Source: Bacteroidota bacterium
Lineage (GTDB): Bacteria > Bacteroidota > Ignavibacteria > Kapaibacteriales > UBA961
Length of the DNA: 64,000 nucleotides
Direction: 5' to 3'
NCBI GenBank assembly: GCA_018266765.1
Contig: JAFDZU010000013.1
Location: 1 to 64,000 of the forward strand
Below, piece after piece: positions 1 through 64,000 of this stretch. Each line of letters starts with the position of its first letter. Positions within the stretch are counted from its first letter, which is position 1. Under the pieces are notes generated by a model. It was not told the DNA's origin, made no database searches, and saw nothing but the letters and a program-made list of their open reading frames with translations. The position numbers and the translations under genes were made by a program.

Positions 1-1
1 T

Positions 2-1204
2 CGTGAATCTGTTGCGATTACTACCCAACCAAAAGACACTGCCGTTCAAACTAATTTGACAGCTAAATTTAGTGTAAATGCAACCGGAACTGATGTTAAA
101 TATCAATGGGTGAAAAACGGTGCAAACCGTACGGGTGATACTCTGTCTACCTTGACGATTGCTAATGTAAAGCTTTCTGATTCGGGGAATTATAAATGCG
201 TAGTCAAAAATCTTTGCGGCAGCTTAGAAAGTGCTGTTGCTAAATTAACAGTTACTGCCCCACCGGCGGGACCGGCACTCGCTTTAAGTGTTGCAGCTGT
301 AGATTTTGGATGCAATAAGGTAAAAACAACTAAAGATTCTTTGCTCACTAATGTTGTGTTTAATGGTGGTGGACTTCCATTAAATGTTGCCGCAGTTACT
401 ATTAAGGGTACTGATGCCGCTGACTTTGCAATCGTTTCCGGTGGTGGAAGTTTCACACTTGCTCCTAACGAAAAACATACTGTTGCATTACAATTTACAG
501 CTTCAACGAAAGCAACGAAAAGTGCTGTTCTCGAATTTACAAGTAATAGTTCGACAACTGCCCCTACGCTGGCTTTGACCGGAAAAGGTTGCAGTGGAGT
601 TATAGAAACTTTTACAGCCAATACAGGAACTGTAATGGTCGGAACTTCTAAAGATACAACGATTAAAATCTGTAACACCGGTGATTTTGATTTACTTGTA
701 ACCGGTGTTATCTTAAATAATGGGGTTTCTGATTTTACAATTAAAAATATAGCACCTGCTCTACCGGCAAATATCAATCCAGGAGAATGCTTAACAGTAC
801 TTATTAATTTTTCTCCAAAAATACAGGGAGTACGTACTAATTTAATTGGAATTGCAACAGACGAAGGAGATTTCTCGATATCACTCGAAGGTACAGGAAC
901 TCCTTCCACAGGAGTTGATGAATCAATAATAACATCCAATGGTGTTACCGTTTATCCGAATCCTTCGTCCGGTAACGTAATATTTAGTGGTGAAGTTAGT
1001 ACTCCAATGCCAATCAAAGTACGTATATTCGATGGAGTTGGTAATTATGCGTATCAAACAACACTCGGCATACCGTCGGCAGGAACATTCAATTTTACTT
1101 GGGATGGAACACATAACGGTAATCGTGTTTCAGGTGGAAATTATACTGCTCTACTTTCAATCGGTACGCAAACTGTGAGAGTACCGTTTGTCATTATTAG
1201 GTAA
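2..1204 (+). CDS. T9SS cargo protein, C-terminal part (Ig-like + ASH/DUF1573-like + sorting domain)
   Basis: The reading frame is open from base 2, so the gene starts upstream of the window and only about 400 C-terminal residues are seen. The first ~80 residues form an immunoglobulin-like domain: a Trp in YQWVKNG, then DSGNYKCVV with the Cys typical of the F strand. Two stretches with ASH/DUF1573-like beta-sandwich character follow (GTDAADFAI, and NTGDFDLLVTGV with LINFSP). The last ~85 residues are a type IX secretion sorting domain: VYPNPSSGNV, then a FlgD-like strand with WDGTHNGNRVSGGNYTALL and the end VPFVIIR. The protein is expected to be secreted and held at the cell surface. Its ligand or enzymatic role cannot be told. 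A strong hairpin follows the stop codon. Confidence 0.9.
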   Translation, partial: RESVAITTQPKDTAVQTNLTAKFSVNATGTDVKYQWVKNGANRTGDTLSTLTIANVKLSDSGNYKCVVKNLCGSLESAVAKLTVTAPPAGPALALSVAAVDFGCNKVKTTKDSLLTNVVFNGGGLPLNVAAVTIKGTDAADFAIVSGGGSFTLAPNEKHTVALQFTASTKATKSAVLEFTSNSSTTAPTLALTGKGCSGVIETFTANTGTVMVGTSKDTTIKICNTGDFDLLVTGVILNNGVSDFTIKNIAPALPANINPGECLTVLINFSPKIQGVRTNLIGIATDEGDFSISLEGTGTPSTGVDESIITSNGVTVYPNPSSGNVIFSGEVSTPMPIKVRIFDGVGNYAYQTTLGIPSAGTFNFTWDGTHNGNRVSGGNYTALLSIGTQTVRVPFVIIR

Positions 1205-1231
1205 AATTGGATTATAGAAATCGTTTGCATT

Positions 1232-1269
1232 AAGCCCTTCAAATGAGGTAATACTCATTTAAAGGGCTT
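1232..1269 (+). terminator. Rho-independent-type hairpin after the T9SS gene
   Basis: The arms AAGCCCTTCAAATGAG (1232-1247) and CTCATTTAAAGGGCTT (1254-1269) pair almost perfectly around a six-base loop. They are followed by a T-rich run. The site lies 27 bases after the stop codon of the T9SS gene and ends that transcript. Confidence 0.85.
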
Positions 1270-1272
1270 ATT

Positions 1273-1320
1273 TTGTAAAAAATTGTCATATTTTTTACAA
1301 ATTCAATTATTTAATTGAAT
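1273..1320. repeat. Two further perfect inverted repeats upstream of PBP2
   Basis: Arms TTGTAAAAAAT (1273-1283) and ATTTTTTACAA (1290-1300) are perfect 11-base complements with a six-base loop. Directly after them, ATTCAATTA (1301-1309) and TAATTGAAT (1312-1320) form a perfect 9-base dyad with a two-base centre. Both are AT-only or nearly so. They could be part of a composite terminator or protein-binding dyads in the PBP2 promoter region; the sequence alone does not decide. Confidence 0.6.
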
Positions 1321-1437
1321 TACGGTAGTTAATCTTTGAATTCTTCCTTTTATACTAAGTTATTCATTCTTATTTTTGTACCAGTAATAAGGAGACAAAT
1401 TCCTTGCTCTTTCACCCAAATTATTAAATTTAACTTC

Positions 1438-3285
1438 ATGAGACAAACATTAGGAATAGATTCAGATTTTGGAAATCTGATTCGTAGAAATATTTTTAGG
1501 GCAATTAGCTTTATTATTTTAAGCTTGTTTATCGTGCGGCTTGGATATTTACAAATTGTTCAAGGGAATATATATCGTCTAAAAGCTGAAACACAAGCTA
1601 TTAAACAAATAATGATAGACCCTTTCCGTGGGAATATTTATGACCGAAACGGAGAAATTATCGTTCATAATGCTCCGGCTTTTTCTGTAACCATTACTCC
1701 CAGTGAATTTCGTGTCGAAGCTATTCCTTTGCTTGCATCAATTCTACAGGTTGATACCGCAGAAATACGTCAAGCATACGAAGAATCTAAATTACTTTCA
1801 CGAGTGAAACCGAATAAAATATACCGAGATGCAGATTTTAAAACACTTGCTTCTCTTGAAGAAAATCATGATTTATTACCCGGAGTTGATATAGTTGTTG
1901 AATTTAAACGGCTCTATGAATCTTCCGCTAATATGGCTCATTCGTTAGGTTACACTCGGCAAATATCAGAAAGTCAACTGAAAACAATGGGTGATTATTA
2001 TTCACCTGGAGATATTGTTGGTTATTCTGGAATGGAACGAACGTATGAGAATTATCTTCGAGGTGCAAAAGGGGTGCAAATGGTTGCAGTAAACGCAACA
2101 GGACAAAAAGTAGCAAGTTTTCAAGAAGGTAGAAATGATGTTTTACCCGAAGAAGGGTTTGATTTACATTTAGGAATTGACAAAGGAATGCAAGAGCTTG
2201 CAGAAAAATTACTTTCGGGTAGGTCGGGTGCAATCGTTGCTTTAGATCCAAATAACGGAGAATTGATTGCATTTGCAAGCAAACCCGATTTCGATCTTCG
2301 TGATTTTAGCGGAAGAACCCCGGGAAATGTTTACGGAAAACTTCTCAAAGATGAATCAAAACCACTGTATAACCGAGCAACATTAGCGGCATATCCACCG
2401 GGTTCAACTTGGAAAATGCTTATGGCAGCCGCTTGTCTTCAAGAAGGAATTATCACTCCAAAATATACATTTACTTGCACCGGTGGGTACACTTTCGGAG
2501 GACGGACGTGGAAATGTCATGGTGGAAAAGCTCATGGTGTTGTCAATGCACAACGTGCAATTCATGTTTCTTGTAATGCTTTCTTTAATTCAATGGGACC
2601 AAAATTAGGTATTGATAATTTTACAAAGTATGGAAGAATGTTTGGATTTGGTGAAAAAACATATATTGATATTTCTGAAGATAACTCAGGTTTGCTACCT
2701 TCTTTGAATTATTATAAACGGCATGGATTAGGTGAACGTGAAATTGACGGTAGATTAGTTAACTTAGGGATTGGGCAAGGTGAATTATTAGTAACTCCAA
2801 CTCAAATGGCTGTTTACTGTGCTGCTCTTGCTAATGGTGGAACAATTTATCAGCCACATTTTGTAAATTCTATTTTTAACAGAAAAACAAAAAAAATGGA
2901 GACTATTCCGTTTGCTAATCGAACGGTTAAAGTAAACCCTGAAATTTTTTCTTTGATTCAAAATGCAATGTATGAAGTTGTGAATGTCCCCGGTGGAACT
3001 GCGTTAGCCGCTAGAGTGGATGGAGTTAATGTCTGCGGAAAAACCGGAACAGCCCAAAATCCTCATGGCAATGATCACGCATGGTTTATTTGTTTTGCAC
3101 CGAAAGAAAAACCTCGGATTGCAATGTGCGTGATGGTAGAAAATGCTGGGTTAGGTGGCGCAATATCTGCACCTATAGCTCAAAAAATGCTACAAAAATT
3201 CTTTTATCCTCAATCTGATTCTACAAAATTGAGAATTGATTCAACAACATTAAAAGAAGCAATTGCACAAGGGACGCATGATTAA
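1438..3285 (+). CDS. mrdA: Penicillin-binding protein 2 (peptidoglycan transpeptidase)
   Basis: A 615-residue class B PBP, an inner-membrane DD-transpeptidase that cross-links peptidoglycan during cell elongation. A short cytoplasmic tail is followed by one membrane anchor (about residues 20-38). The pedestal/dimerisation domain begins at DPFRGNIYDRNGEII. In the transpeptidase domain all three active-site motifs are visible: S323-T-W-K326, S378-C-N380 and K535-T-G. I chose the ATG at 1438; the frame can be extended to a TTG at 1336, but the added 34 residues resemble no PBP2 amino terminus. The usual partners (mreC, mreD, rodA) are not next to it. The stop codon overlaps the start of the following lipoprotein gene by 8 bases, suggesting translational coupling. 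Confidence 0.95.
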   Translation: MRQTLGIDSDFGNLIRRNIFRAISFIILSLFIVRLGYLQIVQGNIYRLKAETQAIKQIMIDPFRGNIYDRNGEIIVHNAPAFSVTITPSEFRVEAIPLLASILQVDTAEIRQAYEESKLLSRVKPNKIYRDADFKTLASLEENHDLLPGVDIVVEFKRLYESSANMAHSLGYTRQISESQLKTMGDYYSPGDIVGYSGMERTYENYLRGAKGVQMVAVNATGQKVASFQEGRNDVLPEEGFDLHLGIDKGMQELAEKLLSGRSGAIVALDPNNGELIAFASKPDFDLRDFSGRTPGNVYGKLLKDESKPLYNRATLAAYPPGSTWKMLMAAACLQEGIITPKYTFTCTGGYTFGGRTWKCHGGKAHGVVNAQRAIHVSCNAFFNSMGPKLGIDNFTKYGRMFGFGEKTYIDISEDNSGLLPSLNYYKRHGLGEREIDGRLVNLGIGQGELLVTPTQMAVYCAALANGGTIYQPHFVNSIFNRKTKKMETIPFANRTVKVNPEIFSLIQNAMYEVVNVPGGTALAARVDGVNVCGKTGTAQNPHGNDHAWFICFAPKEKPRIAMCVMVENAGLGGAISAPIAQKMLQKFFYPQSDSTKLRIDSTTLKEAIAQGTHD

Positions 3286-4531
3286 GTTTAACAATTTTAG
3301 ATGTTTATTCATAATTTTCTATGTAGTTTTAACTACAGGCTGCAACAACAGTAACTCTGATAATCGGCAAATAATTACTTTGTGGCATTTTTGGTCAGAA
3401 CCACAACAAAAAGCCACACTTCAAGTCCAAATTTCAGAGTTTGAAAAGCTTTATCCTAATTTAAAAGTAGAATTAACCGAACTTCAATGGTCTGATGGTA
3501 AAACTAAACTTATGCTTGGTTTTAATGCTCAATCTGCACCAGATGTCGTGCAACTTGGATTTGAATGGATGCCTGAATTTATTAACTCCAATGTACTCTC
3601 TTCACTTTCAGATTCACTAACAAAAGATTCTGCAAACTATTTCTCTCCTTCACTACAATCTTTGATATCAAAGCATAAACTGTATGCACTGCCTTGGACT
3701 ATAAATACACGTGCGATGCTTCTATTCAAACAAACCTCATCAAACAATGCGATAGAAGGTAAACCTTATAACTGGAAGTTAACTTGGGATGACTTACGGG
3801 AATTAAAGAACAGAAACCAACTTCCGTATTTTTGGGGAATTAACTCTTCAGAGCCACACAATGTTCTTAAAAAAGCATTACCGATAATTTGGAGTGCGGG
3901 CAGTAAACTATTTACAAGTACACCACTAAGTGATTCGTTTGATTCATCATCTGTCAGCGGGCTAGAATTTTATCTTGAATTGAGCAAAGGTGGAATTCAG
4001 CAGCAATCTAGAATACTTGATGACATGTTTTTACAAAACAAAATTGAAGCATGGATTTCCGGGCAATGGATACTTGATAAAGCTAAACAACATTATAAGG
4101 AATCATCTTTTAGAGTATTATCACAAATACCAACTAAATCTGAATCAACTATTGGATATAGTATTCTTGGCGGTGATTGTTTGGCAGTTTCCCGGCAGTC
4201 AAAACATCGTAAATCAGCTGAACTTCTAATTCAATTTCTCACGAATTTCAAACAATCAAGTAAATTTTGCGATAAAATATCAGATGCCGGTTTTCCGGCA
4301 AGTAAAGATATTTTCAATGCTACTTATTGTAATAATTTTGACTTCAATCGATGGGCTTTCCTCAAGCAAATTCAAAATTCTCGTCCACTTCCTTCCTCCC
4401 CTATTTTTCTGGATGCTGAACGTATTTTAGAAGAAGAAATTATGAATGCAGTATATTTAAAAAAATCTGCAAAAGATGCTCTACAATCAGCACGAATGAG
4501 GATAAAATCATTAGAAACTTCTTTTAATTAG
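3278..4531 (+). CDS. Extracellular solute-binding lipoprotein (SBP family 1, sugar ABC type)
   Basis: A 417-residue protein with a lipoprotein signal peptide: hydrophobic stretch to residue 18, then lipobox LTTGC with the lipidated Cys at 22. The mature part begins with ITLWHFWSEPQQ and has FEKLYPNLKVE, APDVVQLGFEW and YALPWTINTRAMLL, all typical of family 1 solute-binding proteins of sugar-type (CUT1) ABC importers. The start at 3278 overlaps the PBP2 stop; an in-frame TTG at 3263 is less likely because the ATG gives a cleaner signal peptide. No permease or ATPase gene is adjacent and the next gene runs on the other strand. Either the importer is encoded elsewhere or the protein serves as a binding subunit for something else. 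The ligand is unknown. Confidence 0.88.
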   Translation: MIKFNNFRCLFIIFYVVLTTGCNNSNSDNRQIITLWHFWSEPQQKATLQVQISEFEKLYPNLKVELTELQWSDGKTKLMLGFNAQSAPDVVQLGFEWMPEFINSNVLSSLSDSLTKDSANYFSPSLQSLISKHKLYALPWTINTRAMLLFKQTSSNNAIEGKPYNWKLTWDDLRELKNRNQLPYFWGINSSEPHNVLKKALPIIWSAGSKLFTSTPLSDSFDSSSVSGLEFYLELSKGGIQQQSRILDDMFLQNKIEAWISGQWILDKAKQHYKESSFRVLSQIPTKSESTIGYSILGGDCLAVSRQSKHRKSAELLIQFLTNFKQSSKFCDKISDAGFPASKDIFNATYCNNFDFNRWAFLKQIQNSRPLPSSPIFLDAERILEEEIMNAVYLKKSAKDALQSARMRIKSLETSFN

Positions 4532-4594
4532 TTTGATTTATCTTATAATCATATATTAGCTTTCAAGTAGTATTTTTACATATAGTTAAATATT

Positions 4595-5935
4595 TTATAT
4601 GATTTGAATTAATGAATCTAATACTTTTTGAAATTCTAATTGGTCAAACTGAAGTACTAATTTCTTCATCATATTAGCAATTTTATCATTACAAAGATTA
4701 CCGATACTTCCTTCGTGAGTATGGTGTAGTGATGTAGGCGGAATAAAAGTATTATTTTCAATCTGCAATCCAATTTTACGATAAGCTTCTCGGAAAGGAA
4801 GTCCATTTAGTGTTTCTTGATTAACAGCTTCTACACTAAACAGCGAAGAATATTTTTCGTTTTCAAGTATATTTGTAGTGACCTTAATATTCTGAAGCAT
4901 AAATGTTCCAATCTCCAAACATTGCTTTATTTCCTTTATCATCGGAAATAGAATTTCTTTTGTTAATTGCAGTTCACGGTGATACCCTGATGGTAAATTG
5001 GATGTAAGTAAAGCTAATTCATTCGGTAGAGCTTGCAAACGATTACATTTACCACGTATCAATTCAAAAACATCCGGATTTTTTTTGTGAGGCATAATAC
5101 TTGAACCGGTAGTTAATTCATCGGCAAAACTTATAAAACCAAACTGTTGATTCATATATAAACAAATATCCATACTGATTTTACCAAGAGTTGAAGCAAT
5201 TGAACTAACTGCCATGGCAACAATTTTTTCTGTTTTGCCCCGAGTCATTTGAGCATAAACTACATTATAATTCAATTCTGCAAACCCTAATAACTTTGTT
5301 GTTAAAGTACGATTTAGAGGAAACGAAGAACCGAATCCGGCTCCCGAGCCAAGGGGGTTTTTATTAACTACTCGAAACGAAGCAAGCAAAAGTTCCATAT
5401 CATCTACTAAACTTTCGGCATAAGCACCAAACCATAGACCAAATGATGAGGGCATTGCAAGTTGTAAATGAGTATAACCGGGCAAAAGGTGATTTTTGTG
5501 TATTTCACTCAGATATTGAAGCTGTTTAAACAAATCATCAACAAGTCTAACTACAGTAAGTATTTCATTCCTTAAGAATAGCTTAACATCTACTAAAACT
5601 TGATCGTTTCTAGACCTTCCACTATGAATTTTCTTGCCGGAATCCCCTATTCGTTCGGTTAAAATTGCTTCAATATAAGAGTGAATATCTTCTGAATGTT
5701 CATCTATTTTGAATTTACCTTGTTTAATATCTTGATATATACTAATAAGTTCTCTCCGAATTTCAGAGAATTCATCAGAAGTTAGTAATCCAATAGATTC
5801 AAGCATTTGGGTGTGTGCTAATGAGCCAAGTACATCCCACTCTGCGAGCAAGGTGTCGAATTCACAATCACGCCCGACTGTAAATGACTCAATAAATTCA
5901 GGAATTGAGGTTGATTTTTTTTGCCAGATTTTCAT
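4595..5935 (-). CDS. argH: Argininosuccinate lyase
   Basis: A 446-residue enzyme of the fumarase/aspartase superfamily that splits argininosuccinate into arginine and fumarate, the last step of arginine synthesis. Visible motifs are HSGRSRNDQ (about residues 103-111), LPGYTHLQ (about 154-161) and the family signature GSSIMPHKKNP around residue 280; most relatives have Gln where this one has His in MPHKK. Length is slightly below the usual 455-470. It is the last gene of the arginine cluster and begins two bases after the argE' stop codon, so it is co-transcribed and probably translationally coupled. Confidence 0.95.
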   Translation of the reverse strand: MKIWQKKSTSIPEFIESFTVGRDCEFDTLLAEWDVLGSLAHTQMLESIGLLTSDEFSEIRRELISIYQDIKQGKFKIDEHSEDIHSYIEAILTERIGDSGKKIHSGRSRNDQVLVDVKLFLRNEILTVVRLVDDLFKQLQYLSEIHKNHLLPGYTHLQLAMPSSFGLWFGAYAESLVDDMELLLASFRVVNKNPLGSGAGFGSSFPLNRTLTTKLLGFAELNYNVVYAQMTRGKTEKIVAMAVSSIASTLGKISMDICLYMNQQFGFISFADELTTGSSIMPHKKNPDVFELIRGKCNRLQALPNELALLTSNLPSGYHRELQLTKEILFPMIKEIKQCLEIGTFMLQNIKVTTNILENEKYSSLFSVEAVNQETLNGLPFREAYRKIGLQIENNTFIPPTSLHHTHEGSIGNLCNDKIANMMKKLVLQFDQLEFQKVLDSLIQII

Positions 5936-5937
5936 AG

Positions 5938-7011
5938 TTATTTTTCGTAGAGAAGTTGATTGAGCATTTCAATGTAAAGTCTTATTCCATCTTGTATTTC
6001 ATCGATATAAATAAATTCATCGGCTGTATGTGAACGAGCAGAATCTCCGGGCCCAATTTTAATTGAAGTAATTGGAAGTAGTGCTTGGTCACTTGATGTT
6101 GGTGAACCATACGTTGTACGTCCGAGTGCAAGTCCTGCTTTGACAATTGGGTGTTCTAAACTAATCGAGGATGAGCGGGAACGTAAAGAGCGAGGAGTTA
6201 CCTTACTTTTAATATTTTGCTTAATTATATCTAAGACTTCCTCGTGAGAATATTCATCTGTTATACGAACATCAACAACAAAATTACAAGTATCAGGCAC
6301 AACATTATGCTGAGTTCCGGATTGAATCATAGTAGCAGTCATTTTAATTTCACCCAAAAATGGCGAAACACGTTCAAACTGATATGTTCTAAACCAGTTA
6401 ATGTCATCTATTGCTACATATAATGCGTTAATTCCCTCTTCTCTCGCCGCGTGACCTGATTTGCCATGTGCAACACAATCCAATACCATCAATCCTTTTT
6501 CTGCTACGGCAAGGTTCATTTGGGTTGGTTCGCCAACAATAGCAAAACTCATATTTCCTAACAAAGGATAAATTAGTTCAATTCCGTTTTGCCCGGATAT
6601 TTCTTCTTCTGCAGTCGCCGAGTAAATTAAATTATATCGTAAATTTTCGTTTGCATAAAAGTGACAAAAGGTTGCAAGCAAAGAAACAAGACAACCACCC
6701 GCATCATTACTGCCTAAGCCATAGAGTTTTCCATCTTCAATTTCATGTACAAAAGGATTACGAGAATATCCTTGATTCGGCTTTACTGTATCATGATGAG
6801 AATTAAGCAAGATAGTTGGTAATTCAGCATTATAAAACTTGTTCCTAGCCCAAATATTATTCATATTTCGATGACATGGAATATCTTTTATGTTAAAATA
6901 TTCTTGAATGACATCTGCAGTCAGATTCTCTGCTTTACTGAATGAAGGAATTGAAATCAATGTTTGAAGCAATGCAAGTGCTTCTGTGTATAAAGTAAAA
7001 TTATATGACAA
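5938..7011 (-). CDS. argE: M20 family N-acyl-citrulline/ornithine deacylase (argE-type)
   Basis: A 357-residue zinc peptidase of family M20. The metal and catalytic residues are in place: H72-x-D74 in SHHDTV, D103 in GSNDAGG, E136-E137 in SATAEEEISG and E161 in VGEPTQ. In the Bacteroidetes arginine pathway this position is filled by a deacylase that removes the N-acyl group from N-acyl-citrulline; the neighbouring argF'-type carbamoyltransferase makes that the most likely substrate here. This is inferred from context, not from the sequence itself. The start appears to be TTG at 7011, inside the argB coding region with an 11-base overlap; no in-frame ATG occurs before residue 50 and an in-frame stop lies a short way upstream. 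Confidence 0.9.
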   Translation of the reverse strand: MSYNFTLYTEALALLQTLISIPSFSKAENLTADVIQEYFNIKDIPCHRNMNNIWARNKFYNAELPTILLNSHHDTVKPNQGYSRNPFVHEIEDGKLYGLGSNDAGGCLVSLLATFCHFYANENLRYNLIYSATAEEEISGQNGIELIYPLLGNMSFAIVGEPTQMNLAVAEKGLMVLDCVAHGKSGHAAREEGINALYVAIDDINWFRTYQFERVSPFLGEIKMTATMIQSGTQHNVVPDTCNFVVDVRITDEYSHEEVLDIIKQNIKSKVTPRSLRSRSSSISLEHPIVKAGLALGRTTYGSPTSSDQALLPITSIKIGPGDSARSHTADEFIYIDEIQDGIRLYIEMLNQLLYEK

Positions 7012-7786
7012 TTTCGGTTCCTGATTGATGATTCAATAATTGTGTCAAGTTTTCTGCAATTCCAATACTTACTGATTTTACACCTCCATGAAGCGATAAG
7101 AAAGCATTGTCTAATTTAGGAATCATTCCATGAGAAATTGAACCTGTTTGTTTCAAAGTTTGATAAGTTTTTTCATCCATTGTTTCAAATACTAAATCTG
7201 AATTATTTATGTCTTTCAACACACCATTTTTCTCAAAACAATAGATTAACTGAATATCATAGAATTTAGAGAGTCCTACAGCTAAACATCCTGCGATTGT
7301 ATCTGCATTTGTATTAAGCAGTTGTTTGGCTTCCGATGTAATTGGTGCTACAATAGGTGTAAAGCCATTATTCAAAAGTAACTGAAAAAATGCAGAGTTG
7401 ATTTTATTTGATTGTACATCTCCAACGAATCCATAATCAATTTCGCCAACAGGACGTTTCAGAGCAGGAATACATTCTCCGTCAGCCCCACAAATTCCAA
7501 CGGAAGGAACTCCAAGTGAATTCAATTCTGCGGTCATTGACTTGTTAATCCATCCGGCATAGACCATACTCACAACCTTTAAAGTTTCACTGTCAGTAAT
7601 TCTTCTTCCGTCAATCAATTTTGTTTCTATTCCTAATTTTGAACTTAAAGTTGTAGAAAGTTTACCACCGCCGTGAACAAGGATTTTAGCTCCAACTATT
7701 AATGAATAACTTTGAAGGAATCGGGATAGTTTAATTTCATCATCAATTATGTTCCCACCAATCTTAATTATAGTAAGTTTTTGCAT
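7001..7786 (-). CDS. argB: N-acyl-glutamate kinase
   Basis: A 261-residue amino-acid kinase that phosphorylates the gamma-carboxylate of N-acetyl- (or N-succinyl-) glutamate, the second step of arginine synthesis. The start IKIGGNIIDD carries the nucleotide-binding Lys and Gly pair; GGGKLS (about 40-45), DGRRITDSETL (about 59-69) and the carboxy-terminal ISHGMIPKLDNA are family signatures. It lacks the amino-terminal helix that marks arginine-inhibited hexameric kinases, so direct feedback by arginine is less likely. It overlaps the downstream argE' start by 11 bases. Whether the acyl group is acetyl or succinyl depends on the argF' argument. Confidence 0.93.
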   Translation of the reverse strand: MQKLTIIKIGGNIIDDEIKLSRFLQSYSLIVGAKILVHGGGKLSTTLSSKLGIETKLIDGRRITDSETLKVVSMVYAGWINKSMTAELNSLGVPSVGICGADGECIPALKRPVGEIDYGFVGDVQSNKINSAFFQLLLNNGFTPIVAPITSEAKQLLNTNADTIAGCLAVGLSKFYDIQLIYCFEKNGVLKDINNSDLVFETMDEKTYQTLKQTGSISHGMIPKLDNAFLSLHGGVKSVSIGIAENLTQLLNHQSGTEIVI

Positions 7787-7816
7787 AGTTATTAATCATA
7801 CTGTTAAGGGTATGCG

Positions 7817-8269
7817 TTATTTATTCCATTCGTTTCTTATGCTATCCATAATAGGTTCTAATTTTTCATCTTTGTCATCGCAAGAAAAATACAAGATGCT
7901 AAAAGCAGCATATTGCCGTGGATATTTTTTAATTATTTCCATTTTTGAAATTGCATCGTCAACTGTAAGTTCTTCTCCATTTATTAATTTACAAGCAACT
8001 TCTATAACCAACTCTTTTAATTGATGTTCAAACTTTGTTTTGATTACCTCTAGCAATTCGAATAAAGACTCAGATGATATCTTACTTTTCATACTGGCTG
8101 GAACTCTACAAATTTCCTGAATTACAAAGAACATTGCATCAGGTGAAAGTGTGAGTGCAATATCAATTAATTTTAAGCATTTCTGTTTATTGTGATATGG
8201 GAAATTACAGTCAATGCTTTCAATAAATTTAATTTCTCGTTCAGTTATCATTGTTTTATAATTGCTCAT
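7817..8269 (-). CDS. Unknown 150-residue protein inside the arginine operon
   Basis: I do not recognise a family. The product is a soluble, helix-rich, acidic protein with no signal peptide or membrane segment. It opens with MSNYKTMITEREIKFIES and carries a Cys/His-containing stretch FPYHNKQKCLKLID, without a clear metal-binding pattern. The start codon overlaps the stop of argF' (ATGA at 8266-8269), and argB begins 30 bases after its end, so it is firmly part of the operon. Position suggests a role tied to arginine synthesis, for instance a regulatory or stabilising partner of the carbamoyltransferase, but nothing in the sequence proves that. Confidence 0.8.
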   Translation of the reverse strand: MSNYKTMITEREIKFIESIDCNFPYHNKQKCLKLIDIALTLSPDAMFFVIQEICRVPASMKSKISSESLFELLEVIKTKFEHQLKELVIEVACKLINGEELTVDDAISKMEIIKKYPRQYAAFSILYFSCDDKDEKLEPIMDSIRNEWNK

Positions 8270-9228
8270 AATTTCAGAATTGATGAATTTTCCAATAATT
8301 CCTTTAACATAGTTTGAGCTGAATAAATTCGATTTTCTGCTTGTTGCATTATAAGGGAATTCGGAGAATTCAATACTTCATCTGAAAGTTCTACATTTCT
8401 CCTAACCGGAAGACAATGCATAATTTTAGCGTTAGAAGTTACTTTTAGTTTATTATTCGTAAGTAACCAAGAATCATCTTGTGTGAGAATTTTACCATAA
8501 TCTCGAAAAGACGACCAATTTTTAACATAAACGAAGTCAGCCCCTTGTAATGCACGCTGTTGATTATATTCAATTTGTGCACCTTTTGTAAATTCTTCAC
8601 TTAATTCATATCCTTCGGGATGCGAGATGACAAGTTCGTAGTTGCTTGCAATTGCCCATTCTGCAAAAGAATTAGCAACAGCTTGTGGCAATGCTTTTAC
8701 ATGAGGAGCCCACGTGAGAACGACTTTAGGTTTCGTTTGTAGTTTATGCTCTTCGATAGTTATCATATCAGCGAAACTTTGAAGTGGATGGCGAGTAGCT
8801 GATTCTAAACTTACTATCGGGACACTTGAATACTTAATAAATTGAGATAACACTAATTCGCTATAATCTTCTTTAGAGTTTACAAGAGATGGAAAGCAAC
8901 GAATTCCGATTATATCGCAATACAAACTCATAGCTCCAGCCGCATCTTTGATATGTTCGACTGTTGTACCGTTCATCACTGCTCCATCGGTTAATTCCAA
9001 CGACCAACCTTCTTTATCAATGTTCATTACCATTGAATTCATACCGAGATTCATCGCAGCTTTTTGACTGCTAAGCCGAGTCCGCAAACTTGGATTCATA
9101 AATATGAGTCCCAAAGTTTTATTTTTACCGAGTGCGGAAAATGCAAAAGGATTTGCTTTTAATTCTAATGCTTTTTGCACCATTAATGGAACAGATGAAA
9201 TGTCAGATACTTTTGTGAAATTTTTCAT
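8266..9228 (-). CDS. argF': N-acyl-ornithine carbamoyltransferase (SOTCase/AOTCase type)
   Basis: A 320-residue transcarbamylase that transfers a carbamoyl group to an N-acylated ornithine, giving N-acyl-citrulline. The carbamoyl-phosphate site S47-L-R-T-R51, H147-P-L-Q150 and H271-C-L-P are present. The sequence resembles the Bacteroides succinylornithine and Xanthomonas acetylornithine enzymes rather than ordinary OTCase (for example KNKTLGLIFMNPSLRTR and TWAPHVKALPQAV). At the residue reported to decide substrate, Pro90 in Bacteroides fragilis and Glu92 in Xanthomonas, this protein has Val90. Loss of the Glu points to N-succinyl-ornithine, but Val is neither of the natural residues I know. 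It sits between the cupin gene and the unknown 150-residue gene. Confidence 0.93.
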   Translation of the reverse strand: MKNFTKVSDISSVPLMVQKALELKANPFAFSALGKNKTLGLIFMNPSLRTRLSSQKAAMNLGMNSMVMNIDKEGWSLELTDGAVMNGTTVEHIKDAAGAMSLYCDIIGIRCFPSLVNSKEDYSELVLSQFIKYSSVPIVSLESATRHPLQSFADMITIEEHKLQTKPKVVLTWAPHVKALPQAVANSFAEWAIASNYELVISHPEGYELSEEFTKGAQIEYNQQRALQGADFVYVKNWSSFRDYGKILTQDDSWLLTNNKLKVTSNAKIMHCLPVRRNVELSDEVLNSPNSLIMQQAENRIYSAQTMLKELLENSSILKL

Positions 9229-9292
9229 GGTTTGGATTGCAAGCTATTTATTAGTTTTTATATCTATTCAAAAATGTTAATTTGAAGTGAAT

Positions 9293-9652
9293 TTAGATTC
9301 TCTCCAACGTCTCCTTCGTTAATTCATTAACCATATCCCCAGTATTGAGCGTTGAGGCAGGTTCAAAAAGCAGAACAGAAACTTCTTTTTCGGCAACCGG
9401 ACGATGTTCTACTCCACGTGGAACTATTAGAAATTCATTTTCATGAAGTACTACGGATTGGTCACGGAATTCCATCGTAAATTCACCACTTAAGACATAA
9501 AACAGTTCATCCTCGTCTTCATGCTTGTGCCACACGAATTCACCTTGAAACTTCGCAAGTTTTACGTGCTGACCGTTCAGTTCACCGACGATACGAGGAT
9601 TCCAATGATCATGAAACTGAGAGAGTTTTTCAGAAATGTTGATTTTATTCAT
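9293..9652 (-). CDS. Small cupin-domain protein
   Basis: A 119-residue single-domain cupin. The metal site is complete: H42-K-H44 and E49 in WHKHEDEDE form the first motif, and H83 in PRGVEHRP completes the second. Such small cupins bind Mn, Fe, Ni or Zn; many are annotated as mannose-6-phosphate isomerase-like without biochemical proof. It lies between argD and argF' with short gaps (39 and 64 bases), in the same direction as the arginine genes, which suggests co-transcription. No substrate can be assigned. Confidence 0.88.
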   Translation of the reverse strand: MNKINISEKLSQFHDHWNPRIVGELNGQHVKLAKFQGEFVWHKHEDEDELFYVLSGEFTMEFRDQSVVLHENEFLIVPRGVEHRPVAEKEVSVLLFEPASTLNTGDMVNELTKETLERI

Positions 9653-9691
9653 TGATTTTAAAAGTGTATTATTAATAAAGTCACAGACAAT

Positions 9692-10819
9692 TTATTCTTC
9701 TAATACAACTCTAAATGCTTTTAAGAAAACATCAGCTTCTTCCCTTTTCAGTGCGAGCGACGGCAAAAGTCGAATAGTGTTAGTTTCAGAAGAAGAACCC
9801 GTAAAAATGTGATGTTCAAAGAGAAGTTTCTTACGAATTTCTGCACATGGCTTGTGAAGTTCAATTCCAATCATAAGTCCTTTGCCACGTACTTCTCGCA
9901 CTCCTTGAATGACAGACAGTTCACGAAGCAAATATTCTCCGATTGATGCAGCATTTTCGAAAAGTTGTTCATTTTCTACAACCTCGAGCACTGCAATTGA
10001 TGCTGAACATGCAAGATAATTCCCTCCAAATGTAGTACCAAGCATTCCATGTTTTGCTTTAAATCGAGGGTGAATCATCACCCCTGCTACAGGAAACCCA
10101 TTCCCCATTCCTTTGGCGATTGTTATAATATCCGGCTTAAGTCCACTGTATTGATGTGCAAAAAACTTCCCACTTCGACCGTATCCCGACTGAATTTCAT
10201 CTATTATTAAGATTGCACCATGGTTATCGCACAACCGACGTAGGTTTAAAAAAAAATCGTTTGTTGGGAGATGCACTCCTCCAACTCCTTGTATCCCTTC
10301 AATAATTACAGCGCAAGTATCATTATTTATTGCTTTTTCAACAGCTTCAATGTCATTAAGAGGTAAGAAACTAATTGATGTGTTTTCATTGACAGGAGAA
10401 ATGATTTTAACGTCATCAGTTGTCGCAACAGCAAGTGAAGTTCTTCCATGAAATGATTTTTTAAATGCTATTATATTCTTCCTGCCATTGTGGAAACTTG
10501 CAAGTTTAAACGCATTTTCATTTGCTTCAGCTCCCGAATTACAGAGGAACAAACTGTAATCAGTATAGCCGGAAATCCGCCCAAGAAGTTCGGCGAGAGT
10601 CTGCTGAATTGGAATTTTGACAGCATTGGAATAAAATCCGATTTGGTTTAATTGATTGGTTATTGCAGTTATATAATGTGGATGGCTGTGCCCTATCGAA
10701 ATAACTGCATGTCCACCGTATAAATCCAAATATTCCTGACCGTTACTATCCCAAATTGTAGAACCGATTGCTTTTACGGGAGTGATGTCAAACAGCGGAT
10801 AAACGTCAAATAAATTCAT
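9692..10819 (-). CDS. argD: N-acyl-ornithine aminotransferase
   Basis: A 375-residue class III PLP-dependent aminotransferase that converts N-acyl-glutamate semialdehyde to N-acyl-ornithine with glutamate as amino donor. Visible features are NSGAEANE (94-101) for the phosphate of PLP, D207 in IIDEIQSGYGRSG contacting the pyridine nitrogen, and the Schiff-base Lys K236 in TIAKGMGNGFP. Length is normal. It is the first arginine gene of the leftward cluster, 71 bases after acpS, and probably begins the transcript or follows acpS. argC, argG and the first acyl-transfer gene are not in this window. Confidence 0.95.
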   Translation of the reverse strand: MNLFDVYPLFDITPVKAIGSTIWDSNGQEYLDLYGGHAVISIGHSHPHYITAITNQLNQIGFYSNAVKIPIQQTLAELLGRISGYTDYSLFLCNSGAEANENAFKLASFHNGRKNIIAFKKSFHGRTSLAVATTDDVKIISPVNENTSISFLPLNDIEAVEKAINNDTCAVIIEGIQGVGGVHLPTNDFFLNLRRLCDNHGAILIIDEIQSGYGRSGKFFAHQYSGLKPDIITIAKGMGNGFPVAGVMIHPRFKAKHGMLGTTFGGNYLACSASIAVLEVVENEQLFENAASIGEYLLRELSVIQGVREVRGKGLMIGIELHKPCAEIRKKLLFEHHIFTGSSSETNTIRLLPSLALKREEADVFLKAFRVVLEE

Positions 10820-10890
10820 AATTTAGAAGGTAGTTATAGATTAAATATATATCCGTTCAGGTATTTTATAATTTGAATAACAATCAATTG

Positions 10891-11265
10891 TTAGTCTTTT
10901 TCAATCGCAACCATAGCAACTGCAAGGGTTGCCGAATGAGATAAAGTAAGATGGATTCGGCAATCGCCCCATCTTTCTTGCATAACACCGGTTAGCTCGA
11001 TAATTGGCTTTCCGCTTGTCATGTTACGAACACCAACAAGATTAAAGGCAAAACCTTCTCGCATTCCTGTTCCAATCGCTTTGCTGAACGCTTCTTTTGC
11101 GGCAAATCTTGCGGCATAATGTTGCCCTTTGTGGAGTTTGAACGATTCGCAATACTCGCTTTCTGTTTCTGTGAAGATTTTTTTTATAAAACGGTCACCA
11201 AACTTTTCTATAGATTCTTCGATACGGTTAACGTCAGTTATATCAGTTCCAATTCCAATAATCAT
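10891..11265 (-). CDS. acpS: Holo-[acyl-carrier-protein] synthase
   Basis: A 124-residue phosphopantetheinyl transferase that moves 4'-phosphopantetheine from CoA onto acyl carrier protein. The metal-binding Asp8 in GIGTDITDV and Glu58 in AARFAAKEAFSKA are both present, and the length is that of the trimeric AcpS type. It lies upstream of argD in the same direction and divergent from the BamA-like gene, with 178 bases between the two starts. Confidence 0.95.
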   Translation of the reverse strand: MIIGIGTDITDVNRIEESIEKFGDRFIKKIFTETESEYCESFKLHKGQHYAARFAAKEAFSKAIGTGMREGFAFNLVGVRNMTSGKPIIELTGVMQERWGDCRIHLTLSHSATLAVAMVAIEKD

Positions 11266-11443
11266 ACAATTGAAATATTAGTTTTTTAGACTGTGAATTA
11301 TCCAAAATTACAACTTTATGGACTTTTAGTTGTGTAAATGTGAGTTGTCAGAATAAAAAAATGCCTTGCACTAATGGAAGCGACACGTTTAGAATGCGTT
11401 AAAAATTGGGAATAAAAGCTAAATAAGTCGTAAATTGCATTCC

Positions 11444-13072
11444 ATGAACACGCTGTTCCAAGTAGTCATAGTCGTAGGTACAATTCTATGCTTTGGTGTC
11501 CAAAACACTACTGCTCAGATTCGTGTACGCAATATTTATCTTGAAAAAAAAGATGTGTTTGATTCATCAAAAGACTCTTTGGGGTTTATCAAAAAGTTTG
11601 CAAATAATTTACACACAACGACAAAAGATTATGTGATCGAAGATGAACTCCTTTTTTATCAAGGAGAAGAATTATTTGATGATGATGTCGAAGAAACAGC
11701 CAGAAATTTACGTTCTATAGGAATTTTTTCTTCGGTAAATATTACGGTAGATACTCTGACTCCAACTGAAGTTGATATTACAGTAACGACTCAAGACCAA
11801 TGGACAACTCTTCCCGCAGTAATATTTTCGACAGGTGGCGGAATTCAAGATTACGGTGCACAATTTAAGGAATCAAACGTAGTTGGGATGGGATCAAATT
11901 TTTACTTACAGGGTTTATACCGCACTGAAAATTCAATAGGTTGGCAAGGTTGGGGTGAATATTCTCATAGAAAGTTTTTGCGTAGTCCTTTGAAACTCGA
12001 TGTTAGCATTTTTGCTCATCAATTTAAAACAGAACAATACATTAGAGTAGCAAAACCATTTTTAACTCTTTCCACGCCTAATGCGTATGGTATAGCATAC
12101 TATAATTCTTTCGGTAGAGATTTTGTTTATTCAGGGACGACATTTCAGCAACCCGAATTTCATGTTCGTTCGTTGGAAGGTTGGTATTCTCTCGGATTGA
12201 AAAACAAGGATAGGTTATTTACAAGTTTATATGTGAGTGTTGAAGATGTCAAAAGAGCTTCGGAAAATTTTCGGCAAGCATTTGATAATAGTGGTAAAAT
12301 CTTAATTGGGTTTTCGTCTCTCCAGCAAAAATTTTATACTGTTAGTAAACTAAACGCATATTTTACTGAAGATTTGCCGATTGGTGCATATGGAGGAGTT
12401 GTTTTAGGGAAAACTTTTTCGATGAAATCCTCCAATATTGATGCGGTGGTTGATGATGGGTTGTTTTATGCCGGCGGTCAGATAGAACAATCGGCAAAAT
12501 TGGGCTCATTATATTTATTTGGTCAATTATCCGGTGGTAGTGGCTTTGCAAGCAGCTCTGCAAAATATACCTATCAGGAGTTTTATGGTGTAGGATATTA
12601 TCAATTAGGCGAGAATACAGTTATAACTGCTCAGTTTCGCCAACAAACCACGTGGAATTGGAATGGATATCGCCAATTAATTTTAGACACTGATGCCGGC
12701 TTACGCGGTTATGCCGCAAACCAACTGACAGGTGCAAATAGAATTCTCGGAAATGTAGAAGCTCGTTTTTTTAGTGATTGGGAATTATTGACTTTCAAGT
12801 TTTCGGGTGTTGTATTTTATGATATGGGAACTGTTTGGAAGGCAGGTCAGCAGATTTCTTCAATTCAATTTCATCATGCAATGGGTTTAGGAATTCGACT
12901 TCATAATACAAATGTAGCCGGTCAGGAAGGTACACTTAGGTTTGATTTTGCTTATAATGTTGACACAAAATCTGTTGGATTTATTTTTAATGTATCTCAA
13001 TTGTTTTCAGCATTCGGAAAGCATGGATTTAAGTTACCGAAAATATTCGGTCTTGGTATAGATACAGAATAG
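11444..13072 (+). CDS. BamA/TamA-like outer-membrane beta-barrel protein with POTRA-like domain
   Basis: A 542-residue exported protein. The signal peptide runs to about residue 25, with a likely cut after TTAQ. The next ~100 residues look like one POTRA unit (LRSIGIFSSVNITVDTL, then TEVDITVTTQDQW). The remainder is rich in alternating aromatic strands and ends in a barrel (RFDFAYNVDTKSVGFIFNV). With only one POTRA it is too short for BamA itself; it resembles small Omp85-family or surface-antigen D15-like proteins of Bacteroidetes. I chose the ATG at 11444 over a TTG nine bases upstream. It stands alone, 37 bases before arginase. Confidence 0.8.
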   Translation: MNTLFQVVIVVGTILCFGVQNTTAQIRVRNIYLEKKDVFDSSKDSLGFIKKFANNLHTTTKDYVIEDELLFYQGEELFDDDVEETARNLRSIGIFSSVNITVDTLTPTEVDITVTTQDQWTTLPAVIFSTGGGIQDYGAQFKESNVVGMGSNFYLQGLYRTENSIGWQGWGEYSHRKFLRSPLKLDVSIFAHQFKTEQYIRVAKPFLTLSTPNAYGIAYYNSFGRDFVYSGTTFQQPEFHVRSLEGWYSLGLKNKDRLFTSLYVSVEDVKRASENFRQAFDNSGKILIGFSSLQQKFYTVSKLNAYFTEDLPIGAYGGVVLGKTFSMKSSNIDAVVDDGLFYAGGQIEQSAKLGSLYLFGQLSGGSGFASSSAKYTYQEFYGVGYYQLGENTVITAQFRQQTTWNWNGYRQLILDTDAGLRGYAANQLTGANRILGNVEARFFSDWELLTFKFSGVVFYDMGTVWKAGQQISSIQFHHAMGLGIRLHNTNVAGQEGTLRFDFAYNVDTKSVGFIFNVSQLFSAFGKHGFKLPKIFGLGIDTE

Positions 13073-13109
13073 AATCATTTTAATAATTAATTTCATTACC
13101 GAAAGAAAT

Positions 13110-14024
13110 ATGATGAGTAAAGTTGTTCGATTAATAGGTTTTCCAATGGACTTAGGTGCTGGACGTCGTGGAGTTGACATGGGTCCTTCAGCACTAAGAA
13201 TTGCCGACATTGCACAGAAACTAACAGCATTAGGATATGAAGTGAATGACGAAGGTGACATAATTGTCAGAACTCAAGAAGTTCAGTCAATCGAAGACCA
13301 GCGACTTAGATATTTACCAGAAATTACAAAAGCTTGCCAACAGCTTTCAGATAAAGTAGAAGCAGTTTTGGATAAAGGAGATTTTCCTTTAATTTTGGGT
13401 GGTGATCACTCAATGAGTATTGGTTCAATTGCAGGAATATCAGCTCATTGCAAAAAAGTTGGAAAACGTTTGGGGGTTTTATGGATAGATGCACATTCGG
13501 ATATTAATATTCCAAGTACATCTCCTACAGGTAATATTCACGGGATGCCGGTAGCTGTTTCTTTGGGATTAGGAGCAAAAGAACTGACAACGATTGGTGG
13601 TGATTTCAATAAATTATTGCCTGAAAACATTGTGTATATCGGTCTCCGCTCAGTAGATGAAGGAGAACGCGAGCTTATTAAAGAACTTGGTATTACAGCT
13701 TATACAATGTTCGATATTGATAAATACGGGATATTTTCTATAATTCAAAATACTCTCGAAAAGATGAGAACCAGTATTGACCACTTGCATATTAGTTTTG
13801 ATTTAGACAGCGTTGACCCTAAAGTTGCAAAAGGTGTCGGAACTCCTGTTCAAGGTGGATTATCCTATAGAGAGACACATTTATTAATGGAAATGATAGC
13901 TGAAAGCGGATTGATTTCTTCTTTTGAAGTGGCTGAAGTAAACCCTATTTTAGACGATATGAATACAAGTGCAGTATTTGCCGCAGGTGCAGTGGCATCT
14001 TGTATGGGAAAACGTATTTTATAG
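13110..14024 (+). CDS. rocF: Arginase
   Basis: A 304-residue ureohydrolase that splits arginine into ornithine and urea. The two-manganese site is complete: H100 in GGDHSMS, D127, H129 and D131 in DAHSDINIPS, and D231 and D233 in SFDLDSVDP. NIHGMP (142-147) and the length fit arginase rather than agmatinase. It lies under 2 kb from the start of the arginine biosynthesis cluster but on the other strand, so synthesis and breakdown are separately controlled. No urease or ornithine aminotransferase is seen nearby; proline dehydrogenase is encoded 15 kb away. Confidence 0.95.
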   Translation: MMSKVVRLIGFPMDLGAGRRGVDMGPSALRIADIAQKLTALGYEVNDEGDIIVRTQEVQSIEDQRLRYLPEITKACQQLSDKVEAVLDKGDFPLILGGDHSMSIGSIAGISAHCKKVGKRLGVLWIDAHSDINIPSTSPTGNIHGMPVAVSLGLGAKELTTIGGDFNKLLPENIVYIGLRSVDEGERELIKELGITAYTMFDIDKYGIFSIIQNTLEKMRTSIDHLHISFDLDSVDPKVAKGVGTPVQGGLSYRETHLLMEMIAESGLISSFEVAEVNPILDDMNTSAVFAAGAVASCMGKRIL

Positions 14025-14089
14025 AAGTAAAGTACGTTAAAGCAAAGTATCAATACTAAAGAATGATTGAAAATCGAAATGTAATTACT

Positions 14090-14899
14090 ATGAAAATATT
14101 TACCATACAACGATTACTATTTCTAATGGTTACTTATACATTAAGTAATCAATTGTGTTATGGGTTAGCTGATACAACGTCTCTACTGATACCTACAAAA
14201 ATGAATAAAACACTTTCAGCATATATTGGAACCAAATTCAATTTAGGTAATTCTTCATTCTTTTCTGAATACGCAAAAGCATTTCACACGAACAATATTT
14301 TTATGGTTCAACCCGTTTTTGGAGGTGCATTACGCGCTGAACCAATTTCTGGAATACGTTTCGGGGTTTCAGGAGAATACTTTCGTTTTCGTTATTCTGA
14401 TTATTTTACTAAAGAAGCATTTTCGCCGATAGATTCGACTCCGGTTGGTTTTCGTTCAGCAACAGAATCAATTAGTTTTAGTGCGGTTCCAATTATTTTA
14501 ACTATCGATTTAATTCCTTCATCTAATCAATTTAGGACCTATTCGGGAATTGGTATCGGATTGTGCTTAGGTCATATTCGTTGGGAAGAAAATATAAACA
14601 GTAGTGTGAAAAATGACAAACGAGTTGGTGGAATATTATTTGATGATAATCTGATATCCCCTGCTGCTTGTTTGTATGCAGGAATTGAATTGGGCTTTGA
14701 TAAGCGAAAGAAAGATAATAATTTTGTATCTTTGACAATAGAAGCACGATACACATACATTGGTATGACAGCCCCATTGTTCAAATCAATTTCAAATCAA
14801 TTTTATAATCCACCGGAGAATTGGCAAGAAAATTATATGATTGGAGCGAGTGCATTTTCATTACAAATAGGATTGTCGTTTCAATCTCCTAATATTTAA
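14090..14899 (+). CDS. Predicted outer-membrane beta-barrel protein
   Basis: About 269 residues, starting from the ATG at 14090, which is followed by a signal peptide (MKIFTIQRLLFLMVTYTLS). An ATG at 14063 would add nine polar residues ahead of it. The mature part consists of alternating hydrophobic/aromatic strands such as GIRFGVSGEYFRFRYSD and SLTIEARYTYIGM, ending in Phe-rich FSLQIGLSFQ, typical of a small outer-membrane barrel. The family is not recognised beyond that. It is 65 bases downstream of arginase with no obvious terminator between. Confidence 0.72.
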   Translation: MKIFTIQRLLFLMVTYTLSNQLCYGLADTTSLLIPTKMNKTLSAYIGTKFNLGNSSFFSEYAKAFHTNNIFMVQPVFGGALRAEPISGIRFGVSGEYFRFRYSDYFTKEAFSPIDSTPVGFRSATESISFSAVPIILTIDLIPSSNQFRTYSGIGIGLCLGHIRWEENINSSVKNDKRVGGILFDDNLISPAACLYAGIELGFDKRKKDNNFVSLTIEARYTYIGMTAPLFKSISNQFYNPPENWQENYMIGASAFSLQIGLSFQSPNI

Positions 14900-14964
14900 T
14901 TTAATAATATAGTTGGTGGTAGTAGTTATCGGTTTTTTTTACAACTTTATTGAAAGGAAAAGCT

Positions 14965-15276
14965 ATGATAGTAAATGTAACAGCACGCCATTTTAAAATG
15001 TGGCCCGAGCTAAATGAAGCCGTTGTAGAAGCGGCTAATAAATTCACCAAGTATTATGACAATATTACAAGAACAGAAATAGTTCTATCCGAAGAATACG
15101 GCAAATTCGTAGAATTTACTACGTATGCTGACGGGCATGTATTTCACGGTGAAGACACTGCAGTTGATTTTGATAAAAGTATTCATGGAGCATCTAATAA
15201 AATTGTATCACAACTTCGTAAATTAAATGAGAAACAAAAGAATCATCACTCTAAAAACATCTCTGAACTTCTTTAA
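14965..15276 (+). CDS. hpf: Ribosome hibernation-promoting factor (HPF/RaiA family, short form)
   Basis: A 103-residue protein with the HPF/YfiA fold that binds the decoding centre of idle ribosomes. Family traits are IVNVTARHFKMWPELNEAV, FTKYYDNITRTEIVLSEE and GEDTAVDFDKSIHGASNKI. It lacks the long carboxy-terminal extension, so it belongs to the short class. The ATG at 14965 is preceded by AAAGGAAAAGCT, a plausible ribosome binding site. It lies directly upstream of hprK and ptsN, an arrangement that recalls the hpf-ptsN-hprK neighbourhood next to rpoN in Proteobacteria. Confidence 0.92.
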   Translation: MIVNVTARHFKMWPELNEAVVEAANKFTKYYDNITRTEIVLSEEYGKFVEFTTYADGHVFHGEDTAVDFDKSIHGASNKIVSQLRKLNEKQKNHHSKNISELL

Positions 15277-15285
15277 AACTCATTT

Positions 15286-16305
15286 ATGTCTCAATTTGAC
15301 AGAATCAAAACGATTCAAAAAGAAAATATTTCTGTAAATCAATTGCTCAGTTCACCTGTGCAATTAACAACGGTTGTAGGCGGTGAAGGTTTAGAAAATC
15401 TCATTCAAGATAAAAACCTTCACCGTCCACAACTTGCTCTGGCCGGTTTTGTAGATCTTTTTACGTATCATAGAGTACAAGTATTTGGTAATACTGAAAT
15501 TTACTATCTTCAGAGCCTAAAAGCTTCTGATAGAATCAAAGCATTTGAGAAAATATGTGAATTTGCAATTCCATGTATTATTCTAACTAATAATCATACT
15601 TTAGAACAAGAATTATTATTTATACTCGAAAAAAAGAAAATTGCAGTATTTTCGACTCCATTTGAAACAACCAAAACAATATTTTTATTATCTGATTTTT
15701 TAGATGACCAATTTGCATTGCAAATTGCTCTACATGGTTCTTTTGTTGATGTTTATGGCGTTGGAGTTCTATTAACCGGTAGAAGTGGAATTGGTAAAAG
15801 TGAGATTGCTCTAGATTTAATTGAGCGTGGACATCGTTTAGTTGCTGATGATTTGGTGATGTTCACCAAAAAACGCGAAAGTGTACTTATGGGAACAGGA
15901 ACAAACTTATCTCAACATTTTATGGAAATTCGAGGATTAGGAATCATAGATGTTGAAAAAATGTTTGGAATAAGAGCGATACGATTCCAAAAAAGACTTG
16001 AAATTATAGTTGAACTTGAGGAATGGAATAAAAACAATGAATATACCCGAACCGGACTTGAAGAAGCTCCATTAAATCTTGTTAATGTTGATGTTTCTTC
16101 TGTGAAACTTCCACTTTTCCCTGGAAAAAATGTGACAGTTATAACAGAAGTAATTGCACTTAATTACTTACTTAGAACATATGGGTATAATGCTGCTAAA
16201 GTATTCGCCGATAGATTGCAAGAGCAAATTAACGTTCGAAGACTACACAAATCCTCTACGCATGACCAAAGATTAGTTTCTTATTTCCAAAGTGATGACG
16301 AGTAA
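15286..16305 (+). CDS. hprK: HPr kinase/phosphorylase
   Basis: A 339-residue bifunctional enzyme that phosphorylates and dephosphorylates a Ser on the phosphocarrier HPr. The amino-terminal domain covers about residues 1-140. The catalytic domain has H150 in LHGSFVDVYG, the Walker A loop G165-RSGIGK-S172, the Asp pair in LVADDLV and the K-signature EIRGLGIIDV near 214-223. It is 9 bases after hpf and 76 before ptsN. Together these indicate a regulatory, partial phosphotransferase system; no sugar-specific EIIB/EIIC is in the window, and HPr itself is not here either. Confidence 0.95.
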   Translation: MSQFDRIKTIQKENISVNQLLSSPVQLTTVVGGEGLENLIQDKNLHRPQLALAGFVDLFTYHRVQVFGNTEIYYLQSLKASDRIKAFEKICEFAIPCIILTNNHTLEQELLFILEKKKIAVFSTPFETTKTIFLLSDFLDDQFALQIALHGSFVDVYGVGVLLTGRSGIGKSEIALDLIERGHRLVADDLVMFTKKRESVLMGTGTNLSQHFMEIRGLGIIDVEKMFGIRAIRFQKRLEIIVELEEWNKNNEYTRTGLEEAPLNLVNVDVSSVKLPLFPGKNVTVITEVIALNYLLRTYGYNAAKVFADRLQEQINVRRLHKSSTHDQRLVSYFQSDDE

Positions 16306-16381
16306 CCTAATTCAACTATTGAACCTGAAACATTAAATACTATATATCGAATTCAAACTTTATTCTTGACAGCAAATTATT

Positions 16382-16846
16382 ATGAAAATTACTGATATTC
16401 TCAAAACATCAACTATTCTAGTTCATGAAAACATTGATGGGAAGCAGTCTGCACTATCTCTGATGATTTCAACTTTAAGTAAAAGCGGACAAATCTTAGA
16501 TCCTGATGAAGTAACACGAGTGGTATGGGAACGAGAGAATATAATGTCTACAGGAATTGGTAAAGGATTTGCGCTTCCTCATGGTAAAACAAATACTGTT
16601 CCTGAAACGGTAGGATGTTTTTTAACTTTAGCCAAACCAATTGATTTTGAAGCATTAGATTCAATGCCGGTTAATATTATTTTTATGTTGATAGGACGTG
16701 AAAATACTGTTGGAACTCATCTGCGGCTACTGAGTAGGATTTCCCGACTTATGAATAATGATACTTTTCGATTAGAAATAGCAAATGCTCAAACCAGCGA
16801 AGAGATTATGGCTTTGTTTGAACGCGAAGAAGCAAATATTCCTTAA
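16382..16846 (+). CDS. ptsN: PTS EIIA(Ntr)-type regulatory protein
   Basis: A 154-residue EIIA domain of the fructose/nitrogen class. The phosphorylated His is H67 in GFALPHGKT. Other family traits are STGIGKGFALPHG and GTHLRLLSRISRL. No EIIB or EIIC domain is fused, so the protein is expected to regulate targets by its phosphorylation state rather than to carry sugar. It follows hprK; the secreted coiled-coil gene starts 26 bases after its stop. Confidence 0.92.
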   Translation: MKITDILKTSTILVHENIDGKQSALSLMISTLSKSGQILDPDEVTRVVWERENIMSTGIGKGFALPHGKTNTVPETVGCFLTLAKPIDFEALDSMPVNIIFMLIGRENTVGTHLRLLSRISRLMNNDTFRLEIANAQTSEEIMALFEREEANIP

Positions 16847-16871
16847 TTATAAATTTATTAGAAGTTTACCA

Positions 16872-17285
16872 ATGAAAAACATTCCTTATAGTGTGATAAT
16901 AATCACTCTGTTTTCGTTTTGTCTCACTTTTGCACAGGAAAAGTCTGTTCCACAAGATGATACAAAGAAGCAATTAATCAAAATTCTTGATGATAATTCT
17001 CATCAATTAGTTAAAAATTATGATGCTCAACTTCGTCAACTTGTCAAACAATTCGACGAAAATGCTCATTTGTTGTTACAAAATCATAATGATCAAATTA
17101 AACAACTTCAAGATTATTTAGTACAAATCACTAAACAAATTGACGAACAGAAGAAACAATTGGAAACTCAAACAAAAGCATTGTACAAATCGTTTGATGA
17201 TCAAGTACAATCTCTGAATAAACAAATTGATGAACAGACTAATAAATTAAAAAAACAACTCGAAGAAGTTGAAAAAAATAAGTAG
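16872..17285 (+). CDS. Secreted coiled-coil protein with hendecad-like repeats
   Basis: A 137-residue protein. The first ~20 residues are a signal peptide (MKNIPYSVIIITLFSFCLTF, cut near AQ). The whole mature part is predicted helix without Pro or Gly, rich in Gln, Asp and Lys. It falls into units of about eleven residues: QLVKNYDAQLR, QLVKQFDENAH, LLLQNHNDQIK, QLQDYLVQITK. Hendecads of this kind form straight or right-handed coiled coils. The frame opens at 16785 inside ptsN, but only the ATG at 16872 gives a signal peptide. It sits between ptsN and the dehydrogenase E1 genes. I recognise no family; a periplasmic rod or spacer is a guess. Confidence 0.78.
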   Translation: MKNIPYSVIIITLFSFCLTFAQEKSVPQDDTKKQLIKILDDNSHQLVKNYDAQLRQLVKQFDENAHLLLQNHNDQIKQLQDYLVQITKQIDEQKKQLETQTKALYKSFDDQVQSLNKQIDEQTNKLKKQLEEVEKNK

Positions 17286-17305
17286 TTCAATTCTCTTTTT
17301 TATCT

Positions 17306-18325
17306 ATGAATTCAAATAAACCGTTAGATTTATCTGCAAAAGTTCCACCTATAAAACCAAGTAAACTACTTTCTAATTCCCGACGTATTGAGATGTTTAC
17401 GTACATGCTTCAAGCTCGAGAGTTTGACCTCGCCATGCAACGTCTTAATAGACAAGGTCGTGCATTCGGAGGAGTATATTCTCAAACAGGAAACGAGGCA
17501 TCTTCCGTTGGATCAGCATATGCTTTAGGAGATAAGGACGTGCTTTTTCCTATGCACCGAAATATCGGAGGACACTTCGTATTCAAACAAGATTTGAATA
17601 CACTCATGCTTGCTTTTTTAGCACGAGAAGGAAGTCTTATGCGAGGGACAGATGGAACAGGACATTATGCTGATGTTAAAAAAAGAATTTACGGTAATGT
17701 TTCTCATCTTGGTGCTATGATCCCTGTAGCTGCAGGGTTTGTACTTGCATCTAAAATGCGTGGTGAGTCAGTAGTTTCTATGACATATATTGGTGATGGT
17801 GGTGCTCAAACAGGGGAGTTTCACGAAGGAGTTAATTTTGCTTCAGTTCAAAAATTACCCCTAATACTTATAATCGAAAACAATCAATATGCATATTCTT
17901 CACCAAATTCGGTAGAATTTGCTTGCGTAAAACTATCAGACAGAGCATTAGGTTATGGATGTTTCGGAGTAACCATTGATGGAACTGATGTAGAACTTGT
18001 GTACGAAACGTGTTTTAAAGCTGCTGAGAGAGCAAGAAAAGGAGAAGGCCCATCATTAATAGAATCAATTACAATGCGCATGAGAGGACATGCAGAACAT
18101 GATGATTTTAGTTATGTCTCCCGAGAAGAACTCGAATATTGGAAAAAACGAGACCCAATAGACAGATATCAAAAATACTTACTAACTAAAAAAGTTTTAT
18201 CATTAGATGAAATCACTTCGATTCGTACAAAACTTATTGATGATATTCGTTCGGCTATAGACTATGCAGTAGATTTGCCTTTTCCTTCCGGTGAAGAAGG
18301 ATTTAAAAATGTTTTCATAGATTAA
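17306..18325 (+). CDS. pdhA: Pyruvate/2-oxoacid dehydrogenase E1 component, alpha subunit
   Basis: A 339-residue thiamine-diphosphate enzyme that decarboxylates a 2-oxoacid and passes the acyl group to lipoyl-E2. The ThDP/Mg motif starts at G163-D-G-G and ends with E191-N-N in LIIENNQYAYS. HRNIGGH (84-90), GTDGTGHYAD and MRMRGHAEHDDFSY fit the phosphorylation-loop regions of the family. Whether the substrate is pyruvate or a branched-chain oxoacid cannot be decided safely from sequence. The beta subunit gene follows after 25 bases; E2 and E3 genes are not in the window. Confidence 0.9.
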   Translation: MNSNKPLDLSAKVPPIKPSKLLSNSRRIEMFTYMLQAREFDLAMQRLNRQGRAFGGVYSQTGNEASSVGSAYALGDKDVLFPMHRNIGGHFVFKQDLNTLMLAFLAREGSLMRGTDGTGHYADVKKRIYGNVSHLGAMIPVAAGFVLASKMRGESVVSMTYIGDGGAQTGEFHEGVNFASVQKLPLILIIENNQYAYSSPNSVEFACVKLSDRALGYGCFGVTIDGTDVELVYETCFKAAERARKGEGPSLIESITMRMRGHAEHDDFSYVSREELEYWKKRDPIDRYQKYLLTKKVLSLDEITSIRTKLIDDIRSAIDYAVDLPFPSGEEGFKNVFID

Positions 18326-18350
18326 TTTTGGAATTTATACTAATTTAATA

Positions 18351-19325
18351 ATGGCTCAACTTACTTATCTTGAAGCAATTGCTGACGCTCTCCGAACTGA
18401 AATGCACAAGGATGAACGTGTTTTTTTATTAGGGGAGGATATTTCTACGTATGGTGGTGCGTTCAAACTGACTAAAAATTTTCACGAAGAGTTTGGGAGA
18501 AGCCGAGTTTTGGATTGTCCTATTTCAGAATCAGCAATTGTGGGTGCAGCAATTGGAGCAGCATTGAACGGAATGCGTCCTGTCGCTGAAATGCAGTTTA
18601 TGGATTTTGTCACTTGTGGGTTCAACCAAATAGTGAATGTAGCCGCAACAACTGCTTATCGTTGGGGTATTGGTGTTCCAATGGTAGTTAGAGGTCCTTC
18701 AGGGGGGGGAGTCGGTGCGAATCCATTTCACTCTCGTAATTCCGAAGCATGGTTTGCTCATGCGAGCGGTGTGAAAGTCGTTTGTCCTGCCTTCCCCGCT
18801 GATGCTAAAGGATTAATGACAGCTTCAATACGTGATAATAACCCTGTTGTATTTTACGAGCATAAAGGACTTTACCGCAAAATTAAAGAAGAAGTTCCTG
18901 AGGGTGAATATATTATTCCTCTCGGAAAAGCTCGAATTGTTCGCGAAGGGATTCATGCAACTATAGTTTCCTATGGAAGTGCAGTTCATTTTGCACTTTC
19001 TGCCGCTGATGAATTATTGAAAGAAGGTGTTTCGATCGAAGTAATTGATATTAGAACTTTAGTTCCTTTTGACCAAGAAACAGTTCTTGCTTCTGCTCGT
19101 AAAACTAGTAGAGTCTTGATTGCACATGAAGCAAGTTTAACAGCGGGCTTTGGAGGAGAAATAGCCGCACGAATTGCTGAGCATGCTTTTGAACATCTTG
19201 ACGCACCAATAATGCGCGTTGCAGCTTATGACTCCCCTACTCCATTTGCCCCAACTCTTGAAAAAGCTGTTTTACCAAATTCTACAAAAGTAATGGAAGC
19301 GACTCGAAAGTTATTGTTGTACTAA
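18351..19325 (+). CDS. pdhB: Pyruvate/2-oxoacid dehydrogenase E1 component, beta subunit
   Basis: A 324-residue partner of the preceding alpha subunit, completing the heterotetrameric E1. Typical stretches are VFLLGEDISTYGGAFKLT, RVLDCPISESAIVGAAIGAA with the catalytic Glu region, GPSGGGVGANPFHSRNSEAW, and VVFYEHKGLYR. The carboxy-terminal transketolase-C domain has EVIDIRTLVPFDQETV and HEASLTAGFGGEIAA. Length is normal. A hairpin with a T-run follows, so the alpha-beta pair probably ends its transcript here. Confidence 0.93.
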   Translation: MAQLTYLEAIADALRTEMHKDERVFLLGEDISTYGGAFKLTKNFHEEFGRSRVLDCPISESAIVGAAIGAALNGMRPVAEMQFMDFVTCGFNQIVNVAATTAYRWGIGVPMVVRGPSGGGVGANPFHSRNSEAWFAHASGVKVVCPAFPADAKGLMTASIRDNNPVVFYEHKGLYRKIKEEVPEGEYIIPLGKARIVREGIHATIVSYGSAVHFALSAADELLKEGVSIEVIDIRTLVPFDQETVLASARKTSRVLIAHEASLTAGFGGEIAARIAEHAFEHLDAPIMRVAAYDSPTPFAPTLEKAVLPNSTKVMEATRKLLLY

Positions 19326-19369
19326 ATTTTTACAAAATCTGTTTTCGAGTAATAAATGCAACTTATATG

Positions 19370-19395
19370 CTCTACTCTTTCGTAGAGTTTTTTTA
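19370..19395 (+). terminator. Terminator after the E1 beta gene
   Basis: A perfect six-base stem CTCTAC / GTAGAG around a six-base loop (19370-19387) is followed at once by seven T bases. It separates the dehydrogenase pair from murD. Confidence 0.75.
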
Positions 19396-19423
19396 TTTTT
19401 TATAAATACTTTTTCCGATATTT

Positions 19424-20761
19424 ATGAATTATACTATAATTGGAGCAGGTAAAAGTGGACTTGCTGCAGCTATTCTAGCAAAAAATAATGGAGACAAAGT
19501 ATTTCTTACTGAATCAAAACCAAGTTCTGATTATTCTGATGCAATCATTCAAATTGAAAAGCATGAGATTGATTATGAATTTGGAGGACACACTTCAAAA
19601 GCAATTTCTAATGTACATTGTTTAATTACTTCACCGGGAGTTCCACCAAATGCACCAATAATTCTAGAAGCGGAATCACGAAATATTGAAATCATCAGCG
19701 AACTAGAATTTGCATGGCGACAAATTACTAATCCTGTAATATCTATTACCGGAACAAATGGTAAAACAACCACTACAGCGCTTACAACATTTATATTACA
19801 ACAAGCAGGTAAATCTGCAGTTTCTGCCGGGAATATAGGTACACCACTTTCATCATTGGTCAATACTTTAGGTAAAGATACTATAATTGTTATAGAATCA
19901 AGTAGTTACCAACTCGACCGAACTGCTGATTTTCGACCTAACATTGGTGTTATTTTAAACATAACACCTGACCATTTGGGATATCACGGAAGTTTTGTAA
20001 ACTACCGAAATGCTAAGTGGAAAACTTCTTCTCGACAAACTGAGAAAGATTTGTTAATTTTGAATGCCGACGACAAAGAAGCAGCAGCAGCTTCTGAGTT
20101 TACTCGCGCTCAAATCATGCCATTCAGTATCAACCCTTTGCAGCAAGGTGCTTGGTGCGACAATAATGGCAGATTAATAATTCGCAAATCTTCACAGCAT
20201 AACGAGGAGGAAATTATGCTATTCGATGATATTCGGTTGCCCGGAGTTCATAATAGATATAACTCTATGGCAGCCGTTCTTGCCGCTCGTGCGTTCGAAG
20301 TACGAAATGAAAATATTCGTGATTCATTAATTCAATTTGCAGGTGTTGAACATCGGCTTGAATTTGTGCGAAAACTCAATGGTATTGACTATATTAACGA
20401 TTCAAAAGCGACAAATATAAATGCCGCTTGGTATGCTCTATCGAGTTTTAAAAAGCCAATTGTTTGGATTGCAGGGGGGCGCGGAGATAATAATGATTAT
20501 AACCAATTAGACGAACTTGTTTATAAAAATGTAAGTTGTATAGTTTCAATAGGAGAAGAGGCAAATACAATTTTTGACCATTATTGTCTTAAAAATCGAT
20601 GCGTTAAAGCAGCAACACTTGAAGAAGCAACTCATATCGCTTCGGAACATGCAGAGCCGGATAATATTGTACTCTTTTCTCCCGCTTGTAAGTCATTTGA
20701 CATGTTTGATAATTATGAACAACGTGGTCAGTGTTTTAAAAATGCGGTGTTAAGTTTATAG
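19424..20761 (+). CDS. murD: UDP-N-acetylmuramoylalanine--D-glutamate ligase
   Basis: A 445-residue Mur ligase that adds D-glutamate to UDP-MurNAc-L-Ala in the cytoplasmic stage of peptidoglycan synthesis. The amino-terminal Rossmann domain begins YTIIGAGKSGLAAAI, the ATP loop is SITGTNGKTTTTA (about 110-120), and the carboxy-terminal domain has YINDSKATNINA and LFSPACKSFDMFDNYEQRG, the MurD end signature. It is not in a dcw cluster. Its stop is only three bases from the stop of the convergent glycosyltransferase gene, with no room for a separate terminator. Confidence 0.96.
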   Translation: MNYTIIGAGKSGLAAAILAKNNGDKVFLTESKPSSDYSDAIIQIEKHEIDYEFGGHTSKAISNVHCLITSPGVPPNAPIILEAESRNIEIISELEFAWRQITNPVISITGTNGKTTTTALTTFILQQAGKSAVSAGNIGTPLSSLVNTLGKDTIIVIESSSYQLDRTADFRPNIGVILNITPDHLGYHGSFVNYRNAKWKTSSRQTEKDLLILNADDKEAAAASEFTRAQIMPFSINPLQQGAWCDNNGRLIIRKSSQHNEEEIMLFDDIRLPGVHNRYNSMAAVLAARAFEVRNENIRDSLIQFAGVEHRLEFVRKLNGIDYINDSKATNINAAWYALSSFKKPIVWIAGGRGDNNDYNQLDELVYKNVSCIVSIGEEANTIFDHYCLKNRCVKAATLEEATHIASEHAEPDNIVLFSPACKSFDMFDNYEQRGQCFKNAVLSL

Positions 20762-20764
20762 TAA

Positions 20765-21982
20765 TTACTTCTTTTCAATAAGTCGTTTGTATTCTTCAAG
20801 TATTATTGAAGCAGAAGAATTCCAAGTATAATTGTTTAACACATGTTTGCGCGCAGTCATGCCCGATGTTTGGGCTATATCAGGGTTTTGTATCAAATAT
20901 AATATTTGATTTGCAAAGTCTTGAGCAGTATCAACTGTATAAAGTCCTTCCGTATCATTTGCAATTATACCTTCTCTAGCAATTTTAGTTGCTACTACCG
21001 GCAATCCCATTACCATAGCTTCCAAAATTTTAATTCGTACTCCACTTCCAACAAATAAAGGGGCTATATATATGCCTGCTCGATTTAAGTAAGGCTGAAC
21101 TTTATCTACATAGCCCAACACTTTCACTCCAAGTGTTTGCCAATCTTGAAAGAATTTTGGTGGGTTTTTTCCTAATAGAGTTAATTGTGCATCTGGTACT
21201 ACTTCGTGAATTAAAGGTAATACTTTTTCAACAAACCATCGAACACCCTGTACATTATGGATCCAACTATAAGTAGTTGCAATAATTATTTCTTTATGAT
21301 TTCGTGTAATTGATTCATCTATTTTCCAATCATCAGGTGTAATTCCATGTGGAGCTATAACAATATTAGCATCGGAAGCTAATGTTAAAGATTCAACTTT
21401 ATCTTTCTCACTTACAGAAAAGCATACATCCATTTGAGGATAATACATTTTTTCAGCTTTACGTAATAGTTTGGCTTGGCGATTTACAAACCAATGTTTT
21501 GGACTCGATTTTACCAATTCATCTGCATAACGTTTCCAGATTATCCATTCTACATTATGTAGGCGTAAACCGATCGGAATATTTTGTGAAGCATTTTTCG
21601 CTATCTGTTTTGCATATAGAGCTGCAATTGCCATACAGGAATGATCTGCATGAATTACATCATATTTTTCGTGTGTCATAAGTGTAGTTAAATCTTTCAA
21701 TACCTGTGAACCAATGTGTTTACTCATGTAAATTGATACCGGCAGTACAGTTGCAGATGCTATACGAAGTAATGAATTTTCAGTTGAGTGATTACAAAGT
21801 ACAACTGTAGAGTACTTCTGAGCTTCTTTTAATGCTTGAGGTTGTGGAATTTGATTTCCTAAGCAAAACAATGTAACTTCATGTCCTGCTATGGAAAACT
21901 CTTTCGTTAGATTTGCAATTGCTATACGTCCACCATCATCAGGTGGAAATGGGAATTGAGGTGATAATTGTAAAATTTTCAT
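20765..21982 (-). CDS. GT4-type glycosyltransferase
   Basis: A 405-residue GT-B fold glycosyltransferase. The amino terminus MKILQLSPQFPFPPDDGG is typical of family 4 transferases. The donor-binding domain has VPDAQLTLLGKNPP, VLGYVDKVQPYLNRAGIYI and the E-x7-E type region IKILEAMVMGLPVVATK followed by EGI. It probably transfers a sugar from a nucleotide donor to a surface glycan or lipid; donor and acceptor are unknown. It is a single gene, convergent with murD, with a long non-coding stretch upstream. Confidence 0.87.
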   Translation of the reverse strand: MKILQLSPQFPFPPDDGGRIAIANLTKEFSIAGHEVTLFCLGNQIPQPQALKEAQKYSTVVLCNHSTENSLLRIASATVLPVSIYMSKHIGSQVLKDLTTLMTHEKYDVIHADHSCMAIAALYAKQIAKNASQNIPIGLRLHNVEWIIWKRYADELVKSSPKHWFVNRQAKLLRKAEKMYYPQMDVCFSVSEKDKVESLTLASDANIVIAPHGITPDDWKIDESITRNHKEIIIATTYSWIHNVQGVRWFVEKVLPLIHEVVPDAQLTLLGKNPPKFFQDWQTLGVKVLGYVDKVQPYLNRAGIYIAPLFVGSGVRIKILEAMVMGLPVVATKIAREGIIANDTEGLYTVDTAQDFANQILYLIQNPDIAQTSGMTARKHVLNNYTWNSSASIILEEYKRLIEKK

Positions 21983-22348
21983 TTCTTATAAATTCTTGAA
22001 ACTTATATTTATTTATTTTTAATTTTTGTATTTCACGATAAATTTACGGATTTATTGATAAACAATAATATTTTTTCAGAAATGAAAAACTTATACTTTT
22101 CAAATTAAAAAATAAATTTGGAGTTAGGTATTGTCAATTATCTAGTAGTACAGAAAAAATTGTTTTATTTTATTAATAGTTATATGATTCCCTCTCTTTT
22201 TTCTTTAACTTCTGAGAATACTTATTTTTTTGTAGGATAATTTTTATGCGATTATTTTAAATTTTCATTTTATCTTTGTAACTAAGTTGTAAGTGGTTGC
22301 TTTTTGTGATTGTAGTAAATGCAATTGTAAAAAGCTAATTAATTTGAT
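21983..22348. other. 366-base divergent intergenic region
   Basis: This AT-rich spacer lies between the divergent starts of the glycosyltransferase and the ECF sigma gene. TATCTTTG at 22271-22278 fits the Bacteroidetes -7 box (TAnnTTTG), but no matching -33 TTTG sits 19-21 bases before it, so a promoter call is weak. No hairpin, RNA gene or credible small ORF was seen. Confidence 0.5.
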
Positions 22349-22924
22349 ATGAATGGACTCATACACTATACTCAGTTTACGGATGAAGAGCTTTTCGAAC
22401 TTGTAAAATCGCACGACGATAATGCATTTAGAATTCTCTATAAACGATACGACAAGCGCCTTTACGCGTATTGTTTTAAGGTTGCAGGCGAAAAAAAAGG
22501 TGCGGAAGACTTATTTCAGATGACTATGACAGCAATTTTTGAAAAAAGAGAATCTTTTTTAGGTGGCAGTTTTGTTGCATGGTTATTTACTATCGCTCGT
22601 AATTTCAGTATAAAAGCAACGAAACAGGCACGATTTAGTCGTAATACAATCCTTTGTTTGGATGATTACACTGAAATTATCGAAGATAAAAGTGATAAAA
22701 CTGATGTTGATATCCTAATGCAAGACGCACTCAATAGTGCAATTTCAACTTTATCAGACGAATATCGAAGAGCCATTGAATTACGGTATTACGAAGGTTT
22801 TTCTTATGAACAAATATCAGAAGAACTTTCTATCTCTCTCTCACTTGCAAAAGTAAGAGTTTTCCGAGCAAAACAACAATTACAGCAAATTTTATCTCCT
22901 TATTTAAATGAGTATCAATCATGA
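22349..22924 (+). CDS. ECF-type RNA polymerase sigma factor
   Basis: A 191-residue sigma-70 family protein of the extracytoplasmic-function type. Region 2 spans about residues 15-90 (DDNAFRILYKRYDKRLYAYC, GAEDLFQMTMTAIFE, FVAWLFTIARNFSI). Region 4 spans about 125-185 (ISTLSDEYRRAIELRYYEGF, SYEQISEELSISLSLAKVRV) with the helix-turn-helix. No region 3 or extra domain is present. It overlaps the next gene by four bases (ATGA), the usual arrangement for a sigma factor and its membrane-bound regulator. Target genes are unknown. Confidence 0.92.
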   Translation: MNGLIHYTQFTDEELFELVKSHDDNAFRILYKRYDKRLYAYCFKVAGEKKGAEDLFQMTMTAIFEKRESFLGGSFVAWLFTIARNFSIKATKQARFSRNTILCLDDYTEIIEDKSDKTDVDILMQDALNSAISTLSDEYRRAIELRYYEGFSYEQISEELSISLSLAKVRVFRAKQQLQQILSPYLNEYQS

Positions 22925-23910
22925 TTAACAGTGAACTACTCGCAAAAATGTTAGATGGAACATTAACAGATGCAGAACGAACGATTCTAAATAATGAATC
23001 AGCATTACATCCTGAACTTGCTAATGAAGTCGCTCAATTACAACGAATTGATGCTATGCTGGCAAATTCAGGCCTTCAGTACGATACTCCAACTCCCGCT
23101 TTTCTTAAATGCGTCGAAGACGAAATAGCACAACGAGTTCGGGATTCTCGTAGTATTAAACCCGTTCCGTTTATCCCTCCTATATTTGATACAAAATTTA
23201 ATTGGAATTTATTGATAATGGCTTGTTCCGGAATTGTAACTATCAGTTCACTCGGTTATTTGGGTTATACAAAATTATATCCGACTGAATTACCTACTAT
23301 TTCTGCTATTGAAAACAATAGTACTCAACAACGAATCGTAAGTAATCAATCTCCGATAAATACAGCTACACAAAAGTCAACTTCAAATTCAAATGAGCGT
23401 CAAAATCAAATAATTACCTCTAAAGGTACTTCGACTCGTGTATCTTCTGAATTATCAACTGATGATTCCAAACAGAAACTGATTACAAATCAGTTGGTAC
23501 AACAAAAAGATTATTCTAAAAATGAGTTAGATGCAATGATAGCAGCGAGTTCAGGAGCTAATATTCAATTAAATGACATTCAGAATAAGTTGATTTTATT
23601 AAATGAGAAACGTCTGCAAGGAGATAAATTTTCAGAAATGACTCTAAATAAGCAAATCGGGTTACTTTATAATCAAGGTGGTAATCCTATTGAAGCAAAA
23701 AAATATTTAGAAGAAGCATTAAAACTTTCTCAAATTTCCTCTATTAAAGACGAAGAAGCTACAATACTAGGAGAATTGGGACTGATAGATTATAAATTAG
23801 GGTATCCGGATAGAGCAACCTATAAAATTCGGCAAGCAATTGACATATTAACTTCCGTTGGAAACAATGCGGGCAGGTGGACTAAAGAACTTTCTCGATT
23901 ACAAAAATAA
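22921..23910 (+). CDS. Single-pass membrane protein with C-terminal TPR, probable anti-sigma factor
   Basis: A 329-residue protein. The first ~80 residues form a cytoplasmic, helical region (LLAKMLDGTLTDAERTILNN, then PELANEVAQLQRIDAMLA) like the anti-sigma domains of Bacteroidetes ECF systems. The His/Cys motif of zinc anti-sigma factors is missing. One membrane segment lies at about 96-116. The periplasmic part has a Ser/Thr/Asn-rich linker and two TPR-like units near the end (KLLQ-free stretch YNQGGNPIEAKKYLEEALKL and YKLGYPDRATYKIRQAIDIL). The four-base overlap with the sigma gene supports an anti-sigma role; this remains inference. Confidence 0.75.
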   Translation: MINSELLAKMLDGTLTDAERTILNNESALHPELANEVAQLQRIDAMLANSGLQYDTPTPAFLKCVEDEIAQRVRDSRSIKPVPFIPPIFDTKFNWNLLIMACSGIVTISSLGYLGYTKLYPTELPTISAIENNSTQQRIVSNQSPINTATQKSTSNSNERQNQIITSKGTSTRVSSELSTDDSKQKLITNQLVQQKDYSKNELDAMIAASSGANIQLNDIQNKLILLNEKRLQGDKFSEMTLNKQIGLLYNQGGNPIEAKKYLEEALKLSQISSIKDEEATILGELGLIDYKLGYPDRATYKIRQAIDILTSVGNNAGRWTKELSRLQK

Positions 23911-23995
23911 CTATAAATACAGTACTTTAATTAAAAAACTCGATTAACTTTTACAATCTAATTTTTTAATTAATAATTTCATTGTTAACTGATAT

Positions 23996-24691
23996 TTAAT
24001 CTAACCATACAAACTCAAACAATAAGATTGATGATGTTATTACAACAACTGAATAACAGATCATTAGAATAATATCACCTTGAGCTTCAGCCCACGATGC
24101 TCCTACTAATGACAAAATTGTTGTTTCAACACCAGTTAAAATGAGTGGTAACAGTAAAGGGAAAGCAAGAACGGGAAACAGTGCATTTTTTGTCGCTGAC
24201 TTAGCAATAATTGCAGATATAATAGTAGTTGCAGAAGCAATCCCCAAGCTACCAAGAATTTCCATTAAAGAGAATACTAACCAGTTTTTGACTTCTAAAC
24301 CAGTAAATAAAAAAAAAAGTAAAATTGCAACCGTATTAAGAACCAAAGACAAGCAGATTGTAAATAATAATTTACCAATGTAGATAGTAGATGTTGTATT
24401 CATTAACTGCAAAATTAATCCGGTACCACGTTCTTCTTCACTCACAAATGATTTTGATAAACCTGTCATTGCAGTGAAAAACATAATAATCCATAGTACA
24501 CCTGCGGTTAATTCTGGGTTAAACTTTTCTCCAGCTGTTGCGAATACAATCATTGCTATAGCAGTAAGCACGAATAGTGCCATAGCTGTAATAGCATATT
24601 TTGTTCGAAGTTCACTTTTTATGTCCTTTAAAGCAACTGATGCTATTCTTAAGACAAGAGAAGTTATTTTTAATTGGAAAATATTTATCAT
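23996..24691 (-). CDS. ccmB: Heme exporter membrane subunit CcmB
   Basis: A 231-residue, six-helix membrane protein of the CcmB family, the permease partner of the CcmA ATPase in system I cytochrome c maturation. Diagnostic stretches are ALKDIKSELRTKYAITAMALF, SKSFVSEEERGTGLILQLM and a carboxy-terminal hydrophobic bundle. It begins nine bases after the stop of the upstream kinase gene, so both are probably on one transcript. No ccmA, ccmC or ccmE is adjacent; ccmF is 30 kb away in this window. Confidence 0.88.
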   Translation of the reverse strand: MINIFQLKITSLVLRIASVALKDIKSELRTKYAITAMALFVLTAIAMIVFATAGEKFNPELTAGVLWIIMFFTAMTGLSKSFVSEEERGTGLILQLMNTTSTIYIGKLLFTICLSLVLNTVAILLFFLFTGLEVKNWLVFSLMEILGSLGIASATTIISAIIAKSATKNALFPVLAFPLLLPLILTGVETTILSLVGASWAEAQGDIILMICYSVVVITSSILLFEFVWLD

Positions 24692-24700
24692 ACCATTTTT

Positions 24701-26287
24701 TTAAGTGTTCGTTATGATAGGTTGAGAAGCAGGTAAAGTAACTGTAAATATTGTTCCTTTCGCTTTTGTACTTTCTACGTGAAGAGATCCATTGTTTTTT
24801 TCAATTAATTCTTTACTTAATATTAACCCTAAGCCAGCACCTTGCTCTCCGTTTGTACCAGTTTGAGTAAAATGATATGCTCGATGAAATAGTTTTGATA
24901 ATTCATCTTCAGACATCCCAATCCCGGTATCAGTTACTTTTATGGTTACATTTATATCATTAGTTTTTGTAGAAAGAGAAACTTTACCACCCTTGGGAGT
25001 GAATTTAATTGCATTCGATATGAGGTTTTGGATAGCTGAGAACAACATATTAGTATCTGCAAATACCTTGCAATCTGTTGTATCTTCTATATTTAAGATT
25101 ACTCCTTTCGTTTCGGCTATGGGTTTAAATATTTCATAAATATGGTCTGCAGTTTGGCTAAAATCTATTATTGTAGGTGATACATTCATTTTACCTGATT
25201 CAATTCGAGCCCATTGAAGTAAATTTTCTAATAGCTCAAATACAACACAACCAGATTCATGAATATCATTGGCGATTTCATAAATATCCTCGGTAGATAA
25301 GGTTCTAATATTTTTAAGTAAATATTCGGCCAATTTGAGAACATTTCCAAAAGGACTTCTGAGATCATGAGATATAATTGCAAAAAACTTATCTTTACTT
25401 AGAATTTCCTCTCTAAGTTCAGATTCTATTTTTATTAATTTCTGATTTAATACAAACAATTCTGAAGTTGTTTCTTGAAGAACATTTTTGCTGGTGACTA
25501 CTTGTTCTAAATAGCTAATCATCTTTTCTTCGGTCAACTTCCTTTCTGTAACGTCACGAGAATTAAATATTATTCCCTGTATAAAATTATTTTGAGTGAA
25601 GTTTTTTCCTAAAGATTCCAGAAACACCCAACTGCCATCAATATGTCGAAAACGATACGGTTGGACAAGAACTTTTGCAGAGTTGGAATTATTTTGTTTT
25701 GATATATAATCACTTACAAAACCAATATCTTCAGGATGGATAAACTCATAAAGCTTGTTCCCAGTTAAGTGTTCGGACGTATAACCAAGAATATTCTCAC
25801 ATGAATCACTTATATACAGAATAGAAGAATCTGTATTCAAAATTGTAGTTATATCAGAGGAATAGCTAATTAGTTTGCGAAAGTGTTCTTCTTTGCTCCT
25901 TAATACATTATCATTTTTAAACTTACTCAGAGCTATCGTTAGTGCAATTTGGATTTGATGATCGTCAAAAGGTTTTACTACGTATCCATAGGGTTGGGCT
26001 TGAGAAGCTTTGAGAACTGTTTCATCATCAGCATAAGCTGTTATAAAGATTACAGGTAAAGGTGCAATCTCATTGATTTTCAATGCAACATCTACTCCAT
26101 CTAATTCATCTAAAAGATGGATATCAACTAATGCAGCATCAAGTTTTGACTCCAAAGCTATTTTAATAGCATGTGAACCTGTATTACATGGACCAACAAC
26201 GTTATACCCAAGTTTGGTTAAAATACGATTTAAATCCTGAGCAACTATAGGTTCATCTTCAACTATTAATATATTTTTTGTAACCAT
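24701..26287 (-). CDS. Hybrid receiver-PAS-histidine kinase
   Basis: A 528-residue signalling protein with the receiver first. Residues 1-125 are a response-regulator domain with phospho-acceptor D55 in LVDIHL, the acidic pair at 10-12, the Thr in FITAYA and Lys in VVKPFD. A PAS domain follows (about 135-250; YISDSCENILGYTSEHLTG and FRHIDGSWVFLES). A coiled linker leads to HisKA with the phospho-His near 307 in FFAIISHDLRSPFGN, then HATPase with N-box NLISNAIKFT (~424) and G-boxes DTGIGMS and GAGLGL. There is no membrane segment, so it senses or relays a cytoplasmic signal. It is upstream of ccmB. Confidence 0.92.
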   Translation of the reverse strand: MVTKNILIVEDEPIVAQDLNRILTKLGYNVVGPCNTGSHAIKIALESKLDAALVDIHLLDELDGVDVALKINEIAPLPVIFITAYADDETVLKASQAQPYGYVVKPFDDHQIQIALTIALSKFKNDNVLRSKEEHFRKLISYSSDITTILNTDSSILYISDSCENILGYTSEHLTGNKLYEFIHPEDIGFVSDYISKQNNSNSAKVLVQPYRFRHIDGSWVFLESLGKNFTQNNFIQGIIFNSRDVTERKLTEEKMISYLEQVVTSKNVLQETTSELFVLNQKLIKIESELREEILSKDKFFAIISHDLRSPFGNVLKLAEYLLKNIRTLSTEDIYEIANDIHESGCVVFELLENLLQWARIESGKMNVSPTIIDFSQTADHIYEIFKPIAETKGVILNIEDTTDCKVFADTNMLFSAIQNLISNAIKFTPKGGKVSLSTKTNDINVTIKVTDTGIGMSEDELSKLFHRAYHFTQTGTNGEQGAGLGLILSKELIEKNNGSLHVESTKAKGTIFTVTLPASQPIITNT

Positions 26288-26343
26288 AAAAATAGTTCTT
26301 TGGTGTTTTAACTAATTGAATTAAAAATAAAATAACTCTATTT

Positions 26344-27729
26344 TTAATGTAATTGTGATTTTACCCATTCTGCAATATCATCGATAACTTCTTTATCAAC
26401 ATGACCGAATGATCTGTATTCATCAGGTCGTGACATACCCTTCCCTTTTACAAATATATGATTTAAAGTAGGATATTGTTTAAATTTATAAAGTTTATTT
26501 GATACCAAAGCTTTTTTCCATAGATTAAAATCTTCAAGAGTAACTTGATAATCTCTTTCACCCTGAAGCAAAAACATAGGTTTTTTCAGCTTTGCAGCAG
26601 TTTGTGTAGGGCTGTATCCTTTCAAGCTAAGCCAATAAGCCGCGGGTACATATAATGGCAATGAATCATCCGGAGTAGCTGCAGATAAAATTGGCGATTT
26701 TACCATTTGGGCTTGTCGTTTTAATTTGTTAATAATCTTTTTGCGTTCATCATTTACAATACCGTCAAGTGAATAAACATACTCAACTTGTTCTACAATT
26801 AAATCTTCAAGAGGTCTGGCATTTCCTGCAAGTAGAATCATTCCTGCTATTGATGTATCTTGCTTTACAATTTTTGGTGCTAACATTGCACCTAAACTAT
26901 GTCCTAAAATAAATGTTTGGTCTGCACGAACTTCTCTGAAATCTTGTAGCACTTTGATTGCAGAATGAACATCTTCTATTACCTCAAATTCAGGAGTTAA
27001 TAAAGGACGTTCTTTCATGATTTTTTTTGAGTGTTCCTTTGTTCTTTTATCGTATCGGAGCACTGCAATACCTTGAGATGCAAGTCCCCACGCTAAATCT
27101 TTAAATGGCTTATTAGAAAACATTGTTTCATCTCTATCCATAGGACCGGAACCATGCACTAAAACAATTCCCGGGTATTTACCTGGAGTTGAAGGTAAAG
27201 TAATATGTCCATGCAGCTCCCAATCTCCTTTCCCAACAATTATATCAGTCTCTCTAACTTTACTTCCATCAACATAATCAGGAAATAAATATTGTTGAAG
27301 TAATGGCGGAGGAGTTTTATCTACATATAATCCACGAATCAAGTTTGATTCAGTAAATACAACATGAAAATCCCATCGACCTTTTTTACAAAGGAAAGTT
27401 AGAATTATTGATTCTGAGGTATCAGCTAATTCTTCTTTTATTCCTGTTTGTTCAATTATTGTTCCGCCTTGCTCAATAAAAATATTCCAGAATTTTTTTA
27501 GAGTATCCGGTGAAAAATCTTCTTTGTACTTTGGGTCAAAAAATTCAGCAGCTATTGTAAATTGTTCTCGAATTATAGAGTTCATACAACTCTGTGCTTT
27601 TTCTTTGAGTAAGGATATTCGGACTGTATCTTTTGTTACGACAGATTTTGGCTCGGATTGAATTTCTTGCGAAAATATTTGTAAAGGAATTATACAGTAA
27701 GAAATTATCAGGGCTATTAAGTATTTCAT
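26344..27729 (-). CDS. Exported alpha/beta hydrolase with N-terminal DUF3887
   Basis: A 461-residue protein with a signal peptide (MKYLIALIISYCIIPLQIF, cut near FSQ). Residues ~35-125 match the DUF3887 type (FTIAAEFFDPKYKEDFSPDT). The hydrolase domain has the oxyanion region LVHGSGPMDRDET, the nucleophile elbow GHSLG with Ser near 276, Asp in LQGERDYQV and the catalytic His in TLNHIFV. This order is common in Bacteroidetes secreted esterases and acyl-peptide-hydrolase-like enzymes. Substrate unknown. It lies 38 bases downstream of a nuclease-fold lipoprotein gene. Confidence 0.87.
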   Translation of the reverse strand: MKYLIALIISYCIIPLQIFSQEIQSEPKSVVTKDTVRISLLKEKAQSCMNSIIREQFTIAAEFFDPKYKEDFSPDTLKKFWNIFIEQGGTIIEQTGIKEELADTSESIILTFLCKKGRWDFHVVFTESNLIRGLYVDKTPPPLLQQYLFPDYVDGSKVRETDIIVGKGDWELHGHITLPSTPGKYPGIVLVHGSGPMDRDETMFSNKPFKDLAWGLASQGIAVLRYDKRTKEHSKKIMKERPLLTPEFEVIEDVHSAIKVLQDFREVRADQTFILGHSLGAMLAPKIVKQDTSIAGMILLAGNARPLEDLIVEQVEYVYSLDGIVNDERKKIINKLKRQAQMVKSPILSAATPDDSLPLYVPAAYWLSLKGYSPTQTAAKLKKPMFLLQGERDYQVTLEDFNLWKKALVSNKLYKFKQYPTLNHIFVKGKGMSRPDEYRSFGHVDKEVIDDIAEWVKSQLH

Positions 27730-27767
27730 AGTATAGTCTTAGTGATAGAAAGTTAATGATAGAGAGT

Positions 27768-28655
27768 TTAATCGTTATCAGGTGCTGATATATCAAAATC
27801 TGCAACCATAGGACAATGGTCTGAGATTTTATCAGCTTCGAACTGATTTAATTGTGCATAGAAGTTTACAGAATGTTCACTACCAACGATAAATCTTTTT
27901 TTTGCAGATTGTGAACAAACAATATGGTCAATTCCAAACCATTTTTCATTCTTACAACTTTTGGATTCAAAGGTAAGAAACTCAATGGATGTGTTAATTA
28001 GTAATGGAGTAAGTGTTGGATTAACTTTTCGTTGAGGATAATCATTAAAGTCACCAACAATAAAAATATCTTGCTCTTTTGAATTTTTTAGTGTGGAATC
28101 TACCCAATGCGAACAAATTTCAGATTGAACTAATCGAGTATTCCTTGCAATACTTTGCAATTCAGCAGTTGAATCATAATGGGAACTTGATTTCAGATGA
28201 ACTATCATCATTTTCCAATCAAAATTACCTTTTCTACATGATACAACTAGACCTGGACGGTTTCGAGATGTATCAACTGCGATAGGCATAAACTCTTGTT
28301 CTATAACTGCTTCAATATCTACTTTGTAAAGTATCCCTACATTTTGAGCACGACCATGTGTACCAACATAATATTTATATTCAGGTAAATGTTTCATTAC
28401 TTGATATAAGGCATCCATGTTTTTAATTTCTTGCAAACCAAGTACATCTGCATTAGTTTCTTTAATAACATTTGAAATATGTAAATAATCCTCTTCGGTT
28501 CTTGAAATTTTATCATCAATCCCGTCTCCAAGCCATGCAATATTAAAAGTACCAATAGTTACCTTTGAGGCATTCTGAGACTGATTTATTGTACATCCCG
28601 TAGCTGTTGAGAACCAACACACACAGAGGATCCAATAAATTAAGCATTTATACAT
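27768..28655 (-). CDS. Endonuclease/exonuclease/phosphatase-fold lipoprotein
   Basis: A 295-residue protein with a lipoprotein signal (MYKCLIYWILCVCWFSTATGC, lipobox ATGC). The EEP fold is shown by TIGTFNIAWLGD, DVLGLQEIKN with the metal-binding Glu, MMIVHLKSS, IFIVGDFNDYP with the Asp/Asn pair, and ISDHCPMVADF at the end with the catalytic Asp-His. Members cleave DNA, RNA or phosphoester headgroups; secreted forms are often nucleases or sphingomyelinase-like. Which applies here is not clear. Confidence 0.88.
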   Translation of the reverse strand: MYKCLIYWILCVCWFSTATGCTINQSQNASKVTIGTFNIAWLGDGIDDKISRTEEDYLHISNVIKETNADVLGLQEIKNMDALYQVMKHLPEYKYYVGTHGRAQNVGILYKVDIEAVIEQEFMPIAVDTSRNRPGLVVSCRKGNFDWKMMIVHLKSSSHYDSTAELQSIARNTRLVQSEICSHWVDSTLKNSKEQDIFIVGDFNDYPQRKVNPTLTPLLINTSIEFLTFESKSCKNEKWFGIDHIVCSQSAKKRFIVGSEHSVNFYAQLNQFEADKISDHCPMVADFDISAPDND

Positions 28656-28682
28656 TGTAATTGTTTTAAGTGAGTTTTTGAA

Positions 28683-29585
28683 TTATCCGCGAATAAACAT
28701 AGCTTTAAGTACATATCCTGCTACTTGTGGATTTTCTTTTAGCCGTCGAGTAGAATAGCCATACCAATCACTTCCGAATGGAACGTATATTCTCATTCCA
28801 AATCCTGAGCGAATTATTTCATTTCTACGTTCTTCTCTAACTCCGAGCAACATTTGAAATTCATATTGATTGGAATTTATATTATTCGTTGTAATATATT
28901 GAATAGCATCGTCTATCAATTTGTCATCATGTGTTGCAATTCTTACATTTGCTCCATTATCAAGCAATAAACGCAGAGATTGTTTATAATTTGTTCTGAT
29001 TTCTTCAGGCAATTTGTAAGCAATTTCTTGAGATTCAATATAAATTCCTTTGCAAAGACGAACCGACGGTTGAAGTGGAAGTAAATATCGTATGTCGTCT
29101 ACAGTTCGCTTCATGTATGCTTGAAGGACAACTCCAACATTATCAAAACCTTCCGCACGTAATCGTCTATAAAAATCAAGTGTAATAGATGTGTATGGTG
29201 AATTCTCCATATCCATTCGAACAAATATTCCTAGTTCAGATGCTTTCTCTACTAAAGAACGAACATTTGCAAACCCAAATTCTTTATCAATATCCAATCC
29301 CAATGATGTTAACTTTACAGATAGATATGTTTCTAAATTATTAAGATGAATTGCTTCTAAAACAGAATAAGCAGTTTGCCATTCATGTAATGACCTCTCT
29401 CTTGAAGTTACAAATTCACCAAGTACATCAATCGTGGAACTTGCCCCTTGTTTAGATAATTCTTTAGTAACTCGAACAGCATCTGTTAAATTATCACCGG
29501 CTATATATCTACCACCTACTGATTTAATAATTGATTTAGGAACAATTGGGAGTGTTTTAACAATTAAATTATTCAAGAATGACAT
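28683..29585 (-). CDS. putA: Proline dehydrogenase
   Basis: A 300-residue monofunctional PRODH of the FAD-dependent TIM-barrel type that oxidises proline to pyrroline-5-carboxylate. Recognisable stretches are FVRMDMENSPYTSITLDFY, VVLQAYMKRT, VRLCKGIYIES, RIATHDDKL, EFQMLLGVREE and the substrate/FAD end motif Y-x-x-R-R-x-x-E in YSTRRLKENP. It lacks the DNA-binding and P5C dehydrogenase parts of trifunctional PutA, and no P5C dehydrogenase gene is next to it. It lies between the EEP lipoprotein and the T9SS protease, whose terminator faces its start. Confidence 0.95.
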   Translation of the reverse strand: MSFLNNLIVKTLPIVPKSIIKSVGGRYIAGDNLTDAVRVTKELSKQGASSTIDVLGEFVTSRERSLHEWQTAYSVLEAIHLNNLETYLSVKLTSLGLDIDKEFGFANVRSLVEKASELGIFVRMDMENSPYTSITLDFYRRLRAEGFDNVGVVLQAYMKRTVDDIRYLLPLQPSVRLCKGIYIESQEIAYKLPEEIRTNYKQSLRLLLDNGANVRIATHDDKLIDDAIQYITTNNINSNQYEFQMLLGVREERRNEIIRSGFGMRIYVPFGSDWYGYSTRRLKENPQVAGYVLKAMFIRG

Positions 29586-29615
29586 ATAATCGAGATAATA
29601 AATTTAAAATCATTG

Positions 29616-29651
29616 AAAAAAAAAAACGGCGAACTTTTATAAAGTCCGCCG
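29616..29651 (-). terminator. Terminator of the T9SS metalloprotease gene
   Basis: Arms around 29627-29638 and 29641-29651 (CGGCG..ACTTTT and its complement AAAGTCCGCCG) form a stem, and on the minus strand eleven T bases follow. It lies 14 bases past the protease stop codon and just upstream of the proline dehydrogenase start. Confidence 0.85.
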
Positions 29652-29664
29652 AATGAAAAAATCA

Positions 29665-32217
29665 TCATCTTGAAATTGTAATTGGGGCTGCAACGCTTTG
29701 ACTACCACATTTCAATGTTAGGAAATATGTTCCTGACGATATGGTTGATACATCAAAATGTATTTCTTGTTTTCCTAAGGTATTACTATTAAAACTTCCA
29801 AATTTTGCAATAAATGAACCTTTAATATCTACTAATGTACATTCAATATTTCCACAAGGCATTGGGAATTCAACTGTTGCAATTCCTTGTGTTGAAATTG
29901 GATTCGGTGATACCGTCAGATTTGCAAAATTTGTACTAACTACAGGTTCATTTACCCCAATAGGCTGACAAGCAGAAGATGCATCTATAGTAAAGGATTT
30001 CTCACTAATAACATTAACAGAAGTATCGTTTCTATAAACTATAAGTACTTTTGCATTTGTAGATGCAGGTTTTGTACCTGACCAAACATAAGTACCTGCA
30101 GTTGCTTCTGTACCAACTATATTGGTAATAGAATTCCATTTTGCACCATCATCAATAGAATAATAAATTTTAACTTTACTATTATTTGGACTCATAAAAT
30201 CGGTGTACCATTGGATTGTAAAGTCTTTATTGGAACAAATTACATCACCTCCATTTGGTGTTCTCAAGAACAACTTCTCTTTACCAATGGAAAAAGTTCC
30301 GCTTTCAGAAATCAATTCATTATTAGATGCATCCGAGATTCTAAATCTTCCTTGATTTGTCTCTATATCAGGAACATCAAAACTGAATGAAGATCCACTG
30401 TTTGAAGACAACACATCCCAAGTATTTCCTCCGTTTGAAGTAAACTCGACTTTTACTTCATTAACTAAGGAAGCATTCCATTGCACGTCAAATTTTTCAC
30501 TTTGACCAAATTTTTCACCACCTTTTGGATATTCTAATGTTAACGATGCTGATTTTATTGTGAATGGTGCTAATGTTATTGCAAAAATTGCTGGATTTGA
30601 TGCGTCTGAAACTCTAATTAATCCTTTCGTTGTATTAACAGCTGGAACTTTCCACACTATAGTTCCTTGTCCATAATCTCGTCCTCCAAGTTGAGAATTT
30701 ACGTTATCACCATTAGGTATCACAGACCATGAAGCACCTTCATTGCTTGAAAATTCAATTTTCACATTTTTAATTGTTGAAGAAGTTGTCCATCGAACTT
30801 GAGTAACCTCACCCGCTTTAAATGATTGATTTCCAAGAGGATATTGAACCTTAACAATTGATGTGGCAGGTTCTGTTAGACATGACTTTGTTTCCATATT
30901 CTGACGAAGAAAATCGTAAACTCTTGGTAAGAACGTCATAGGTACACCGCGCCCCCATAAATGACAATAGCTCATTATTGAACCTGTATTATAAATTGGA
31001 TTTCCGGTATTACAGGCATCTGAATAAAAATTACTATTGGGGTCATTACTTGTAGTACAGCTATCGAGTGGAGGATTCCATACACAATTATGTGTATGAG
31101 CAGCCCCCATAACATGACCATTTTCATGAGCAATTGTCGTTACTTCTTCGCTATAAGAAAGAGTTGGAATGTTCGTAAAACCTTGAATACCACAGACTGC
31201 ATAACCGGAAACACTTCCATCAGTATTGTTACAAATTCCACCAATTCCGTTAGCTATACCAAGTACCCTTGTGCCACCTGGTCTGCTTAGTAAATTTACA
31301 AGATCCCTTGGAGTAGTTGTTCTTATTTTCCAACGATTTACAAATTCATCTTTTAAAAGTCTATTATCTCCTGTATTCGGATCTGAGTTTTTATAACCAT
31401 CCGGATCATCTTTCGTCCATATTTGAGTTTTAATAATTCGATATGTCAAATTCATTTCATCTTCATAAATAAGACTTACCATATTATAAAGTGATACTAT
31501 ATAAGCACCTGCTTTTGCTTCATTACCTCCTCCAGGTCCAGTAAAAAAGCCCGTTGTAGTTTCTACAATTACTTCAACTTCTAACGGTTGTTTGCTAAGA
31601 ATAAGCTCAACGGATTTATCTTTTTTTACTGATACTTTTGGAACAACAAGAGCAGCTCCGGATTCATCAGTCGCACAATTAAAAGGTAGATTTCCATTTT
31701 GTTGCGATATAGCAAGCTCCGGAGCGACTGTATGCAACCTTTCAGTGGAAACACTATTACCATAAGGACTTATTGTCAATTGTTCTCCGGAACCACGGAT
31801 GATACATCCCATCATATCACCATTAGCATAGTTGATTAGAACTTTAGAATTTGGCTCGCCGACTATAACACCTCGATACGCAACAACATCAGGTATTGAA
31901 GCTCTTTTCGACCCAACATACCATTCTGTCCTTGCATCTACTACAGAACGTGCTTGAACTAAAAACAAAGTAGCAGTTTCGGATTTTGAAATTGGGAATT
32001 CAGTAAGTGTTATCGTAGGATATGAAGATTTAAATACTGAGGCAAAAGCATTGGTATTAACATTAAATTCTTTTGCAACTGTGGTTAAGGTAGTTGGCAC
32101 TTTTGAAGTAGAACTTTTTATGTTAAAGTTTAAAAATTGATTTGAGTTTATCTCAACTGCTGATGCACTTATTGTAAAACACAATAAGGAAAAAATAAAT
32201 ATGTTAAGCGTTTTCAT
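29665..32217 (-). CDS. Secreted zinc metalloprotease (M12B-like) with T9SS sorting domain
   Basis: An 850-residue protein. A signal peptide ends near SASA (~20). A propeptide-like region follows, then the catalytic domain with the extended zinc motif HENGHVMGAAHTHNC near residue 365 and a Met-turn in GSIMSYCHLWG. This fits adamalysin/reprolysin-like metzincins of Bacteroidetes. Three beta-sandwich repeats of about 95 residues come next, starting YPLGNQSFKAG, YPKGGEKFGQS and TPNGGDVICSN. The end has SPNPISTQG and SGTYFLTLKCGSQ, a T9SS sorting domain, so the enzyme is expected outside the cell or on its surface. It starts 40 bases after tmk on the same strand. Confidence 0.92.
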   Translation of the reverse strand: MKTLNIFIFSLLCFTISASAVEINSNQFLNFNIKSSTSKVPTTLTTVAKEFNVNTNAFASVFKSSYPTITLTEFPISKSETATLFLVQARSVVDARTEWYVGSKRASIPDVVAYRGVIVGEPNSKVLINYANGDMMGCIIRGSGEQLTISPYGNSVSTERLHTVAPELAISQQNGNLPFNCATDESGAALVVPKVSVKKDKSVELILSKQPLEVEVIVETTTGFFTGPGGGNEAKAGAYIVSLYNMVSLIYEDEMNLTYRIIKTQIWTKDDPDGYKNSDPNTGDNRLLKDEFVNRWKIRTTTPRDLVNLLSRPGGTRVLGIANGIGGICNNTDGSVSGYAVCGIQGFTNIPTLSYSEEVTTIAHENGHVMGAAHTHNCVWNPPLDSCTTSNDPNSNFYSDACNTGNPIYNTGSIMSYCHLWGRGVPMTFLPRVYDFLRQNMETKSCLTEPATSIVKVQYPLGNQSFKAGEVTQVRWTTSSTIKNVKIEFSSNEGASWSVIPNGDNVNSQLGGRDYGQGTIVWKVPAVNTTKGLIRVSDASNPAIFAITLAPFTIKSASLTLEYPKGGEKFGQSEKFDVQWNASLVNEVKVEFTSNGGNTWDVLSSNSGSSFSFDVPDIETNQGRFRISDASNNELISESGTFSIGKEKLFLRTPNGGDVICSNKDFTIQWYTDFMSPNNSKVKIYYSIDDGAKWNSITNIVGTEATAGTYVWSGTKPASTNAKVLIVYRNDTSVNVISEKSFTIDASSACQPIGVNEPVVSTNFANLTVSPNPISTQGIATVEFPMPCGNIECTLVDIKGSFIAKFGSFNSNTLGKQEIHFDVSTISSGTYFLTLKCGSQSVAAPITISR

Positions 32218-32257
32218 GTTGTAACCATTAATAATTTAAAAAACTTATTTTATATAT

Positions 32258-32872
32258 TTAAATAATCTTAGAAATGTAATTCCAAATATTTTTATGTATT
32301 AAATCCGGGTTTTCACTTCCATTGAGCATTATAAATCTTTCCGGTTCATTCTTGGATATTTGTATGTATCCTTGTCTCGCTTTATCAAAGAATATTTCAC
32401 CTTCCTGCTCAATTCTATCCAAATTTTCTGCGGAACGATTTATTGCTCTCACACTAGCTATTATAGGAGGTAAATCCAAGAAAAATGTGATCTTCGGTAC
32501 TAAATTTCTCGTAGCAATTTTGTTACATATTAGTATATCTTCTATAGGAATCCCTCTTCCATAACCTTGGTAAGCAACACTCGAATCAATATATCTATCA
32601 CAAATTACTAATTTTCCTTGAAGTAATGCAGGACGTATCACTTTTTCGACTAATTGAGCACGTGATGCCACAAACAATAATAATTCTGCACAAGGAGTTA
32701 TATCATTACCTGCAGAAAGTAGAGTTTCACGGATTTTTTCAGAAATAACATTGCCACCCGGTTCTCGTAATGTCAAAACATTATATCCTAAATTTGTAAG
32801 ACGTTCAGATAGTTTGTTGATTTGTGTAGTCTTACCACTCCCATCAATTCCTTCAAATGTAATAAACATCAT
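32258..32872 (-). CDS. tmk: Thymidylate kinase
   Basis: A 204-residue kinase that phosphorylates dTMP to dTDP. The P-loop FEGIDGSGKTTQ starts at residue 6, LREPGGNVISEKIRE and CDRYIDSSVAYQGYGRG are dTMP-binding and catalytic signatures. Two Met codons open the frame; the first forms an ATGA overlap with the rsmI stop (32869-32872). Part of the leftward housekeeping run. Confidence 0.95.
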   Translation of the reverse strand: MMFITFEGIDGSGKTTQINKLSERLTNLGYNVLTLREPGGNVISEKIRETLLSAGNDITPCAELLLFVASRAQLVEKVIRPALLQGKLVICDRYIDSSVAYQGYGRGIPIEDILICNKIATRNLVPKITFFLDLPPIIASVRAINRSAENLDRIEQEGEIFFDKARQGYIQISKNEPERFIMLNGSENPDLIHKNIWNYISKII

Positions 32873-33585
32873 TTATCCTTGGATAAAACGCCAATAATTA
32901 CTACAAACTCCCCTTTTACAGACGATTTGGCTCGTATTTGTTGTAGAATTTCTCCTGCTTTTCCTCGTAAATATTCTTCGTGAAGTTTTGTTAGTTCACG
33001 TGCAACACAGAGTTCAATCTCAATTCCCCATAATTCAATTATTTCTTCGATTAAAGTAATTATACGATAAGGGGACTCGTATAATACCACTGTAATGCCA
33101 AGTGATTTTGCATGAAGAAGAAAATTTTTCCTACCTTTTTTTTGAGGAGGAAATCCTAAGAATGCAAATTCATTGCAATTTAGTCCACTTGCAACTAATG
33201 CAGTTACAAAAGCTGTAGCTCCCGGAACCGATACAACATCTATACCTGCTTGAATAGCTCCTTGTACAATTCGCCCACCAGGATCTGAAATTGCCGGGGT
33301 TCCAGCATCACTTACATAAACAACTATTTTTCCTAAATTAACTTCTTGTATAATAACATCAACTTGAGATTGTTCATTATGTTCATGACAACTTACTAAC
33401 CGAGGAGCAGCAATGCCATACAACTTGAGTAATTGTCCGGTATTTCTAGTATCTTCACAAAATATCACATCGGCAACTCTTAATAATTTAAGACTCCGTA
33501 CAGAAATGTCATCTAAGTTTCCAATAGGAGTTGCTACTAAATACAAGGCGGATGCAAAATTTGTACTTTTTTCTTTTATACTCAA
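32869..33585 (-). CDS. rsmI: 16S rRNA 2'-O-ribose C1402 methyltransferase
   Basis: A 238-residue SAM-dependent methyltransferase of the tetrapyrrole-methylase fold that modifies the ribosomal P site. Family signatures are LYLVATPIGNLDDISVRSL at the start, DVIFCEDTRNTGQLL, YVSDAGTPAISDPG and VVLYESPYRI. The start appears to be TTG at 33585: no ATG exists in the amino-terminal part and the fold begins 15 residues later. It shares ATGA with tmk and starts 10 bases after tadA. Confidence 0.95.
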   Translation of the reverse strand: MSIKEKSTNFASALYLVATPIGNLDDISVRSLKLLRVADVIFCEDTRNTGQLLKLYGIAAPRLVSCHEHNEQSQVDVIIQEVNLGKIVVYVSDAGTPAISDPGGRIVQGAIQAGIDVVSVPGATAFVTALVASGLNCNEFAFLGFPPQKKGRKNFLLHAKSLGITVVLYESPYRIITLIEEIIELWGIEIELCVARELTKLHEEYLRGKAGEILQQIRAKSSVKGEFVVIIGVLSKDK

Positions 33586-33595
33586 TGTGATAATA

Positions 33596-34087
33596 TTATT
33601 TTGTTGAACGTATATTCTGATTTCTATTTTCGAATCGTAGTTTTTGAAAAAATTCTTGAAGTAATTCTGAACACTTTTCTTCTAAGATCCCTTCTCTGAC
33701 TAAACACTGATGATTCAATCTTTTATCTTCTAATGTTTCATATAATGACCTACAAGCTCCGGCTTTTGAGTCTCGGCATCCATAAAATAGGTTGTTGATT
33801 CGAGCCAGTAAAATTGCTCCAGAACACATGAGACATGGTTCTAATGTAACATAGAGTGTACAACCGGTCAAACGTTTGTTTTTTAAAATTAAAGATGCTT
33901 GAGAAATAACTAAAACTTCTGCATGAGCAAGAGGTGACTTTTCTTTTTCAGTTAAATTATGTGCTCGAGCAATAATTTGTTCACCTTTTGTAATAATTGC
34001 TCCAATTGGTACTTCACCCTCAGATGCAGCAATTTTTGCTTCCTCTAGTGCTAACATCATCATTTGAAAGTGAAAATTATTGTTCAT
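33596..34087 (-). CDS. tadA: tRNA-specific adenosine deaminase
   Basis: A 163-residue cytidine-deaminase-fold enzyme that converts A34 to inosine in tRNA-Arg(ACG). The zinc ligands and proton shuttle are H55-A-E57 and P84-C85-LM-C88 in TLEPCLMCSGA. GEVPIGAIIT and YGCRDSKAGA are TadA-specific. Its usual substrate tRNA, anticodon ACG, is encoded at 53984-54057 in this window. Confidence 0.95.
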   Translation of the reverse strand: MNNNFHFQMMMLALEEAKIAASEGEVPIGAIITKGEQIIARAHNLTEKEKSPLAHAEVLVISQASLILKNKRLTGCTLYVTLEPCLMCSGAILLARINNLFYGCRDSKAGACRSLYETLEDKRLNHQCLVREGILEEKCSELLQEFFQKLRFENRNQNIRSTK

Positions 34088-34134
34088 TTGTAAGCTATCA
34101 ACACTGTAAATAATTTATTTAAAATTTTTCACTA

Positions 34135-34560
34135 TCAATTCGGATTACCAGAAGTTATACGACTTAAAATATCAGGCAATTTTCTACATATTTCTATATT
34201 TCCCTCTAATATAGGAAAGTCTAATAAATTATCTGGACTTACCCATTCAAAAGTTCGAAATACTCTGTTTTTCATTTCCCCAACAAATTTCTCTACTACA
34301 TAAAAATGAACCATAAACTTACCACCATCTGGATATTCAGATTCTTCTTTATGAAGTAATTCCCCGATAATTGCTTTAATATTTAATTCTTCAAATAACT
34401 CTCGAGCTAACGCTATTTCCGGTGATTCACCATCTTCAATCTTCCCGCCTGGAAACTCCCATTGTAAGGCATACCGAGCAGTTTCGTTTCTTTGACATAA
34501 TAATACCTTATCACCCATTCGGATAATGCCAACGGAAACTCCGATAGTTTGAACATTCAT
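34135..34560 (-). CDS. NUDIX hydrolase, MutT-like
   Basis: A 141-residue single-domain NUDIX protein. The box GGKIEDGESPEIALARELFE, continuing ELNI, is intact. The start IGVSVGIIRMGDKVLLCQRN and the WEFPGG motif resemble MutT/8-oxo-dGTP diphosphatases, so nucleotide-pool cleaning is likely but other nucleoside diphosphate substrates are possible. Its start overlaps the ppx stop by ATGA. Confidence 0.88.
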   Translation of the reverse strand: MNVQTIGVSVGIIRMGDKVLLCQRNETARYALQWEFPGGKIEDGESPEIALARELFEELNIKAIIGELLHKEESEYPDGGKFMVHFYVVEKFVGEMKNRVFRTFEWVSPDNLLDFPILEGNIEICRKLPDILSRITSGNPN

Positions 34561-36116
34561 GAATCATTACCTCGAACTGATATTATTATTTTTTTTCCTA
34601 AAATTTGTTCCAATAAATCTTTACGTCTTCGAGCTCCCCAAAGTTCAATATCCGCACCAAGTCCATTAATTGATTGAATAACAATATGATAAGCATCTTT
34701 CTCAAAACTCAGGACTACTGAAGATATAATTTGTTGTTGACGACGATCCAATCCTTCAGCAATTCTGAGAATTGCTGACAAAATTGCAATAATTTTCTGT
34801 TTTTCTAGTGAAAGTGAGTTAATATTTTCATGTTTTTTCTTAGGTGAACTTTTTCGGTGATATCGTGCTATATTAGCGATTACATTTGCTTCATCATTGG
34901 TGAATCCGGGCATAACACAGTTTGATATTATATAATACGAGTGTTTGTGATGTTGCTCTGGACTAATATGATACCCGACATCATGTAATAAAGCTGCAGC
35001 TTCCAAAAGTTCACGTTCGGCGTCAGATAGACCGATTATTGGAAGCAGTTGGTCAAAAAGAGAGAGTGATAATTCTCTTACATGATTAGCATGAGGAATG
35101 TTCACTTTATATAATTCAGTTAAATAATAAATTGTTTCAGAACGCAATCGGCTGAGGTGATGGAATGCTTTAATGTCAGCATCTTTTTGTACAGTATCAA
35201 ACAATATTCCTTCTCTAAGAGCGTATGCTGATAACGTAAGACGTTGAATATTAAGACTTAATATAATTTGTTCTAATATTAATGCCCCACCCAAGATAAT
35301 ATCGGCTCTTCGTGGTTCCATTCCGGGTAAATTCGCTCTGGCTTGTGGTGTTCCAGCAGAAATCAGCAAATTAACAGCACTTAACAACTCATCTCTGGTG
35401 ATAAACACTCCATTCATAACTTCAGGTACTCGTTTTCCTTTTGATGCGAGTACCATTGAAGCTAATGTGTGGGCAGTTCCTGAAGTAGCTAAAGCTAATT
35501 CAAATCCTGATTCAAGAACTTGACCAAAAGTCGGCATCATTCCACCTTTAATATAATCTCGGCAAGCATTTACTTCTTCAATGGTAGTAACATCTTCCTT
35601 AAAAAAACGTTGGGAAAGTCTGATTGCCCCTAATTTAGCAGAATGAATAAATTGATGTTCACCTTTTAACCCTATGACAGTTTCAGTACTTCCACCACCT
35701 ATATCAATTACTAAAACTCTTTTAGAAAGAATTGGAAGTGCATGTAATGCACCAACATAGATGAGTCGTCCCTCTTCCAGACCTGAAACTACTTCAATTT
35801 GAATTCCTGTTTGTTCAAAAACTTTTCGAACAAATTCTTCTTTATTAACCGCCTCACGAACTGCACTTGTAGCAATTGCTCTAATAGGTGCTTTGACTTT
35901 TTTTGCCATTATAGCAAACCGTTTAAGTGTATCAATTCCACGTTCAATTGCATCAGAAGAAAGCAATTTCATATCACCGGAACCAGAACCCAAACGAACC
36001 ATTTCTTTTGCTCTTGAATGAAGTTGCAGTATTCCTTTTTCATTAACTGATGCAATAACCAAATGGAACGAATTTGTTCCAACATCAATTGCGGCTATAA
36101 GTGATGCCGGCTTCAT
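34557..36116 (-). CDS. ppx: Ppx/GppA exopolyphosphatase/guanosine pentaphosphatase
   Basis: A 519-residue protein of the actin-like ASKHA fold. AAIDVGTNSFHLVIA (phosphate-1), LVIDIGGGSTETVI (phosphate-2) and ATSAVREAVNKEEF are diagnostic. After about residue 310 an HD domain follows with ALLHDVGYHISPEQHHKHS, as in long Ppx/GppA enzymes. It hydrolyses polyphosphate or pppGpp; the two cannot be separated from sequence. It overlaps neighbours on both sides by four bases. Confidence 0.93.
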   Translation of the reverse strand: MKPASLIAAIDVGTNSFHLVIASVNEKGILQLHSRAKEMVRLGSGSGDMKLLSSDAIERGIDTLKRFAIMAKKVKAPIRAIATSAVREAVNKEEFVRKVFEQTGIQIEVVSGLEEGRLIYVGALHALPILSKRVLVIDIGGGSTETVIGLKGEHQFIHSAKLGAIRLSQRFFKEDVTTIEEVNACRDYIKGGMMPTFGQVLESGFELALATSGTAHTLASMVLASKGKRVPEVMNGVFITRDELLSAVNLLISAGTPQARANLPGMEPRRADIILGGALILEQIILSLNIQRLTLSAYALREGILFDTVQKDADIKAFHHLSRLRSETIYYLTELYKVNIPHANHVRELSLSLFDQLLPIIGLSDAERELLEAAALLHDVGYHISPEQHHKHSYYIISNCVMPGFTNDEANVIANIARYHRKSSPKKKHENINSLSLEKQKIIAILSAILRIAEGLDRRQQQIISSVVLSFEKDAYHIVIQSINGLGADIELWGARRRKDLLEQILGKKIIISVRGNDS

Positions 36117-36325
36117 TTATTTTTACTTTCTTGTTGTTTGGCATTCCCTTTAAACACTTTTACATCGTCCTTTTCATAGAGTAATTCATCTTTATCTTGT
36201 TTTGACTTTGTTTTGGATTGAGTAACGTTTCCAATAAACAATCTACGAAGAGCACCTAAAATATATGTCATTGTGAATATTACAACAACAACAATCAATA
36301 AAAATATTATAATTAGTCTTGACAT
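36113..36325 (-). CDS. Small single-pass membrane protein
   Basis: A 70-residue protein. Residues 3-25 are one strong membrane helix (LIIIFLLIVVVVIFTMTYI), followed by a basic/polar tail rich in Lys and Gln. The stop codon overlaps the ppx start by ATGA, and era lies 37 bases upstream, so it belongs to the housekeeping operon. I recognise no functional family; short Bacteroidetes membrane proteins of this shape are common and uncharacterised. Confidence 0.75.
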   Translation of the reverse strand: MSRLIIIFLLIVVVVIFTMTYILGALRRLFIGNVTQSKTKSKQDKDELLYEKDDVKVFKGNAKQQESKNK

Positions 36326-36362
36326 GAGTTCTTAACTTTATATAAGCGGATTATGTATTGTT

Positions 36363-37253
36363 TCAATATCCATAGCTTTTTAACATAGTTTTATTGTTTC
36401 GCCAATTATCCCGAACTTTAACAAATAATTCAAGGAAAACAGGTTTTTCCAAGTGTTTTTCTATTTTATATCGAGCTCTTTGACCAACCTCTTTTATTTT
36501 TTGCCCTTTAGCACCAATAATAATTCCCTTTTGTGTGCTTCGTTCTATAATTATTTCAGCTCCTATAAACCATTTACCTGCTTCGCGTTCGAGAAATTCT
36601 GTGATATTTATCTCACAAGAATATGGGATTTCTTGACCATATTCCATAAAAATCGTCTCACGGATAATTTCAGCAACAAAAAATCGTTCAGGTTGATCAC
36701 TCAGGAAATCTTGTTCATAGAGAAATTCACCTTCCGGTAGATATTCCGTTATTGTTTTTACTAATTCATCAATAACTTTATTCTTTAAAGCTGAGATAGG
36801 TAAAAACTCTTTGAATACATTCAATTTTTGAAACTCAAGAATTAAAGGTAAAACCTCTTTTCTATCTTTAAGAGCATCTGTTTTATTTATGGCAAGTAAA
36901 ATTGGTTTATTAGATTGCTTCAAAATTTCCATGAATTCTTCCGTTAAATAATTAAGGGCATGAAGTCCATGAGTAGCATCAGCAAGTACAACAATCACAT
37001 CAGCTTCATCGATTGATTTATGCACATAATCCATCATGGAGCGTTGCATTTCATATCTCGGAACTAACGCTCCCGGCGTATCTAAGAAAACGATTTGAAC
37101 ATCATCTGCTGTGTAAATTCCTAATACATTCTTACGGGTAGTCTGTGGCTTAGGTGTTACTATCGAAAGTTTTGCCCCTACGATGGCATTCATAAGTGTT
37201 GACTTTCCTACATTCGGCTTACCGATAATTGCTACATAGCCAACTTTAGGCAT
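36363..37253 (-). CDS. era: GTPase Era
   Basis: A 296-residue GTPase that binds 16S rRNA and assists 30S assembly. G1 is IIGKPNVGKSTLMNAI (9-24), G3 LDTPG (57-61), and G4 AINKTD near 121-126. The carboxy-terminal KH domain has TQKGIIIGAKGQKIKEVG, the RNA-binding loop. Length is that of typical Era. Confidence 0.96.
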   Translation of the reverse strand: MPKVGYVAIIGKPNVGKSTLMNAIVGAKLSIVTPKPQTTRKNVLGIYTADDVQIVFLDTPGALVPRYEMQRSMMDYVHKSIDEADVIVVLADATHGLHALNYLTEEFMEILKQSNKPILLAINKTDALKDRKEVLPLILEFQKLNVFKEFLPISALKNKVIDELVKTITEYLPEGEFLYEQDFLSDQPERFFVAEIIRETIFMEYGQEIPYSCEINITEFLEREAGKWFIGAEIIIERSTQKGIIIGAKGQKIKEVGQRARYKIEKHLEKPVFLELFVKVRDNWRNNKTMLKSYGY

Positions 37254-37287
37254 ATTAAACTTTAATTGTTATTAATCTATCTTTTAT

Positions 37288-37608
37288 TTATTGGTTTTCA
37301 GTCAACAGAACTAAAACTTTTCTTTCTAATACTTCTTCATCAGAAACATGTTTTGAGACAATTTGAGCCGCAATTTTGGGTGTAACCTCACAATACCAAA
37401 CTCCTTCCGGATAAACAATAACAATAGGACCTTTGCTACATTGATCTGTACAAGATGTTCTAGTCATCAATACTTCATTTTGCTTTTCAATATCTTTTAC
37501 AGTTTCTTTGATGCGTTTTGCAACTTTATCACTACCGGACTCTCTACACGATTTTCCATCGCAAACAAGTAAATGATACTTTATATTCCGTAGTTTTTTG
37601 GTACTCAT
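37288..37608 (-). CDS. Thioredoxin-like [2Fe-2S] ferredoxin
   Basis: A 106-residue protein of the thioredoxin-fold ferredoxin type. Four Cys in two pairs, in LLVCDGKSCRE and RTSCTDQCSKGP, ligate the cluster, and VIVYPEGVWYCEV is the usual following strand. It probably carries electrons; the partner is unknown. It begins the leftward run that leads to era. Confidence 0.87.
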   Translation of the reverse strand: MSTKKLRNIKYHLLVCDGKSCRESGSDKVAKRIKETVKDIEKQNEVLMTRTSCTDQCSKGPIVIVYPEGVWYCEVTPKIAAQIVSKHVSDEEVLERKVLVLLTENQ

Positions 37609-37615
37609 TTGTTTT

Positions 37616-38995
37616 TTACTTATTCATATTTGAAGTATCTTTATTTGTGCGAACACCCATAATTAGCTTATCGTAGATATACTTACTGATAACTTTTCCG
37701 ACTCGATTTCCTTCGTAACATGCTCGAGGATAATGGATACCGGCATAAATTCTACTTACATTTACTTCTTGTGCCGCCTCCAAAAAAGATATAAAATTAC
37801 GTTTATGAAATCCAAATATGACTTCGGTATCATCAACGAATGGAACATTATCGCCCAACACTAATGTTAAAATTTGAGCAGCACAAGCTGATACAGTGCT
37901 ATGTCCGCTGGTATGCTCGGGAAAAGGAGGAGTATCAAAAATTGGCTTCCAGGTCGAATCTATATATCTATTAATATATGTAACCGGTCGTATGACATTA
38001 CTTCTGTATTTTTCGTCCCAACAATTAATGAAGCCATCCCACATACAAATAGCAACATAGGTATATGCTTCAATGGTTTCCATCATATTTTTATTCAATT
38101 GTTTACAGGCAATTCCTGTAATGTTCATCCAATGTCCACCAGGTGATATTTGTCGTTGATTGAACACAAAATGTCCTTGATGGAAATTTTTAATAGGACT
38201 GTCATCCCAATATCTTCCGATTAATTCTTGTTCTTTAGTCAGACTTTTGGATAAAATATACACTTGCATATTTTGTTCATAGAAAGGAGAACCTTTCTCT
38301 TTACTAAATGGAAGTGGACCCAAAGGGCGGAATTGGGTAGCTGAATCCATCACCATGCACCTCATATAGCGAAAATATGGGTCTAATGGATCTGGAAAAT
38401 CAGGAGGAGTTGGTTCCCATTTGTCTTCACCTCTAGGAAAATTAAATCGAGGACGACCTTGAATTTTTGTATGACCATCAGCAACCATCCATACGATAAT
38501 ATGTTTACCAACAGTTTCTCCAAATTCTTTTGAATGCTCAATAACATCTTGAGGAATACCTTCTTGTGCTATTTCAGCAAGTTGAGACTTATACATTGAA
38601 TCGGCATTAAAAGCACGATATAATAGTTTATTTACAACAGTTCTGTATGCTTGAATAGCACAAACTCGCCAATCATATATTTGATTAGGATTTGGTTTCG
38701 GTGTTTCTTTCAGATCAGTTAATTGACCGGCTAAAGATTTATATTGATTTGGATATCCGAACCGTGCCGCTTCATATGCAGCAATGTTCGGATAATTACA
38801 ATTTCTTTTTGAAACCGCCGGTGAAAACCCGTCAAGCATGGTTATTTCAATTATCATTCTATTCCAATCATTGATAATTCGAGCACCGCTTATTAAATTA
38901 GCTTTAGAAAGCGAGTCTTGATTAATTGCAAACAAACTCGAATATGCAAAAAGCCCTACAAGAAGTAAAGCAACTAGATTTTTAATCTTTTTCAT
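37616..38995 (-). CDS. Exported PAP2-superfamily/vanadium haloperoxidase-like protein
   Basis: A 459-residue protein with a signal peptide (about residues 1-22, cut after LFA). The three phosphatase/haloperoxidase motifs are present: K-x6-RP in KYRSNVIRP, SGH in EHTSGHSTVSAC, and SR-x5-H in SRIYAGIHYPR. The order and length resemble secreted vanadium-dependent haloperoxidase relatives and bacterial acid phosphatases. Which activity it has cannot be said. It starts 117 bases after dnaN. Confidence 0.86.
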   Translation of the reverse strand: MKKIKNLVALLLVGLFAYSSLFAINQDSLSKANLISGARIINDWNRMIIEITMLDGFSPAVSKRNCNYPNIAAYEAARFGYPNQYKSLAGQLTDLKETPKPNPNQIYDWRVCAIQAYRTVVNKLLYRAFNADSMYKSQLAEIAQEGIPQDVIEHSKEFGETVGKHIIVWMVADGHTKIQGRPRFNFPRGEDKWEPTPPDFPDPLDPYFRYMRCMVMDSATQFRPLGPLPFSKEKGSPFYEQNMQVYILSKSLTKEQELIGRYWDDSPIKNFHQGHFVFNQRQISPGGHWMNITGIACKQLNKNMMETIEAYTYVAICMWDGFINCWDEKYRSNVIRPVTYINRYIDSTWKPIFDTPPFPEHTSGHSTVSACAAQILTLVLGDNVPFVDDTEVIFGFHKRNFISFLEAAQEVNVSRIYAGIHYPRACYEGNRVGKVISKYIYDKLIMGVRTNKDTSNMNK

Positions 38996-39112
38996 AATAT
39001 TTTAGTAATAAAGGTATAAAAAACATAAGATTACTACTGCTTAATTTAGTCAACTGATTTTGGGTAAAAGTATTTGAACTAATACATTTTCATTGCTATA
39101 TCTTATCCAAAA

Positions 39113-40225
39113 TTATAACCGCACCGGCATTACTAACATAAGTAAAGTAGCATCATTTCCTGTTGGCTTGATAAGTGCCGCACGTGTTGGAGTAGAACAG
39201 CTTAATGTTACTTCAGCTTGAGTATCATCTGTGAGTAAATGTTGCAATGCTTCAATGATATAAACATAATTAAATCCAATTTCAAAAGTATCACCTGTGT
39301 AATCACAAATAACAGTTTCAGATGCTTTACTTCCGGTATCATCGTCTGCTCCACTTATAGTGAGTGTATTATTTTCTACTTTTAATCTCACTTGATGTGA
39401 CGTATCACTCGTAAAAATTGAAACACGCTTAACAGCAGACAGCATATCTTTTGGATTGATTGAGATATTTTTATCATTATCTACTGGAATTACATTTTCA
39501 TAAGGTGGAAAACGCTCATCTATGACTCGAGTTACTATTGTAGCGTTTGAAAATATAAACTGAGCATGAGTTTTAGTCACTGATACCATCACATCCGAAT
39601 CAACCTTTTTTAACAAATCAATTGTTCTTGATGGAATAATTAAATCTAAATCTGCTGGAAAATCACCTGCATCGTTTTTGATAATTACTCTGGAAAGACG
39701 ATAGCTGTCAGTAGCTGCGGTTCGCACTTCAGTTGTTCTAAATTGAAACAATACACCTGTCATGGCAGGACGATACTCATCCTTTGAGACTGCAAATGAC
39801 GTCTTATTAGCAATGAGTTGAATATCATCTTGTTTAAAATTTACTGTGACTCCTTCTGGGAAGTGAGGCATATTTGGAAATTCATCTGCACTCATTCCAT
39901 TCATCGAATATTTACCAAAAGGAGTATTGAGCGAAAGACTAAAATTAGCATTAACAGAAATGTCGATCGATCCTTCTGAGCCAAGAGCTTTAATAATTTC
40001 ATTTAGTTTTCTGGCAGGAATAAGAATAGAACCATCATCTCCACCATTAATATCAGTAGATGCAGATATCGTTAGTTCTTGATCAGTAGCTACTAAAGTT
40101 AGTTTTCCTGTTGAAACTGTACAATGAAAATGCTCGAGAATTGGAAGAGTAGATTTTGGAGGAATTGCCGGCAATGCTCTGGCAATTACACTTTGAAATT
40201 CATTGAGAGAAATAGAAAATTTCAT
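39113..40225 (-). CDS. dnaN: DNA polymerase III beta subunit (sliding clamp)
   Basis: A 370-residue ring-forming clamp that tethers DNA polymerase III. Family traits are MKFSISLNEFQSVIARALPA, STLPILEHFHC, LTLVATDQEL, EYRPAMTGVLF, ATDSYRLS and the end LLMLVMPVRL. I start it at 40225; the longer frame to 40333 would run into the divergent psd gene and adds residues unlike any DnaN. No dnaA or recF is beside it, so this is not the usual origin-region arrangement. Confidence 0.96.
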   Translation of the reverse strand: MKFSISLNEFQSVIARALPAIPPKSTLPILEHFHCTVSTGKLTLVATDQELTISASTDINGGDDGSILIPARKLNEIIKALGSEGSIDISVNANFSLSLNTPFGKYSMNGMSADEFPNMPHFPEGVTVNFKQDDIQLIANKTSFAVSKDEYRPAMTGVLFQFRTTEVRTAATDSYRLSRVIIKNDAGDFPADLDLIIPSRTIDLLKKVDSDVMVSVTKTHAQFIFSNATIVTRVIDERFPPYENVIPVDNDKNISINPKDMLSAVKRVSIFTSDTSHQVRLKVENNTLTISGADDDTGSKASETVICDYTGDTFEIGFNYVYIIEALQHLLTDDTQAEVTLSCSTPTRAALIKPTGNDATLLMLVMPVRL

Positions 40226-40311
40226 AGATTTACTTTCATTTATTGAGTATGAAACAAGACAATTCGTTATTTTGCCATGCAAATTACGAAAATTGCGTTT
40301 TATGGGAAAGT

Positions 40312-40983
40312 ATGAAATCAATGACCTTAACAAGATATGGATATGATAACGCTTTGATAATGATTGCAGTTGGTGCTACAATTATATCAATTGCATATAT
40401 TTTTGCACGAGGTTGGTTTGCATGGCTGATTATTGCTTTGGGTGCATTAATTATCTGTTTTACTTTATGGTTTTTTCGTGACCCAGAACGAACAATTCCT
40501 ATTGAAGCAAAAAACGATGACTCAATAATCTTGGCCCCTGCTGACGGAAAGATTGTAGAGGTTACCCCTGTAAGAGAAGAAAACTATCTTCATAGTGAAG
40601 CGATTCAAATCAGCATTTTTCTTTCACCTTTAGATGTTCATGTAAATCGTTCACCGGTAACCGGTAACGTTGGGTTTTATAAATATATTCCTGGTGATTA
40701 TTTGGTAGCTTGGCATCCAAAATCTTCCGAGTTAAATGAACAGTCAAGAATTGGAGTTCAAACTGCAAACGGTAAAGTGTTATTTAAGCAAATAACAGGA
40801 TATTTAGCACGAAGAATTGTTTGTGAAGTTAAAGAAGGCGACTCACTTCAATCAGGTGAAAAAATTGGAATGATGAAATTTGGTTCGAGAATGGATATAA
40901 TTGTCCCTACAAGTAGTGTAATCAATGTAAAGATTGGAGATGTAGTAGTCGGAGGGGAAACTATTCTTGGAAAAATACGGTAA
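40312..40983 (+). CDS. psd: Phosphatidylserine decarboxylase proenzyme
   Basis: A 223-residue short-form Psd, which makes phosphatidylethanolamine from phosphatidylserine. One or two membrane helices lie at about 10-55, followed by WFFRDPERTIP, LAPADGKIVEV, IFLSPLDVHVNRSPVTG and the self-cleavage site GS in MKFGSRMDIIVP. The start may be 40312 or 40321; GGGAAAG lies just upstream. A frame open to 40243 overlaps the dnaN leader and is not needed. It diverges from dnaN across an 86-base gap that must hold both promoters. Confidence 0.93.
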   Translation: MKSMTLTRYGYDNALIMIAVGATIISIAYIFARGWFAWLIIALGALIICFTLWFFRDPERTIPIEAKNDDSIILAPADGKIVEVTPVREENYLHSEAIQISIFLSPLDVHVNRSPVTGNVGFYKYIPGDYLVAWHPKSSELNEQSRIGVQTANGKVLFKQITGYLARRIVCEVKEGDSLQSGEKIGMMKFGSRMDIIVPTSSVINVKIGDVVVGGETILGKIR

Positions 40984-41066
40984 TTTTATTCTAGTTAAAC
41001 TTTATTTATAATAAAAAATTAGGTGCTATTATTTAAAATTATTTTTAATACATTCATTTTAAAATT

Positions 41067-42458
41067 ATGAAATTCTGTATTGTAGTTTTACTTTTTTTTG
41101 TTTCGAGTTATAGTCCGTTATTTTCAGGAATAGATTTGGATTTATTGCAGTCCGGTCCTATGGTCTGCTATACTGAAATGCGAGAAGTAATGATATGGAT
41201 TCAAACCAAAAAAAGTACACGGGTTCGACTCATTTATTGGGATAGTACTGAAATTGGAAACAATCAGCTTTACACCAAAACAACAGAAAAGAAAAATTCA
41301 CCGTATTTTACAAAAGAAATTTCAACAGAAGAAAACACAGCTTATACCGCTAAGTTAATAGCAGATAAAGTCCAACCCGGAAAGACATATTTATATTATC
41401 TGACTTTTAATGATAAAAAGTTAGCGGTATCCTATCCATTAAAATTTACCACTCCAAAACTTTGGAAATGGCGATCAGAACCCCCTCCTTTTAGAATTGC
41501 TGTCGGTAGTTGTGTTTATATAAATGAACCTGAATATGACCGTCCGGGAACTCCCTATGGTGGTGGCTACCAAATATTTACCAGTATTTATAATCAACAT
41601 CCTGACGCAATGCTATGGCTTGGCGACAATAATTACCTTCGCGAACCTGATTGGAATACTCGAACCGGTATTTTACATCGTTATACGCATTCACGTAGTG
41701 TGAAAGAAATACAACCTCTTCTTGGTTCTGTTAGTAATTATGCAATTTGGGATGATCACGATTTTGGGCCAAATGATTCTGACCGAGGATATTGGAACAA
41801 AGAAACTACGCTTGAAGCATTCAAACTTTTCTGGGGAAATCCGGGATTTGGTATCAATGGAAAACCCGGAATTACCACTACTTTTGAAAACTCCGATGTA
41901 CAACTCTTTTTGATGGATAATCGCTACTATCGGACTGCCGACAAACGCAAAACAGGTGAACGAAGAATTTTAGGAAAAGAACAAATTGATTGGCTTTTGG
42001 ATAATTTAGTGAGCAGTACTGCAACTTTTAAAGTAATTGCTATGGGAGGACAAGTTTTAAATCCTGTCGCAAAATATGAAAATTATGCAACGTATCCTGA
42101 AGAAATGAATGAATTACTATCAGCAATTGAACGAGAAAAAATAAGTGGGGTTGTCTTTCTATCCGGCGACAGACATCATACTGAGTTATCTAAATTAGTA
42201 CGCATAGGAACGTATCCTCTATACGACCTAACTTCTTCACCGTTAACTTCTTCTTCTCATGCTGATGATGGTGAACAAAATGTGTTGAGAGTTCCCGGTA
42301 CTTTAGTAAACCAAAGAAATTTTGCGATGCTTGAATTCGTTGGTGAAAAATCTCAAAGAGCAATGAACATTTCAGTTTATTCTACCGAAGGAAAATTACT
42401 CTGGAAACGCGAAATTTTAGCTTCTGAGCTACAAGTTGCAAATGAAAAAAAGAAATAA
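41067..42458 (+). CDS. Exported PhoD-like metallophosphatase
   Basis: A 463-residue protein with a signal peptide (MKFCIVVLLFFVSSYSPLFS). A fibronectin-like amino-terminal domain (to ~130; YTEMREVMIWIQT, VQPGKTYLYYLTF) precedes the catalytic domain with IAVGSC, LWLGDNNYLREPDW, YAIWDDHDFGPNDS and FLSGDRHHTELSK, the metal ligands of PhoD-type alkaline phosphatases/phosphodiesterases. It lacks a classic RR leader at its start. Substrate is unknown; phosphate scavenging is plausible. Confidence 0.9.
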   Translation: MKFCIVVLLFFVSSYSPLFSGIDLDLLQSGPMVCYTEMREVMIWIQTKKSTRVRLIYWDSTEIGNNQLYTKTTEKKNSPYFTKEISTEENTAYTAKLIADKVQPGKTYLYYLTFNDKKLAVSYPLKFTTPKLWKWRSEPPPFRIAVGSCVYINEPEYDRPGTPYGGGYQIFTSIYNQHPDAMLWLGDNNYLREPDWNTRTGILHRYTHSRSVKEIQPLLGSVSNYAIWDDHDFGPNDSDRGYWNKETTLEAFKLFWGNPGFGINGKPGITTTFENSDVQLFLMDNRYYRTADKRKTGERRILGKEQIDWLLDNLVSSTATFKVIAMGGQVLNPVAKYENYATYPEEMNELLSAIEREKISGVVFLSGDRHHTELSKLVRIGTYPLYDLTSSPLTSSSHADDGEQNVLRVPGTLVNQRNFAMLEFVGEKSQRAMNISVYSTEGKLLWKREILASELQVANEKKK

Positions 42459-42627
42459 TTTACAGTATTCAAACAAAATTGATTTGAGATTTTTCATGTG
42501 TGTAACTTAATTCAATATAATTATGGTTAAAACAATAATGTTATTGTTAATTTTGACTAATTGATTTTTTAATTCTACATTCAATCGAAATACATAATCT
42601 TACGTTACAATCTAAGGAGACAACAAT

Positions 42628-44172
42628 ATGAACCGTCGTTCCTTTTTTAAATCTGCTTCATTTTTTAGTGATGATTCAGTTCAACCGGCTAACGAACTTT
42701 CATCAGAACGCCTCTCGAAAGCAATGAACCCTAAGCCACTTGCTGTGACTGCAGGATTAGAAGAATTTACTACTCCTCTATCATCTCGCAATGCAGAGCA
42801 TTTATTGCGAAGAATCGGATTACAGCTAAATAAAATAGAAATAACACAAGTAGTCGGTAAAACTGCTGCTCAAGTTGTAGATTCACTATTAACGATTAAT
42901 CCTAATTCATTACCTACACAACCATCTTGGGCTATAAATTCTCCGGCTAATGTCCAACAACAAAACTATGACCAAGTTAATGAACTCCGTACCCTTTGGT
43001 TTTCTCATTTGTTAAGTGGTAAGAATCCCCTACTTGAAAAAATGGTGTTCTTTTGGCATAATCATTTTACATCCGAAGAAAAGAAAGTGTATTATTCGCA
43101 GTATATTTATTGGCAACACGATCTCTTTCGTCGAAATCCAAAACAAGTCAGTGAAATTTATCAACCGGTTCAAGATAATGACCGCACATATTTTGGTAAT
43201 ATCAAAACACTGACAAAAGCTATAGTCAGAGATATGGCAATGTTAGTGTATTTAGACGGTAATCAAAGTATTTCCGGCAATCCAAATGAAAATTTTGCAC
43301 GGGAAATTCTCGAATTATTCACACTTGGAATCGGAAACTATACCGAACATGATATTGTAGAAGCAGCTCGAGCATTCACCGGCTGGAGAGTAGAGGGATT
43401 AACTTCTCGATTCAAGTCTTCTAACTTTGATGATACTGAAAAAACCTTTATGGGAAAAACCGGTAAACATTCAGCAGATGACATAGTTGATATTATTTTC
43501 CAACAGCCGGCTTGTGCTCGATTTTTTGCCGGTAAACTCTATAGGTTTTTCGTTTATGAAGCTCCAAACGAGGACATTCTTACTCAACTTGCATCAGAAC
43601 TTTTGGCATCAAACTATGAATTAAAACCATTTTTGAAAAAACTCTTAGCTTCAGCACATTTCTTTGATGAGCAGTTTTATGGAGCAGTTATCAAATCTCC
43701 TCTTGATATTATAATAGGAACTGGAAGACTATTTGAATTAACAAAATTTAAAGATAATCTTGTGGCAGTTCGTGGATTAATGCAATTAACTCTCGAATTG
43801 TTTAATCCTCCGGATGTAGCCGGTTGGAAAGGTTATCACCAATGGATTAATACTTCCACATTACCCACAAGGCAAAAATTCACAGACAGTATGATTGACG
43901 GTACATCTACAATCGCACTAATGCCGATACCCGAATCGAAAATTGATGCACTTACATTTGTTAAATCGTTCGGCGAAACTACTGCTCCAAAAGTAGTTGC
44001 TGTTTTGGGTGAATATCTCCTCCCATTTACCCTTAATTCTGCACAGAAAGATGCTTTGATGAATGATGCATTTGGCGGTTATGACTGGACGGTTGATGCA
44101 CCAAATGCTAAAGCAGGTGTTGAGCGATTACTTAAAGCTATAATGAGAATGCCCGAATTTCAGTTGATGTAA
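42628..44172 (+). CDS. DUF1800 family protein
   Basis: A 514-residue member of DUF1800, with typical stretches AEHLLRRIGLQ, KMVFFWHNHFTS, NPNENFAREILELFTLGIGN, ARAFTGWRV and FNPPDVAGWKGY. The start MNRRSFFKSASFF has a twin-Arg pair but no strong hydrophobic core, so export is uncertain. A clear ribosome binding site AAGGAG lies before the ATG. It is followed by a DUF1501 gene, the pairing seen in many bacteria; the biochemical role of the pair is not known to me. Confidence 0.92.
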   Translation: MNRRSFFKSASFFSDDSVQPANELSSERLSKAMNPKPLAVTAGLEEFTTPLSSRNAEHLLRRIGLQLNKIEITQVVGKTAAQVVDSLLTINPNSLPTQPSWAINSPANVQQQNYDQVNELRTLWFSHLLSGKNPLLEKMVFFWHNHFTSEEKKVYYSQYIYWQHDLFRRNPKQVSEIYQPVQDNDRTYFGNIKTLTKAIVRDMAMLVYLDGNQSISGNPNENFAREILELFTLGIGNYTEHDIVEAARAFTGWRVEGLTSRFKSSNFDDTEKTFMGKTGKHSADDIVDIIFQQPACARFFAGKLYRFFVYEAPNEDILTQLASELLASNYELKPFLKKLLASAHFFDEQFYGAVIKSPLDIIIGTGRLFELTKFKDNLVAVRGLMQLTLELFNPPDVAGWKGYHQWINTSTLPTRQKFTDSMIDGTSTIALMPIPESKIDALTFVKSFGETTAPKVVAVLGEYLLPFTLNSAQKDALMNDAFGGYDWTVDAPNAKAGVERLLKAIMRMPEFQLM

Positions 44173-44214
44173 TTATCTTTTATTTCTGACTATAAATCAA
44201 TTTTGAGGTGAAAT

Positions 44215-45789
44215 ATGAAACGTCGTTCCTTTTTAAAAAAATCTGCAACAGCCGGTCTTGCCTTATCTGCTTTGCCTACTCTAATTGGTTCGGTTAGTGT
44301 TCAAGCACTTGCAAATGCACCGGTGTTGAATGTACTGCAACAGCTCGCAGGTGGTGATGACAGAATAATGGTGTTAGTACAACTTCAAGGTGGAAATGAC
44401 GGATTAAACACCGTAATTCCTATCGAAGACCCTTTGTATTTTGATGCTCGACCTTCTATTCAAATTGCTAAAAGCAAAGCCCTAACTTTGAATAATACTA
44501 CGGGACTTCATCCAGCTATGACCGGTTTCAAACAACTGTACGATGCCGGACAACTTGCTGTGATTCAAGGTGTTACGTATCCTAATCCTGATCGTTCGCA
44601 CTTTCGTGGAACGGATATTTGGCTGACAGCAACAGATTACAATGTTTTTAAATCTACAGGTTGGGTTGGTCGTTATTTGGAATCATTTCTACCTGCCAAT
44701 TATCCAGCTTCAATTCCAACTGACCCTCTTGCAATTCAAATTGGTTCATCACTTTCCTTGACATTCCAAGGAACTCCCGGAGCACTCGGAATTACATTTC
44801 GCGACCCGGATGAATTTTATAAATTAGTCGGGAAATCTACCGTTATCGGTGGCGGTTCGACTTCTTCGGGAACTCCGGCAGATAACGAATTAGAATTTAT
44901 ACGAACAGTTCAGAATGCAGCAGAAGCATATTCTCAAGTAATTAAAAAAGCCGGTGACAGCGGAAATAACAGCGCGACGTATCCAAATTCTGATTTGGCT
45001 GAAAAACTAAAGGTTGTTGCTCGTCTTATTTCGGGTGGACTCAAAACTAAGTTTTATTTGGTTTCAATCGGTGGATACGACACACATATTTCACAAGGAA
45101 ACGAAACTGGAACACATTCTGCCTTGCTTTCGCAATTATCAGGGGCAATTACTGCCTTCATGGATGATATTCAAAAACTTGGATATGCAGATAAGGTTGC
45201 AGGAATGACGTTCTCCGAATTCGGAAGAAGAGTTAAAGAAAATGGAAGCAAAGGAACCGACCACGGGACTGCCGCACCGATGTTTGTCTTTGGTGCAAAA
45301 GCACTCGGCGGGAAAATTATTGGTTCAAATCCGCAATTGGATTCGGCAAATTTAGATGAACGTGGCGATATTAAAATGCAACACGATTACCGCGAAGTGT
45401 ATGCTTCCGCACTTGCTCAATGGTTCGGCACGCCAACCAATCAAGTAGAAGAAATAATGCTTAAAAAGCAATTTACGACTATGCCATTGTTTGAAGCACC
45501 GAATAGTGTTGATGATTTGCCGGATGGTTCGTTGTATTTGCAACAAAACATTCCAAACCCTGCAAAAACAACAACGACTATTCGTTATATGATTCCATCG
45601 GCAATGTCAGTACGATTAACAGTCTTTACAGTTCAAGGGAAGAAAATAGCGACAATTTTCTCTGGAGAACAAGAAGCAGGATTGTATGATGCTCAATTTT
45701 CGACGAGTGAACTACCTTCGGGAACATATTATTACCGTCTGGAAACGAACCGTTTTACTGCCGTTAAAACAATGGTAATTTCTCGATAA
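44215..45789 (+). CDS. DUF1501 protein with Tat-type leader and T9SS sorting domain
   Basis: A 524-residue protein. The leader MKRRSFLKKSATAGLALSAL is a textbook twin-arginine signal. The DUF1501 (sulfatase-like) core has VLVQLQGGNDGLNTVIP, NPDRSHFRGTDIW, GYDTHISQGN and MTFSEFGRRVKENGSKGTDH. From about 430 a linker leads to a type IX sorting domain: LQQNIPNPAKTTTTIRY, PSGTYYYRLETNRFTAVK, ending MVISR. The combination predicts folded export by Tat and then surface delivery by T9SS. It pairs with the DUF1800 gene 42 bases upstream. Confidence 0.92.
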   Translation: MKRRSFLKKSATAGLALSALPTLIGSVSVQALANAPVLNVLQQLAGGDDRIMVLVQLQGGNDGLNTVIPIEDPLYFDARPSIQIAKSKALTLNNTTGLHPAMTGFKQLYDAGQLAVIQGVTYPNPDRSHFRGTDIWLTATDYNVFKSTGWVGRYLESFLPANYPASIPTDPLAIQIGSSLSLTFQGTPGALGITFRDPDEFYKLVGKSTVIGGGSTSSGTPADNELEFIRTVQNAAEAYSQVIKKAGDSGNNSATYPNSDLAEKLKVVARLISGGLKTKFYLVSIGGYDTHISQGNETGTHSALLSQLSGAITAFMDDIQKLGYADKVAGMTFSEFGRRVKENGSKGTDHGTAAPMFVFGAKALGGKIIGSNPQLDSANLDERGDIKMQHDYREVYASALAQWFGTPTNQVEEIMLKKQFTTMPLFEAPNSVDDLPDGSLYLQQNIPNPAKTTTTIRYMIPSAMSVRLTVFTVQGKKIATIFSGEQEAGLYDAQFSTSELPSGTYYYRLETNRFTAVKTMVISR

Positions 45790-45865
45790 GAATCTATAAA
45801 GTGGCTTAATTCCTTGAAAAATTGACAACAAAGTATCAAAAACCGATAAATATGGACAGAAAACC

Positions 45866-45885
45866 GACTCATGAGCCAAGGAAAT
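45866..45885 (-). repeat. Inverted copy of the 21-bp minisatellite unit
   Basis: GACTCATGAGCCAAGGAAA is the reverse complement of one repeat unit with a single mismatch (unit core TTTCCTTGGCTCATCAGT). It lies five bases before the tandem array, in opposite orientation, so array and edge can fold into a long hairpin. Confidence 0.75.
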
Positions 45886-46032
45886 TCAAGTTTCCTTAGC
45901 TCATCAGTTAGTTTCTTTGGCTCATCAGTCAGTTTCCTTAGCTCATCAGTTAGTTTCCTTAGCTCATCAGTCAGTTTCCTTGGCTCATCAGTCAGTTTCC
46001 TTAGCTCATCAGTCAGTTTCCTTGGCTCATAA
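45871..46032 (+). other. Possible 53-residue ORF across the minisatellite (doubtful)
   Basis: ATG at 45871 opens a frame that reads through six repeat units as a Ser/Phe heptad (FLSSSVS) and stops at TAA 46030-46032. There is no ribosome binding site and the composition follows from the DNA repeat, so translation is doubtful. Confidence 0.15.
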
Positions 46033-46099
46033 GTTAGTTTCCTTAGTTCATCAGTCAGTTTTCTTGACTCATAAGTTAGTTTCCTTGGCTCAAAAGTTC
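45890..46099. repeat. 21-bp tandem repeat (minisatellite), ten units
   Basis: Ten head-to-tail units of exactly 21 bases with consensus GTTTCCTTAGCTCATCAGT plus CA or TA; the tenth is diverged. Variation is confined to a few positions (A/G at base 9, C/T near the end, CATCAG/CATAAG). Because 21 is divisible by three, each frame gives a heptapeptide; the array is more likely non-coding. It follows the DUF1501 stop by 100 bases. No spacer of differing sequence separates the units, so it is not a CRISPR array. Confidence 0.95.
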
Positions 46100-46161
46100 C
46101 AAAGAATAAGTAATTTCTATATACTTATAAAACAAAACCGCTGTTTTTTTTAGTTCCGCAT

Positions 46162-46252
46162 TTTTAAGTCCTCCCAGTTGTTACAACTGACCTTAACAAA
46201 TTGCTAAATAAGGGCTTACAGTGAAAGTCGGTTGTAACAACCGACTTGACTT
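46162..46252 (+). repeat. Paired-palindrome repeat element, copy 1
   Basis: A ~91-base element containing two dyads. The first (around 46171-46193, core CAGTTGTTACAACTG) is partly degraded; the second (46226-46248) has perfect arms AAGTCGGTTGT and ACAACCGACTT around one base. Between them is ACAAATTGCTAAATAAGGGC and a short tail. A second direct copy lies at 46999-47090. Confidence 0.85.
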
Positions 46253-46292
46253 CAAAAAATGCTTTGACGGGGAATAAATTGCCTCTTATATT

Positions 46293-46864
46293 TTACAGAT
46301 TTGTAAGGTCTGGCTTTTCATTGTAAATTTTCATGCGGAACACTGTACTTTCCTTATTCACCAAATTATCTGAGGAGTACGAAAGCTCATCTGAATTAAA
46401 TATGCAGTTAATGGATGTTTCTATTCTTTTAGAATTCAATTGTTTCTTTTCTATTATAATTGTTTTTACCCAAATATCTCCCAAACGTTGATTCCTATCA
46501 GTATATTTAATTGTCAATATCCCAATTAAACCTAATGGAAACATATCAATTGGGTCAAGTAAATGCCTCTTTATGGATTGCTTAAACGAAAGTTCGCCTT
46601 TAGTATGTGTTAAAGATTTTGGTTTTAGTTTTACAATTGAGTTTCCTAATGTGGCACCAAACAAGAATTCAAATAGTATTGTAAATATAAACCAAAAAAG
46701 AATTGGAACAAGAGAAAGAATTCCGGGAAAAGAATAACTTCCTTCTTCATTTTGCTCACCAAATGTATATAAAAATACATAGTAAAAAGTCAGATTATTG
46801 AATAGTCAATCAATCCAGCTAAAAAACGTTTTCCAAGATTTGATTTTGCAAGATTATTTTCCAT
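46293..46864 (-). pseudogene. RDD-family membrane protein gene, frameshifted
   Basis: The gene begins at ATG 46864 with MENNLAKSNLGKRFLAGLID and continues YSII into TGA at 46790-46792. The sequence then continues in another frame: TFYYVFLYTFGEQNEEGSYS, membrane stretches LVPILFWFIFTILFEFLFGA, and NQRLGDIWVKT, the RDD carboxy-terminal signature, ending at 46293. Adding one base just before the stop restores a ~190-residue RDD protein with a typical start (RFLAGLIDY) and end. The uninterrupted 3' piece alone (46664-46293) lacks the first helix. The lesion is either a real inactivating deletion or a sequencing/assembly error. The gene is flanked by the paired-palindrome repeats. Confidence 0.85.
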
Positions 46865-46998
46865 TTATCATCTTAATTTTTGGTCGGTTGTTATTACCGA
46901 ACTCCTTCATATTATTTAATTTGAATATTGTTGAAAGCTGGATTCAATAACTGCTTTAATGGATTATCTGCCGTTTGAAAGATTTTTTATAGTGTGTA

Positions 46999-47090
46999 TT
47001 TTAAGTCAGGTCAGTTGTTACAACTGACCTTAATAAATTGCTAAATAAGGGCTTACAGTGAAAGTCGGTTGTAACAACCAACTTGACTTT
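46999..47090 (+). repeat. Paired-palindrome repeat element, copy 2
   Basis: Direct copy of 46162-46252 with only about seven differences. Here the first dyad is perfect: arms AGGTCAGTTGT (47008-47018) and ACAACTGACCT (47020-47030) around one T. The second dyad has one mismatch. Each copy keeps one perfect dyad, and the AAATTGCTAAATAAGGGC spacer is identical in both. Confidence 0.85.
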
Positions 47091-47208
47091 AATTTAATTA
47101 TCTTGTTCCTTGGGTTGATTTTTGCTCTACTATATTACAGACCTTATCAAAAAAAAGGAGGAATTCCGTCAAGCAGATTTCTCCTTCTTTTTCTAACAAA
47201 TTCCACAT

Positions 47209-47244
47209 AAAAGCCGTTTCTATTTTACCTTAGAAACGGCTTTT
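47209..47244 (-). terminator. Terminator of gcvP
   Basis: Arms AAAAGCCGTTTCTA and TAGAAACGGCTTTT are perfect complements around an eight-base loop. It lies 18 bases past the gcvP stop codon on the minus strand. Confidence 0.88.
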
Positions 47245-47261
47245 ATTATCTCAAGTTATAA

Positions 47262-50120
47262 TTACTGATAATCTTCTATCGGCGGGCATGCACAAATAAG
47301 CATTCTATCGCCATGAGTATCATTTACCCGACCAACCGACGGCCAAAACTTTTTATCACGCACCCAAGGAAGCGGGAATGCTGCTTTTGAACGTGAATAC
47401 GCATGATTCCATTCATCATCTGCGATAACAGATACAGTATGAGGTGCATTTTTCAGAACATTGTCTTCCCTGCTTTGATTGCCGGATTCTATTTCCTGAA
47501 TTTCTTCCCCAATACTGATTAATGCATCACAAAAGCGGTCTATTTCTTCGAGAGGTTCGCTTTCTGTGGGTTCAATCATCAGAGTTCCGGCTACGGGAAA
47601 CGAAACTGTTGGGGCATGAAATCCATAATCCATCAATCGTTTAGCAATATCACCAACTTCTATTCCGGCTGATTGTTTGAATTTACGCATATCAACTATC
47701 ATTTCATGGGCTACACGTCCGTGAGTACCTTGATATAAAATCGGGAAATGTTTTTCAAGTCGCGCTTTGATATAATTTGCATTAAGGATTGCAACTCTTG
47801 TTGCTTCAGTAAGACCGTCACATCCCATCATTTGAATATACGCCCAAGAAATCAAAAGTATAGACGAACTTCCCCAAGGTGCCGCCGAAACAGCCGAAGC
47901 AATCGAGCGTCCATTATCTACAACTGAATGAGAAGGCAGGAATTTTGCTAAATGTTCGCGAACTCCGATTGGTCCCATTCCCGGGCCTCCTCCACCGTGT
48001 GGAATGCAGAATGTTTTATGAAGATTCAAGTGACAAACATCTGCACCAATATTGCGAGGTGAGGTTAGTCCAACTTGCGCGTTCATATTCGCACCGTCCA
48101 TATACACCTGACCGCCATTTTCATGAATTATATTACATATTTCGATGATGGATTCTTCAAAAACTCCGTGAGTCGAAGGATATGTTACCATTAAACAAGC
48201 AAGATTAGCTTTGTGAAGCTGAGCTTTTTCGGATAAATCTTTGACATCAATATTTCCAAGTTCATCACATTTTGTAACGACCACTTTCATACCTGCCATG
48301 ACTGCACTTGCAGGGTTCGTTCCGTGTGCCGATGATGGAATTAGTGCCACATTACGATGGGAATCACCATTTGCTTTATGAAATTCACGAATAGCAAGAA
48401 GTCCTGCATATTCTCCTTGTGCTCCTGAATTTGGTTGCAAACTCATAGCGTCAAATCCGGTGATTTCACATAATGCTTTTTCTAATTGTTTGAATATTTC
48501 TTGATACCCTTCAGTTTGACTTAATGGAGCAAAAGGGTGAATTCCACCGAATTCTTTCCAAGTAACGGGTATCATTTCGGATGTTGCATTAAGTTTCATA
48601 GTACAGCTTCCTAAGGGAATCATCGAATGAACTAACGACAAATCTTTGTTTTCCAATGACTTCATATATCGCAACATCTCGTGTTCCGAATGATGTTTAT
48701 TAAACACAGGATGTGTCATAAATTCCGAAGTTCTAATTAAATCCTTTGGCAATCCTTTGGTAGTTGCCGTATGATTTGGCTGAGATTTCCCTGCAAGAGC
48801 CGGAGCTAGAACATAAAGAATTGCTTGAACATCAGAATGAGTTGAGGTTTCATCAAGTGAAATTCCAACGCACTCATCGTCATAATATCTAAAGTTTAAA
48901 CCACTTGCTTCTGCCAATGGTTTTACTAATTCAGCATTAGGCAACGAAAATTTTAATGTATCAAAGAAAGTCGAGTTCTCAATCTTACAACCAATTGTAG
49001 TTGCTGCTGAAGCAAGCATCATCGTTAAAGCATGAATTCGTTCTGCAATTGTTAGAATTCCTTTCGGGCCGTGATAGACTCCGTACATACTCGCCATAAC
49101 AGCAAGTAAAACTTGAGCAGTACATATATTACTGGTAGCTTTATCTCTTCGAATATGCTGTTCACGAGTTTGAAGTGCCATTCTTAGAGCTGGTTTTCCG
49201 GTTGAATCTACCGAAACACCAATTATCCTTCCGGGTATTTGTCGTTTAAAATCTTCTTTGGTTGCAAAGAATGCCGCATGTGGTCCACCATATCCCATTG
49301 GAACACCGAACCGTTGAGAAGAACCTAAAACAACATCTGCTCCAAATTCACCCGGTGGTTTGAGCAAACATAAACTCATTAAATCTGCCGCAACAGCAAC
49401 ATAAGCACCATTAGAATGAGCTTCTTCACAGAAATTTTTGTAATTAAATATTTCTCCGTTTCCATCCGGATATTGAACTAAAGCACCAAAGACATTAGCC
49501 CAATCAATAGTTTCATGATTTCCAATTATCAACTCTATTCCAAGTGGCTCTGAGCGTGTTTTTAGTAGGTCAATTGTTTGCGGGAAGCAATTTTCAGAAA
49601 CAAAAAAAACATGTTTTTCTGCAGATTCTTTTGGTTTTGTTGCGTGAAACAAGTGCATAGCTTCGGTGGCAGCAGTAGCTTCGTCGAGCAAGGATGCATT
49701 CGCAATTGGTAAACCTGTTAAATCAATAATCATCGTTTGGAAATTTAGTAATGCTTCCAAACGACCTTGCGCTATTTCTGCTTGATATGGAGTATATTGA
49801 GTGTACCAACCCGGATTTTCGAGTACATTTCTTAAAATGACAGTTGGAGTTATACAATCGTAATATCCCATTCCTATAAAGGACTTATTTACTATATTTT
49901 TTGATGCAACATTTCGTAGATTTGCCAAAAAGTCTGTTTCAGTTTGTGCTTTAATTCCGGATAGTGGTGATTTGAGCCGAATTGCTGAAGGAATGGTTTG
50001 GTCAATAAGTTGGTCGAGAGAATCTACGCCAATTGTTTTTAACATCTTTTCTTTTTCGTGTGCGTCTGGTCCGATATGACGATTTACAAATTGGTCTGTA
50101 ATAAACATTTTTGGGTTCAT
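47262..50120 (-). CDS. gcvP: Glycine dehydrogenase (decarboxylating), P-protein
   Basis: A 952-residue one-chain P-protein of the glycine cleavage system; it decarboxylates glycine with PLP and passes the aminomethyl group to lipoyl H-protein. The amino-terminal half ([34 protein letters not shown]) and the carboxy-terminal half ([35 protein letters not shown] with the PLP Lys near 704) are both complete, so no gcvPA/gcvPB split. A strong AAGGAG site precedes the ATG. gcvT and gcvH are not adjacent, and no glycine riboswitch was recognised in the 159-base leader. Confidence 0.97.
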
Positions 50121-50244
50121 GTTGTCTTGTCTCCTTTTTTGAAATAATTACAATCACAGTTATTATTGAAGTACAAAATTACGAGGAAATTCCCTTGCAG
50201 AAGGCATACTCTGATTCCCTGTATTGAAAAATCAATAAATCTCC

Positions 50245-50275
50245 TTTTCTAATTTGAATGATTTGTGTAAGTTTG
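50245..50275 (+). promoter_or_regulatory. Bacteroidetes-type promoter of tRNA-Lys(CTT)
   Basis: TAAGTTTG at 50268-50275 fits the -7 box TAnnTTTG. Exactly 19 bases upstream lies TTTT (50245-50248), one mismatch from the -33 TTTG. The mature tRNA begins five bases after the -7 box, so transcription would start almost at its 5' end. Confidence 0.45.
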
Positions 50276-50279
50276 CAAC

Positions 50280-50353
50280 GCTTCCTTAGCTCAGCTGGCT
50301 AGAGCAATTGACTCTTAATCAATGGGCCGGGGGTTCGAGTCCCCCAGGGAGCA
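50280..50353 (+). tRNA. tRNA-Lys, anticodon CTT
   Basis: A 74-base cloverleaf. Acceptor GCTTCCT pairs with AGGGAGC (one G-T), D stem GCTC/GAGC, anticodon stem ATTGA/TCAAT with loop CTCTTAA giving anticodon CTT (codon AAG), T stem GGGGG/CCCCC with TTCGAGT loop, discriminator A. The 3' CCA is not encoded. It is divergent from gcvP and followed by a terminator. Confidence 0.97.
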
Positions 50354-50361
50354 CAAATAAC

Positions 50362-50400
50362 AAAATCCCTTTTGTACTATATAGTTGCAAAAGGGATTTT
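50362..50400 (+). terminator. Terminator after tRNA-Lys(CTT)
   Basis: AAAATCCCTTTTG and CAAAAGGGATTTT are perfect 13-base arms around a 13-base loop, followed by an A/T-rich tail with a T-run. It lies nine bases beyond the tRNA. Confidence 0.85.
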
Positions 50401-50566
50401 AAATTTTATTTTTTGTGGTAGATAGTTATACTTCGGAATATTTACACTATTGTTCAGGTCAAAAGGATGCTTAAACTACCAATAAACTTATTTAAAACAA
50501 TCTTGTATTTAGTTTCAAGTACATCAAAATTAATATTGCTTACAAATAATATATTGCAATTATTAC

Positions 50567-52111
50567 TTACAAAGGAATATTCCCATGTTTTTTCCAAGGG
50601 TTTGAATCTTGCTTTGTTTCTAGAATTTTTAGAGAATGAATCAATTTTTTTCGAGTGTCGTGAGGTAGAATAATATCATCAATATATCCACGTTCGGCGG
50701 CTTCGTAAGGATTAGCAAACTTTTCGTTATAATCAGCTTCAAGTTCAACTGCTTTGGCGGTTTTATCTTCTGCTTCTTTGATTTCCTTCCTAAATAATAT
50801 CTCGACCGCACCTTTTGCACCCATAACGGCAATTTCAGCCGAAGGAAGTGCAAAATTGAAATCTCCCCTTATATGCTTTGAATTCATAACATCATACGCA
50901 CCACCATACGCTTTACGGGTAATTACTGTTACTTTAGGAACAGTTGCCTCACAGAAAGCATACAGTAATTTTGCACCATGTCGAATAATGCCGCGCCATT
51001 CTTGGTCAGTGCCGGGCAAAAATCCGGGTACATCTTCAAATACTACAAGAGGAATATTAAAGGCATCACAGAACCGAACGAAACGTGCTCCTTTTATAGA
51101 AGAATTAATATCAAGAACTCCAGCCATTGCATTAGGTTGATTAGCAACTATTCCTGTGGATTTTCCATTTAAAGTTGCAAAACCAACAATAATATTAGGA
51201 GCATAATCGGCATGAACTTCCAAAAAATCGCCTTCATCTATCACTTCTCGTATAAATTCTTTCATATCATACGGTTTGTTGGAATTTGATGGTATCAGTG
51301 CATCCAAACGAGGACACAACCGTTCAGGAGAATCTGCCGTTGGAATTATTGGTGAAGCAACTCGATTGCTGGCCGGTAAAAAATCAACTAATTTACGAAC
51401 TTGTTGCAGGCATTCAATTTCATTTTCACATGCAAAATGTGCTACTCCGGATTTAGAAGCATGAGTATCAGCACCGCCGAGTTCCTCAAAACTGACTTCT
51501 TCGTGCGTCACTGTTTTCACCACACTTGGCCCCGTTACAAACATATATGAAGTATTCTTGACCATAAATACAAAGTCAGTAATAGCAGGAGAATACACTG
51601 CACCGCCTGCACAAGGGCCTAATATTACAGATATTTGTGGTATTACTCCGCTTGCCATTGTATTTCTGAGAAAAATATCAGCGTATCCACCAAGTGAAAC
51701 TACGCCCTCTTGAATACGTGCTCCTCCTGAATCGTTAAGACCAATAATAGGAACACCAATTTTCATTGCTAAATCCATTATTTTACAAATTTTCTCAGCA
51801 TGAACCTCGGAAAGAGATCCGCCAAACACTGTAAAATCTTGTGAAAACACACATACTGTTCTTCCGTTAATTGTTCCTGTTCCTGTTACGACGCCATCTC
51901 CAAGCGGGCGTTGTTTTTCTAAACCAAATTGAGTCGAGCGATGCCGAGCAAACATATCAAGTTCGTCGAAACTTCCATCATCAAGTAATAGTTCAATTCT
52001 TTCTCTTGCCGTTAATTTTCCTTTTTTATGTTGATCCGCTATTCTTTTTTCGCCTCCACCAAGGAGTGCTTCTTTTTGTAAATTTGCTAATTGTTGGATT
52101 TTATTGGTCAT
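50567..52111 (-). CDS. pccB: Acyl-CoA carboxylase carboxyltransferase subunit (propionyl-CoA carboxylase beta type)
   Basis: A 514-residue biotin-dependent carboxyltransferase that moves CO2 from carboxybiotin to acyl-CoA, most often propionyl-CoA. Signatures are [94 protein letters not shown] and [15 protein letters not shown]. The same family includes methylmalonyl-CoA decarboxylase alpha subunits, which cannot be ruled out. No biotin carboxylase or biotin carrier gene is adjacent. Confidence 0.92.
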
Positions 52112-52296
52112 TGGAACTTAAATTGATAATACTAAAATTGTTTGACTTTAAATACGTTCACAAAATACGGAATTTTCAGATTATGGATTAATTCTTTCAC
52201 ATTCTAAAGTATAAAATTATATTCCTTTGCAGTCTGTTTTCAATTCCCGAATTTTGAACAAATTATTTATAAATTATCCATTATTAGGTTGGTAAA

Positions 52297-53301
52297 ATGA
52301 ATATTGCAGTATTACTTGGTGGAATTTCACCCGAAAGAAACGTATCAATTGCCGGAGGAAAAGCTGTTGCTTCAGCACTTCGTGAACGTGGTCATTCAGT
52401 AGTTTTAATTGATCCTTCTCGTGGTGCTGATGCACTCGTTTCTGAACATATCTTAACTGTACCAGCAAATGAACAAGTGAGTGAAGATATCTTATCGATT
52501 AGCAAACGTGAACTGCTTAACAGTATGAACTCTTTGGCGTTCGACAAAATTGACATTGCTTTTTCACTATTACATGGAAATAATGGTGAAGACGGATTGA
52601 TGCAAGCACTTCTCGAAGCACGTGGAGTACCATATACCGGTAGTAAAGTACTGGCGAGCGCACTAGCAATGGACAAAAACGCTTCTAAAATCATGTTTTC
52701 AGCCGCAGGAATTCAAACTCCGGCTTGGGCTCATTTTTTCCCCAAAGATTATGACAACATAGAATTACTCAGCGAAACAATGGAAGAATTACGAGGCAAT
52801 ATTGTTGTCAAGCCAAACGACCAAGGTTCTACCGTCGGACTTACTATAGTTCACAACGATATTGATGCTTTTCACAAAGCTGTTCTCTTTGCAGGACAAT
52901 TTAGTAAGAGCGTTTTAGTGGAACAATTTATAGAAGGCAGAGAATTGACAGTCGCTGTTCTTGGAGAAGAAGCATTACCCATTATTGAAATAGTTCCCGA
53001 TGGTGGATTTTATGACTATGAACACAAATACACAAAGGGTAAAACTCAATATATATGCCCTGCCGAAATATCTGAAGATGTTGCAGATTTTGTATCGAAC
53101 CTCTCAGTTACAGCTCATAAAATATTAGGATGTACAGCATATAGCAGAGTAGATTTTAGAATTGATGAAGACAATGTTCCGTTTTGTTTAGAAGTAAATA
53201 CAATACCCGGATTTACTTCTACCAGCTTAGTTCCAATGGCGGCGGCGGCGGCGGGAATAGAATTTGGTGAGTTATGTGAGAGAATAATTGAACTGTCTTA
53301 A
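52297..53301 (+). CDS. ddl: D-alanine--D-alanine ligase
   Basis: A 334-residue ATP-grasp ligase forming the D-Ala-D-Ala end of peptidoglycan precursors. Motifs are VLLGGISPERNVSIAGGKAV, FSLLHGNNGEDGLMQALLEA, VPYTGSKVLASALAMDKNA, VVKPNDQGSTVGL, EQFIEGRELTVAVLG and FCLEVNTIPGFTSTSLVPMA. A run of GCG codons encodes the Ala stretch near the end. It is divergent from pccB; the DUF2007 gene follows after 36 bases. Confidence 0.96.
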   Translation: MNIAVLLGGISPERNVSIAGGKAVASALRERGHSVVLIDPSRGADALVSEHILTVPANEQVSEDILSISKRELLNSMNSLAFDKIDIAFSLLHGNNGEDGLMQALLEARGVPYTGSKVLASALAMDKNASKIMFSAAGIQTPAWAHFFPKDYDNIELLSETMEELRGNIVVKPNDQGSTVGLTIVHNDIDAFHKAVLFAGQFSKSVLVEQFIEGRELTVAVLGEEALPIIEIVPDGGFYDYEHKYTKGKTQYICPAEISEDVADFVSNLSVTAHKILGCTAYSRVDFRIDEDNVPFCLEVNTIPGFTSTSLVPMAAAAAGIEFGELCERIIELS

Positions 53302-53337
53302 AACTTCATGTTAGCAAATTAACTTATTGATAATAGT

Positions 53338-53751
53338 ATGAATAAAAACCTAACAGTTGTTGCGATTTATAGTACTATTTTCGAGGCAGATTTAGCGAAA
53401 GCACGGCTCGAAGGAGAAGGTATACGAGCTTTTGTTGCCAATAGTAATATTATTGGAATGAACTGGCTTTATTCAAATGCTGTTGGTGGGGTTCGGCTCG
53501 AAGTGGAATCACACAATGTTACTAACGCCAAAGAAATACTTTCTTTAATCAAATTACACGAATTTGAAATTGAATCAGTGGAAACAGATTGGGGAAATTG
53601 CCCGGAATGTGGTAGCAATCGTATAGAATTTGTGCAAGATAACAGAGGTACTGCGCTTACTTGGTTATTATTTGGTTTACCACTTCTTTTTCCGAGTGAA
53701 AAGTATAAATGTAACAACTGCTTTCATACTTGGAAAGATAATTCATATTGA
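53338..53751 (+). CDS. DUF2007-domain protein with C-terminal zinc ribbon
   Basis: A 137-residue protein. Residues 1-80 match the DUF2007 type (VAIYSTIFEADLAKARLEGE, GVRLEVESHNVTNAKEIL), a small ferredoxin-like fold of uncertain function. Residues ~88-135 carry two Cys pairs, NCPECGSN and KCNNCFHTW, forming a zinc ribbon, with a hydrophobic stretch WLLFGLPLLFPSE between. No function is established to my knowledge. Confidence 0.82.
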   Translation: MNKNLTVVAIYSTIFEADLAKARLEGEGIRAFVANSNIIGMNWLYSNAVGGVRLEVESHNVTNAKEILSLIKLHEFEIESVETDWGNCPECGSNRIEFVQDNRGTALTWLLFGLPLLFPSEKYKCNNCFHTWKDNSY

Positions 53752-53939
53752 AATAATTAATTCAAAATATTTGTGAAGTATATTTTTGTATTGATAATTC
53801 TTAAAAGCTATTAAGTGAATAGTCGTTTTCACTTCGCGATTACTTTTTTCAATAAATACTTTGTTTCGTAATATACTTAAAACGGTATGATGTGTAAAGA
53901 GTTGAAATTTAATAAAATTAAGATTTACATAATATAAAA

Positions 53940-53974
53940 AAGCCCTTTGTAAGTTATTATTTTACAAAGGGCTT
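53940..53974 (-). terminator. Terminator of the tRNA-Lys/rpsT/tRNA-Arg transcript
   Basis: Arms AAGCCCTTTGTAA and TTACAAAGGGCTT are perfect 13-base complements. On the minus strand the stem is followed by TTTTTT. It lies seven bases past the encoded CCA of tRNA-Arg. A T-rich tail on the other side means it may also act on the plus strand. Confidence 0.85.
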
Positions 53975-53980
53975 ATTTTC

Positions 53981-54057
53981 TGGTACACCCGTAGGGATTC
54001 GAACCCCAAACCTTCTGATCCGTAGTCAGATGCTCTATCCAGTTGAGCTACGGGTGC
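53981..54057 (-). tRNA. tRNA-Arg, anticodon ACG
   Basis: Minus-strand cloverleaf: acceptor GCACCCG with CGGGTGT (first pair G-U), D stem GCTC/GAGC, anticodon stem TCTGA/TCAGA with loop CTACGGA giving ACG, T stem TGGGG/CCCTA with TTCGAAT loop, discriminator A at 53984. CCA is encoded (53983-53981). A34 should be edited to inosine by TadA, whose gene is at 33596-34087. Confidence 0.96.
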
Positions 54058-54074
54058 TTGTAATTTTTACTTGT

Positions 54075-54344
54075 TTAAGCATTAGCTGCTGCTTTGAGAC
54101 GGTTTACTGCTCTTGCAAGCGAAGATTTACGATTCGATGCTGTGTTTTTGTGCATCACTCCACGAGCAGTTACTTTATCTAATATACTCGTTGCAATAAT
54201 GAGCTTTGCTTCTGCGTCGGCTGAATCGGTAGCAGTACGAACTGCTTTAACTGCATCTTTTACTAACTTTTTGTTAGAACGATTGTATTGATTGCGTTTT
54301 ACTGACTGACGATTACGCTTTTCTGCTGATTTATGATGTGCCAT
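54075..54344 (-). CDS. rpsT: 30S ribosomal protein S20
   Basis: An 89-residue basic, all-helical protein of the small subunit. MAHHKSAEKRNRQSVKRNQY and HKNTASNRKSSLARAVNRLK are S20 signatures. It lies between tRNA-Lys(TTT) and tRNA-Arg on the same strand with short gaps, so all three may share one transcript from the promoter at 54497-54529. Confidence 0.97.
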   Translation of the reverse strand: MAHHKSAEKRNRQSVKRNQYNRSNKKLVKDAVKAVRTATDSADAEAKLIIATSILDKVTARGVMHKNTASNRKSSLARAVNRLKAAANA

Positions 54345-54397
54345 TGAATACTTTCGAATTACTAATAAGAAACATACGAAATCTTAATTTTTTCGTG

Positions 54398-54469
54398 TGA
54401 TCCCGGATGGTCTCGAACCATCGGCCCTCTGATTAAAAGTCAGATGCTCTACCACTGAGCTACGGGATC
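54398..54469 (-). tRNA. tRNA-Lys, anticodon TTT
   Basis: Minus-strand cloverleaf of 72 bases: acceptor GATCCCG/CGGGATC, D arm GCTC AGTGGTA GAGC, anticodon stem TCTGA/TCAGA with loop CTTTTAA giving TTT (codons AAA/AAG), T stem GATGG/CCATC with TTCGAGA loop, discriminator A. CCA is not encoded. It lies 53 bases upstream of rpsT. Confidence 0.97.
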
Positions 54470-54496
54470 GCCTTTTCTAATTTTATTTAGAGATTA

Positions 54497-54529
54497 CAAA
54501 AATACGATTCTTTTTCATTTTGGCAAAAA
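54497..54529 (-). promoter_or_regulatory. Bacteroidetes-type promoter of tRNA-Lys(TTT)-rpsT
   Basis: On the minus strand TTTTTG (54529-54524) is followed by exactly 19 bases and then TATTTTTG (54504-54497). This fits the Bacteroidetes consensus TTTG-N19-TAnnTTTG without mismatch. The tRNA begins 27 bases after the -7 box. Confidence 0.75.
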
Positions 54530-54665
54530 GAAAACTTCCTTTATTTTATTTTCTACAATTCTATCAGTTTTACTTTATTATTTTTATCTATGTGTTTTAT
54601 TCGGCTTAGGTTCGTAATTTTGTGTGTGCTCTTATCTATTTTGTCTACAATTTGAGGAGTGAAAT

Positions 54666-56996
54666 ATGTTCGGACAAATTCTCATTCATTTACTTTTTGG
54701 TGGCTCACTTGCTTGCCTTACAAGTTATATCCTCGCATTAAAAGGATATAAGCAATACATACCTATCGCAAGGAATATATATCGTGTTCTTGCCGGAGGA
54801 ATGCTACTTACATTTTGCCTACTTATGGCTACCGTAATTAGTCATAGTTTCGAATATACATATGTATGGAGTTATTCTTCAAAAGAATTACCACCTTGGT
54901 ATTTAGTGGCATCCGGTTATGCAGGTCAAGAAGGAAGCTTTATGCTCTGGACGTTATGGGTATGTTTGATTGGAGTAGTACTTCTACCCTATTTGAAAAA
55001 AAGAAGTTGGGAAGCTGAGGTAATGGTCTTCTATTCGCTTATTCTCGTTTTTCTTTTTTTATTATTAGTAGTTAAAAATCCATTTTCTTTTGTTTGGGAA
55101 ACTTTTGCTAAGGATGGAATACCAATTGGCTTTGCCCCACCTAACGGACGTGGTCTTAATCCCCTTCTCCACAACATTTGGATAACCATTCACCCTCCAA
55201 TTCTTTTTACAGGTTTTGCGGCTATGAGCGTACCTTTTGCCTTTGCAATGGGAGCAATGATTAAACGAGAATATCAATCTTGGATTGAAATTGCACTTCC
55301 TTGGACACTATATGGTACAGCAATTTTAGGTTTTGGGATAATGCTTGGAGGTTTTTGGGCATATGAAACTCTCGGTTGGGGGGGCTTCTGGGGATGGGAT
55401 CCCGTTGAAAACTCTTCACTTATTCCTTGGCTCGTGTCTGTTGGACTTGTCCACACGATGCTTGTACAACGCAAGACAGGTGGATTGGTTAAAACTAATA
55501 TAATACTTGCGGTTACCGCATTTATACTCGTTCTCTATTCTACATTTCTTACTCGTAGCGGAGTTTTAGGAGATACTTCTGTTCATTCATTTGTAGATCC
55601 GGGTAAATTTGCCTTTATTTTGCTTATAGCGTTTATGATAACATTTGCAATCCTTGGATATGGTTTTGTGATGTATCGCCGTAAAGATATTGGTAACAAA
55701 CAAGATAATTTTTCTCCTAAATCAAGAGAATTCACTTTGGCAATTGGTTCTGCGTTTATACTTGGAAGTGCTATTATTGTATTCATAGGAACAAGTTGGC
55801 CTTTGATTGCCGAGATTGTAGGCCTTCCTAAAATTGCAATTGACCCATCTTTTTATAATAAAATGCATCTACCACTTGCAATAATGATAATGTTTGTCAA
55901 TGCATTATCACTATTAATTCGTTGGAAAGCAACTTCTTATAGTGGTGTGTTGAAAAAATCATTATATCCGCTAACTCTTACAGTCGCCGCTACTGCAACT
56001 TCGTATTGGATTGGTGTCCACGATTTAAAATATCTATTATTAGCATTTGGTGCATGGTTTTCGTTGTTTATTAATGCCGAACTTGCTCTTAAAATTATCC
56101 GTAATAAATTTTCATCGGCAGGTGCATATATATCTCATGTCGGGGTTGCTATGCTCATGATAGGAATTGTATTCACAGCTCGATATTCAATCGTTGACCA
56201 TGTTCAACTCGTTCAGGGTGTTACTACGAAGGCACTTGGATATAATTTTACGTTTATTGGAAGAGAACAAATAGAAAAAGAATATAAAGATAGAGAAAAG
56301 TTTAAATTTCATATAATAGTTGAAAAGGACGGTAATGTAAATAACGTTGCCCCAATACTGTATTGGCATGACTTTAATAAACGGCAATCTGCATATAAAG
56401 AGCCGGGAATAGCATGGGCTGTTGCCAAAGATGTTTACATCTCTCCGAATTCTATCCAAACGATTGGTGGTGCACCAGAAATTACTTTATCAAAAGGACA
56501 AACAATTACACTTCCAAATGATAGTAGTATCAGAATGACATTTGTTACTTTTGACATGTCGAATATGCGAAATGGTGGTGGAGCTGACGGTACAATTCGA
56601 CCGGGTGCTGTCATAACTGTTGATACCAAAGGAATTAAAAAAACTGATACACTCTATTCTACTATTTCGATGGCAACAATGGAAGGTACTTCAGAACCAT
56701 ATACTATAAATGGAACTTCTCAAAATATATCTTTTTTAAAGATTAATGCGAATAAAGAAAGTTTACAACAATCTGAAGCTGTTTTTAGTTTCACAGACTC
56801 GAGCAAACCTATTGCTCCGCTTAAAGAAGTTATCGGCGTTGAAATATCCATTAAGCCATTTATAAATTTTGTATGGTTTGGTGTAATTGCAATGGTAGGA
56901 GGATTTTTTGTAGCAATTATTAAGTATAGAAAAAAAGCAAAACGAACAAAAACAATGATTCCTGTTTCTCCAACGCAAATAGAAGTACAAGTTTGA
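54666..56996 (+). CDS. ccmF: Cytochrome c maturation heme lyase CcmF (CycK/NrfE family)
   Basis: A 776-residue polytopic membrane protein that attaches heme to apocytochrome c in system I. The heme-handling WWD motif is GWGGFWGWDPVENSS near residue 236-250. SGYAGQEGSFMLWTLWV, NPLLHNIWITIHPPILFTGF and STFLTRSGVLGDTSVHSF are typical CcmF segments. The carboxy-terminal quarter is a periplasmic domain followed by a last helix, as in other CcmF. GAGGAG lies before the ATG, and TAATTTTG at 54615-54622 could be a -7 box. No other ccm gene is adjacent. Confidence 0.94.
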   Translation: MFGQILIHLLFGGSLACLTSYILALKGYKQYIPIARNIYRVLAGGMLLTFCLLMATVISHSFEYTYVWSYSSKELPPWYLVASGYAGQEGSFMLWTLWVCLIGVVLLPYLKKRSWEAEVMVFYSLILVFLFLLLVVKNPFSFVWETFAKDGIPIGFAPPNGRGLNPLLHNIWITIHPPILFTGFAAMSVPFAFAMGAMIKREYQSWIEIALPWTLYGTAILGFGIMLGGFWAYETLGWGGFWGWDPVENSSLIPWLVSVGLVHTMLVQRKTGGLVKTNIILAVTAFILVLYSTFLTRSGVLGDTSVHSFVDPGKFAFILLIAFMITFAILGYGFVMYRRKDIGNKQDNFSPKSREFTLAIGSAFILGSAIIVFIGTSWPLIAEIVGLPKIAIDPSFYNKMHLPLAIMIMFVNALSLLIRWKATSYSGVLKKSLYPLTLTVAATATSYWIGVHDLKYLLLAFGAWFSLFINAELALKIIRNKFSSAGAYISHVGVAMLMIGIVFTARYSIVDHVQLVQGVTTKALGYNFTFIGREQIEKEYKDREKFKFHIIVEKDGNVNNVAPILYWHDFNKRQSAYKEPGIAWAVAKDVYISPNSIQTIGGAPEITLSKGQTITLPNDSSIRMTFVTFDMSNMRNGGGADGTIRPGAVITVDTKGIKKTDTLYSTISMATMEGTSEPYTINGTSQNISFLKINANKESLQQSEAVFSFTDSSKPIAPLKEVIGVEISIKPFINFVWFGVIAMVGGFFVAIIKYRKKAKRTKTMIPVSPTQIEVQV

Positions 56997-57023
56997 AATT
57001 ATCAACCAAAAAAGAGCGTTTAG

Positions 57024-58631
57024 TTATTTTCTGGTAAAACTTGCAAGACGCATACAAATAAGGTCTTGCAAATTATGTATAATATTTTCTGGTACAGTGA
57101 ATCCGTTTGCTATTATTGAAAAAGCAAGAGGTTCTTGATCTCGTGTTGTTATATAACCACAAATTGCTGAAACATTATTCATCGAACCTGTTTTTGCCTT
57201 TACATTCTTTTCAGCTCGTGATTGAGTCATCCTGCCACGTAATGTTCCTTGCGCTCCCGGGGTAGCAAGCGACTCAAGAAAAACATCACGTTTGTCAGAA
57301 CGATAAACAGATGATAACAATGTAACTTGATTTTGAGGAGAAATCAAATTAAGTCGCGATAAACCGGAGCCATCTACTATATTTATATTGTCTGAAGGAA
57401 TACCTTGTCTAATTGCAAACTTCTTAACTTGTTCGATACCTTTTGCAAATGAACCAATTCCGGTTGTTTCTTTCCCAATGGTTTTAAGTAACATTTCTGC
57501 ACATAAGTTGTGACTGAATTTATTTATTACTGCAATGATTTCAGACAAAGGTGGGGACGTATGTTCACATATTGGCTGTAATAAATTATATGATATTTTC
57601 ATATTCCAATCATCAATATTAAACAATGCTCCACGAATTCTTATTCCATGTTTTTCAAGAGTTTGTTTAAATAAGTTAAGAAAATAAAGTGTGGGATTAT
57701 CAATCGTAACAGAAAGTTTTGACCCAATAATTTCACCTACTCCTTTTGCTTCCATCGGGATTTTTCCTCGTAATTCGATAGAGTTTGAAATTGGATCTCT
57801 ATAAGGAATTAGTATTTCAGGTGAATCAGAAGGAGCGGTAAGAACTTTATTAACAACATGAATATACGTGTTATCAGGAGACATAGTAATTTTTGACAAC
57901 TGACCTATTGCAGAAGATGGGTATATCTGAAAATCAACTTTATTATCTGCAAATGACAATGCACTAACTTGAGCAGAATATGGATACATCATATCATCGT
58001 ACGCCCAACCGGATGCATAATAGTTATTATCAAAATAACTGTCGTCAGCAATTATATTACCACGTATTGAACGTATTCCAAGAGAATCTAACTTTTGAGC
58101 TAAGTCTTCAAGAATTTCTAATGGGTCAGGGAAAAAGTAGGATGACATAGTCGGGTCTCCCACTCCTCGAACGATAACATTTCCAACAAATTCTCCATTT
58201 TTAGTTGGCTCACCGTCTAAATAGATTTTAGTTGAATAACGGAAATCCTTTCCTAGTATTTCTAAAGCTGCCGCTGTAGTTAATGCTTTTAATGTTGAAG
58301 CAGGAATATAATTTTTTGTTTCATTCCTACGGAAAAAATATTCTCCATTTTCGATTGCAAGTACAGCAACTCCAATATTTGAATTAGATAGTTCGGACGC
58401 TCCCAATAATGCATCTATATCCATTTGTAATTCTCGAACTGGAGAAAATCGAACCTGTCGTTTTTCAACCTTTGTTGTATCAGAAGTAGTAGGTTTAACT
58501 GTTGTTGGAGCTGAAGTTTTTATTTTGACTGAATCTAATAATAGTATTCTGGGAGAATGTAAAGGTGTACTATAAGTATTTTCATACCATAAAACAATGG
58601 CAACAAGTATTAAAAATATATATTTGTTCAT
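57024..58631 (-). CDS. dacB: D-alanyl-D-alanine carboxypeptidase/endopeptidase (PBP4)
   Basis: A 535-residue peptidase S13 enzyme that trims peptidoglycan cross-links in the periplasm. A signal/anchor covers about 1-20. Active-site motifs: S112-x-x-K115 in IPASTLKALT, SHN in KFSHNLCAEML, and KTG near 478 in KAKTGSMNNVSAICGY. VRGVGDPTMSS and DGSGLSRLNL also fit. A Thr/Lys-rich linker at ~40-60 precedes the catalytic part. Its start overlaps the previous gene by ATGA, making it the last gene of a four-gene operon. Confidence 0.94.
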   Translation of the reverse strand: MNKYIFLILVAIVLWYENTYSTPLHSPRILLLDSVKIKTSAPTTVKPTTSDTTKVEKRQVRFSPVRELQMDIDALLGASELSNSNIGVAVLAIENGEYFFRRNETKNYIPASTLKALTTAAALEILGKDFRYSTKIYLDGEPTKNGEFVGNVIVRGVGDPTMSSYFFPDPLEILEDLAQKLDSLGIRSIRGNIIADDSYFDNNYYASGWAYDDMMYPYSAQVSALSFADNKVDFQIYPSSAIGQLSKITMSPDNTYIHVVNKVLTAPSDSPEILIPYRDPISNSIELRGKIPMEAKGVGEIIGSKLSVTIDNPTLYFLNLFKQTLEKHGIRIRGALFNIDDWNMKISYNLLQPICEHTSPPLSEIIAVINKFSHNLCAEMLLKTIGKETTGIGSFAKGIEQVKKFAIRQGIPSDNINIVDGSGLSRLNLISPQNQVTLLSSVYRSDKRDVFLESLATPGAQGTLRGRMTQSRAEKNVKAKTGSMNNVSAICGYITTRDQEPLAFSIIANGFTVPENIIHNLQDLICMRLASFTRK

Positions 58632-59284
58632 TTAATTGATTCCGCAACTCTTTCTATTAAAATTTTTGTTTTATTAACTTTATCGTGTTCACAAAGAAGT
58701 TCTAATACTTCGAGTAACTCAAAACATTCATCCGGTGTTGAACCTACTAAAATAGCACCACGCAGATGAGAAAACAATTGATTTTCCCAGCCAAGTGCGG
58801 CTAAAGACGTGGCTGTAACCAACTCTCGTGTTTTAGCTGATAAACCCTCACGAGATAAGGTTTTCCCATAACCTTCAATAATCATCCACTCATCTATTTC
58901 AGGTGAGATATGTTGTAAACGTAATCTCATTTTTTTATAAACAGTTGTATAAACTTCTTTACATAAATTTTCACCTCTGTTTCTAAATAATTCAACATTA
59001 TATTCAAACTTCGAATTATGATTCTGATTCCGTCCCAAAACTAAATTCAAAATGGTCAAACTCTCGATTGCGGCAGGAAACCCAGCAAATAAATAAAGTT
59101 GAAGTAATGCTTCATATAATTCTAATTCATTTACTATGTTTTGTTGTAATCCAAATTTAAGTGATACTTCTAATTCATTCATTTTATTAACAGCTCCGGC
59201 AGCTGAAGCATAACAAAGTAATAAAGTAGTTGCTCGTAATTCTTTCCCGATTAGAAGTTGTTCCAATTGTCTTTTTATGGTCAT
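58628..59284 (-). CDS. Carboxymuconolactone-decarboxylase-like protein, two CMD halves
   Basis: A 218-residue helical protein. The carboxy-terminal half has the CMD/AhpD pattern (LSAKTRELVTATSLAALGWE, then LFSHLRGAILVGSTPDECFE). The amino-terminal half looks like a second, older copy (LRATTLLLCYASAAG, ALLQLYLFAGFPAAIES). The CxxC redox pair of AhpD is absent, so peroxidase reductase activity is unlikely. It overlaps rdgB and dacB by ATGA on each side. The role is unknown. Confidence 0.82.
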   Translation of the reverse strand: MTIKRQLEQLLIGKELRATTLLLCYASAAGAVNKMNELEVSLKFGLQQNIVNELELYEALLQLYLFAGFPAAIESLTILNLVLGRNQNHNSKFEYNVELFRNRGENLCKEVYTTVYKKMRLRLQHISPEIDEWMIIEGYGKTLSREGLSAKTRELVTATSLAALGWENQLFSHLRGAILVGSTPDECFELLEVLELLCEHDKVNKTKILIERVAESIK

Positions 59285-59877
59285 TTGTAGTAATTTTCAA
59301 ATACTGACATCATGTTTTTGAGAGCAAGTCCTCTGTGGCTTATCAAATTTTTTTCATGTAAAGGCATTTCTGCAAAGGATTTATTCAATCCTGAAGGTTT
59401 AAAGATTGAATCATACCCAAATCCTTGTTCTCCCCTTTCCTGCAATAGTATTTCTCCTTTGCAAATTCCTTCACTAAAAATTGTTCTCACTCCATCGTAA
59501 AAACAAAGTACCGTTCTGAATTGAGCCAATCTATTTAGAGTTCCTGTTAACTCATTGAGAACCTTTCTTCTATTATCAATATCTGTTGCATTTTCACCGG
59601 AATATCTAGCAGATTTAACTCCGGGAGAATTTCCAAGTGCTTCAATTTCCAATCCTGTATCGTCAGAAAGAGATGCAATTCCGGTAGCAGAAAATAAAGC
59701 AATTGCTTTCAAATAAGCATTCTCCTCTAAAGTTAATCCTATTTCATCAACTTCTAACGGTTTTTCAAGAATTGTTGAGGGATTAATAACTTCCACTTCA
59801 TTTAGAAATGATTTATTAAAAATTTGCTGAATTTCATTTATTTTGTGTGAATTATTTGTTGCGAGTACAATTTTCAT
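59281..59877 (-). CDS. rdgB: XTP/dITP diphosphatase (RdgB/HAM1)
   Basis: A 198-residue nucleotide-pool sanitiser that hydrolyses dITP, ITP and XTP to monophosphates. Motifs are KIVLATNNSHKINEIQQIF at the start, ASLSDDTGLEIEALGNSPGV, SARYSGENATD, GYDSIFKP, and SHRGLAL at the end. The ATG at 59877 overlaps the upstream aminotransferase stop (ATGA at 59874-59877); a longer frame to 59898 adds seven residues not seen in the family. Confidence 0.95.
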   Translation of the reverse strand: MKIVLATNNSHKINEIQQIFNKSFLNEVEVINPSTILEKPLEVDEIGLTLEENAYLKAIALFSATGIASLSDDTGLEIEALGNSPGVKSARYSGENATDIDNRRKVLNELTGTLNRLAQFRTVLCFYDGVRTIFSEGICKGEILLQERGEQGFGYDSIFKPSGLNKSFAEMPLHEKNLISHRGLALKNMMSVFENYYK

Positions 59878-60950
59878 AATAATAATTTTTTCATACAATC
59901 CACAAAATAAAGTGCATCATCTTCAAATATATATCCCAAATGACCGATTCTCATACTATTACCCGAAAAGGAATCTTGACCGTCAGCTACTATTACTCCA
60001 AATTCATGTTTTAATCTACGTATAATTTCTATCGAATCATTTATCTTTATTACTGTCAAAGAATTTGAGGGGTATCGAGCTAGTAATGGTAAATTACAAT
60101 CTTTCATTCCGGTTCTGATAATAGTCGCTACAACTAAATGCCTAGCGAATACTTGTGCTAATCCTACATTTGTAATATAATTAAGTGATGCATTCAACCC
60201 CATTATCAATCCAATAGCCGGAGTAAATACTCCTTTGTTTTTTTCGACAGCTGTTCTGATTCGGAGTAAATCAAAATAATACGACGTTGGCTTTTTCCTT
60301 TCGACTTCTATCCAAGCTCTTTCACTCAAGGATACTAACCCTAATCCTGGAGGTGTCATTAATGCTTTTTGAGAACAACTAATTAATACATCAATCCCCC
60401 ATTCATCCATTTTACACTCAATTGCTCCAACGCTTGATACGCCATCTACACATACTAAAGCATCACTATGTAACCGAATTGTTTTGATTAAATCTTTTAT
60501 ATTCGCTACTGCTCCTGTTGAAGTTTCACAATGTACAATCCAGACAGCATTAATGTTCGTATGCAATAACAGTAATTTTTCAAGTTGTTCAGCTGATGGT
60601 GACTCACCCCATTGAATATCTTCATTAATTACTTTAATACCAAATAATTCAAGCATAGTACGCCATCGTCCTGCAAATCTACCATTATTGAGCACTAATA
60701 CTGTTTCTCCTGCTTTATGAACTGAAGATATTACTGCCTCAGCAGTACCTGTAGCAGATGATGAAAGCGGTAAAACTAATTGTTTCGTAGAAAATACATA
60801 TTGCAAACCTTGGACAACGCTACGCATCAATTCTTCAAACTCACTGCTTTTATGATATAGCAATGGTTGAGACATAGCAGTTTGTACTTCCGGTGGAATT
60901 GGTGTTGGCCCTGGAGTAAATAACCTCATATTTGATGTATTTTGAATCAA
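59874..60950 (-). CDS. Class V PLP aminotransferase (alanine-glyoxylate/serine-pyruvate type)
   Basis: A 358-residue enzyme. RLFTPGPTPIPPEV and YHKSSEFEELM open the fold; VDGVSSVGA holds D169 and SCSQKALMTPPGLGLVSLS holds the Schiff-base Lys K195. Relatives transaminate glyoxylate, serine or phosphonates; the neighbours do not single out one. The product could also serve glycine/serine metabolism together with gcvP. It heads a four-gene operon with rdgB, the CMD-like gene and dacB. Confidence 0.88.
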   Translation of the reverse strand: MIQNTSNMRLFTPGPTPIPPEVQTAMSQPLLYHKSSEFEELMRSVVQGLQYVFSTKQLVLPLSSSATGTAEAVISSVHKAGETVLVLNNGRFAGRWRTMLELFGIKVINEDIQWGESPSAEQLEKLLLLHTNINAVWIVHCETSTGAVANIKDLIKTIRLHSDALVCVDGVSSVGAIECKMDEWGIDVLISCSQKALMTPPGLGLVSLSERAWIEVERKKPTSYYFDLLRIRTAVEKNKGVFTPAIGLIMGLNASLNYITNVGLAQVFARHLVVATIIRTGMKDCNLPLLARYPSNSLTVIKINDSIEIIRRLKHEFGVIVADGQDSFSGNSMRIGHLGYIFEDDALYFVDCMKKLLL

Positions 60951-60984
60951 TAGTATAAAAAAAGCCCATGAAATTCATGGGCTT
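60951..60984 (-). terminator. Terminator of the Asp-box/Fn3 T9SS gene
   Basis: AAGCCCATGAA and TTCATGGGCTT are perfect 11-base arms (60962-60972 and 60974-60984). On the minus strand the stem is followed by a T-run. It lies 16 bases past the stop at 61001 and immediately before the aminotransferase start, so the following operon needs its own promoter in or near this hairpin or depends on read-through. Confidence 0.85.
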
Positions 60985-61000
60985 ACGTTTTGTTTGTTAT

Positions 61001-64000
61001 CTATCGAATGATATGTAATTCACGAGTAAAAACACCAGATTCGGTTTGTAATTTTATAAAATATGTTCCTTGGGGAAGCTGTATATCAGAATTAAATTTA
61101 TACTCTCCAACAGATTTCCATTCATTTAATAACAGTTTAGCTTCTACACCAAGTAGAGTAACAAAACTCAATTTGATATTCCCTGATTTAATGAGAGAGA
61201 AAGATATTGATACTTCTTTGGATGTGGGATTTGGAGAGCATTCAAGCCACATTCCTGTCAAAGCACCTTCTTCAACAGCTTCTAAACTACGGGTTGTAAA
61301 TCCCCATACTTCACTCCAAGGACTTGTACCCACTGTGTTTGTAGCATTTACTCTCCAAAAATATCGAGTATTTTGAGCAAGCCCACTATATGTACTTGAA
61401 TTTCCTATTATGCCTGCTTGATCTACAATTGTTGAAGCGAATGTGCTATCTTTTGATAATTGCACTCGATACGTTTCTGCCCCAGAAACAAGATTCCAAA
61501 CTACATTTCTAGTTTGAAGGACTCCTATAGTATCTTTTGCAGGAGATAGCAACATTGGCATTTCAGGTTTTTGGGGATTTTTTATGGTTGTGAATTTCCA
61601 AATGTCACTCCAAGCACTCGTTCCTACACTATTCGAAGCTGAAACTCTCCAATAATAAGTGGTCGTTTCGTTTAGTCCAATATATTTACAATACGGAGTC
61701 GGGACAACTGTGTCTTTCACAGTCGTTGAGAAATCTGCTTGTAGTGAAATTTGAACATGATAATTAGTTGCAACTGCTGCTCCATTCCAGAAAACAAATT
61801 TGGTAGTAGGAACGTTTGTTGAATCATTAGATGGTGATAATAAAATCGGCGAAGATGGAGCAACCGGTTGCGCTCCAATTGCAGAATAAATACCATTTCC
61901 ATAACTTGTCACCCAAATTTCATAAGGTTTATATGGATTAAAAAATACTCTTTGTGGCTGTCTGTACGGATAGTCAAATACTTGAGTGAATACTGGTGTC
62001 TCATTACTTAAATTACTTGTGAACCATAAACCATCGGATTCTGTAGTAACATACATTTCATCCGGTACAAGTGAATTAACTGTACATGATGACACTCTAT
62101 CTAACCCTGCTATTTTTTTCCATGTAACTCCACGGTCACGAGTTCTATAAAGTCCTCCCGTTCCACTTTTTGAACCATCTGCTCCATAACCACTGTAAAC
62201 ACAAGCATACCATGTATTTTGAGTAGCATCTTGAGGGTCCACTACGACATCTTTTGTCCAAAATTGCATATTGACATCTGTCCTATCTGACCATGTCGCA
62301 CCATTATCAGTAGAATAGAAAACTCCTGAACTCTTGGTAAATATTAGTGGAGTTCCACTTCTTCTTGCAGAATATGAACAAACAAGAGAGCCATCTTTGA
62401 GTACTTGAATAGAAAGTGGGTGCCCTTGTGTACGAGGAGGAGCTGAAAGTCGAGTCCAAGTCGAAGAGGAACCTTTATTTATATCATTTGACATATAAAT
62501 CCCTCCAAAACCACTACTTACGACACTTGCATACAATCTGTTCGGATTATTTGGATCTTCCGCAAGCCAAATTACAGGACGTTGAAAATCATGTAACAAA
62601 GTCCATGTTTTACCTGCATCTGTTGATGAAAGAACCTGACCGTTTAGTTGCTCTATCTTATCATCTGTTAATACACTCGGTTCATAAATATCATTTACAT
62701 TAGAAACTGCAGAATAGACGATAGAAGATTTTAGGTGTTTTAATGTATAATAAACTGTACTAAATGCTCCAAGCCCATTAAAAGCCCACGACGTACCTGC
62801 GTCAGTACTCGTAATTGCACCTAGCTCTGAGAGTCCTGCAATTATTTTTAAACTATCAGCCCAAGCTAAATTCCAACATTTTGTATTTTCTAATCCAACT
62901 CCTTTATAATTTTTCTTAAGTGGAGTAGCTGTACCTGCATTGTTCTGGCTTGTTGATTTAACATATCCCTGTCTCCAAGCAGTTCCACCATTTAGTGAGA
63001 AATATATTCCATTTAAATCAGTAATAGTAACTTTAGTAGCATCAGACCTATTAACATCCAATCCTGTACTATATCCACTAAATGACCAATCTTTATCACC
63101 TGAGAATCCTTGCCAACCGGTTGAAATATTAGTATTATTTGTAGTGAAGAATATTTTTGACCAACTTGCTCCAGCAGTTGTTGTTTTATAAACAATCGGT
63201 GTACCTGTTTCGTTTCCACCTGCTAAATATGCAACATTAATATTATTCGGAGCAGTTGCGATATAAAAAGGGTAATCAGCTGCTGATATCCCAGAAATTT
63301 TATATACCCATCCTGCTTGTCCTATATCAAGAGTGTACAGTCCCGTAAAACTTGCATAATCTGCACTCGTAACTCCTGGATAAACAGACAAATCATTTAA
63401 AGTTGTACAGAAAAGTCGTGTTGTAGTTCCTTGTTTTGCTCCTGCAAAGGAAACCATTGCTTCGCCAGCTTGAATACCACCATAAGGAATTAAACTAAAA
63501 GAACTTCCTCCATTTTGGGATAAAATTAGTCCAAGATTTGTTCCAATATAAATTACAGAACCATCAAAAAATACCCCTGCAATGTGACATGGAGGACTGT
63601 TTATACCACCGTACTTCAATGCAAATGTTTGACCACCATTTGTTGATGCGTAGATAGCTGTATAATCTGAAATTAATATGAATTCAGGATTGTTATAATC
63701 CACATAAAGTGAGTATGCTTCTCCGTCAGTAGGGTCGAATTGTAATGGTTCCCACGTCACACCACCATTAGTTGATTTGGTAGGAATAGAGAAGAAGTCA
63801 TATAAATTATTTAATGAATAAAGTGTGTTAGGGTCGTTGGTATATTGAATCTTACCTGTAAAAATGCCGCTTTGTAACGTACGAAAGTCCAATGTATTCC
63901 ATGAATCTCCCAGATTTGTTGTGTGAAATACACTACTTCTTTCTGATGCGACAAATATTTCATTAGGATTATTTGGGTTAATTGATGGACTTGAAAATGC
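61001..64000 (-). CDS. Large T9SS surface protein with Asp-box propeller and two Fn3 domains, 5'-truncated
   Basis: The frame runs off the window at base 64000, so the amino terminus is missing; about 999 residues are visible. The first ~690 consist of many Asp-box units (STNGGQTFALKYG, TSTDAGTSWAFNG, SSTDAGKTWTLLHD, YSTDNGATWSDR, YRTRDRGVTWKKI), forming a sialidase/Vps10-like beta-propeller. Two fibronectin type III domains follow, each starting with PxLLSPxxDxxxV and ending TSxWSxxWxFTT. The last ~85 residues are a T9SS sorting domain (ECSPNPTSKEVSISF, PQGTYFIKLQTESGVFTREL, end HIIR). No catalytic residues can be named; a glycan-binding or adhesive role is plausible. Confidence 0.9.
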   Translation of the reverse strand, partial: AFSSPSINPNNPNEIFVASERSSVFHTTNLGDSWNTLDFRTLQSGIFTGKIQYTNDPNTLYSLNNLYDFFSIPTKSTNGGVTWEPLQFDPTDGEAYSLYVDYNNPEFILISDYTAIYASTNGGQTFALKYGGINSPPCHIAGVFFDGSVIYIGTNLGLILSQNGGSSFSLIPYGGIQAGEAMVSFAGAKQGTTTRLFCTTLNDLSVYPGVTSADYASFTGLYTLDIGQAGWVYKISGISAADYPFYIATAPNNINVAYLAGGNETGTPIVYKTTTAGASWSKIFFTTNNTNISTGWQGFSGDKDWSFSGYSTGLDVNRSDATKVTITDLNGIYFSLNGGTAWRQGYVKSTSQNNAGTATPLKKNYKGVGLENTKCWNLAWADSLKIIAGLSELGAITSTDAGTSWAFNGLGAFSTVYYTLKHLKSSIVYSAVSNVNDIYEPSVLTDDKIEQLNGQVLSSTDAGKTWTLLHDFQRPVIWLAEDPNNPNRLYASVVSSGFGGIYMSNDINKGSSSTWTRLSAPPRTQGHPLSIQVLKDGSLVCSYSARRSGTPLIFTKSSGVFYSTDNGATWSDRTDVNMQFWTKDVVVDPQDATQNTWYACVYSGYGADGSKSGTGGLYRTRDRGVTWKKIAGLDRVSSCTVNSLVPDEMYVTTESDGLWFTSNLSNETPVFTQVFDYPYRQPQRVFFNPYKPYEIWVTSYGNGIYSAIGAQPVAPSSPILLSPSNDSTNVPTTKFVFWNGAAVATNYHVQISLQADFSTTVKDTVVPTPYCKYIGLNETTTYYWRVSASNSVGTSAWSDIWKFTTIKNPQKPEMPMLLSPAKDTIGVLQTRNVVWNLVSGAETYRVQLSKDSTFASTIVDQAGIIGNSSTYSGLAQNTRYFWRVNATNTVGTSPWSEVWGFTTRSLEAVEEGALTGMWLECSPNPTSKEVSISFSLIKSGNIKLSFVTLLGVEAKLLLNEWKSVGEYKFNSDIQLPQGTYFIKLQTESGVFTRELHIIR

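Follow-up and report, generated by a model that had tools for sequence, protein, structure and literature searches.

Two direct copies of a REPIN-like element lie in the 64-kb stretch of DNA that was analysed (the window), at positions 46162–46255 and 46999–47092 of the plus strand. Both were delimited by repeat detection and genome-wide matches, and copy 1 also by alignment. They are 94 nt long, 93% identical and spaced by 837 nt, in agreement with the first-pass annotation, which had described direct copies of about 92 bases at this distance. Homology does not extend beyond these 94 nt, and the sequences between and around the copies are unrelated. Each copy consists, in order, of hairpin A on the plus strand, a linker, and hairpin B on the minus strand. 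The core of hairpin A, GTTGTTACAAC, occurs at 46177 and 47014, and that of hairpin B, GTTGTAACAAC, at 46231 and 47068, so that the two dyads with related cores claimed for each copy are found in both. Since the two cores are reverse-complementary, the unit is an inverted doublet. In copy 1, hairpin A (46172–46192, plus strand) has a degenerated outer stem (TCCCAGTTGTTACAACTGACC) and, as read from the sequence, a 5′ tag AGTC at 46167–46170, and hairpin B (46225–46247, minus strand) is a perfect 23-nt palindrome with its 5′ tag AGTC on the minus strand at 46248–46251. In copy 2, hairpin A (47008–47030, plus strand) is the perfect 23-nt dyad, with AGTC read at 47004–47007, and hairpin B (47062–47084, minus strand) has one mismatch, with AGTC on the minus strand at 47085–47088. 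The retention of one perfect dyad per copy had been recognized before, as had the identical spacer, AAATTGCTAAATAAGGGC, which occurs exactly twice in the window. A degenerate third dyad, also reported at that stage, is present upstream of the RDD gene start as a hairpin without a 5′ tag (GGTCGGTTGTTATTACCGAAC; 46882–46902, plus strand), a possible remnant of another element copy. Allowing one mismatch, 8 dyad cores are found in the 64 kb against 1.33 expected; none of 100 shuffles gave as many. A strand of copy 2 can also fold as a single long hairpin (−17.7 kcal/mol, z −4.5). Between a DUF1501 gene and copy 1, about 10 head-to-tail 21-bp units (TTAGCTCATCAGTCAGTTTCC-like) occupy 45880–46098.

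The gene between the copies does encode an RDD-family protein, as annotated at first, and lies outside the element as a passenger. Its C-terminal part (46293–46664, minus strand) matches PF06271 with E=2e-7. The whole gene extends over 46293–46870 with a frame break upstream of 46664, the N-terminal part being in another frame, which reflects either a pseudogene or an assembly error. The earlier suggestion of a mobile cassette or recombination unit, made up of the RDD gene and the two copies, would accord with direct copies flanking a gene absent from both congeners (G001 and G002), in which the neighbours of gcvP also differ. Yet the gene, with its broken frame, has a single copy in the window's own genome (G000), the congeners yielded no homologue, and among 30 relatives a match was found in G019 alone (40% identity). 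The element, on the other hand, is present without the RDD gene at dozens of sites, and the homology ends with the 94 nt. Nothing suggests that the RDD block travels as a cassette, and this reading is very improbable. The direct copies beside the RDD gene could nevertheless recombine and delete it.

The element belongs to a dispersed family. In its own genome (3.71 Mb, 106 contigs) 72 BLAST matches were obtained, including seven near-full pairs, and, with at most two mismatches allowed, the dyad pattern occurs 55 times per strand while the reversed pattern, used as a control, gives 0. The genome-wide search thus returned the opposite of a lack of further copies, the outcome that would have spoken against a repeated element. 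Copies on contigs C86 and C80 share 98% identity across 106 nt and have unrelated adjoining flanks, indicating that the copying was fairly recent. Among 40 relatives only the two congeners have many copies, and a genome of another family in the same order (G025) has a single dyad locus. The dyad is also expanded in a further metagenome-assembled genome (MAG), G041, and is almost absent elsewhere. Nearly all matches in an exact 19-mer scan of GTDB contigs fall in the Ignavibacteria-type MAG sets JANJUO01 (that is, G041), CALMMI01 and JACPWH01, and the element was not found in the phage, plasmid and viral collections searched. Some other sequences adjoin the hairpins of G000. Recurring RHS/YD-type gene fragments do so at loci L066, L067, L063 and L064, some stopping at the hairpin. 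At the contig end of C86 (L057, 130–370) a truncated IS110-type transposase C-terminus, below the PF02371 cut-off, abuts an element copy.

The anatomy of the single hairpin was examined by choosing hairpins on the 11-nt core alone (at most one mismatch) and scoring the outer, unselected positions. At 202 distinct sites, positions d1–d5 pair in 81–90%; as related copies have common ancestry, not every one of these pairings counts as a separate event. Compared with within-genome shuffles, the excess is clearest at d1 (0.90 against 0.46±0.04), d3 (above the expected 0.71±0.02) and d5 (0.81 against 0.39±0.03, all four Watson-Crick types being present at d5), and pairing ends at d6. Beyond the stem, 196 of 225 hairpins have GT at d9–d8 on the 5′ side, as read on the TTA-centred strand, and 13 of 225 have it at the mirrored position. 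Each hairpin has an unpaired one-sided 5′ tag, a covarying perfect stem of 9–10 bp and a TTA loop. An unpaired tetranucleotide on one side of a short palindromic hairpin with many intergenic copies is the layout of REP sequences. The tag differs by genome: G000 has AGTC or CGTC, followed mostly by A, C or T, both congeners have GTCA, and G041 has GTTC; in a tally of 65 hairpins, 28 carry AGTC, 15 CGTC and 4 TGTC on the 5′ side. The GTAG (or GGAG) of typical REPs is not the tag of this family.

Alternatively, the palindrome may be a fixed regulatory or structural signal, such as a transcription terminator, an mRNA hairpin or a protein-binding site, multiplied for its function. The hairpins are strong and mainly intergenic: in the G000 stretches examined, 4 of 53 overlap ORFs though 80% of the bases are coding, and the surrounding gene pairs are convergent in 12 cases and divergent in 3. 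But REP families in general lie downstream of genes (PMC3733652), and no T-run follows the stems, none of which was called as an intrinsic terminator. Moreover, gcvP has its own terminator-like inverted repeat at 47207–47246, which is also found 3′ of gcvP in relatives. On the TTA strand, G-U mismatches are not favoured over A-C ones (27 against 42); Rfam gave sub-threshold chance matches only. The stem bases vary with pairing kept, unlike those of a site read as sequence by a protein. A fixed regulatory or structural role is improbable.

The repeated unit is a pair of inverted hairpins with the tags outward and a constant spacing in each genome, as in REPINs. The spacing is 54 nt in G000, 45 nt in the two congeners and about 31 nt in G041; G041 and G001 also contain arrays in which such hairpins alternate. 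Comparison of the congeners indicates that such units have moved. An element of G002 (contig C184) begins directly 3′ of a stop codon, and the orthologous position of G001 (contig C23) has 29 unaligned nt in place of 198, a near-empty site of the kind that the first-pass annotation had proposed to look for in relatives. Similarly, 3′ of gcvP an element lies between acetyltransferase genes and the next gene in G002, and G001 has the same gene order and no element. The flanks are too diverged for the insertion junctions to be defined to the base.

A rival reading is a classical MITE, derived by deletion from a DDE insertion sequence and moved via terminal inverted repeats (AAGTCARGTCRGTTG...). 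As a whole, the unit forms an imperfect inverted repeat, non-coding and within the MITE range of 70–300 bp, and many pairs in G001 and G002 are enclosed in longer palindromic units with arms GTTGTTTACCRCCGTGCATTGANNNGTTATAAA, the outer arms reading GTTGTTTACCRCCGTGCATTGA...TTATAAA. These arms, however, pair only 100–190 nt apart, and no long element bounded by them was seen. What is conserved is not a plain terminal repeat but a hairpin, self-complementary and with a one-sided tag. No target-site duplication was recognisable in the alignments, in which the diverged flanks limit the comparison, and the first set of loci held no recurrent transposase ORF beside the hairpins. The gene flanked by these hairpins in G025, described below, encodes a RAYT (REP-associated tyrosine transposase) and not a DDE enzyme. 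The argument that no RAYT exists anywhere, and that the element is hence a MITE, was dropped on the evidence of this locus. A MITE is unlikely. Of the two classes offered at first sight, REP/BIME or MITE, the former is borne out by the dispersed, intergenic, tagged inverted pair and by the RAYT of G025, and the latter is kept as a rival.

The first-pass annotation had proposed to search for a RAYT/Y1 or other transposase with matching ends; a RAYT of this description was found in a related genome. A PF01797 search detected no Y1/RAYT gene in G000 even at E≤10, a result that is not final, with contigs ending at these repeats, and yet is meaningful, since the G025-like RAYT reaches 33.8 bits with this model and weaker genes of G002 and G041 were recovered. 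In G025, locus L134 encodes at 1310–1855 (minus strand) a 181-aa protein (P0001) that scores 81.9 bits with NCBIfam NF047646, REP_Tyr_transpos (REP-associated tyrosine transposase), at a cut-off of 80, and matches Pfam PF01797 (Y1_Tnp) at 4e-8. Hairpins lie on both sides in inverted orientation: AGTCAGGTGTTACACCTGACT (1280–1300, plus strand) is 9 nt past the stop codon and GGTCAGTTGTTACAACTGACC (1913–1933, minus strand) is 57 nt ahead of the start, each with the AGTC tag at the same offset. The latter hairpin with its tag is identical to hairpin A of window copy 2 over 27 nt (E=3.8e-7). The only dyad locus in this genome proved to be a REPtron. This arrangement of a RAYT between two inverted REPs was not found in G000 or the congeners, and the link to a RAYT depends on a single locus, whose genome has hardly any other copies of the hairpin.

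Other candidate sources and mobilisers were rejected. The Y1 genes of G001 (L045) and G041 (L116), which matched strongly, are IS200-like and have other flanking repeats and none of these dyads. The RAYT-like genes of G002 (L117) and G041 (L118) are flanked by their own, different palindromes. The former (contig C80, 1092–1866) lies between AAACCTTGAAGGTTTTCGAAAACCTTCAAGGTTT palindromes; the latter (contig C261, 880–1952) is bordered on either side by its own REP (AGATGTGCCACACC..GGTGTGGCACATCT), which apparently recurs inside the reading frame. A 56-aa tblastn match at L228 falls in a frame without an ORF, antisense to a 527-aa gene. IS110 is represented by one truncated fragment only, that beside the C86 copy, and the recurrent ORFs beside dyads reflect just chance sharing of common domains and the RHS-type fragments.

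The 94-nt repeats are probably short non-autonomous mobile DNA of the REPIN type, for which a RAYT acting in trans is the most likely mechanism. In the established model for REPs, the RAYT, a single-tyrosine (Y1) enzyme of the HUH type, binds to the tag and to the folded single strand, next to which it cuts and joins (PMC8266576), and the doublet has been proposed as the moving unit (PMC3116915). The substrate layout, the dispersal, the presence or absence at orthologous sites and one RAYT with matching ends lead us to infer the same mechanism here. A RAYT would act in trans on the folded single-stranded element, cut next to it and paste it elsewhere, mostly between genes. Judging from sequence comparison, the RAYT still carried by the related genome probably moves this element family. 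A G025-type RAYT may then have moved the copies in the window's genus, and the window genome would either have lost it since or carry it in an assembly gap. The REPIN population of G000, with its non-GTAG tag, is apparently an orphan one that lacks a RAYT.

The type, REP/REPIN, is known; the family itself, with its different tag, is new. As in the REPINs and BIMEs associated with RAYTs (Bertels and Rainey 2011, PMC3116915; Nunvar 2010, PMC2817692), tagged hairpins form inverted intergenic doublets of fixed spacing and alternating arrays, compensatory changes occur in the stems, and inverted copies flank a RAYT, here in a related genome. In contrast, the tag is GTC or GTTC rather than GTAG, and no RAYT was detected in the genomes holding the populations. 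GTAG is not absolute, the tag of REPs being "most often GTAG" (PMC8266576). The perfect-palindrome REPs of S. maltophilia share the perfect stem and the 3-nt loop, but have GTAG directly at the foot of an 8-bp stem (PMC8266576). The G025 protein resembles TnpA-Y1 subclass 2.6, or RAYT group 5, of the REPtrons of Bacteroidetes, in its length (subclass median 179 aa), in the Y motif YIHNNP with downstream SS, and in that these genes are flanked by "atypical secondary structures" with copies elsewhere (PMC6006769). Its HUH motif is SHIH and theirs NH[LIV]H, and the subclass was assigned by motif only.

A tag of CGTC characterizes REPs reported from Chlorobi and Bacteroidetes, which were said to have no dedicated transposase (Di Nocera 2013, PMC3733652). 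They resemble the present hairpins in forming inverted dimers, in occupying convergent and unidirectional gaps, and in the tag itself, CGTC being present in 15 of the 65 tallied hairpins. Such REPs have a stem of 8–9 bp with A-T at positions 1–2, a loop of 4–5 nt and a CCA tail, whereas in the present family the tag stands two bases from the stem, the loop is 3 nt, and there are neither A-T pairs at the stem foot nor a CCA tail; a RAYT with such hairpins also exists, in G025. It is possible, but rather doubtful, that the [A/C]GTC hairpins branch off within the CGTC-tagged REPs, the G025 locus being a RAYT of the group 5 type dedicated to such tags. If so, the switch from GTCA to GTTC between genomes would represent co-evolution of tag and RAYT, and the populations in the window's genus would persist after loss of the RAYT.

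These observations add a REP/REPIN family with a non-GTAG tag in uncultured Ignavibacteria and connect this type of tag with a RAYT gene of the same order. P0001, together with the hairpins on either side of its gene, makes a concrete pair for asking how RAYTs read alternative tags, and the related genomes are a set in which REPIN populations seem to exist without the transposase.

The arms GTTGTTTACCRCCGTGCATTGANNNGTTATAAA also enclose other palindromes, including that of the RAYT-like gene of G002 itself. At L195, L206, L208 and L200 of G001 and G002, palindromic units with these arms have differing interiors. The units resemble sites at which several REP families land, or carriers of these, and long target palindromes containing other REPs have been reported (PMC3733652).
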